Source: a virus. Taken from it: a stretch of DNA of 22,487 nucleotides. Positions 1 through 22,487 of the stretch are shown in pieces. The stretch's first letter is position 1. Every line of letters begins with the position of its first letter. The stretch is taken from positions 1-22,487 of IMG/VR virus record IMGVR_UViG_3300046804_003199. One strand, 5' to 3'. Below the pieces are notes generated by a model. It worked only from the letters and a program-made list of their open reading frames with translations. It made no database searches and had not been told where the DNA came from. Both the position numbers and the translations under genes were made by a program.

Positions 1-86
1 TATTGAACATCTACGCCAAATCCGTAAGTAGTAGAAATAGACTCCATGTGTGGAGTATGTGTATGTGTAATTGTTAGTGTAGTCAT
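1..86 (-). CDS. N-terminal fragment of an unknown protein
   Basis: A reverse-strand reading frame begins with ATG at 86-84 and stays open to the window edge, giving 28 codons rich in Thr and His (starting MTTLTITHTHTPHMES). An AAAGGTGG-like ribosome binding site lies just upstream on the minus strand at about 92-102, which supports the start. It is divergent from the gene at 360, so 87-359 is a two-way control region. A minus-strand TAGGAT -10 with a TGTCAG spacer motif near 130-150 could drive it. The product is not recognised and the rest lies outside the window. Confidence 0.55.
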   Translation of the reverse strand, partial: MTTLTITHTHTPHMESISTTYGFGVDVQ

Positions 87-162
87 TTTAGACCACCTTT
101 CTTTTGTAATCTTTATACTATGTATCCTAACATAGACCACTGACATTTTTGCCTGTTTTTCG

Positions 163-254
163 GGCGTGTCGCAAAAATATTTTTGTGAAGTACCTCACAT
201 GTCCAAAATGTCCGAATTTGCTAGGTCGCCTAGCCCCCGCAGTCGGGCGTGTCG
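163..254. promoter_or_regulatory. Control region with two GGCGTGTCG boxes, GGACA pair (inverted) and CGCCTAG box
   Basis: Two exact GGCGTGTCG boxes lie at 163-171 and 246-254. Between them are two TGTCC units (200-204 and 209-213, a 9-bp period) and a CTAGG/CGCCTAG pair at 221-233. A perfect palindrome CAAAAATATTTTTG follows the first box. The same elements recur in other intergenic regions of the left half, which suggests binding sites for one or more regulators. Nothing coding is evident between 87 and 359. Confidence 0.5.
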
Positions 255-282
255 CATGTGAGATAAAACACATTTAAGTTAC

Positions 283-322
283 GGCGTGTCGACTTGACTT
301 TTTGAGATTTTTGTGAAATAAT
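283..322 (+). promoter_or_regulatory. Promoter with upstream GGCGTGTCG box
   Basis: The sequence shows GGCGTGTCG (283-291) followed two bases later by TTGACT (294-299), a 17-bp spacer ending in TGA, and AATAAT (317-322). The arrangement is repeated almost exactly at 471-510, so the box is fixed in relation to the -35. It would drive the small gene at 360. Confidence 0.75.
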
Positions 323-359
323 ACAATTATTAGAAAATAAAGAAAGGTTGGTTCAACTT

Positions 360-449
360 ATGGACTATTTAGACTACATGGACGAAATCTATGAGGAACT
401 CGTCTCAGAATTTGGACACGAAATCGAAAGTGAATGTATTCACGAGTGA
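360..449 (+). CDS. Acidic 29-residue peptide, unknown function
   Basis: A short frame (MDYLDYMDEIYEELVSEFGH...) starts at ATG 360 after AGAAAGG at 341-347, a rather long spacing. It follows a well-formed promoter (283-322) and ends at TGA 447-449, just before the next promoter, so it fills a one-gene transcription unit. The peptide is strongly acidic and probably helical, with one Cys near the end. A small acidic phage peptide could act as an anti-regulator or DNA mimic, but nothing identifies it. Confidence 0.55.
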   Translation: MDYLDYMDEIYEELVSEFGHEIESECIHE

Positions 450-470
450 TTCAAATCACACCGACACAAC

Positions 471-510
471 GGCGTGTCGTTTTGACTTTTTAGAAAAAAA
501 ATGAAATAAT
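471..510 (+). promoter_or_regulatory. Promoter with upstream GGCGTGTCG box
   Basis: GGCGTGTCG (471-479) is followed by TTGACT (482-487), a 17-bp spacer ending TGA, and AATAAT (505-510). This is a near copy of the promoter at 283-322. It drives the gene at 535, which has AAGAAAGGAAAA as its ribosome binding site. Confidence 0.78.
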
Positions 511-534
511 AGGTTTATCAAGAAAGGAAAACTA

Positions 535-735
535 ATGAGAAGTTACTCAATAGAAGATTTACTAATCGGGCAATTCTATCGCCCTACCTCTTTCGCTCGT
601 AAGTATCAGGGCGGAGAAATCAACTATGCTACTAAGCGTGATGATGTATGGGTAGGCACAGACTATCAAGCCTATTCAATTCGCTACAATGGCGATAATT
701 GGGCTACTGTTGCCGTGAAGGTGTCTGACTTGTAA
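535..735 (+). CDS. Hypothetical phage protein, 66 aa
   Basis: The 66-residue frame starts at ATG 535, eight or so bases after a strong AGAAAGGA site and 25 bp after a -10 element. It contains IEDLLIGQFYRPTSF near the N-terminus, followed by a region alternating charged and aromatic residues (Tyr, Trp), which looks like a small beta-rich fold. The (I)GQ/GD-x-[FY] segment faintly recalls the GDLYT/GDLFT motif of the paralogous pair at 4665 and 5506, but this is weak. It is monocistronic: a new promoter overlaps its stop codon. Function unknown. Confidence 0.8.
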   Translation: MRSYSIEDLLIGQFYRPTSFARKYQGGEINYATKRDDVWVGTDYQAYSIRYNGDNWATVAVKVSDL

Positions 736-758
736 TTGTCAGCCCCTTATGCTAAAAT
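730..758 (+). promoter_or_regulatory. Promoter with TTGTCAG spacer motif
   Basis: TTGTAA (730-735) overlaps the stop of the preceding gene. The 17-bp spacer begins TTGTCAG and ends TGC, and TAAAAT (753-758) is the -10. It is one of at least four promoters here with TTGTCAG directly after the -35. Confidence 0.65.
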
Positions 759-782
759 AAAATAACTAAGAAAGGAAAACTA

Positions 783-950
783 ATGAACACTATTTTAGAA
801 ATCACTAAAGAGGGCTATCGTGTAATAGACGAGCCTCACTATTGTTGCGGAGAATTCATGTTCCGCTACTATTGCGTAAAGTGCGATGAATTTATGGGTT
901 GCTACTTTTGCGAATTTGACTACACCGAAACCCATAATTGCGAGGAGTAA
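783..950 (+). CDS. Cysteine-rich small protein, possible zinc-binding
   Basis: The 55-residue product starts at ATG 783 after AAGAAAGGAAAA. It has seven cysteines: C21, C22, C31 and C34 (CVKC), C40, C43 (CYFC) and C53, plus His19 and His51. The CxxC pairs around aromatic residues suggest a zinc ribbon or treble-clef-like knuckle. It heads a run of overlapping small genes (783 to 1824) that probably form one operon from the promoter at 730-758. Specific function not recognised. Confidence 0.7.
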   Translation: MNTILEITKEGYRVIDEPHYCCGEFMFRYYCVKCDEFMGCYFCEFDYTETHNCEE

Positions 951-954
951 AAAA

Positions 955-1071
955 ATGAAACTTGACGAATTCAAGAAACTAATCGAGGCGCAACGCCAAG
1001 AAATTCAATTGACAAACTTAGAGAAAATCGCTAAAATTGTAGAAACAACAAACACGAAAGGTAAAAACTAA
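955..1071 (+). CDS. Small charged helical protein, 38 aa
   Basis: ATG 955 lies four bases after the upstream stop, and GAGGAG at 942-947 serves as the ribosome binding site. A longer in-frame start at 886 would overlap the upstream gene by 65 bp and lacks a site, so the short form (MKLDEFKKLIEAQRQEIQ...) is preferred. It looks like a single amphipathic helix or coiled coil rich in Lys, Glu and Gln. The TAA overlaps the next ATG (TAATG), indicating translational coupling. Function unknown. Confidence 0.65.
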   Translation: MKLDEFKKLIEAQRQEIQLTNLEKIAKIVETTNTKGKN

Positions 1072-1328
1072 TGACTACAACAACTTACACAGATTTCCCG
1101 TTTACTGCACAGGGAATAAATTTTATTTCACGAGTTTATTCTAACTCTCCATTTCTAAAAACTATTCAACAATTACCCGCAGGCGTATTTGAAACAATGA
1201 ATCAAGAAGCAGTTTCAGAAATGATAGGCGACCCGTCTTTACTTTCTACCTCAGAATTGTTAGATGAATTAGCGAAACTAAATGAGGGTGGAAGCCATGC
1301 ATTTATTCTGTTAGGAGCAAACGCCTAA
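1071..1328 (+). CDS. Hypothetical protein, 85 aa
   Basis: The frame starts at the ATG of a TAATG overlap, with AAAGG at 1059-1063 upstream. The product is soluble and mixed in composition, with an N-terminal Thr-rich and aromatic part and a helical middle (LLSTSELLDELAKLNEG). The end again overlaps the next start by TAATG. Such chained one-base overlaps imply coupled expression of the five genes between 955 and 1662. No family is recognised. Confidence 0.75.
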   Translation: MTTTTYTDFPFTAQGINFISRVYSNSPFLKTIQQLPAGVFETMNQEAVSEMIGDPSLLSTSELLDELAKLNEGGSHAFILLGANA

Positions 1329-1474
1329 TGAACAAAGCAATTTTTCAAGACGGAAATAAATTCTATTTTGTAGAAGTTTTAGAAAATGGAAAAATTATTC
1401 TAAAAGTAAAAGATAACGGCTGGAGTGATACTTGGTCACTACCAATTGAAGAACTGATAGGATCACTAAAATGA
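1328..1474 (+). CDS. Small beta-rich protein, 48 aa
   Basis: ATG 1328 is part of a TAATG junction with the upstream gene, and the stop TGA 1472-1474 overlaps the next start. The sequence MNKAIFQDGNKFYFVEVLEN followed by a GKIILKVKDNGWSDTW-type stretch alternates hydrophobic and polar residues, as expected of a small antiparallel sheet. It resembles many short accessory phage proteins but no family can be named. Confidence 0.65.
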   Translation: MNKAIFQDGNKFYFVEVLENGKIILKVKDNGWSDTWSLPIEELIGSLK

Positions 1475-1662
1475 TGACAAGAAAAGACTACATAAAAACC
1501 GCAAACATTCTAAAAGCATTTTCAGATGAAATTTATCCAGAAGTATTTGAGGATTTAGTCGAGGAATTTGCTCAATACTTCATGAGTGATAATGAAAGAT
1601 TTGATAAGGCAAAATTTGAAAAGGCTTGTGGTGTTGATGAGATTGGACTTATACCTGTATGA
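1471..1662 (+). CDS. Hypothetical acidic helical protein, 63 aa
   Basis: The gene starts at 1471 in an ATGATGA cluster overlapping the previous stop; ATG 1474 is equally possible. The product has two helical blocks (IKTANILKAFSDEI and FEDLVEEFAQYFMSDNERF) and one Cys. Composition and size match phage proteins of the MxRxDY-x-ANxL type seen in many actinophages, but the function is unknown. The stop overlaps the next ATG (ATGA). Confidence 0.7.
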   Translation: MMTRKDYIKTANILKAFSDEIYPEVFEDLVEEFAQYFMSDNERFDKAKFEKACGVDEIGLIPV

Positions 1663-1745
1663 TTAGATTAGCAACTACACTTGTGCAAATTAGTTTGTGG
1701 CTTTCAATTTATCTAACAATAAAAATTGCAAAACAAAAAAACTAA
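1659..1745 (+). CDS. Membrane micropeptide, 28 aa
   Basis: ATG 1659 overlaps the preceding stop as ATGA. The product (MIRLATTLVQISLWLSIYLT then IKIAKQKN) is one hydrophobic segment of about 18 residues with a basic C-terminal tail, as in single-pass inner-membrane micropeptides. The last codons run into seven A residues, and a zinc-ribbon coding stretch continues in the +1 frame (entry at 1726). The two may therefore be one protein split by an indel or joined by a frameshift. Function unknown. Confidence 0.5.
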   Translation: MIRLATTLVQISLWLSIYLTIKIAKQKN

Positions 1746-1824
1746 ATTCAAAACATGCGAGGTCTGTGGCAGAATATATGTTGCAGACCTTAAATGTTTT
1801 GCTTGCGCTGCAAAACAAAATTAA
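1726..1824 (+). CDS. Possible zinc-ribbon peptide, TTG start or frameshift continuation
   Basis: The +1 frame relative to the upstream membrane peptide opens after TAA 1720-1722. It has only a TTG (1726) as start and ends at TAA 1822-1824. It encodes CEVCGRIYVADLKCFACAAK, that is CxxC-x9-CxxC, a clear zinc-knuckle pattern unlikely by chance in a short frame. There is no ribosome binding site. It may be expressed by re-initiation, by +1 slippage at the A7 run (1735-1741), or be part of a single gene interrupted by a sequencing error. Confidence 0.4.
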   Translation: MQNKKTKFKTCEVCGRIYVADLKCFACAAKQN

Positions 1825-1854
1825 TTTAATTTTCAACTAAAACCGCCTAGGCCG

Positions 1855-1875
1855 TTATCCACAGACTTATCCACA
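1855..1875 (-). other. Pair of DnaA boxes
   Basis: Two perfect TTATCCACA boxes (1855-1863 and 1867-1875) lie in direct repeat with a 12-bp period, next to a CGCCTAG box (1844-1850) in an AT-rich intergenic region. TTATCCACA is the classic high-affinity DnaA site. An equally spaced pair in the opposite orientation lies at 11683-11703. Roles could be origin function, DnaA titration or DnaA-controlled transcription of the gene at 1996. Confidence 0.7.
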
Positions 1876-1925
1876 ACCTGTTAAGATGTGATTAAAAACA
1901 CACGAAAAAATTTTTGTAAGTTTAC

Positions 1926-1965
1926 GGCGTGTCGATTTGTTTTTGTCAGTAAAAAATGATAGGCT
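1926..1965 (+). promoter_or_regulatory. Promoter with GGCGTGTCG box and TTGTCAG spacer
   Basis: GGCGTGTCG (1926-1934) precedes TTGTTT (1937-1942). The 17-bp spacer begins TTGTCAG and ends TGA, followed by TAGGCT (1960-1965). It combines both recurring motifs and drives the gene at 1996. Confidence 0.7.
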
Positions 1966-1995
1966 GGAAGCCTAAAAATAAAGAAAGGAAATAAA

Positions 1996-2493
1996 ATGGG
2001 TTTGGATATGTATCTAAGTGCTCGTAAGCACATAGAGAAAATTGATTGGAATAAGTTAGATCGTGATAGCGATACTAAATATTCTGAGGCTACCATTTCG
2101 CAATGGAACGATGTGGTAAATGCTGCTGGTGTTGATACGCTTGTAGATGTAGAAAGTGTTTATGGAGTAGATGTATCTGTAAATGTAGCCTATTGGCGCA
2201 AGGTAAACTCTGTTCATGGTTGGTTTGTAGAAAATGTACAGCGTGGTACTGATGACTGTGGTGAGTACTATGTATCTCATTCTAAATTGAAAGAATTGGT
2301 AAATGCTTGTACTTTGGCAATTACTAATAAAGACCCTAATTTGCTACCCCCACGAGAAGGATTTTTCTTTGGCGGTACAGATGTAGACCAATGGTATTGG
2401 CATGACCTAATGGATACCATAAATCAATTACAGCCCCTTATTGATAGACCTGATTTTGAAAATCTATCATTCTACTATCAGTCCTCTTGGTAG
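1996..2493 (+). CDS. Conserved phage hypothetical protein (MGLDMYL family)
   Basis: The 165-residue protein begins MGLDMYLSARKHIEKI after AGAAAGGAAATAAA. The MGLDMYL opening, the central AYWRKVNSVHGWFV segment and the later KDPNLLPPREGFFFGGT are hallmarks, as I recall them, of a widespread phage and prophage family of unknown function. These segments contain invariant aromatic residues and no obvious metal ligands. It is a single-gene unit between two promoters. Soluble, no signal peptide. Family recognition is from memory, the function unassigned. Confidence 0.85.
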   Translation: MGLDMYLSARKHIEKIDWNKLDRDSDTKYSEATISQWNDVVNAAGVDTLVDVESVYGVDVSVNVAYWRKVNSVHGWFVENVQRGTDDCGEYYVSHSKLKELVNACTLAITNKDPNLLPPREGFFFGGTDVDQWYWHDLMDTINQLQPLIDRPDFENLSFYYQSSW

Positions 2494-2515
2494 GACAAAA
2501 CGGACATATTGGACA
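2493..2515. repeat. Triple GGACA tandem, 9-bp period
   Basis: GGACA occurs at 2493-2497, 2502-2506 and 2511-2515, exactly 9 bp apart, immediately before a GGCGTGTCA box. Pairs with the same period occur at 3545-3558 and 7969-7982 and inverted at 200-213. This suggests a protein reading successive half-sites on nearly one DNA face. Confidence 0.5.
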
Positions 2516-2516
2516 G

Positions 2517-2557
2517 GGCGTGTCAGATTTGATTTTGTCAGCCCTATCTGATAGGCT
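2517..2557 (+). promoter_or_regulatory. Promoter with GGCGTGTCA box and TTGTCAG spacer
   Basis: A GGCGTGTCA box (2517-2525) precedes TTGATT (2529-2534). The spacer is 17 bp, begins TTGTCAG and ends TGA, and the -10 is TAGGCT (2552-2557), identical to that at 1960. It drives the gene at 2584. Confidence 0.7.
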
Positions 2558-2583
2558 CAGATTATTGAAAGAAAGGAAATAAA

Positions 2584-2802
2584 ATGACAGAAAAATTGGA
2601 ATACGCACTAAGGCAGATTAGAAACTGCGACTTGTGTAATGGTAAAGGACATAATTACTACGGAGATGGTGAGGACTTCTATGACTCAGAGTCTTGTCTA
2701 TGTAATCCGTATGACATAATTTTGGATACTGACGGAAGCGTTATTTGGGATAACGGACTACTAACTGAACCTGAACTATTTGCTACTATGGAGGCTAACT
2801 AA
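2584..2802 (+). CDS. Small zinc-finger-like protein, 72 aa
   Basis: The start follows GAAAGGAAATAAA. Residues 15-18 form CDLC followed by NGKGH, a DnaJ-type CxxCxGxG-like knuckle, and a second pair C38-L-C40 could complete a zinc site. The rest is acidic with an EPELFAT helix at the end. Similar short CxxCxGxG proteins are common in phage accessory regions with unknown roles. It leads an operon with the genes at 2804 and 3087. Confidence 0.75.
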   Translation: MTEKLEYALRQIRNCDLCNGKGHNYYGDGEDFYDSESCLCNPYDIILDTDGSVIWDNGLLTEPELFATMEAN

Positions 2803-2803
2803 A

Positions 2804-3085
2804 ATGGGAAGTAATTTTGCTAATGATTTGGCTCTTGCTGATAATCTTGATATTGAAACTCAGATAGGAATACACCTATCTTCTAATCACTACCCTCCCG
2901 TTCCCGCAAGCATGATTCGCCCTTGTGTTGAGGCTATTGATGCTGTAAATGATTTGGGACTTTGGGACGCTGATATTGAATTACCTGAAGGCGTGTCGTG
3001 GCGTGGATTGAATACTGCTCCTGCTCATGCTATTATTGAAGGACACCACCTAAACGCTTGGATTATTGAAAGAGAGGAATACTAA
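2804..3085 (+). CDS. Hypothetical protein, 93 aa
   Basis: ATG 2804 is preferred because GGAGG lies at 2790-2794, inside the end of the upstream gene, and an in-frame start at 2780 would overlap more and lacks a site. The protein (MGSNFANDLALADNLDIETQ...) is soluble, with HYPPVP and IRPCVEAIDAVNDLGLWD segments. A GGCGTGTCG sequence at 2990-2998 lies within the coding region, possibly by chance. Function unknown. Confidence 0.75.
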   Translation: MGSNFANDLALADNLDIETQIGIHLSSNHYPPVPASMIRPCVEAIDAVNDLGLWDADIELPEGVSWRGLNTAPAHAIIEGHHLNAWIIEREEY

Positions 3086-3086
3086 G

Positions 3087-3296
3087 ATGGAATACACTTA
3101 CTCACTTACTACTGCCTATGATGGGGAATTAGTAAATACCCTGCGAGTATCAGACATGATGGAAGCGGTAGATGCTTGGACTAAATGCGTAGACTATGGC
3201 GATGCTAAAGAATATGCTACCTATAACTTATCAGACCCAACAGGCAAAATGTACACAAAAACCTTTTATCGAAACGGAGAAGTTAGCATTCGCTAA
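3087..3296 (+). CDS. Hypothetical protein, 69 aa
   Basis: ATG 3087 follows AGAGAGGAAT at 3071-3080. An upstream ATG at 3066 would place the start inside the previous gene. The product begins MEYTYSLTTAYDGELVNTLR and looks like a small alpha/beta protein with an MMEAVDAWTKCVDYGDAKEY helix. It is the third gene of the 2584 operon. Nothing identifies its role. Confidence 0.7.
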   Translation: MEYTYSLTTAYDGELVNTLRVSDMMEAVDAWTKCVDYGDAKEYATYNLSDPTGKMYTKTFYRNGEVSIR

Positions 3297-3317
3297 ATGT
3301 CTGCTACAATAAAAACT

Positions 3318-3527
3318 ATGGAATATGCCTTTGTCGATGTCCTCAATGTAGATCAACTCATGATAAATGACTTGGTAAAAATTGAGGATGACATTGTGCA
3401 AGTAATTGGAATTGCTTCACTATCTAATGGTTATGCAATTAGTTATGAAAATGATTTTGGCGAAAAAGATATAGTTGAAGTTGATGACTATGAACAATTT
3501 GATTTATATGTTCTAATTGATGAGTAA
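3318..3527 (+). CDS. Hypothetical acidic protein, 69 aa, probable leaderless start
   Basis: An upstream ATG at 3297 is in frame, but the sequence TGC-TACAAT (3305-3310) lies just inside it, and ATG 3318 is eight bases after this -10 without a Shine-Dalgarno. That matches the leaderless genes elsewhere in the window, so I prefer 3318 (MEYAFVDVLNVDQLMINDLV...). The product is acidic and beta-rich with a DLVKIEDDIVQVIGI stretch reminiscent of a small SH3- or KOW-like barrel. Function unknown. Confidence 0.65.
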   Translation: MEYAFVDVLNVDQLMINDLVKIEDDIVQVIGIASLSNGYAISYENDFGEKDIVEVDDYEQFDLYVLIDE

Positions 3528-3530
3528 AAC

Positions 3531-3588
3531 CGCCTAGCAGATTCGGACAATTCGGACATTTGCATTTTTAAGATTTTTATGATAAGAT
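3531..3588 (+). promoter_or_regulatory. Promoter with CGCCTAG box and GGACA pair
   Basis: CGCCTAG (3531-3537) is followed by GGACA units at 3545-3549 and 3554-3558, then TTGCAT (3560-3565), a 17-bp spacer ending TGA, and TAAGAT (3583-3588). The start codon 3595 is 7 nt after the -10, predicting a leaderless transcript. The layout closely matches 7955-8044. Confidence 0.65.
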
Positions 3589-3594
3589 TAATTT

Positions 3595-3732
3595 ATGTTT
3601 AAGAAAACGGCTGAGGAAATTCGCAAATTGCAGGAATTGCGTAGATCCAATGCTGCCCAACCATTAAGGAATAAAAAGCGATACTCACGCAAGATTAAGC
3701 ACAAAAAATTTGACCTTGCTGAAAATAAATGA
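3595..3732 (+). CDS. Small basic protein, 45 aa, leaderless
   Basis: The start ATG is 7 nt downstream of TAAGAT and there is no ribosome binding site, so translation probably begins at the 5' end of the mRNA. The product (MFKKTAEEIRKLQELRRSNA then QPLRNKKRYSRKIKHKK) is very basic, with an N-terminal helix and an Arg/Lys-rich tail. It could bind nucleic acid, but no fold is recognised. Its 3' end contains the promoter for the next gene. Confidence 0.6.
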   Translation: MFKKTAEEIRKLQELRRSNAAQPLRNKKRYSRKIKHKKFDLAENK

Positions 3733-3738
3733 TACAAT
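3710..3738 (+). promoter_or_regulatory. Promoter for the gp88-like gene
   Basis: TTGACC (3710-3715), a 17-bp spacer ending TGA and TACAAT (3733-3738) lie inside the end of the 45-residue gene. The start at 3759 has AGAAAGGA at 3747-3754, so this transcript carries a Shine-Dalgarno leader. Confidence 0.65.
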
Positions 3739-3758
3739 AAAAATAAAGAAAGGACCCA

Positions 3759-4478
3759 ATGAAACTAAAGCGTTCAATGGATAGGAAGGTGACTAATGCT
3801 GTCTCAAGAAACGGAAAGACCCCAACAATTGCAAATACATTCGGATTACCTGCTGGAAAAGATTTCTCGTGCCCTGGTGCCACCGCTACTTGTACAACTG
3901 TTTGCTACGCAGGCAAACTTGAAAGAGTATACAAAGGAGTAAAGGCTGTACTGTTACATAATTGGGAATTGCTAAAAGACGCAGATCTCGAAACAATGCA
4001 AAACCTATTGCAGGAAATGATAAATGATTTCAAGCAAGATTGTGATAAGAAAGACGCACCAAAACTATTTCGTATTCACTGGGATGGGGATTTCTTCTCT
4101 GATACCTATGCCAATGCATGGAAGATAGTTATTCTAAATAATACTGATACTAAATTCTGGGTATACACTCGTGTTGATAACGCAGCAGAAATTCTGCAGG
4201 GTATAGAAAACCTTAGCCTCTATTACTCTACTGATAAAGATAATACTGAAACGGCTATTAGGCTAAATAAAGATAATGGAATTAGATTAGCATACCTTGC
4301 GGATACCTTCGCAATTGGGCAGGCAGATCTAAAAGCAATGATAGGCAAAGTAGGTGCTAAGTGTCCTGAGAATAGAAAGCAAATACCTCTAATCTCACAG
4401 GCAGGTAGTGCTTGCGTGTCGTGTGGCTTGTGTATTGACGAGAAATCTGATATAGTATTCTCAGCAAAGAAAAGGTGA
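3759..4478 (+). CDS. Phage gp88-like protein
   Basis: The 239-residue protein resembles the 'Gene product 88' family (GP88, described in mycobacteriophages), as I recall it. Signatures are FSCPGATATC...CYAG (C38, C45, C49), the central FRIHWDGDFFSDTYANAWK motif with the invariant DGDFFS, and a C-terminal cluster with CVSCGLC. The cysteines could hold an Fe-S cluster or zinc. The biochemical role is unknown as far as I know. The family is typical of actinobacteriophages and other phages, which supports the phage assignment. Start chosen by AGAAAGGA. Confidence 0.8.
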   Translation: MKLKRSMDRKVTNAVSRNGKTPTIANTFGLPAGKDFSCPGATATCTTVCYAGKLERVYKGVKAVLLHNWELLKDADLETMQNLLQEMINDFKQDCDKKDAPKLFRIHWDGDFFSDTYANAWKIVILNNTDTKFWVYTRVDNAAEILQGIENLSLYYSTDKDNTETAIRLNKDNGIRLAYLADTFAIGQADLKAMIGKVGAKCPENRKQIPLISQAGSACVSCGLCIDEKSDIVFSAKKR

Positions 4479-4481
4479 AAA

Positions 4482-4553
4482 ATGGCAAAACTAATAATAC
4501 TATTACTTACGGCGTTATTTATTTATGCTATGTTTTCAGCCCCTATAAAGTGA
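4482..4553 (+). CDS. Membrane micropeptide, 23 aa
   Basis: ATG 4482 follows AAAGGTG at 4472-4478, four bases after the upstream stop. The peptide (MAKLIILLLTALFIYAMFSA then PIK) is one transmembrane segment. It is one of three such single-span micropeptides in the window (1659, 4482, 13993). They may be host membrane effectors or holin-like accessories, but evidence is limited to hydrophobicity and a good ribosome binding site. Confidence 0.5.
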   Translation: MAKLIILLLTALFIYAMFSAPIK

Positions 4554-4605
4554 CCCAAATCACACCAATAAAAATCTCAAAATATGAGAAAATGTCAAAA
4601 ATAAC

Positions 4606-4634
4606 TTGACAAACCCAAAAATAAATGAAATAAT
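4606..4634 (+). promoter_or_regulatory. Promoter of small-barrel gene A
   Basis: TTGACA (4606-4611), 17 bp ending TGA, AATAAT (4629-4634). This lies upstream of the gene at 4665, whose ribosome binding site is AGAAAGGA. Confidence 0.75.
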
Positions 4635-4664
4635 AATAAATACAACCGATAGAAAGGAAATAAA

Positions 4665-4832
4665 ATGGCAGTAGCCACAGCAACATACAAGGTGGGCGAC
4701 CTCTACACTTCACAGAAGTCAAAGGTCACAGGAACAATTACAGAAATCAAGCCAAACTCAGACGGAAGTTCCGTTCGTGTCAAACTTGATGTAAATGGCA
4801 CACCACGCTGGACAACTTGGACAGCAAAGTAA
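4665..4832 (+). CDS. 55-residue small barrel-like protein A
   Basis: The product is 55 residues with the core YKVGDLYTSQKSKVTGTITE, followed by a basic/polar beta-rich end (RVKLDVNGTPRWTTWTAK). It aligns without gaps over most of its length with the 55-residue product at 5506 (YQIGDLFTTSKTGITGRIEK), so the two are paralogs. GD-x-[FY]-T ... [VI]TG-x-I is reminiscent of KOW or SH3-like beta barrels that bind nucleic acid or ribosomes, but this is inference. It is a monocistronic, well-promoted, likely highly expressed gene. Confidence 0.75.
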   Translation: MAVATATYKVGDLYTSQKSKVTGTITEIKPNSDGSSVRVKLDVNGTPRWTTWTAK

Positions 4833-4837
4833 TAATC

Positions 4838-4892
4838 TTGGCGTAATAATTCACCGCCAACCTCACCTGAGCATGTGAAGGCTAAACTGCTC
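4838..4892 (+). terminator. Hairpin plus conserved CCTGAGCA...TGCTC element (copy 1)
   Basis: TTGGCG (4838-4843) pairs with CGCCAA (4855-4860). A second element, CCTGAGCA...AAACTGCTC (4866-4892), forms a 5-bp GAGCA/TGCTC stem. Three further copies of the second element occur at 6665, 7881 and, on the minus strand, 22274-22248, each between genes. It may be a terminator or processing signal. T-rich sequence follows, merged with the next promoter. Confidence 0.5.
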
Positions 4893-4894
4893 AC

Positions 4895-4923
4895 TTGATT
4901 TTCTTTCGTAGAAATGCTACGAT
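4895..4923 (+). promoter_or_regulatory. Promoter upstream of the coiled-coil gene
   Basis: TTGATT (4895-4900), 17 bp ending TGC, TACGAT (4918-4923), starting three bases after the CCTGAGCA hairpin. The gene at 4959 follows with AGAAAGGA. Confidence 0.65.
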
Positions 4924-4958
4924 AGACTAAGACCCAAAACCCATAAGAAAGGAAAAAA

Positions 4959-5384
4959 ATGGCAAGAAACGGAAAAGCGATAAATGTAAAAATCGCTACA
5001 ACTAAAGTTATCAAGGCTTTAGAAGATAAATTGGCAGAACTAAATAAGAGTTATGCTAATCAAGAAGTAAATGAAGCAAAGTATCAGAAGGCTTATGAAA
5101 AGTATCAGAAGGCTCTTACTGATTTTGCTGTCCAAAACATCAAGAAGGCTCAAAACTTCCGCACCAACTATCGTTCATGGAATAATGTCCTGAACATTGA
5201 CTTTGACCTAACTGTAACTAAGTCAGAGTTACCAGAAGAACCAGAACGGGACTTTGAGCAACTATCTATTCACTCTTATCGTGAGATGAAAGAGGAAATT
5301 GAGAACGCAATTCGTATTCTCAAGATGACAGATGAGGAAGTTGTAAGCACCTCAACTTACAATGCTATTGCTCGTTATCTATAA
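4959..5384 (+). CDS. Coiled-coil hypothetical protein, 141 aa
   Basis: The protein starts MARNGKAINVKIATTKVIKA after AGAAAGGAAAA. Residues about 15-70 are a long helix with heptad spacing and repeated KYQKA (EAKYQKAYEKYQKAL). A second helical part near 105-135 includes SYREMKEEIENAIRILKMTD. It has no cysteines and is probably cytosolic. It resembles small phage coiled-coil proteins of unknown role (scaffold-like or regulatory). Monocistronic with its own promoter. Confidence 0.8.
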   Translation: MARNGKAINVKIATTKVIKALEDKLAELNKSYANQEVNEAKYQKAYEKYQKALTDFAVQNIKKAQNFRTNYRSWNNVLNIDFDLTVTKSELPEEPERDFEQLSIHSYREMKEEIENAIRILKMTDEEVVSTSTYNAIARYL

Positions 5385-5396
5385 TTAGATAGAGAA

Positions 5397-5468
5397 AGTC
5401 AGGTGGGTAGGCGAGGGCTACTGACTACCATAAATCCCACTTGACAAATCTCAAAAAAATAGTAAAAT
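5397..5468 (+). promoter_or_regulatory. Competing-hairpin region and promoter of small-barrel gene B
   Basis: AGTCAG (5397-5402) can pair with CTGACT (5421-5426), while GTGGG (5403-5407) can pair with CCCAC (5436-5440), so mutually exclusive structures exist after the upstream gene. The promoter is TTGACA (5441-5446), 16 bp, TAAAAT (5463-5468). Confidence 0.6.
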
Positions 5469-5505
5469 TGAATAAAGACCCAAAACAAATAGAAAGGTAA
5501 AACAA

Positions 5506-5673
5506 ATGACACTTGGCGGTTATACTTATCAAATTGGTGATCTATTCACTACAAGCAAAACAGGTATCACAGGTCGCATTGAAAAGTTTGTCCCACAAAC
5601 TCGCAATGTAACTAAAGTAATGCTTCGTTTGGCAAATGGTCAGCAACGCTTTGCTATGGTAAAAACACACTAA
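5506..5673 (+). CDS. 55-residue small barrel-like protein B
   Basis: The product is the same length as that at 4665 and has the same core (YQIGDLFTTSKTGITGRIEK, then KVMLRLANGQQRFAMV). Ribosome binding site AGAAAGG at 5491-5497. The pair flanks the coiled-coil gene and each member has its own TTGACA promoter and downstream hairpin, indicating a segmental duplication followed by divergence. A small nucleic-acid-binding barrel is possible but unproven. Confidence 0.75.
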   Translation: MTLGGYTYQIGDLFTTSKTGITGRIEKFVPQTRNVTKVMLRLANGQQRFAMVKTH

Positions 5674-5678
5674 TAAAT

Positions 5679-5728
5679 TTGTGGCGGTTTGAACTGTGTA
5701 ATCGCAATTGCCCCGCCACAACTTTTTA
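5679..5728 (+). terminator. Rho-independent terminator
   Basis: TTGTGGCGG (5679-5687) pairs perfectly with CCGCCACAA (5713-5721), followed by CTTTTTAT. This is a strong terminator for the gene ending at 5673. Confidence 0.75.
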
Positions 5729-5729
5729 T

Positions 5730-5755
5730 CCCTGCCTCATCTCTTCGGGGCAGGG
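5730..5755. terminator. Second hairpin
   Basis: CCCTGCC (5730-5736) pairs with GGCAGGG (5749-5755) around a short loop ending TTCGG. It stands in tandem with the preceding terminator and just before a CGCCTAG box at 5762-5768. No T-run on the plus strand. Confidence 0.55.
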
Positions 5756-5820
5756 CTAAATCGCCTAGGGGGTGTGATCTAAATCATAGTCCAAAATATG
5801 AGATTATTTACGTACTTGAT

Positions 5821-5849
5821 TTGATTTTTTCTTTAAAAAATGCTATGCT
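5821..5849 (+). promoter_or_regulatory. Promoter for the 5875 operon
   Basis: TTGATT (5821-5826), 17 bp ending TGC, TATGCT (5844-5849). The Shine-Dalgarno AGAAAGGA follows at 5861-5868. Confidence 0.7.
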
Positions 5850-5874
5850 TAGATTATCTAAGAAAGGATACAAA

Positions 5875-6138
5875 ATGATTAGCACCGCTATCGCACTACA
5901 AAATGCAACACAAGAAGCAGTTCACGATGAAATGATAATGACTCTTGCTTCGCATGTTCATCACTCAAGAAATGAAATGTCAGATGAGGAATTTGCTCAT
6001 GCTTTATTTCAATACTCAGCAGCACTTTCAGCAATGACAACTACTCTCGTGACTCATGTCCTCTTGACAGAAAGTCAATTAGATGAGATGATAGATACTA
6101 TCAAAGAAATGGATTCCATGGGAAAGGATATTGAATAA
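5875..6138 (+). CDS. Helical hypothetical protein, 87 aa
   Basis: ATG 5875 is chosen over a longer in-frame start at 5689 because a promoter and AGAAAGGATACAAA lie directly before it. The product (MISTAIALQNATQEAVHDEM...) is mostly helical with HVHHSRNEMSDEEF in the middle; the His cluster could bind metal but no pattern is recognised. Its stop overlaps the next start (TAATG), so the two genes are coupled. Function unknown. Confidence 0.75.
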   Translation: MISTAIALQNATQEAVHDEMIMTLASHVHHSRNEMSDEEFAHALFQYSAALSAMTTTLVTHVLLTESQLDEMIDTIKEMDSMGKDIE

Positions 6139-6584
6139 TGGAAACAACAGAAACAATGCAGGCACCAGTACACTACAACCCAAATCAATTGGTGACCTAT
6201 AAAGTAATTAATGGTGATGAGGTTACCTATCCAACTGATAAGGTTGTTGATTTAGAATGGACCTTGGACCAGGCAAGACGAACAGAAAAGCGTTTTGATT
6301 CACTGCAGCGTTCAGTCTATGCATTAGAAAGCGCTCTTGGAGACTGGATTGAAAATCAAACAGATGCAGAAGAGATTGTTTCTCAAATTTGCGACATGTT
6401 TGGATTTAATCCAACTAAAGAAGTTGAATTCGAAGCAACTGCAACAATCACTGGAATGGTGACCGTTCCATTAAAAGATTTAGCATCTTTTGATATCAAT
6501 GATGTCGACTTAATGGTTAATGTAGAATCATATTCATATGATGTGAATGCAGATATCGAAGTGGACCACATAACAACATTGTAA
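6138..6584 (+). CDS. Phage hypothetical protein, 148 aa
   Basis: The protein has a polar N-terminus, a helical middle with LDQARRTEKRFDSLQRSVYA, and a C-terminal beta-rich domain (FEATATITGMVTVPLKDLAS, then repeated VD/ND segments). The 'E-A-x-A-x-I-T-G-x-V-x-V' strand followed by acidic 'VNVESYSYDVNADIEV' strands resembles, from memory, a family of small proteins in actinophages with unknown role. It is translationally coupled to the upstream gene through TAATG and followed by hairpins. Confidence 0.75.
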   Translation: METTETMQAPVHYNPNQLVTYKVINGDEVTYPTDKVVDLEWTLDQARRTEKRFDSLQRSVYALESALGDWIENQTDAEEIVSQICDMFGFNPTKEVEFEATATITGMVTVPLKDLASFDINDVDLMVNVESYSYDVNADIEVDHITTL

Positions 6585-6588
6585 AAAT

Positions 6589-6615
6589 TTGCAGGGTTCA
6601 TGAAAGGCCCTGCAA
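6589..6615 (+). terminator. Hairpin after the 5875-6584 operon
   Basis: TTGCAGGG (6589-6596) pairs with CCCTGCAA (6608-6615). A second stem, ATCCCT (6626-6631) with AGGGAT (6649-6654), follows. Neither has a T-run, so they may stabilise the 3' end rather than terminate. Confidence 0.5.
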
Positions 6616-6664
6616 TGTATGCAGCATCCCTCTTTCATCCTTTCTTAAAGGGATCTGTAAGGGA

Positions 6665-6690
6665 CCTGAGCACGTCCATGTAAACTGCTC
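6665..6690 (+). other. CCTGAGCA...TGCTC element (copy 2)
   Basis: CCTGAGCA and TAAACTGCTC flank a 13-nt loop; stem GAGCA (6668-6672)/TGCTC (6686-6690). Sited between an operon end and a CGC/TGCCTAG box (6705-6711), as at 4866 and 7881. Confidence 0.5.
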
Positions 6691-6789
6691 CTCTTGGTTT
6701 AAATTGCCTAGCCCGCAAAAGTTGCAAATGTCAAATATTTAAGATGTGATTTACGTTACGTCCAATTTATGCACATTTACTAAGCCTAT

Positions 6790-6818
6790 TTGCTTTTGTC
6801 AGTTGATTGTGCTAAGAT
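6790..6818 (+). promoter_or_regulatory. Promoter of the DUF932 gene
   Basis: TTGCTT (6790-6795), a 17-bp spacer that begins TTGTCAG and ends TGC, and TAAGAT (6813-6818). The Shine-Dalgarno AGAAAGGA precedes ATG 6849. Confidence 0.7.
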
Positions 6819-6848
6819 TGTTATAAATGACCACAGAAAGGACAAAAA

Positions 6849-7868
6849 ATGGCTCATGAATTAGAAACGCAAAATGGCGTTGCTTCTTTCGCATCTTTCC
6901 GTGAACCTGCTTGGCATGGCTTAGGCACAGTTTTCACAGAAGAAAAAAATACAGCAGAAATGCTTGTTGCTGCTAATCTAAATAATTGGAATGTTAGATT
7001 AGAAGAAATGGAAATTCCATCTCACTTATCATCAGATAAGTCTTACCAATATGTTGTTCGTACTAATCCTACGGATAACTCACAGACCGATGTTCTTGGT
7101 GTAGTCGGTGAGCGTTATCATGTTTTACAGAATGAAGATTTATTCTCATTCGGTGACACATTGTTAGATGGTGGAGGTCGTTGGGAAACGGCTGGCTCAA
7201 TTCGTGGAGGTCGTGTTGTATTCGGCTCTCTTGCTCTTGAGCGTGAAACCATTCTTGACCCAAATGGTGTTGCGGATAAGGTAAAGACTTATTTGCTCAT
7301 CAACACATCACACGATGGCTCTATTGCTATTCAAGCATCCATCACGCCTGTTCGTGTTGTATGCGCTAACACTCTAAATATGGCTCTTGGTCGTATCAAG
7401 AAAAAAGATGGCGTAAAGCAGTCTTTCAAAATTCGTCATACACAGACAGCAAATGGTAAGGTTCAAATTGCTCGTACAGCACTTGGTCTTGCTAATGCTT
7501 ACATGGATGAATTCGACAAGATGGCTCATGCCATGATTGCTAAGGAAATCACAGCACAACAGTTCAATGATATTGTTCTCGCTGCTTATCCAAAGCCTGA
7601 AAGCGATAAGAAAATCGCACTCACTAAGTGGACAAATAAAATTGATACCATCAATGATATTTACACAGGTGAATTCAATGGCATGATTGCTGGCAATGCT
7701 TGGGGCGCACTCAATGCTCTAACTGAGCGTTTAGATTGGCATCGTTCTGCTCGTGGTGGTAATACTGAGGCAATGCTTGCTGCTGCTTCTGGTTTTGACC
7801 CATCAATAACAGCAGAAAAAAATCGTTTGCTAAATGTTGTTCGCAATGTTTTAGAAATTGCTGCGTAA
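6849..7868 (+). CDS. DUF932 / phage-plasmid-like protein (TIGR03299 type)
   Basis: This 339-residue protein starts MAHELETQNGVASFASFREP then AWHGLGT, the typical opening of the phage/plasmid-like DUF932 (TIGR03299) family, and retains the later block with VRVVCANTLNMAL and FKIRHTQ. Length is normal for the family. Members are widespread on phages and plasmids of actinobacteria; their role is not settled, with links to replication or recombination suggested by context. It is single-gene with its own promoter and AGAAAGGA, followed by a CCTGAG hairpin. The codon use favours GCT and CGT more than neighbours, consistent with high expression. Confidence 0.92.
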   Translation: MAHELETQNGVASFASFREPAWHGLGTVFTEEKNTAEMLVAANLNNWNVRLEEMEIPSHLSSDKSYQYVVRTNPTDNSQTDVLGVVGERYHVLQNEDLFSFGDTLLDGGGRWETAGSIRGGRVVFGSLALERETILDPNGVADKVKTYLLINTSHDGSIAIQASITPVRVVCANTLNMALGRIKKKDGVKQSFKIRHTQTANGKVQIARTALGLANAYMDEFDKMAHAMIAKEITAQQFNDIVLAAYPKPESDKKIALTKWTNKIDTINDIYTGEFNGMIAGNAWGALNALTERLDWHRSARGGNTEAMLAAASGFDPSITAEKNRLLNVVRNVLEIAA

Positions 7869-7880
7869 GTAATTTCAACA

Positions 7881-7951
7881 CCTGAGTAAGTGTATAAACT
7901 GCTCAATTTTTTATTTTGCAATTTGCAGATCATAAAATAAAAATTGCAAAA
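7881..7951 (+). other. CCTGAGTA...TGCTC element (copy 3) and AT-rich hairpin
   Basis: CCTGAGTA (7881-7888) and TGCTC (7900-7904) form the same stem as the other copies, with a compensating G-U pair that keeps the fold. TTTTGCAATTT (7914-7924) then pairs with AAATTGCAAAA (7941-7951), an 11-bp perfect stem. Together they probably end the DUF932 transcript. Confidence 0.55.
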
Positions 7952-7954
7952 AAT

Positions 7955-8044
7955 CGCCTAGGTGAAACGGACAAATCGGACATTGTATTTTTTAAAATAT
8001 TTGATTACGTAGGACTTGATTTTTTCCCAGTTCCGTGGTATTCT
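7955..8044 (+). promoter_or_regulatory. Promoter with CGCCTAG box and GGACA pair
   Basis: CGCCTAG (7955-7961), GGACA at 7969-7973 and 7978-7982 (9-bp period), ATTACGT at about 8004, then TTGATT (8016-8021), 17 bp ending TGG, and TATTCT (8039-8044). ATG 8051 is 7 nt after the -10, again predicting a leaderless mRNA. Confidence 0.65.
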
Positions 8045-8050
8045 AAATTT

Positions 8051-8224
8051 ATGACCCAAGAAACCTATACAACAGTAAAACCTTATACAATTGATGAGTT
8101 AATTACAGAGATCTATGAGGATAATTATTCTCATATTGAATTTATAGATAACATGAATGGTGGGGATTGCGACTGTGCTATTCATCTTACCATGGCTACT
8201 ATTTTAAAGTATTGGACTGTTTGA
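8051..8224 (+). CDS. Hypothetical acidic protein, 57 aa, leaderless
   Basis: An in-frame ATG at 7916 lies upstream of the promoter, so the start is placed at 8051, 7 nt after TATTCT. The product (MTQETYTTVKPYTIDELITE then IYEDNYSHIEF) is acidic with a CDCAIH segment near the end. The preceding promoter region carries the same box order as the leaderless gene at 3595, suggesting common control of the two. Its 3' end overlaps the next -35. Function unknown. Confidence 0.65.
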   Translation: MTQETYTTVKPYTIDELITEIYEDNYSHIEFIDNMNGGDCDCAIHLTMATILKYWTV

Positions 8225-8249
8225 CATTCCCCTGCATTTTTGCTAAAAT
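8221..8249 (+). promoter_or_regulatory. Promoter for the Api92-like operon
   Basis: TTGACA (8221-8226), 17 bp ending TGC, TAAAAT (8244-8249). AGAAAGGA follows at 8266-8273. Confidence 0.75.
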
Positions 8250-8279
8250 TTATTTACGACCCAACAGAAAGGACCCATA

Positions 8280-9014
8280 ATGCCAAATTGGTGTTATAAC
8301 TCTCTTGCAATAGAGGGTGATTCTGCACTTATTGCAGATGTAAAACGCATACTAAACAGACCATATGTCAAGAAACATGACAATTGGAATCCTGAGACAG
8401 GTAAAATGGAAGTAAAGGATTATCATTATAGTAATCCTGTGTTTGCTTTCCATAATATCTATAATCATATTCAAGATAATGTGTCTGATGAGGAATATAT
8501 AAAACAACCTGACCATAAATTAGGCGAACCAATTACATTTGACGGTAACCATTGGTACGATTGGAATGTTCGTAATTGGGGAACAAAATGGGATGTAGGT
8601 GTATCTGATGATGAGAAATATAGTGATACAGAACTAATGGATGAGACTGATAGTTCTCTTGCATACCGTTTCAATACCGCTTGGTCACCACCTATTCCTG
8701 CAATTGAGAAATTGGTTGAACAATATCCAACTCTAAACTTTACCCTATCTTATGAAGAAGAAACAGGTTGGGGTGGCGAGGTAGTTTGGGAAGAAGGTGT
8801 CATTATTGAAAACACAGACTACGAAAGTAAATGTAGAGATTGTGACGCAGAAGATACAATGGAGTACTGTGATAATGATTGTGGAGAAATCTGCAGTGCA
8901 TGCAATTATATGGGTGAAGCAGACCTTGACTGTGTTGCGGAATGTGACATCCATAAGGTATATTTAGATAAAGAACATGTACCCGACTATAGAATGGATG
9001 AAGTAAATGCTTGA
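8280..9014 (+). CDS. Api92-like (DUF1281-type) protein with Cys-rich tail
   Basis: The 244-residue protein begins MPNWCYNSLAIEG and contains NWYDWNVRNWGTKWD and YRFNTAWSPPIPAIEKL, the conserved blocks of the Api92-like ferredoxin-fold family of phages and mobile elements. That part spans about residues 1-175. A C-terminal extension from about residue 185 is rich in cysteine (KCRDCDAEDTMEYC, CGEICSACNY) and may bind zinc. Cellular role unknown. It leads a six-gene operon with close overlaps to 10184. Confidence 0.85.
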   Translation: MPNWCYNSLAIEGDSALIADVKRILNRPYVKKHDNWNPETGKMEVKDYHYSNPVFAFHNIYNHIQDNVSDEEYIKQPDHKLGEPITFDGNHWYDWNVRNWGTKWDVGVSDDEKYSDTELMDETDSSLAYRFNTAWSPPIPAIEKLVEQYPTLNFTLSYEEETGWGGEVVWEEGVIIENTDYESKCRDCDAEDTMEYCDNDCGEICSACNYMGEADLDCVAECDIHKVYLDKEHVPDYRMDEVNA

Positions 9015-9225
9015 TTATCTAAATAACTATCTTAGTTTACACCTAAAGTCTTTGAATGAGGATTTAGAGCAATTATCTAATAAAATGGAATCTCTTGACC
9101 CTAACTGTAAAGAATTTGGTGAATTAGATTTTGAATATAATTTTGTAAGTGGACAAGCCAGTGCCACATCCCATATAATTTCTATAATCATGGAAAAGGA
9201 AGAAGAAAATGCAAGCAATCAATGA
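9007..9225 (+). CDS. Helical hypothetical protein, 72 aa
   Basis: ATG 9007 overlaps the end of the Api92-like gene by 8 bp, with GGATGAAG upstream as a ribosome binding site. The product (MLDYLNNYLSLHLKSLNEDL...) looks like two helices with a polar hinge. The arrangement helix, DPNCKEFGELDFEYNFVSGQ, helix is typical of small helical hairpins. The end overlaps the next gene by 17 bp. Confidence 0.7.
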   Translation: MLDYLNNYLSLHLKSLNEDLEQLSNKMESLDPNCKEFGELDFEYNFVSGQASATSHIISIIMEKEEENASNQ

Positions 9226-9490
9226 ATTAGCCCCTAATCTTCAAAAAGCAGTAGACGCAGGAATATCTGGTTTGGATATCATGCATGGAGAACTAAAAGT
9301 ATTATTACTTGAAGCAGAGCGGGAATTGGAAGAAGCCCAAAAGACTGAAGAAGATAATGACTATTCTGACGCAATGGAATCCATGGAACGCAAATATTGG
9401 GAGGGACAGGTAGACGCTTTGTCCTATTTGTACGGTTTGACATACCAACTCTCATTTGCTATTATGGATAAGGAAAAGGAGCAAGAATGA
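9209..9490 (+). CDS. Helical hypothetical protein, 93 aa
   Basis: The start follows GGAAAAGGAAGAAGAAA. It is predicted mostly helical, with LLLEAERELEEAQKTEEDND forming a coiled-coil-like block and YWEGQVDALSYLYGLTYQLS a second helix. The EGQVDAL pattern resembles the SGQASAT block of the gene before it, so the two may be related helical-hairpin proteins. Its end overlaps the next start (ATGA). Confidence 0.7.
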   Translation: MQAINELAPNLQKAVDAGISGLDIMHGELKVLLLEAERELEEAQKTEEDNDYSDAMESMERKYWEGQVDALSYLYGLTYQLSFAIMDKEKEQE

Positions 9491-9828
9491 TAAAAGTAGA
9501 TAACTTACAACTTATTGGCGAGTTCGGTGTAGACAGTGGACAAGCAATTGTTGGTGACCCATGTTATTTAGACGAATGGAAAACTTGGAATTCTGAACAA
9601 GATAACTTTGCAGACCATGTCAACAAGAAAGGTGAATATGGCTACCTTGGTGCCTGTGAGGCTACTCTTGGTAAGGGGTTTGGACAATTAGGCGGAAACA
9701 GTGCAGTTGCTTTTAGCACTGGTTATGGTGATGGTCTTTATCCTGTCTATGCACAAATAAATGAGGACGGACGAGTTGCAGTTGTTGTAATTGACTTCAC
9801 TGGTGAATATTTTAGCGAGGAGCAATAA
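9487..9828 (+). CDS. DUF4241-like phage protein
   Basis: The 113-residue product has the blocks GVDSGQAIVGDPCYLDEW (about residues 14-31), a middle Gly-rich part, and VAFSTGYGDGLYPVYAQINE followed by AVVVIDF. This pattern (SGQ-x-DPCY near the start, STGxGDGxYPVY near the end) matches DUF4241-type proteins common in phages and bacteria, as I recall. Function unknown. It is overlapped on both sides (ATGA and TAATG) within the operon. Confidence 0.8.
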   Translation: MIKVDNLQLIGEFGVDSGQAIVGDPCYLDEWKTWNSEQDNFADHVNKKGEYGYLGACEATLGKGFGQLGGNSAVAFSTGYGDGLYPVYAQINEDGRVAVVVIDFTGEYFSEEQ

Positions 9829-10184
9829 TGGGAGCACGTTGTACATTCGTATTCAAACAATCTGAAGATCTCGCAGTGGCCCTATATAGCCATTGGGGTG
9901 AGGACTCTATGTACCAGGACTTGGCAGCAGCGCTGCAGCATGCAGCACCACGTAAGGGTGATGAGTCATACTATACCAGGATGGCTGTTAGTTATTTGCT
10001 GCAGCACGATATCCTAAATGAGACTGGTTATGGCCTATATGCTTGCAATCCTAATGACCTGGGATTCATGGACCACCCTGTGCTTATCGACCTAACTGAC
10101 AATACTGTTATGGATGATACTGGTTCGCATTCAATTGATGATTTTATTAGTTACCACGGTTTGGTGACGACGGTCACATCATAA
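9828..10184 (+). CDS. Conserved phage hypothetical protein, 118 aa
   Basis: The sequence opens MGARCTFVFKQSEDLAVALY and continues SHWGED; the VxLYSHWG block is frequent in actinophage proteins of unknown role. A NETGYGLYACNP segment near residue 66 and the LIDLTDNTVMDDTG strand complete the pattern I remember. It starts at a TAATG junction and is the last gene before a strong terminator, so it closes the 8280-10184 operon. Confidence 0.75.
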   Translation: MGARCTFVFKQSEDLAVALYSHWGEDSMYQDLAAALQHAAPRKGDESYYTRMAVSYLLQHDILNETGYGLYACNPNDLGFMDHPVLIDLTDNTVMDDTGSHSIDDFISYHGLVTTVTS

Positions 10185-10185
10185 A

Positions 10186-10250
10186 AGAGGGTTGGGTCCC
10201 CTCTACGGGAGGCGTAGTAAACTTGCGACTTGCGCCTCCCTCTAATTTTT
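10186..10250 (+). terminator. Tandem terminator
   Basis: A first stem AGAGGG/CCCTCT (about 10186-10203) is followed by GGGAGGCG (10207-10214) pairing with CGCCTCCC (10233-10240) and TCTAATTTTT (10241-10250). It ends the 8280 operon. A TGA-TACAAT -10 (10253-10258) for the next gene follows immediately. Confidence 0.75.
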
Positions 10251-10273
10251 GATACAATCCAATAGGAGGAGTT

Positions 10274-10516
10274 ATGGCTTACAGTATTAGGAAAAAACCT
10301 GAGAACACAAAAGAAATACAATACGCTGGAAGATTTGCTAAATTACTTACAGAAGACATGGGACTAAATCTGGAGGCTGTTGGCTTTCATTTGGTTCGAA
10401 ATCACCCTGTGATTGTGGCACGGCGTTTAGATGTCCTTGCCTTGACAGCAAGCGAAGAGTATGATAAACTTATGGGAGAGTATTTAGGAGATTCATATGG
10501 CTACAAGCATGGCTGA
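10274..10516 (+). CDS. Hypothetical protein, 80 aa
   Basis: ATG 10274 follows AGGAGGAG, the strongest ribosome binding site in the window. The product (MAYSIRKKPENTKEIQYAGR...) has a basic start and two helices (FAKLLTEDMGLNLEAVGFHL, then LALTASEEYDKLMGEYLG). It is transcribed from the TACAAT promoter after the terminator and overlaps the next gene by 20 bp. Not recognised. Confidence 0.75.
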   Translation: MAYSIRKKPENTKEIQYAGRFAKLLTEDMGLNLEAVGFHLVRNHPVIVARRLDVLALTASEEYDKLMGEYLGDSYGYKHG

Positions 10517-10781
10517 TAAGTGTGGTATTTTAGGGCAATTCTGGTTTGAGTTTAGAGATGACGAAGAACTATCTTCATTTATAGACTACAACGATGTCGG
10601 TTTGCCATTGGCATGGTTTATTGCGACGGGAGTTGTTGAACCACTACCCACAGCAGAAGATTTTATCAACGAAACCTATAATTTATTTCTTGCTGCGTTA
10701 GATGTTACAGAAGAAGAAATTGGCGAAATAGATAATCTCAACGACCTCTTGGCATTTGTCGATAAAAAGAAAAACGGGTAG
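10497..10781 (+). CDS. Acidic hypothetical protein, 94 aa
   Basis: The start at 10497 has TAGGAG seven bases upstream; ATG 10509 is a less likely alternative. The product (MATSMADKCGILGQFWFEFR...) is acidic with SFIDYNDVGLPLAWFIATGV in the middle, a pattern recalling small phage proteins of unknown role. It is the last gene before the gene-poor control region; a CGCCTAG box (10789-10795) lies 8 bp after its stop. Confidence 0.75.
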   Translation: MATSMADKCGILGQFWFEFRDDEELSSFIDYNDVGLPLAWFIATGVVEPLPTAEDFINETYNLFLAALDVTEEEIGEIDNLNDLLAFVDKKKNG

Positions 10782-10970
10782 CCAGGCCCGCCTAGATAAC
10801 ATATCAAACCACAAACCATTGTGTCAAGTTATTACGAATAATTGATTACGATCCCAAACCTTTTATCTCCAAACCAAATCTAGGATCGATAAAAATTTTA
10901 TCTATTTTTTATAAAAGGATTACGATCCAAAACAAATTTCCCCCAAACCTTATATCATAATATTTATGGT

Positions 10971-11000
10971 TTGTCAAACCTTCAAACCATAGTGTATGAT
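10971..11000 (+). promoter_or_regulatory. Promoter of a possible small RNA
   Basis: TTGTCA (10971-10976), 18 bp containing two CAAACC sites, and TATGAT (10995-11000). The only thing downstream before a strong terminator is about 75 nt of non-coding sequence. Confidence 0.45.
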
Positions 11001-11005
11001 TGTAT

Positions 11006-11076
11006 CTCTATGTATTGTACTAGGAGTATTACGATCTCTTCTTCTAGTCCCCGCCGATTTTTGCGGGGGCTTTTTT
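11006..11076 (+). ncRNA. Possible small RNA ending in a terminator
   Basis: Between the promoter at 10971-11000 and the hairpin at 11049-11076 no frame with a ribosome binding site can be read, so a ~70-nt RNA is predicted. Its promoter is covered by CAAACC sites, like the other promoters in this region. It could be an antisense or countertranscript-type control RNA, but no target is evident in the window. Confidence 0.35.
11049..11076 (+). terminator. Strong Rho-independent terminator
   Basis: CCCCGC (11049-11054) pairs with GCGGGG (11063-11068), followed by GCTTTTTT. This is the most canonical terminator in the window. Confidence 0.85.
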
Positions 11077-11143
11077 AAAAGACATTACGAACGCAATTTA
11101 CGAAACCCCTGAAGTTGTTATCAAACCAGGGTATAATGTAATC

Positions 11144-11338
11144 ATGACTCGTGGACACTTCAGCCAAATGAAACCTAAAGATTGGGACGGTTTCAATAAA
11201 GACATAAAGGTTTTAACTGGCATGCTATATACAATTGCTAAGTGGCCTATCAAACCATTCATCCCCGCATTCTATAAAACTGAGGCGGAATATAAAAAAG
11301 ATTACGAACCTATCTATAATCCCCCTATGGATAACTAA
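11144..11338 (+). CDS. Hypothetical protein, 64 aa, leaderless
   Basis: ATG 11144 lies 7 nt after TATAAT (11132-11137) with no Shine-Dalgarno, predicting a leaderless message. The promoter contains a CAAACC site at 11122. The product (MTRGHFSQMKPKDWDGFNKD...) has a central hydrophobic-aromatic stretch (LTGMLYTIAKWPIKPFIPAF) that could contact a membrane, and a polar end. It is the only gene inside the repeat-rich region, so it could encode a replication or regulatory factor, but nothing in the sequence identifies it. Confidence 0.65.
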   Translation: MTRGHFSQMKPKDWDGFNKDIKVLTGMLYTIAKWPIKPFIPAFYKTEAEYKKDYEPIYNPPMDN

Positions 11339-11454
11339 CAAACCATATTTTCTGGTTTTCTGGTTTTTTAAAACCTTTTAAAACTTATTTCGGATTAATT
11401 CGAATTTATTCAAACTTTTGGCAATTTTTCATCCAAATTCCTTTACGAAGATAC

Positions 11455-11534
11455 TTGACAAACCATGATTTTGGATGTATAATGCCCAAACCTTGATATG
11501 ATGGTTTGACAGATATGCGGATATATGGTATAAG
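11455..11534 (+). promoter_or_regulatory. Two tandem promoters overlapped by CAAACC sites
   Basis: First: TTGACA (11455-11460), 17 bp ending TG, TATAAT (11478-11483), with CAAACCAT across the -35. Second: TTGACA (11506-11511) inside a GGTTTG site, 17 bp ending TGG, TATAAG (11529-11534). Both are near consensus, yet no gene starts within 180 bp. They may transcribe a leader, an RNA primer or an sRNA. Confidence 0.65.
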
Positions 11535-11682
11535 TCGATACAATGGTTTGGGATATTTTGGTTTGATAGAGTAATTTTTGGCCCCGCATTACGACCCGCC
11601 TTATAAAAAATGTTCTATCACCCACTATCCTCCACTTTACTCCACTTTAACCCTATCTATAAAAATATCAGTAAGATTTATT

Positions 11683-11703
11683 TGTGGATAAACCTGTGGA
11701 TAA
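11683..11703 (+). other. Pair of DnaA boxes
   Basis: TGTGGATAA (11683-11691) and TGTGGATAA (11695-11703) are perfect DnaA boxes 12 bp apart, the same period as at 1855-1875 but in the opposite orientation. They sit just before the -10 of the next gene, so DnaA could also regulate that promoter. Confidence 0.75.
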
Positions 11704-11723
11704 CTTTACGATACAATAGTTTT

Positions 11724-11933
11724 ATGCCTATACACATTCCAATCTATATCAATGACAAACTGATCAAAACCTATCATATTGGACGAATAGCAGGAGACAC
11801 CAATCCTGACTCCATTAACAAATATCTAATTGTCCAAGACGATGAACTATGGAATGTAGGTAGAGAGTTTGAACATAGATATGGAGATGGGGTTGAAGCC
11901 TGTGTCATCAAAGGTATTCAATCCTGTAAATAA
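11724..11933 (+). CDS. Hypothetical protein, 69 aa, leaderless
   Basis: ATG 11724 is 7 nt after TACAAT (11712-11717). An upstream in-frame ATG at 11610 would run through the DnaA boxes and is rejected. The product opens MPIHIPIYINDKLIKTYHIG and ends with FEHRYGDGVEACVIKGIQSC. It is small and beta-rich; the opening recalls small phage proteins that start with a strand and a DxLIxTxxI motif. Its place between DnaA boxes and iterons makes a replication or control role possible. Confidence 0.65.
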   Translation: MPIHIPIYINDKLIKTYHIGRIAGDTNPDSINKYLIVQDDELWNVGREFEHRYGDGVEACVIKGIQSCK

Positions 11934-11943
11934 CTTTGATCTA

Positions 11944-12029
11944 AAACCTAACAAATTATATTTAATTTACTATAAACCTAACAACTCTCAACCTAAAACC
12001 TAACAACCCTAAAGTAAAAAACCTAACAA
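11944..12029 (+). repeat. Four AAACCTAACAA iterons
   Basis: Exact 11-bp repeats lie at 11944-11954, 11974-11984, 11996-12006 and 12019-12029, all in the same orientation and spaced 30, 22 and 23 bp. A fifth partial copy (CAACCTAAAACC) lies between the second and third. They are followed 3 bp later by a DnaA box in an AT-rich non-coding stretch, a layout typical of iteron-type replication origins. Confidence 0.75.
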
Positions 12030-12031
12030 CC

Positions 12032-12040
12032 TGTGGATAA
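12032..12040 (+). other. DnaA box
   Basis: TGTGGATAA, a perfect DnaA box, directly after the last iteron and abutting the stop codon of the convergent gene (12041). Confidence 0.65.
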
Positions 12041-12301
12041 CTATATTTTAGCGGTACATGGTTCAGATATTTTATGTGACAAAAACTCACCACATGGACA
12101 ATATTCTGTCCTACATTGGCAATTATGTGGTTCTGTGGAAACCTCTACAACTACATCACTGACATCACATAACATATTACTTCTATGAGCAACATATTTT
12201 CCACATGGAGAAAACCCTATATTCTCATATTCAGATTGTGAATGACCTTTATCTGGACTTGCAGATGCACCACAATCTTTTGGATCTATTTTCATATACA
12301 T
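12041..12301 (-). CDS. Cys/His repeat protein, probable metal binding, 86 aa
   Basis: The start at 12301 lies 6 nt after a minus-strand TACGAT, with no ribosome binding site (leaderless). The product contains two copies of PCG-x4-H-x5-C: P32-C33...H39...C45 and P69-C70...H76...C82, with identical spacing (C-x5-H-x5-C). C61, C63 and C68 could complete a site in the second unit. Two small zinc- or iron-binding lobes from an internal duplication are likely. It is divergent from the gene at 12338 with overlapping promoters. No family recognised. Confidence 0.65.
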   Translation of the reverse strand: MYMKIDPKDCGASASPDKGHSQSEYENIGFSPCGKYVAHRSNMLCDVSDVVVEVSTEPHNCQCRTEYCPCGEFLSHKISEPCTAKI

Positions 12302-12337
12302 AGTTTATCGTATTATTTGACCTGATATACTATAAAC

Positions 12338-12442
12338 ATGACTGATCAGGTTTGTTCACATAAATATCAATACAACAACCATACAAACCTCATAGAGTGT
12401 ATTCACTGTAAAGAACTATATCCTAAAAACTATAACGATTAA
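12338..12442 (+). CDS. Leaderless microprotein with CxxC, 34 aa
   Basis: ATG 12338 is 7 nt after TGA-TATACT (12326-12331). The peptide (MTDQVCSHKYQYNNHTNLIE then CIHCKELYPK) has C6, H8, C21 and C24, enough for one zinc site, and the CIHCKELYP motif is a typical zinc-knuckle strand. The promoter lies between two divergent genes, so expression may be linked with the Cys/His repeat protein. Function unknown. Confidence 0.5.
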   Translation: MTDQVCSHKYQYNNHTNLIECIHCKELYPKNYND

Positions 12443-12455
12443 AAATCGGGGGGAA

Positions 12456-12956
12456 TCAAGAAGTCATAAAATTAACATTAATGACTTGCCTCATTGGACC
12501 CTTATCTGGTGTAGACCATGAATGCAGACCACCATCAAACAATATAGCAGCACCACGCTTAGGGGATATTGAGTGAATTATCTCCAAACCATCATATATG
12601 AGTGTATCTCCATAGGCATCATTAACATAGTATAAAAATACCATATGTGGTTCTATCATATCTGTATGGGGATGAGTTACTATAGGTTTGTCTAATACTG
12701 GGGTTATGTTGAATTTGACCCTATTCACCCTACCGTGGCTTATTTGATGTTTGTCCAACATCTTATTTAGTATAAACCTTGTAGCCTCATATCTGGGTGT
12801 ATTTTCTTCATGATCAGAAGTAAAATATTTTATATTGCCTTCCCCATCAATATTATGTAAAATATTACAATATTTCCATTCATAGGTAGAATTGAAGATA
12901 TCCTCTATATTGGCTATCTCTTCTTCTGTTAGGAAATTATCGTCATATATTAACAT
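12456..12956 (-). CDS. 2OG-Fe(II) oxygenase superfamily protein
   Basis: The 166-residue protein has the facial triad of Fe(II)/2-oxoglutarate dioxygenases: H97-T-D99 (in THPHTDM) and H145 (in GGLHSW), with R156 placed 11 residues later to bind 2-oxoglutarate. The strand EPHMVFLYYVND and the turn PKRGAAILFDGGLHSW are typical of the prolyl-4-hydroxylase-like group. It probably hydroxylates a protein or other small substrate; the substrate cannot be told. The start has a -10 (TATACT) 10 nt upstream and almost no leader. It is monocistronic and convergent with the gene at 12338. Confidence 0.85.
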   Translation of the reverse strand: MLIYDDNFLTEEEIANIEDIFNSTYEWKYCNILHNIDGEGNIKYFTSDHEENTPRYEATRFILNKMLDKHQISHGRVNRVKFNITPVLDKPIVTHPHTDMIEPHMVFLYYVNDAYGDTLIYDGLEIIHSISPKRGAAILFDGGLHSWSTPDKGPMRQVINVNFMTS

Positions 12957-12999
12957 ATTAAGTTTAGTATATCAGATAGGCGATATAGACCATACTAAC

Positions 13000-13028
13000 C
13001 CCTATTGCTCTTTTAGAGCATGAGAGGG
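13000..13028. terminator. Hairpin between divergent units
   Basis: CCCTatTGCTC (13000-13010) can pair with GAGCAtgAGAGGG (13016-13028). It stands between divergent transcription units, so its function is unclear; it carries the GAGCA/TGCTC core in inverted order compared with the four conserved elements. Confidence 0.35.
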
Positions 13029-13054
13029 TTTGTTATTTCTATTTTCCGCCGAAT

Positions 13055-13083
13055 TTGACCGCCGAACTTAAAGGCTGTATAAT
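13055..13083 (+). promoter_or_regulatory. Promoter, leaderless
   Basis: TTGACC (13055-13060), 17 bp ending TG, TATAAT (13078-13083). ATG 13091 is 8 nt after the -10. Confidence 0.75.
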
Positions 13084-13090
13084 GATACTA

Positions 13091-13318
13091 ATGAAAAAAA
13101 GAATTTTAAAAGATGGCACCGAAATAGAATCTTATGACCATCCAATAGATTTAATTATACACACAAGAGCACCCGCTAAGTGGAAATTGATTGATATGGA
13201 AACTGGAGAAGAATATCTTGGTTCTATGATTGAGCACCCTACATTTGGGGAAATGCTCAGACAAAAGGTAATGATTTGCAAAATAGGATCTTGGTCAAAA
13301 ACCAAGAATAAAGGATAA
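13091..13318 (+). CDS. Hypothetical protein, 75 aa, leaderless
   Basis: The in-frame ATG at 13055 lies in the -35 element and that at 13082 overlaps the -10, so 13091 is chosen, 8 nt after TATAAT. The product (MKKRILKDGTEIESYDHPID) continues with APAKWKLIDMETGEEYLGS, a small beta-rich domain: 'KW-x-L-I-D-x-E-T-G-E-x-Y-x-G' is a motif I know from short phage proteins; the similar KYLLIDRETGNVF occurs in the gene at 14405. AAAGGATAAAA at its end is the ribosome binding site for the next gene. Confidence 0.75.
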   Translation: MKKRILKDGTEIESYDHPIDLIIHTRAPAKWKLIDMETGEEYLGSMIEHPTFGEMLRQKVMICKIGSWSKTKNKG

Positions 13319-13320
13319 AA

Positions 13321-13707
13321 ATGTCAATAATTTTAGATATAGACAATACATTATTACGAAATGGCACTCAACCTATTGCCAGGACCATTGAATATATCAA
13401 AACCTTAAAAGGGTCTAAGATTATAGTTACTGGTAGGCCTGAATCTCAAAGGGCTGAAACTATTAGGGCTTTGCGTAATGCTGGTATTTCCTATTCCCGC
13501 CTAATTATGAACCCTTATGACTACAAACAGAGTAACAAGCATAAGGGTGAGGTTGCAAGACGCTTAAAAGGCGTTACAGTAGCCATAGACGACAATCCTG
13601 GAGCAAGGGCTGCATATAGTAAGGCTGGTATTAAAACTCTTGATCCAGCCCATTTACCTGACCCCAAGAAGTTTTGGGCAGTTGAACCAAGAAAAAACGC
13701 CCTATAA
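13321..13707 (+). CDS. HAD-superfamily phosphatase-like protein
   Basis: The 128-residue protein has all four HAD motifs: ILDIDNT at residues 4-10 (nucleophile D6, acid D8), VTGRP at 36-40 (motif II Thr37), a basic residue in NKHKGE near 75 (motif III), and VAIDDNP at 87-93 (motif IV D90/D91). Size is that of a minimal, capless HAD phosphatase such as phage polynucleotide kinase-phosphatase domains or small-nucleotide phosphatases. Substrate unknown. It starts 2 bp after the upstream stop with AAAGGA, so the pair forms an operon from 13055. Confidence 0.85.
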   Translation: MSIILDIDNTLLRNGTQPIARTIEYIKTLKGSKIIVTGRPESQRAETIRALRNAGISYSRLIMNPYDYKQSNKHKGEVARRLKGVTVAIDDNPGARAAYSKAGIKTLDPAHLPDPKKFWAVEPRKNAL

Positions 13708-13717
13708 TGTGTTTACC

Positions 13718-13852
13718 ATGTTATCTCACGAATCAAAAGTCGACATTATTATTGATATTATTTATGATGCTTTAAAAGCCAAACATAAAGATAAAATTGC
13801 AAGAGAGTTGGCTGAAGAAATAGTATCAGAATTTGAACAATACGAACAATAG
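13718..13852 (+). CDS. Helical hypothetical protein, 44 aa
   Basis: ATG 13718 lies 10 nt after TATAAT (13703-13708), an almost leaderless start; a longer frame from 13640 would lie inside the HAD gene. The peptide (MLSHESKVDIIIDIIYDALK then AKHKDKIARELAEEIV) is two amphipathic helices. It shares its -10 with the end of the HAD gene. No function evident. Confidence 0.55.
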   Translation: MLSHESKVDIIIDIIYDALKAKHKDKIARELAEEIVSEFEQYEQ

Positions 13853-13873
13853 TGAGATGCTATAATGGATCAA

Positions 13874-13984
13874 ATGAAATGTTTTTATTGTGATGCAAAA
13901 GCAGAATTTACTCAACCAAGTAAGGATAATGGTGAGATTATTGATGTCTGCAAAAAACATTTTATCTATATGTATATGGGATAG
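13874..13984 (+). CDS. Leaderless zinc-knuckle microprotein, 36 aa
   Basis: TGC-TATAAT (13861-13866) lies 8 nt before ATG 13874. The peptide (MKCFYCDAKAEFTQPSKDNG then EIIDVCKKHFIYMYMG) has C3-x2-C6 and C26-x2-H29, a plausible zinc site with two ligand pairs. Similar CxxC...CxxH microproteins are common in phages with unknown role. The next gene has its own ribosome binding site (AGGAGAAA) and is probably co-transcribed. Confidence 0.6.
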   Translation: MKCFYCDAKAEFTQPSKDNGEIIDVCKKHFIYMYMG

Positions 13985-13992
13985 GAGAAACT

Positions 13993-14091
13993 ATGAATAC
14001 CGAGGAATGGCCTAAATATAAAAAGATTAGATTTGTAGTAGGAGTTGGGCTTGTATTTGTAGGGTTATTGGTTTTAGGATTAATTTTCTAA
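13993..14091 (+). CDS. Membrane micropeptide, 32 aa
   Basis: ATG 13993 follows TAGGAGAAACT at 13982-13992. The product has a charged N-terminus (MNTEEWPKYKKIRF) followed by VVGVGLVFVGLLVLGLIF, one glycine-rich transmembrane segment that reaches the C-terminus. This is the third single-span micropeptide in the window. A role at the host membrane is likely but not specified. Confidence 0.6.
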   Translation: MNTEEWPKYKKIRFVVGVGLVFVGLLVLGLIF

Positions 14092-14101
14092 ATACCCCGA
14101 T

Positions 14102-14130
14102 TTTACAAAAAGGCTAATTTGCTGTATAAT
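14102..14130 (+). promoter_or_regulatory. Promoter of the ten-gene oxygenase operon
   Basis: TTTACA (14102-14107), 17 bp ending CTG, TATAAT (14125-14130). ATG 14137 is 7 nt after the -10, so the operon mRNA should start leaderless. All genes from 14137 to 18112 overlap or abut, and no other convincing promoter is seen until 18109. Confidence 0.75.
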
Positions 14131-14136
14131 GAATAT

Positions 14137-14244
14137 ATGGCAAACAAAGTTGTTATATGTAATATCTGTAAAAAAGAAATAGAAGTGCGCTGGGGTATTT
14201 TTGCCCATGATACATTAAATAGACATATGAAGGAACATAAATGA
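14137..14244 (+). CDS. C2H2 zinc-finger microprotein, 35 aa, leaderless
   Basis: The peptide (MANKVVICNICKKEIEVRWG then IFAHDTLNRHMKEHK) has C8-x2-C11 and H30-x3-H34, preceded by Leu at 27. The LxxHxxxH end is as in classical C2H2 fingers; the C-to-H distance (18 residues) is longer than the usual 12. It is a leaderless first gene of the operon and may regulate it or bind nucleic acid. Stop and next start overlap (ATGA). Confidence 0.65.
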   Translation: MANKVVICNICKKEIEVRWGIFAHDTLNRHMKEHK

Positions 14245-14408
14245 AGACCTATAAATTTGCAGATCCAGATTTTGACGGGTATGAAATAGAAATACCAACT
14301 TCAGTAGTTAAAGATATTATCTTAGATTATTTAAGAAAAACCTATTATTGGCCTGTGGCACTTTTGTCTGGGCTTGGTGGATTTTTAATTGGAGTTTTAA
14401 TAAAATGA
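14241..14408 (+). CDS. Membrane-anchored small protein, 55 aa
   Basis: The start overlaps the previous stop (ATGA). An acidic N-terminal half (MKTYKFADPDFDGYEIEIPT) is followed by a helix and a C-terminal membrane segment (WPVALLSGLGGFLIGVLIK). It probably faces the cytosol and is tail-anchored. The stop overlaps the next start (ATGA). Function unknown. Confidence 0.65.
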   Translation: MKTYKFADPDFDGYEIEIPTSVVKDIILDYLRKTYYWPVALLSGLGGFLIGVLIK

Positions 14409-14569
14409 GAAAACAGGTAGAGTTTAAAGAATTAGAGCAGCAAACTGTTATTAGTCTTTTTACTAACTGCCCTGAAAAATATTTGTTAATAGATAGAGAA
14501 ACTGGAAATGTTTTTATTGCAAAAGAAACTGGAGAATGGGAGTTGATACGCAATGGACAAACTTATTAA
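14405..14569 (+). CDS. Small beta-rich protein, 54 aa
   Basis: ATG 14405 is taken because it makes an ATGA overlap; a longer in-frame start at 14348 would lie within the preceding gene. The product (MRKQVEFKELEQQTVISLFT) continues with CPEKYLLIDRETGNVFIAKE and WELI. It shares the 'LIDxETGxxY/F' strand-turn-strand with the 13091 product. Function unknown. Confidence 0.65.
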   Translation: MRKQVEFKELEQQTVISLFTNCPEKYLLIDRETGNVFIAKETGEWELIRNGQTY

Positions 14570-14813
14570 TTTTTTATTTAAATTTGACAGTTTAAGATTG
14601 GCAATTTTTGCTGAAGTAGATTGGTACAACTCTATTAAACGTACTCTTAATGATCCAGAATCTATGAAAACGGCATCAGCATTCTGGTGTGAAAGTGATG
14701 GATGGCGTGGCTGGTCAGTCAAAGATGACGGAAATTATTATTTTCATGATTTACCTGAAAAATCTTTGGGTGATATACTTGATATAGTAATTAAAAAAGA
14801 GGTGGTTTTTTAA
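14553..14813 (+). CDS. Hypothetical protein, 86 aa
   Basis: The start overlaps the previous gene by 17 bp and the end overlaps the next ATG (TAATG). The product has a hydrophobic-basic N-terminus (MDKLINFLFKFDSLRLAIFA), then an aromatic, Gly-rich part (FWCESDGWRGWSVKDDGNYY) and a charged helix. Not recognised. Confidence 0.65.
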   Translation: MDKLINFLFKFDSLRLAIFAEVDWYNSIKRTLNDPESMKTASAFWCESDGWRGWSVKDDGNYYFHDLPEKSLGDILDIVIKKEVVF

Positions 14814-15403
14814 TGATCGAAATTTGGCAAAAAGCAAAACAGAATCAAGAAGTTTTGCATTTTAAAAATTTTCAAGAACCAGATATTACATGGGAAAATG
14901 TTTTAAATTACGTGTATGAATTATCTTTAGTTGAAGATGAAACTTTACGTGACAGAATTAAAGGACAAGAAATTAGCATGATAGTTAAAGGATCTGTTTT
15001 ATTTAACTATGGATATCTTCTTTTTAATGATAACAATTTATTTGATAAATTTAAAGGTGTTCGTAAACTTATGACAAAGGTTAATGGTGGTAATAGTGGA
15101 GAAAAATGTTGTAAATATTATGCCAATACAAGAGGTTTATGTGATTGCGGTTCTTATTGGCATATGCAAGCATTAAGATTTTCAATGACAAAACATTCAG
15201 TTTCAGATCATAATGATCCAAATGATGTTCTTTATTGGCAATTACTTGGTACCTCCAGATGGATTATAAACAATGATAAAGAGTATTTGCTTGAGCCAGG
15301 CGATTTATTTTATTTTAATCAAGAAGATTCTCATCAAGTTTTTCAGGATGGACCACGTGCTGGAATTATAATTGATGGTAGAAGAATAGGAGATAAAGCA
15401 TGA
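14813..15403 (+). CDS. Cupin-fold protein, possible Fe(II) oxygenase
   Basis: The 196-residue protein has an N-terminal helical part to about residue 85, a Cys-rich segment (KCCKYYANTRGLCDC, C99 to C112), then a double-stranded beta-helix. In it H133-N-D135 (SDHNDPNDV) and H174 (EDSHQV) have the spacing of a metal-binding facial triad, and LEPGDLFYFNQEDSHQV is a classic second cupin motif. It is likely a cupin or JmjC-like non-haem iron enzyme. Substrate unknown. TAATG at the start and ATGA at the end couple it to its neighbours. Confidence 0.75.
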   Translation: MIEIWQKAKQNQEVLHFKNFQEPDITWENVLNYVYELSLVEDETLRDRIKGQEISMIVKGSVLFNYGYLLFNDNNLFDKFKGVRKLMTKVNGGNSGEKCCKYYANTRGLCDCGSYWHMQALRFSMTKHSVSDHNDPNDVLYWQLLGTSRWIINNDKEYLLEPGDLFYFNQEDSHQVFQDGPRAGIIIDGRRIGDKA

Positions 15404-16209
15404 AAATTACAAATTATCCAGGAAATGTTATTTATATAGAAGATGCTTTTCCAGAATCTTTAGATTTTATAAAAAATATTGAAGAATTTGACAAAAATCC
15501 TTTAACACATTCAGTAATCCCAAAATGGCTTCCTTGGTATGAAAGCATACCAGTAAAAAAGTCTAAAAATTTAACAGAAAATGATCTGGATGATTGGGAC
15601 AGAGAAAACTGGGATGAGGAAAACGGAAAGAAAAAATTATTTAATTGGGATAGATTGGAAACAAATTTTAATAAAGTTTGGCCCCGAACAAATCTTGAAT
15701 TTGATGATGAAGCGCATAAGATTGTAGAGTCAACAGTAAATATTTTTCATAAGAGATATCTTGAAGTATTAGATGTTTGGTACCAACAAACTGGTAACAA
15801 AAAATTAGAATATGTATCTAAAAATTATTTAGTAAAAAAATATAATACTGGTGGTTATATACCAGCACATATTGATATAAATCCTAATGATGAAAGAAAC
15901 ACAATGGACTGGAGTGTTTTGTTTTACTTAAATGATGATTATGAGGGTGGAGAAATTCATTTTAAAGAATCTGATATTTTATTAAAACCAACTGCAGGCA
16001 GTGTTTTGTTTATGCCAACAAACCTTGTTCATTCTGGTATGAGTGTTAAAAGTGGAAATAAATATTTTCTTTTTATGGTTATTCATACAGAATTTGGATT
16101 TTCATCTGGCGTTGATGAAGAATATATTAATACAGTTGCTGCACAATTAAAATATTATAATAAAACAGATCATAGACTGTGGAAATATACAGACTATTTA
16201 AAACAATAA
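15400..16209 (+). CDS. Prolyl-4-hydroxylase-like 2OG-Fe(II) oxygenase
   Basis: The 269-residue protein carries the complete signature: H157-I-D159 in GGYIPAHIDIN, H211 in NLVHSGMSV and K221 ten residues later for 2-oxoglutarate. The block WSVLFYLNDDYEGGEIHF and the AGSVLFMPTNLVHSG strand are standard for the P4H alpha-subunit family (P4Hc). N-terminal residues 1-125 are an acidic, Trp-rich extension. Such enzymes hydroxylate proteins or small molecules and are common in cyanophages and large phages. Start by ATGA overlap. Confidence 0.92.
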   Translation: MKITNYPGNVIYIEDAFPESLDFIKNIEEFDKNPLTHSVIPKWLPWYESIPVKKSKNLTENDLDDWDRENWDEENGKKKLFNWDRLETNFNKVWPRTNLEFDDEAHKIVESTVNIFHKRYLEVLDVWYQQTGNKKLEYVSKNYLVKKYNTGGYIPAHIDINPNDERNTMDWSVLFYLNDDYEGGEIHFKESDILLKPTAGSVLFMPTNLVHSGMSVKSGNKYFLFMVIHTEFGFSSGVDEEYINTVAAQLKYYNKTDHRLWKYTDYLKQ

Positions 16210-16223
16210 ATTAAGGAGATAAT

Positions 16224-16409
16224 ATGGCATGCTCTTGTGGCTTTTCAACAGAATACCCAATGTGCAACGGAACACACAAAATAGTTAAATCAGTTAAAGA
16301 TAAAATTATTGAAGCAGTTGAGGCTATTGAGATTGAGTCTTCCATAACAAATGCACTTGGAATGAAATTAATGGTTATTGATGTAATTAAAAAAACAAAA
16401 GGTATTTAA
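16224..16409 (+). CDS. CDGSH-type iron-sulfur protein
   Basis: ATG 16224 follows TAAGGAGA. The N-terminus CSCGFSTEYPMCNGTH fits the CDGSH (mitoNEET) consensus C-x-C-x2-S/T-x3-P-x-C-D-G-x-H at every position except Asn15 for Asp. The ligands C3, C5, C14 and H18 would hold one redox-active 2Fe-2S cluster. The remaining 40 residues form a helix-rich tail instead of the longer beta-cap of bacterial members. It lies among 2OG-Fe(II) oxygenases, so it may supply electrons or iron-sulfur/iron sensing to them. CDGSH proteins are rarely reported in phages, to my knowledge. Confidence 0.85.
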   Translation: MACSCGFSTEYPMCNGTHKIVKSVKDKIIEAVEAIEIESSITNALGMKLMVIDVIKKTKGI

Positions 16410-17200
16410 TGGAAAATAATATAATAAAATTTCATTCATCACACAGTGGAAATAAAAATGAATTTAATTTTAGGCCTGCACCAGTAAAAGACCATATACC
16501 AAAATGGTTTATGGATAAAGATAAATACAAAAAGGATGCCAACGGCCAATACATGGTTGTTTTTTTTGAATTGGACGGCAAAGCAATTTCTCACAGAATG
16601 CCATCCTGGAAATCTTGTCCTGCATTATTGGATGTATTTACTTCTGGTTATTATTTGTTTACTCCTTGTGATATTGTGATTAAAGAACATGACCATTCTT
16701 GTGATTTTCACGGAAATGTTGAATTAGATTATGATTCAGATAAGTGGGGTAAAAATGATGTTTCGGCTCCATTCATTGGATTTAGAGGAAAAGAAGAAGG
16801 TTTACCAGTACCTGCTGGATTTAATGAGCATACCTTCGCCTGGAGACCAAACTGGTATTGTGAGGTTCCAGAAGGTTATACAACTCTTGTCGTTCATCCT
16901 ATCAATAGAGATGATCTTCCTTTTAGGACAGTTTCTGGATTTATTGATGCTACTAATGTTCTTACGGGAGCAGGGCAAATCTCTTTTTACATACGGAAAG
17001 ATTGGTATGGAACAATTCCTGCAGGAACTCCTTATGCCCAAGTTATTCCAATAAAAAATGAATCTTGGGCTACGGAAATAGTAGATCATACAGATGAAGA
17101 ATTAAAAATGCAAAATGACAAAAAAAATAAAGAATATATGATAGGTCACGGTATGACAAAATATAAAGAACAAGATTGGCTTAAAAAACATTATGAGTAA
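16409..17200 (+). CDS. Phage protein of unknown function (DUF6065-like)
   Basis: The 263-residue product has RPAPVKDHIPKWF, CPALLDVFTSGYYLFTPCDI, a Trp-rich core and a C-terminal block with VVHPINRDDLPFRTVSGFID and IPAGTPYAQVIP. These agree with a family often found beside 2OG oxygenases in phages and marine bacteria (DUF6065, from memory and tentative). The repeated Pro/Trp-rich strands suggest a beta-sandwich fold. It overlaps the previous stop (TAATG) and the next start. Enzyme or structural role unknown. Confidence 0.65.
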   Translation: MENNIIKFHSSHSGNKNEFNFRPAPVKDHIPKWFMDKDKYKKDANGQYMVVFFELDGKAISHRMPSWKSCPALLDVFTSGYYLFTPCDIVIKEHDHSCDFHGNVELDYDSDKWGKNDVSAPFIGFRGKEEGLPVPAGFNEHTFAWRPNWYCEVPEGYTTLVVHPINRDDLPFRTVSGFIDATNVLTGAGQISFYIRKDWYGTIPAGTPYAQVIPIKNESWATEIVDHTDEELKMQNDKKNKEYMIGHGMTKYKEQDWLKKHYE

Positions 17201-17564
17201 GTCTTGGGTTTGTCCTTGTAATGGCTGTAAAAAAGCACAAAAGGCCATTATAGACCAAATCATTGAAGAGTATAGGTCTTGTCCTAACATAGTTGAGTCT
17301 GAGGAAAGGTTATATTGTTATACATGGTGGAGACATGATGATTGCCTAAGAATAATGAATTTGCTTAATAATATTACGAAGAACGATAAATATTCTATAC
17401 CGCCAGTTAAACAGAAAGTTTCAGAAGCAGTTGATCAAATGTTAAATAATTCAGATACTGTGGAATTATTAAGACGACTTGGCTCAGATTATGACGAAGA
17501 TGGCATTCCATATTGGAAACGGTATGAGGATAGATTAAAATATATGGAAGATAATGGCATATGA
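17193..17564 (+). CDS. Cys-rich N-terminus helical protein, 123 aa
   Basis: ATG 17193 overlaps the upstream gene by 8 bp. The N-terminus SWVCPCNGCKKAQKAIIDQI has C7, C9 and C12; further Cys/His residues follow at C30, C42, H48 and C51. The rest is helical and acidic. The CPCxGCKKA opening is known to me from actinophage proteins of unknown function and probably binds zinc. The end overlaps the next start (ATGA). Confidence 0.7.
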   Translation: MSKSWVCPCNGCKKAQKAIIDQIIEEYRSCPNIVESEERLYCYTWWRHDDCLRIMNLLNNITKNDKYSIPPVKQKVSEAVDQMLNNSDTVELLRRLGSDYDEDGIPYWKRYEDRLKYMEDNGI

Positions 17565-18112
17565 GCATTAACAAAATAACAGGTGTATTTTCTAATGAAG
17601 AAATTTTAAAAATAAATTCATTATTACAGCATGATAATATTATTCATGAAGATTTGGGAAGGTTACAATATAACCCAATGCAACTTCCTAATGAAATAAT
17701 TAATAAAGTTCAAAATATTGCAGATAATTTTAGTAAAAATAAATTAAATTTAAGTAGTGTAGTTTGTGTTGAGTATAATAATAAATATGGTAAACCAAAT
17801 TTACCAGTTCATTGGGATCATGATAATACAGATCTTATTATCAATTATCAATTAGAATCAACAACATCTTGGGATATAGGGGTAGATTTAAAAGTATATA
17901 ATCTTGAAGACAATACGGCACTTGTTTTTAATCCTAATGCGTACACGCATTGGAGACCACATAAAACATTTAAAGATAATGAATTTATTAAAATGATATT
18001 TTTTAGATTTATTGATATAGAAAATCCTTCAGATTATTCAGTGCTTGATTATATTATTGAACATGAAGTTTTTAACGAAATAGAAGAATTTAGAAATAGT
18101 TTGGGCACTTGA
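17561..18112 (+). CDS. 2OG-Fe(II) oxygenase-like protein
   Basis: The 183-residue protein has H84-W-D86 (VHWDHDN) and H130 (AYTHWRP), spaced 44 residues apart like the metal triad of 2OG-Fe(II) dioxygenases, and a beta-rich core (DLIINYQLES, ALVFNPNAYTHWRPH, EFIKMIFFRF). K144 or R149 may bind 2-oxoglutarate. It is less canonical than the products at 12456 and 15400, so it may be a divergent or inactive member. It is the last gene of the operon; its stop overlaps the tRNA promoter. Confidence 0.75.
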   Translation: MSINKITGVFSNEEILKINSLLQHDNIIHEDLGRLQYNPMQLPNEIINKVQNIADNFSKNKLNLSSVVCVEYNNKYGKPNLPVHWDHDNTDLIINYQLESTTSWDIGVDLKVYNLEDNTALVFNPNAYTHWRPHKTFKDNEFIKMIFFRFIDIENPSDYSVLDYIIEHEVFNEIEEFRNSLGT

Positions 18113-18138
18113 CAACTACCCCCATTCTGTTCTATAAT
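18109..18138 (+). promoter_or_regulatory. tRNA-array promoter
   Basis: TTGACA (18109-18114, overlapping the upstream stop), 18 bp, TATAAT (18133-18138): a consensus promoter starting 11 bp before the first tRNA. Confidence 0.85.
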
Positions 18139-18148
18139 TAAATATTCA

Positions 18149-18222
18149 GGAGCAGTAGCCAAGTTGGTCAAGGCCCCGAACTCATAATTCGGTTATCGTA
18201 GGTTCAAGTCCTACCTGCTCTA
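18149..18222 (+). tRNA. tRNA with CAT anticodon (Met or Ile2)
   Basis: Acceptor GGAGCAG/CTGCTCT with a G1-U72 wobble; D-arm GCC/GGC; anticodon stem CCGAA/TTCGG with loop CTCATAA; T-arm GTAGG/CCTAC. The first pair is formed, so it is not an initiator. A separate TAT-anticodon tRNA follows, which makes Met more likely than lysidine-Ile. Confidence 0.9.
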
Positions 18223-18226
18223 CTTT

Positions 18227-18300
18227 GGAATATGGCTGGCTGGTGGTCAGAAGGTGTCTTATAAGCATCTTAGAGTTTGGTTCAATTCCAAAATATTCTA
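18227..18300 (+). tRNA. tRNA-Ile (TAT anticodon)
   Basis: Acceptor GGAATAT/ATATTCT, D-arm CTG/CAG, anticodon stem GGTGT/GCATC with loop CTTATAA (anticodon TAT), T-arm TTTGG/CCAAA. Decodes AUA. UAU anticodons are unusual in bacteria, which normally use CAU modified with lysidine. Starts four bases after the preceding tRNA. Confidence 0.85.
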
Positions 18301-18301
18301 C

Positions 18302-18374
18302 GCCCCTGTAGCCCAGTGGTAGAGGCACACGACTTAAAATCGTGCAAGCGTTGGTTCGAATCCAACCAGGGGTA
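18302..18374 (+). tRNA. tRNA with TAA anticodon (Leu), short variable loop
   Basis: Acceptor GCCCCTG/CAGGGGT, anticodon stem CACGA/TCGTG with loop CTTAAAA, T-arm GTTGG/CCAAC, A73. Anticodon TAA reads UUA. The variable region is only 5 nt (CAAGC), whereas bacterial tRNA-Leu has a long variable arm. This tRNA is therefore structurally atypical. Confidence 0.85.
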
Positions 18375-18378
18375 CTTT

Positions 18379-18451
18379 ACCTCTGTAACTCAGTGGATAG
18401 AGTAGCGGACTTCTAATCCGTTTGTCGTTGGTTCAAATCCAATCAGAGGTG
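18379..18451 (+). tRNA. tRNA-Arg (TCT)
   Basis: Acceptor ACCTCTG/CAGAGGT, anticodon stem GCGGA/TCCGT, loop CTTCTAA, T-arm GTTGG/CCAAT, discriminator G. Decodes AGA, frequent in this AT-rich genome. Confidence 0.9.
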
Positions 18452-18465
18452 CTACAATTAAATAT

Positions 18466-18538
18466 TGGTCTGTAGTTCAGTTGGTAGAACACTCGACTGT
18501 TAATCGAGATGTCGCAGGATCGAGACCTGCCAGACCAG
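18466..18538 (+). tRNA. tRNA-Asn (GTT)
   Basis: Acceptor TGGTCTG/CAGACCA, anticodon stem CTCGA/TCGAG, loop CTGTTAA, T-arm GCAGG/CCTGC. The T-loop is ATCGAGA with A in place of the universal T54. Preceded by a TGC-TACAAT -10-like sequence (18450-18458) resembling the array promoter. Confidence 0.9.
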
Positions 18539-18542
18539 CGAA

Positions 18543-18616
18543 GGTCCGTTAGTTCAGTTGGTTAGAACGCTACCCTGTCACGGTAGAGGTCGTGAGTTCA
18601 AGTCTCATACGGATCG
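18543..18616 (+). tRNA. tRNA-Asp (GTC)
   Basis: Acceptor GGTCCGT/ACGGATC, anticodon stem CTACC/GGTAG, loop CTGTCAC, discriminator G. It starts four bases after tRNA-Asn. Confidence 0.9.
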
Positions 18617-18618
18617 CA

Positions 18619-18691
18619 GAGAAGGTAGGTGCTGTATGTGTGCCAGGGAAAAGGGAAACACATATGCAGCAAGTTGCAACCCTACCTTCTC
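18619..18691 (+). ncRNA. Nested-hairpin RNA after the tRNA array
   Basis: GAGAAGGTAGG (18619-18629) pairs perfectly with CCTACCTTCTC (18681-18691). Inside it TGCTGTATGTGT (18630-18641) pairs with ACACATA-CAGCA (18658-18671, TG bulge), leaving a purine-rich loop (GCCAGGGAAAAGGGAA). An 11-bp stem stacked on a 12-bp stem with an asymmetric internal loop (18672-18680) is not a tRNA, and no T-run follows. It starts 3 nt after tRNA-Asp, so it is probably excised from the same transcript. Confidence 0.65.
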
Positions 18692-18711
18692 CTTATTAGA
18701 TAGGATATTTT

Positions 18712-19050
18712 ATGCCTTATAAAGATGCTTTAAAAGAAAAGGCTGCCAAAAAAGCATGGTATGAAAGAAATAAAACTTTAACATTAAAAAGGTCTAAAGA
18801 TAAAAGAAATGAAAGAAATTTGTATATACTTAATTATAAATTAAATAATTCTTTATGTCTTGATTGCAACATATCCTATCCTCCTCATCAATTAGACTTT
18901 GATCATGTTCGTGGAATTAAAAAGGCTGGAATTAATCAATTAGTTAGAAATGGTACAATGAATCAAATATTAAAAGAAATTTTAAAATGTGAAATTGTAT
19001 GTGCTAATTGTCACAGGCATAGGACTTATATGAGGTCTTTAAAAGTTTAA
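18712..19050 (+). CDS. HNH endonuclease-like protein
   Basis: The 112-residue protein is basic at its N-terminus and has a zinc-type HNH core: C49-x2-C52, LDFDH (D64-H65), C97-x2-C100-H101 and a nearby H103. It lacks an extended DNA-binding region. Free-standing HNH genes in phage tRNA clusters often act as homing endonucleases or remain from mobile insertions. A weak AGGAT ribosome binding site precedes the start. Confidence 0.85.
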   Translation: MPYKDALKEKAAKKAWYERNKTLTLKRSKDKRNERNLYILNYKLNNSLCLDCNISYPPHQLDFDHVRGIKKAGINQLVRNGTMNQILKEILKCEIVCANCHRHRTYMRSLKV

Positions 19051-19056
19051 TATTTT

Positions 19057-19128
19057 GGCACTATCGTCTATCGGTTAGGACATCGCCCTTTCACGGCGGA
19101 AAGACGGGTTCGATTCCCGTTAGTGCTA
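19057..19128 (+). tRNA. tRNA-Glu (TTC)
   Basis: Acceptor GGCACTA/TAGTGCT, anticodon stem TCGCC/GGCGG with loop CTTTCAC, T-arm ACGGG/CCCGT. It starts 6 nt after the HNH stop. Confidence 0.92.
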
Positions 19129-19133
19129 CGATT

Positions 19134-19142
19134 TGGTATAAT
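19134..19142 (+). promoter_or_regulatory. Extended -10 for ahpC
   Basis: TGG-TATAAT (19134-19142) just after tRNA-Glu; a -35 would fall inside the tRNA and is weak. The start at 19172 has AGAAAGAG upstream at about 19158-19165. No OxyR- or Fur-type box is obvious. Confidence 0.55.
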
Positions 19143-19171
19143 GGAATAACTACTAGTAGAAAGAGTAACTA

Positions 19172-19744
19172 ATGAAAACAATTGGTTATAAATTAGAACC
19201 ATTTTCAGTAACTGGAGTAAAACCAGGTGCTTTATCTGGAGATGATTCATTTGTAGAAATAACAGAAAAATCCTTTTCAGGAAAATGGAAAGTGATTGTA
19301 TTTTATCCAAAAGACTTTACTTTTGTGTGCCCAACAGAAATTGTGGCATATGATAAGTTAGTTAATGATTTCAATGATCGTGATGCAGTTCTTATGACAG
19401 GATCTACAGACAATGAATTCTGTAAGATTGCATGGCGTAATGCACATGAAGATTTAAAGAAAACAAATTCTTGGTCTTTTGCAGATCAAATTCGTGATTG
19501 GAATTGGGAGACCGAAGACGATAGAGGTTATACAGGTCTTGCAAACCAACTTGGTATCTTAAATAAAGATGGTGTTGCTCTTCGTGCAACATTTATTGTT
19601 GATCCAGAAAATGTGATTCAACATGTTACAGTAAATAATCTTAATGTTGGTCGCAGTCCAGAAGAAACTCTTCGCATTCTTGACGCACTTCAAACTGGCG
19701 AACTCTGTGCATGTAACAGAACTGTTGGTGGCGAAACCCTATGA
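19172..19744 (+). CDS. ahpC: Alkyl hydroperoxide reductase AhpC (2-Cys peroxiredoxin)
   Basis: The 190-residue protein has the peroxiredoxin motif DFTFVCPTE with peroxidatic C53 and an end GELCACNRTVGGETL with C179 and C181. Two nearby C-terminal cysteines, rather than one, is the layout of mycobacterial AhpC (C61, C174, C176). It reduces hydroperoxides and peroxynitrite with electrons from the adjacent AhpD. Length and motifs are intact, so it should be active. The stop overlaps the ahpD start. It sits between tRNAs, as an acquired host-type gene would. Confidence 0.95.
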   Translation: MKTIGYKLEPFSVTGVKPGALSGDDSFVEITEKSFSGKWKVIVFYPKDFTFVCPTEIVAYDKLVNDFNDRDAVLMTGSTDNEFCKIAWRNAHEDLKKTNSWSFADQIRDWNWETEDDRGYTGLANQLGILNKDGVALRATFIVDPENVIQHVTVNNLNVGRSPEETLRILDALQTGELCACNRTVGGETL

Positions 19745-20253
19745 CTTGGGTTGACGAACTGAAAGAATTAGTTCCTGAATATGCTAAAGATATTAAATTA
19801 AATCTTGATGCAGTTATTGCTAGAAGTTCTGTTGATTATGATTATGCCTCTACCCTCGCACTTGCAGCAGCGTTGGCTACAGGTAATCAGGATATTGTTG
19901 CAATGATTTCTGCTGGAGTAGATGATGAGGTTGAAAAAAACGCAGCATTTACCGCAGCAGCATTAATGGCACAAAATAATGTGTGGTATCCATATATTGA
20001 GATGGCAGATGATCCAAATCTTAAAGGATTACCTGCACAACTTAGAATGAATGCTATTGCATCTCATGGTGGCACAACTAAGGCTAAGTTTGAATCTTAT
20101 GCCTTAATTGCATCCATCATTGGTAAATGTCATTTTTGTGTAAAGGCTCATTATGAGACACTTAAGCAAGAAGGATATACTACCGAACAACTTCGTGATA
20201 TTGGACGAATTGCTGCAACAATCAATGCTATTGCTAAGGTTGTAGTAGCATAG
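19741..20253 (+). CDS. ahpD: Alkyl hydroperoxide reductase AhpD
   Basis: The 170-residue protein matches actinobacterial AhpD in length and catalytic positions: E118, C130, C133 and H137 (in FESYALIASIIGKCHFCVKAH). The mycobacterial H132 is replaced by Phe, with His at 131 instead, so the CxxC is CHFC. AhpD reduces AhpC and is itself reduced by dihydrolipoamide through DlaT/Lpd in mycobacteria; these would have to be host enzymes. Overlap ATGA with ahpC means coupled expression. tRNA-Thr begins 6 bp after the stop. Confidence 0.93.
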   Translation: MTWVDELKELVPEYAKDIKLNLDAVIARSSVDYDYASTLALAAALATGNQDIVAMISAGVDDEVEKNAAFTAAALMAQNNVWYPYIEMADDPNLKGLPAQLRMNAIASHGGTTKAKFESYALIASIIGKCHFCVKAHYETLKQEGYTTEQLRDIGRIAATINAIAKVVVA

Positions 20254-20259
20254 TGGATT

Positions 20260-20331
20260 GCCTCCTTAACTCAGGGGTAGAGTACTCGCCTTGTAAGCGA
20301 GATGTCGTAGGTTCAAATCCTACAGGAGGCT
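20260..20331 (+). tRNA. tRNA-Thr (TGT)
   Basis: Acceptor GCCTCCT/AGGAGGC, anticodon stem CTCGC/GCGAG with loop CTTGTAA, T-arm GTAGG/CCTAC, discriminator T. Probably co-transcribed with ahpCD. Confidence 0.93.
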
Positions 20332-20334
20332 CAA

Positions 20335-20496
20335 ATGAATGAATTAGAATATGAATTAAAAAGTATACTATTTAATATTGGCAAAGATATTAAAATACAT
20401 AAATTAATTGATGGTAATTTAATTATTGATCTTGATTATGATAAATATGTAAATGAAATAATGGATTTATTTACTAAATATTATTTATCTAATTAG
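20335..20496 (+). CDS. Small AT-rich ORF product, 53 aa
   Basis: ATG 20335 begins 4 nt after tRNA-Thr. The acceptor 3' strand AGGAGGC (20324-20330) would double as the ribosome binding site, five bases from the start. The product (MNELEYELKSILFNIGKDIK...) is acidic, lacks Cys and is rich in Ile, Asn and Leu. The 3' end overlaps the convergent gene by 8 bp. Codon bias towards ATA and TTA fits the AT-rich neighbourhood. Function unknown. Confidence 0.55.
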   Translation: MNELEYELKSILFNIGKDIKIHKLIDGNLIIDLDYDKYVNEIMDLFTKYYLSN

Positions 20497-20647
20497 ATTT
20501 GTTTTTTTTACCGTACTCGCCGTATTTGCCAAGAACTGCTTTGACTGTTCCATCTTTACGAAGACGAACAATCATCCCATCTTTGATTTGAATTGGATTA
20601 AAAGGATGTTTTGTTTTGTATTTCCCAGATGATTTATGCCCAGCCAT
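20489..20647 (-). CDS. Small basic protein, 52 aa
   Basis: The start at 20647 overlaps the end of the larger upstream gene by 14 bp, with AGAGAGGTAATT as ribosome binding site. The product (MAGHKSSGKYKTKHPFNPIQ then IKDGMIVRLRKDGTVKAVLG and KYGEYGKK) is basic with a two-stranded 'DGMIVRLRKDGTVKAVLG' core, likely an RNA- or DNA-binding mini-domain. The same gene order (basic protein after the multidomain structural protein) suggests co-expression. Confidence 0.7.
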   Translation of the reverse strand: MAGHKSSGKYKTKHPFNPIQIKDGMIVRLRKDGTVKAVLGKYGEYGKKNKSN

Positions 20648-21776
20648 TCCAATTACCTCTCTTAGTATTTGTTTGCTTACTTATTGAATTAAACATATCA
20701 GCAAACAAAGCCTTATCCTTTTCAGCATTTACAATTCTTCGAGACCAGGCGTATCCAGCATCTCCACCCCAGGCTAACCACATGATATATCCATTAGAAG
20801 GGTTTGCTGTATTTCCCCAATCTTTACCTTTCTTATCTACTTCATGTCGTGAGAAATATGAATACATTCTCTTAACAGTACTAAGAGATAATGATTCACC
20901 TCTTGCTAACTGCCCTGCACGAGTCCAGCCAACTGCAGTTCCTGCACCGTTAGCCTTTCCATCTTCCTTAAACTTAATTGCTCTACGAGCAGCAGATCGT
21001 GCCCCTGCTGGTGGTGAGTATCCATCAGCCTTTGACACTAAATCTGTTTCGTATACAACATCATCGGAGTCTTCCCAAAGATCATCAGCCTTTTCTGCTG
21101 GAACACAATTAGGAACAGGCTTACCATTATCTCCTGGCTTCATTCCACGTTGTACATAGCCATCCCAACAAGGTGCCTGTTTGTTCAGATCTGAGCAGCA
21201 GTCACCCTTCATTTCATTTGCTTGACAAACTGGACATAAATCACAGCAAACATTCATATCTTTACATGTAGGACATCCGCAGCCATCATAAGTACAAGGA
21301 TCATTTGATGCTTGACCAACTACAGAAATATCTTCTTTAATAACTTCATTTTTATCCATACCAATATTTTCCTCTAACGATGGCATAACTAATACTTCAG
21401 ATGCTTTATGTCCAACAAAATATTCTGTTTCTTGAAGTCCTCCATCTTCAACTTCAAATAACTGAATTAATACAGCAGGTTCTGTTGGTGTTGCTTCGAT
21501 TGCATATTCTGATCCTGGCATTCCAAGCATTCCTTCGTTCATTACATGAACTACACGACCAATATGGACTTCGCCTTCTTCGTATGGCGCTATAACCATA
21601 TCCCCTTCTTTGACCATAGACTTGCCTATATTGCCCTCAGAGCGGTTTATAGCGTATATCTGTGCTGCTGCCTCTTGCTTAGTCTTATGACAGCCCATAA
21701 CCTCTCCTGTGCTTGTTTTTACAGCAGGATATCCAGAGCACCCATGAGAACCTTTAGCACCTACAGAATATGGCAT
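20634..21776 (-). CDS. Phage multidomain structural-region protein
   Basis: Start 21776 is chosen, not 21824, as it forms a TAATG overlap with dps and yields the familiar MPYSVGAKGSHGCSGYPAVK opening. Domains in order: a small GCSGY...GCH domain (to about 45, also seen in other phage proteins), a beta-rich linker, a Cys-rich region (CTYDGCGCPTCKD...CPVC, near 165-200), PCWDGYVQRGMK...VPNCVP, and a C-terminal domain with RMYSYFSRHEVDKKG and WGGDAGYAW. The last is known to me from phage proteases and capsid-region fusions in actinophages. It may act in capsid assembly; no active-site triad is seen. Confidence 0.8.
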   Translation of the reverse strand: MPYSVGAKGSHGCSGYPAVKTSTGEVMGCHKTKQEAAAQIYAINRSEGNIGKSMVKEGDMVIAPYEEGEVHIGRVVHVMNEGMLGMPGSEYAIEATPTEPAVLIQLFEVEDGGLQETEYFVGHKASEVLVMPSLEENIGMDKNEVIKEDISVVGQASNDPCTYDGCGCPTCKDMNVCCDLCPVCQANEMKGDCCSDLNKQAPCWDGYVQRGMKPGDNGKPVPNCVPAEKADDLWEDSDDVVYETDLVSKADGYSPPAGARSAARRAIKFKEDGKANGAGTAVGWTRAGQLARGESLSLSTVKRMYSYFSRHEVDKKGKDWGNTANPSNGYIMWLAWGGDAGYAWSRRIVNAEKDKALFADMFNSISKQTNTKRGNWNGWA

Positions 21777-22225
21777 TAGTCGCTCCCAGTTTCCTTCAGT
21801 GATGCAGAAAGCATCCAGTGCCATCTTTGGTGTTGATCCATACGCTCTGCAAAGAAATTAGCAAGAGCATGCTGTCTATTTGCTGTAGCAAGTTCAACTG
21901 CGTTCATAAGTTTAGCCAAAACCATATCATTAGCCATTAATAAATCTGCTGACATCATCATTGGATCAGATGTTACTTCTGGTTCTCCAACTTCATTAAG
22001 TTCTATAAAACGAGATAATTTAAAAGGTGCATATGTATCTAATTTACGAAGCCATTCTGCATATGTGTCTGTTGCTGATTCATAGTCTGCATATATGTCC
22101 CCGAAAAAATCGTGGAACTGAGGAAAGTCATCGCCTTCTACATTCCAGTGATATCCGTGAGCCTTGAGTTTAAGGGTAATATTATCTGCTAACAATACCT
22201 TGAGTAGGCTGATTAACTCTAACAT
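21776..22225 (-). CDS. dps: Dps-like ferritin
   Basis: Start at 22225 (MLELISLLKVLLADNITLKL) lies 7 nt after TGC-TATAAT (22237-22232 minus), a leaderless start; a longer form from 22267 is less likely. The 149-residue protein has the Dps pattern: H26-W27 (YHWNVEG), H38, D53 and E57 fitting the ferroxidase site; the Asp expected at about 42 is Gly. Dps dodecamers oxidise and store iron and protect DNA from peroxide. The end overlaps the next gene (TAATG). Phage Dps-like proteins are known, often near structural genes. Confidence 0.85.
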   Translation of the reverse strand: MLELISLLKVLLADNITLKLKAHGYHWNVEGDDFPQFHDFFGDIYADYESATDTYAEWLRKLDTYAPFKLSRFIELNEVGEPEVTSDPMMMSADLLMANDMVLAKLMNAVELATANRQHALANFFAERMDQHQRWHWMLSASLKETGSD

Positions 22226-22231
22226 CCCATA

Positions 22232-22240
22232 ATTATAGCA
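22232..22240 (-). promoter_or_regulatory. Extended -10 of dps, leaderless
   Basis: On the minus strand TGC-TATAAT lies at 22240-22232, so the predicted first base is the A of ATG at 22225. The -35 is weak (TAAAAA) and is preceded by the CCTGAGCA hairpin. Confidence 0.65.
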
Positions 22241-22247
22241 TAAAAAA

Positions 22248-22274
22248 GAGCAGTTTTTTACAGTCATGCTCAGG
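22248..22274 (-). terminator. CCTGAGCA...TGCTC element (copy 4) with T-run
   Basis: On the minus strand CCTGAGCA (from 22274) and AAACTGCTC (to 22248) are followed by TTTTTT, an intrinsic-terminator-like arrangement between hsp20 and dps. The three plus-strand copies lack so clear a T-run. Confidence 0.6.
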
Positions 22275-22291
22275 ACTATCCCAGTTATTTT

Positions 22292-22313
22292 AAGTCGCTG
22301 TCTCCCCCGACTT
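22292..22313. terminator. Terminator after hsp20
   Basis: AAGTCG (22292-22297) pairs with CGACTT (22308-22313); TTATT-like and AAAAT sequences flank it on each side. It ends the hsp20 gene. Confidence 0.55.
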
Positions 22314-22323
22314 TATTATTATA

Positions 22324-22487
22324 TTACTTTATTTTGATTGTTTTTGGCTTTTTTTCTTCTGGGATGTTTCTTTCCACAAAGACGCTAAGAATACCGTCTG
22401 CCATTTCAGCACGATCTACCTCCATATACTCTCCAAGAGCAAAGGTGCGTGTGAATTTGCGAGTTGCGATACCCTTATGAAGTACAT
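22324..22487 (-). CDS. Small heat-shock protein Hsp20 family, C-terminal part
   Basis: Only the last 54 codons are in the window. They include VLHKGIATRKFTRTFALGEY, then a beta strand ADGILSVFVERNIPEEKKPK and the C-terminal IKIK. The GIATRKF-RTF-L block, the A-DGILSV motif and the I-x-I tail that fills the neighbouring alpha-crystallin pocket are diagnostic. Viral Hsp20s of this type are common in T4-like cyanophages and other large phages, where they lie near structural genes. The start is outside the window. Confidence 0.85.
   Translation of the reverse strand, partial: VLHKGIATRKFTRTFALGEYMEVDRAEMADGILSVFVERNIPEEKKPKTIKIK

Follow-up and report, generated by a model that had tools for sequence, protein, structure and literature searches.

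Several described systems resemble the locus considered here. In the iteron plasmid origins RK2 oriV, P1 oriR, pSC101 and F, DnaA boxes lie by an AT-rich melting segment together with locus-specific repeats, in a layout whose orientation and spacing are conserved (PMC4980987). Bacterial oriC regions contain arrays of the perfect DnaA box TTATCCACA, identical 9-mers that recur with a period of 11-12 bp, separated by spacers such as GGT, GAC or AG and neighbored by AT-rich DNA. In addition, oriC-like sites have already been predicted in other phages, for example in the lytic Pseudomonas phage PseuGes_254, where DnaA boxes and AT-rich DNA were predicted by Ori-Finder (PMC11512268). In the open literature, a scope that leaves most subscription journals outside, we found no paper on the start of replication in large virulent actinophages that encode a replisome of their own, and no description of the element reported below.

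This element lies at about 10.8-11.7 kb in a virus record of 22,487 bp (the window, meaning the whole stretch of DNA analysed). Like the plasmid origins, it combines boxes, an AT-rich segment and repeats of its own, but it has no recognised rep gene next to it, its repeats (CAAACC) are short and irregular, and it belongs to large tailed phages. By sequence comparison it shares with bacterial oriC the tandem high-affinity DnaA boxes that serve as one criterion for such origins, with the same period, spacers and AT-rich neighbor; however, no dnaA or dnaN gene was seen beside it, it usually has two to four boxes, and it carries additional phage-specific modules. Whereas the site in PseuGes_254 is a prediction in one genome, the evidence for the window element is comparative. 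Judged from that evidence, the element is probably, though far from certainly, a phage replication origin aided by host DnaA.

The virus, its relatives and its host

The window record is a 22.5-kb fragment, and its long relatives measure 100-120 kb. More than 100 relatives were gathered with a small gene and a DUF932 gene of the window as search queries. The window DUF932 protein and the DnaE and terminase of one relative have their best matches in Streptomyces phages of the Stanwilliamsviridae, with identities of 52-56% over the three proteins; at the DNA level, named phages gave no direct match to the window region. Another clue comes from the relative G010, which encodes a WhiB family protein. 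Since WhiB is reported to be exclusive to Actinobacteriota (PMC10202952), this points to an actinobacterial host. The cultured phages discussed below include MindFlayer and MulchMansion, the satellite helpers whose group in the actinobacteriophage database, the BE cluster, consists of presumed virulent phages (PMC10690885).

The peroxiredoxin gene of the window was dropped as a host clue, its nearest matches being mostly in Proteobacteria. This AhpC-like gene directly adjoins an AhpD-family gene (19172-20253), here in a phage. The window also contains eight tRNA genes (18149-20332) and, at other places, 2OG-Fe(II)-oxygenase-like genes.

DnaA boxes and repeats in the window

The original prediction for this DNA described an iteron-type origin composed of two perfect DnaA boxes with a 12-bp period, a small gene, four AAACCTAACAA repeats taken as iterons, and a third perfect box. 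All of these features exist, together with a further pair that it missed:

1855-1875, plus strand: second tandem DnaA-box pair, TTATCCACA-GAC-TTATCCACA (class A), 12-bp period
11683-11703, minus strand: tandem DnaA-box pair, TTATCCACA-GGT-TTATCCACA (class B), boxes at 11683-11691 and 11695-11703
11724-11933, plus strand: small gene of 69 aa with ATG at 11724, phrog_3491-like (E 5e-4), present in viral relatives
11944-12029, plus strand: four AAACCTAACAA repeats, starting at 11944, 11974, 11996 and 12019
12032-12040, minus strand: third perfect DnaA box TTATCCACA, beyond the small gene

The window thus has five perfect boxes against 0.38 expected, a number that none of 100 shuffles reached. The class A pair adjoins a CRP/GlxR-like palindrome and GGCGTGTCG promoter elements, and relatives often have a class A-like pair, separated from the element by about 9-12 kb. 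Both kinds of motif recur in the window. Between 163 and 4421, the plus strand has eight copies of GGCGTGTCG, two of them with one mismatch, mostly 5' of TTGACT-type promoter-like sequences, and the whole window has nine matches against 0.6 expected. Matches to the CRP/GlxR-like palindrome TGTGA-N6-TCACA number eight against 1.0 expected; those of the early region, mostly with one mismatch, lie at 184-199, 257-272, 445-460, 1887-1902 and 5773-5788.

The relatives separate the parts of the predicted origin. The tandem pair, with a spacer of 2-3 bp, is found again in dozens of relatives, within their homologous elements. The AAACCTAACAA copies, with start-to-start distances of 30, 22 and 23 bp, are retained only in L004 (four copies) and L003 (one copy) and were therefore rejected as the defining repeats of an origin; their similarity to the Thermotoga maritima DnaA box AAACCTACCACC (PMC4285127) is probably a coincidence. 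The third box has its position in L004 only, and a box elsewhere on that side of the element is found in a few other relatives. The small gene is a genuine gene with 34 viral relatives. The original prediction called it leaderless, a label left uncertain by a conserved promoter about 240 bp upstream. It lies kilobases from the boxes in most relatives, and so it was discarded as a component of the conserved element.

The conserved element

The conserved element extends to the opposite side of the box pair from AAACCTAACAA and is read on the minus strand. With a profile derived from 45 sequences, it was located at 71 distinct loci, and in these 71 distinct relatives its order and orientation are fixed. 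On the minus strand, the TTATCCACA pair with its 2-3 bp spacer is followed by 8 bp, TTACTGAT, two to three AGTGGAG, TCGTAATG, CAAACC repeats, inverted copies and, finally, a sigma-70 promoter on the opposite strand. In addition to the class B pair, the window has the following features:

11645-11682, minus strand: AT-rich segment resembling a DNA unwinding element (DUE), with conserved ATAAATCTTACTGAT
11621-11646, minus strand: AGTGGAG direct repeats with a 10-bp period, read on the plus strand as CTCCACT at 11630 and 11640 with a degenerate third copy at 11621
11587-11600, minus strand: conserved GGCGNTCGTAATG motif, the window copy being GGCGGGTCGTAATG
11506-11534, plus strand: second promoter-like unit, TTGACA-N17-TATAAG, aligned with TATAAT in several relatives
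11455-11483, plus strand: perfect sigma-70 promoter, TTGACA-N17-TATAAT, pointing towards the inside of the element
10805-11565, mixed strands: array of 16 CAAACC/GGTTTG copies, iteron- or operator-like

Duplex stability was profiled from -400 to +600 relative to TTACTG in the 71 relatives. The lowest mean stability falls at -20 to +30, where mean GC is 22%, and the very AT-rich TTACTGAT lies inside this segment, 8 bp from the box pair. The spacing is strict: of the 49 relatives carrying a box there, 46 have the nearest box end at 8 bp from TTACTG, boxes at the element always share a single orientation, and TCGTAAT lies 77-82 bp from TTACTG in 63 of 71 relatives. In about 25 of the 71 the core is retained but this place has no perfect pair, and some of these relatives have box pairs only at promoter-like class A places.

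The AGTGGAG repeats are highly specific to this site, with 1.75 copies per 50 bp compared with about 0.006 elsewhere. The CTCCACT repeats at 11630-11646 had been missed by the original prediction; in their TCCAC core they are similar to weak DnaA boxes that are oriented the other way. One may argue that the element is instead a structured RNA leader, in which UCCAC repeats of the transcript pair with GUGGA of the boxes, and RNAalifold does form these pairs in 15 of 15 sequences. However, the pairs are practically invariant, with a covariation term of only -0.28, the repeats are retained in relatives that have no boxes, and the element has no Rfam match. An RNA structure was rejected for its lack of covariation and of an Rfam match, and we give this explanation hardly any credence. 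A leader of one particular gene was rejected as well, because the gene that follows it differs between relatives, mostly without homology by crude ORF calling.

The CAAACC/GGTTTG array and the perfect promoter had also been overlooked. The window contains 35 copies of CAAACC/GGTTTG against 11.8 expected, including the 16 in the array. The spacing of CAAACC is irregular, in multiples of about 8 bp, and copies lie on both strands. Of seven core-bearing full genomes, six have clusters of the motif at the element or no more than about 0.8 kb away; a single cluster lies off the element (G013, 25.2 kb), and G023 has none. The promoter attains the full score of 12/12 in 54 of 69 relatives and in none of 345 shuffles.

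A conserved, perfect promoter aimed through the element is what one would also expect of a DnaA-regulated early promoter region, where DnaA acts as a transcription factor on strong early promoters, CRP/GlxR-like proteins act at the class A places, and replication starts elsewhere. Moreover, class A pairs and the inverted pairs of freshwater relatives sit in early promoter islands with TGTGA-N6-TCACA palindromes and GGCGTGTCG motifs, so some boxes may serve transcription. As an account of the element, this explanation is nonetheless unlikely: the boxes do not coincide with the conserved promoter but follow it at a distance of about 200 bp, their spacing to the AT-rich segment is fixed, and the downstream genes are variable.

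Replication genes and strand composition

If the element is an origin, the genes around it and in its relatives should be considered as well. The relative G010 encodes a replisome comprising a DnaB-type helicase, a DnaG-type primase, DnaE, SSB and RecA, along with a Cas4-like nuclease. The DnaA domains PF00308 and PF08299 had no match in any of 13 phage records, while controls gave matches. No initiator (Rep) family was found among the neighbors of the element and the scanned proteins of the early and replication regions, and no helicase loader was recognised among the proteins scanned, which are part of the genome's proteins. GC skew, a check proposed with the original prediction, cannot decide where replication starts, because at fourfold sites it follows the coding strand, with the same sign nearly everywhere in six genomes; it was set aside as an uninformative indicator.

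A possible course of initiation

The original idea of a DnaA-box, iteron-like origin fits the comparative evidence because the modules are ordered with fixed spacing, a low-stability segment lies beside the boxes, and the replisome comes without a detectable DnaA; what did not hold is the choice of the AAACCTAACAA array and the small gene as its parts. Boxes at a fixed position next to an AT-rich segment, as in an iteron-type theta origin, count in its favor. We infer that host DnaA would bind the tandem TTATCCACA pair, that the adjacent AT-rich TTACTGAT, 8 bp away, would then melt, and that the phage DnaB-like helicase would be loaded at the melted TTACTGAT, followed by primase, SSB and the DnaE polymerase, with replication starting at the element. 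Such a use of host DnaA would make these phages depend on the host initiator, or compete for it. A factor of phage or host origin, guiding initiation or setting its timing, would bind to the AGTGGAG repeats and to the CAAACC/GGTTTG array, and transcription from the perfect promoter across the element would aid opening. Since the core persists in relatives without boxes, perhaps it is what is essential, with DnaA as an accessory.

Other observations count against an origin. These are the relatives without a perfect pair, the boxes located in promoter islands, the satellites without a box cluster and the preference of Streptomyces DnaA for TTGTCCACA (both below), the uninformative GC skew, the lack of a recognised initiator or loader, and a CAAACC spacing unlike the 17-22 bp of classical iterons.

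Box clusters in other phages and in bacteria

The exact pair is present in 23 of 30 long records, whereas the reversed-pattern control gave none. Clustered boxes occur in all nine near-complete relative genomes, compared with 1 of 270 shuffles, and each of these genomes has 3-10 boxes with several extra clusters outside the element. These extra clusters, and the fact that box pairs shift place between relatives, would suit a titration site, a decoy that sequesters host DnaA and halts the replication of the host. Yet 3-10 boxes per genome are few unless copy number is high, and a decoy has no need of strict orientation and spacing relative to other modules. A datA-like site would have many clustered boxes without an unwinding element, whereas here the boxes are few and an AT-rich segment adjoins them. 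Titration is thus very unlikely to explain the element.

Among cultured phages, ten Streptomyces phages were scanned, nine recorded as Stanwilliamsviridae plus Riptide. Every one of them carries TTATCCACA within a single noncoding region (about 118.7-124 kb), and in nine the boxes are clustered; Bmoc has a single perfect box in the matching region. Gilson, Sham and Phredrick have a tandem pair with a 12-bp period and a third box 252-255 bp further. As seen in NootNoot, Gilson, Yaboi and BillNye, this noncoding region by the right terminal repeat resembles the window element in its box pairs and TCGTAA motifs, and the pairs of NootNoot flank the DUF932 gene on the side where they lie in the window. 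The AGTGGAG/TTACTGAT core was not detected there by the freshwater profile, and in Boydwoodruffvirinae the pairs are inverted, unlike the tandem pair of the window. Furthermore, these phages carry TTATCCACA, whereas the high-affinity box of Streptomyces DnaA is TTGTCCACA (PMC4285127). The box site is present in the satellite helpers MulchMansion and MindFlayer, and no box cluster was found in the satellites MiniFlayer and MulchRoom, which are described as missing key replication genes and relying on helper machinery (PMC10690885). Because DnaA-box clusters recur in Streptomyces phages that are in culture, laboratory tests of how replication starts become feasible.

The position of these boxes also bears on genome ends. 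From the end of the inverted pair to the start of the right copy of the direct terminal repeat (DTR), the distance is 60-62 bp in five phages of Boydwoodruffvirinae type, namely NootNoot, Yaboi, LukeCage, Riptide and MulchMansion; the DTR length of MulchMansion was taken from PMC10690885. Such a position suggests a genome-end junction element, whose boxes would mark or serve the start of the long terminal repeat for packaging or repeat copying. In the Loccivirinae phage BillNye, however, the DTR starts 5.1 kb away despite conserved boxes, and the contig ends of freshwater relatives show no clear clustering at the element; we consider this reading distinctly unlikely, and such a junction could coexist with an origin at one place. 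The Boydwoodruffvirinae-type DTR boundary near the inverted pair reads GTGTAAT(G/A) (L366, L368, L372, L375 and L416).

Returning to an origin aided by host DnaA, a broader proposal is that large virulent actinophages of a whole family, the Stanwilliamsviridae and their freshwater cousins, initiate with host DnaA at or near the terminal-repeat junction and load their own DnaB there. We regard this as possible but doubtful. If true, origin firing would be tied to the forming of long terminal repeats.

Identical tandem pairs make up oriC-like arrays in the genomes of bacteria. The sample was a class sample of 369 genomes around L317, and the arrays inspected look proteobacterial by gene order; they were used to show how the pair looks in oriC, not for host assignment. 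Three of the seven arrays inspected have an adjacent ORF with a DnaA-type Walker motif.
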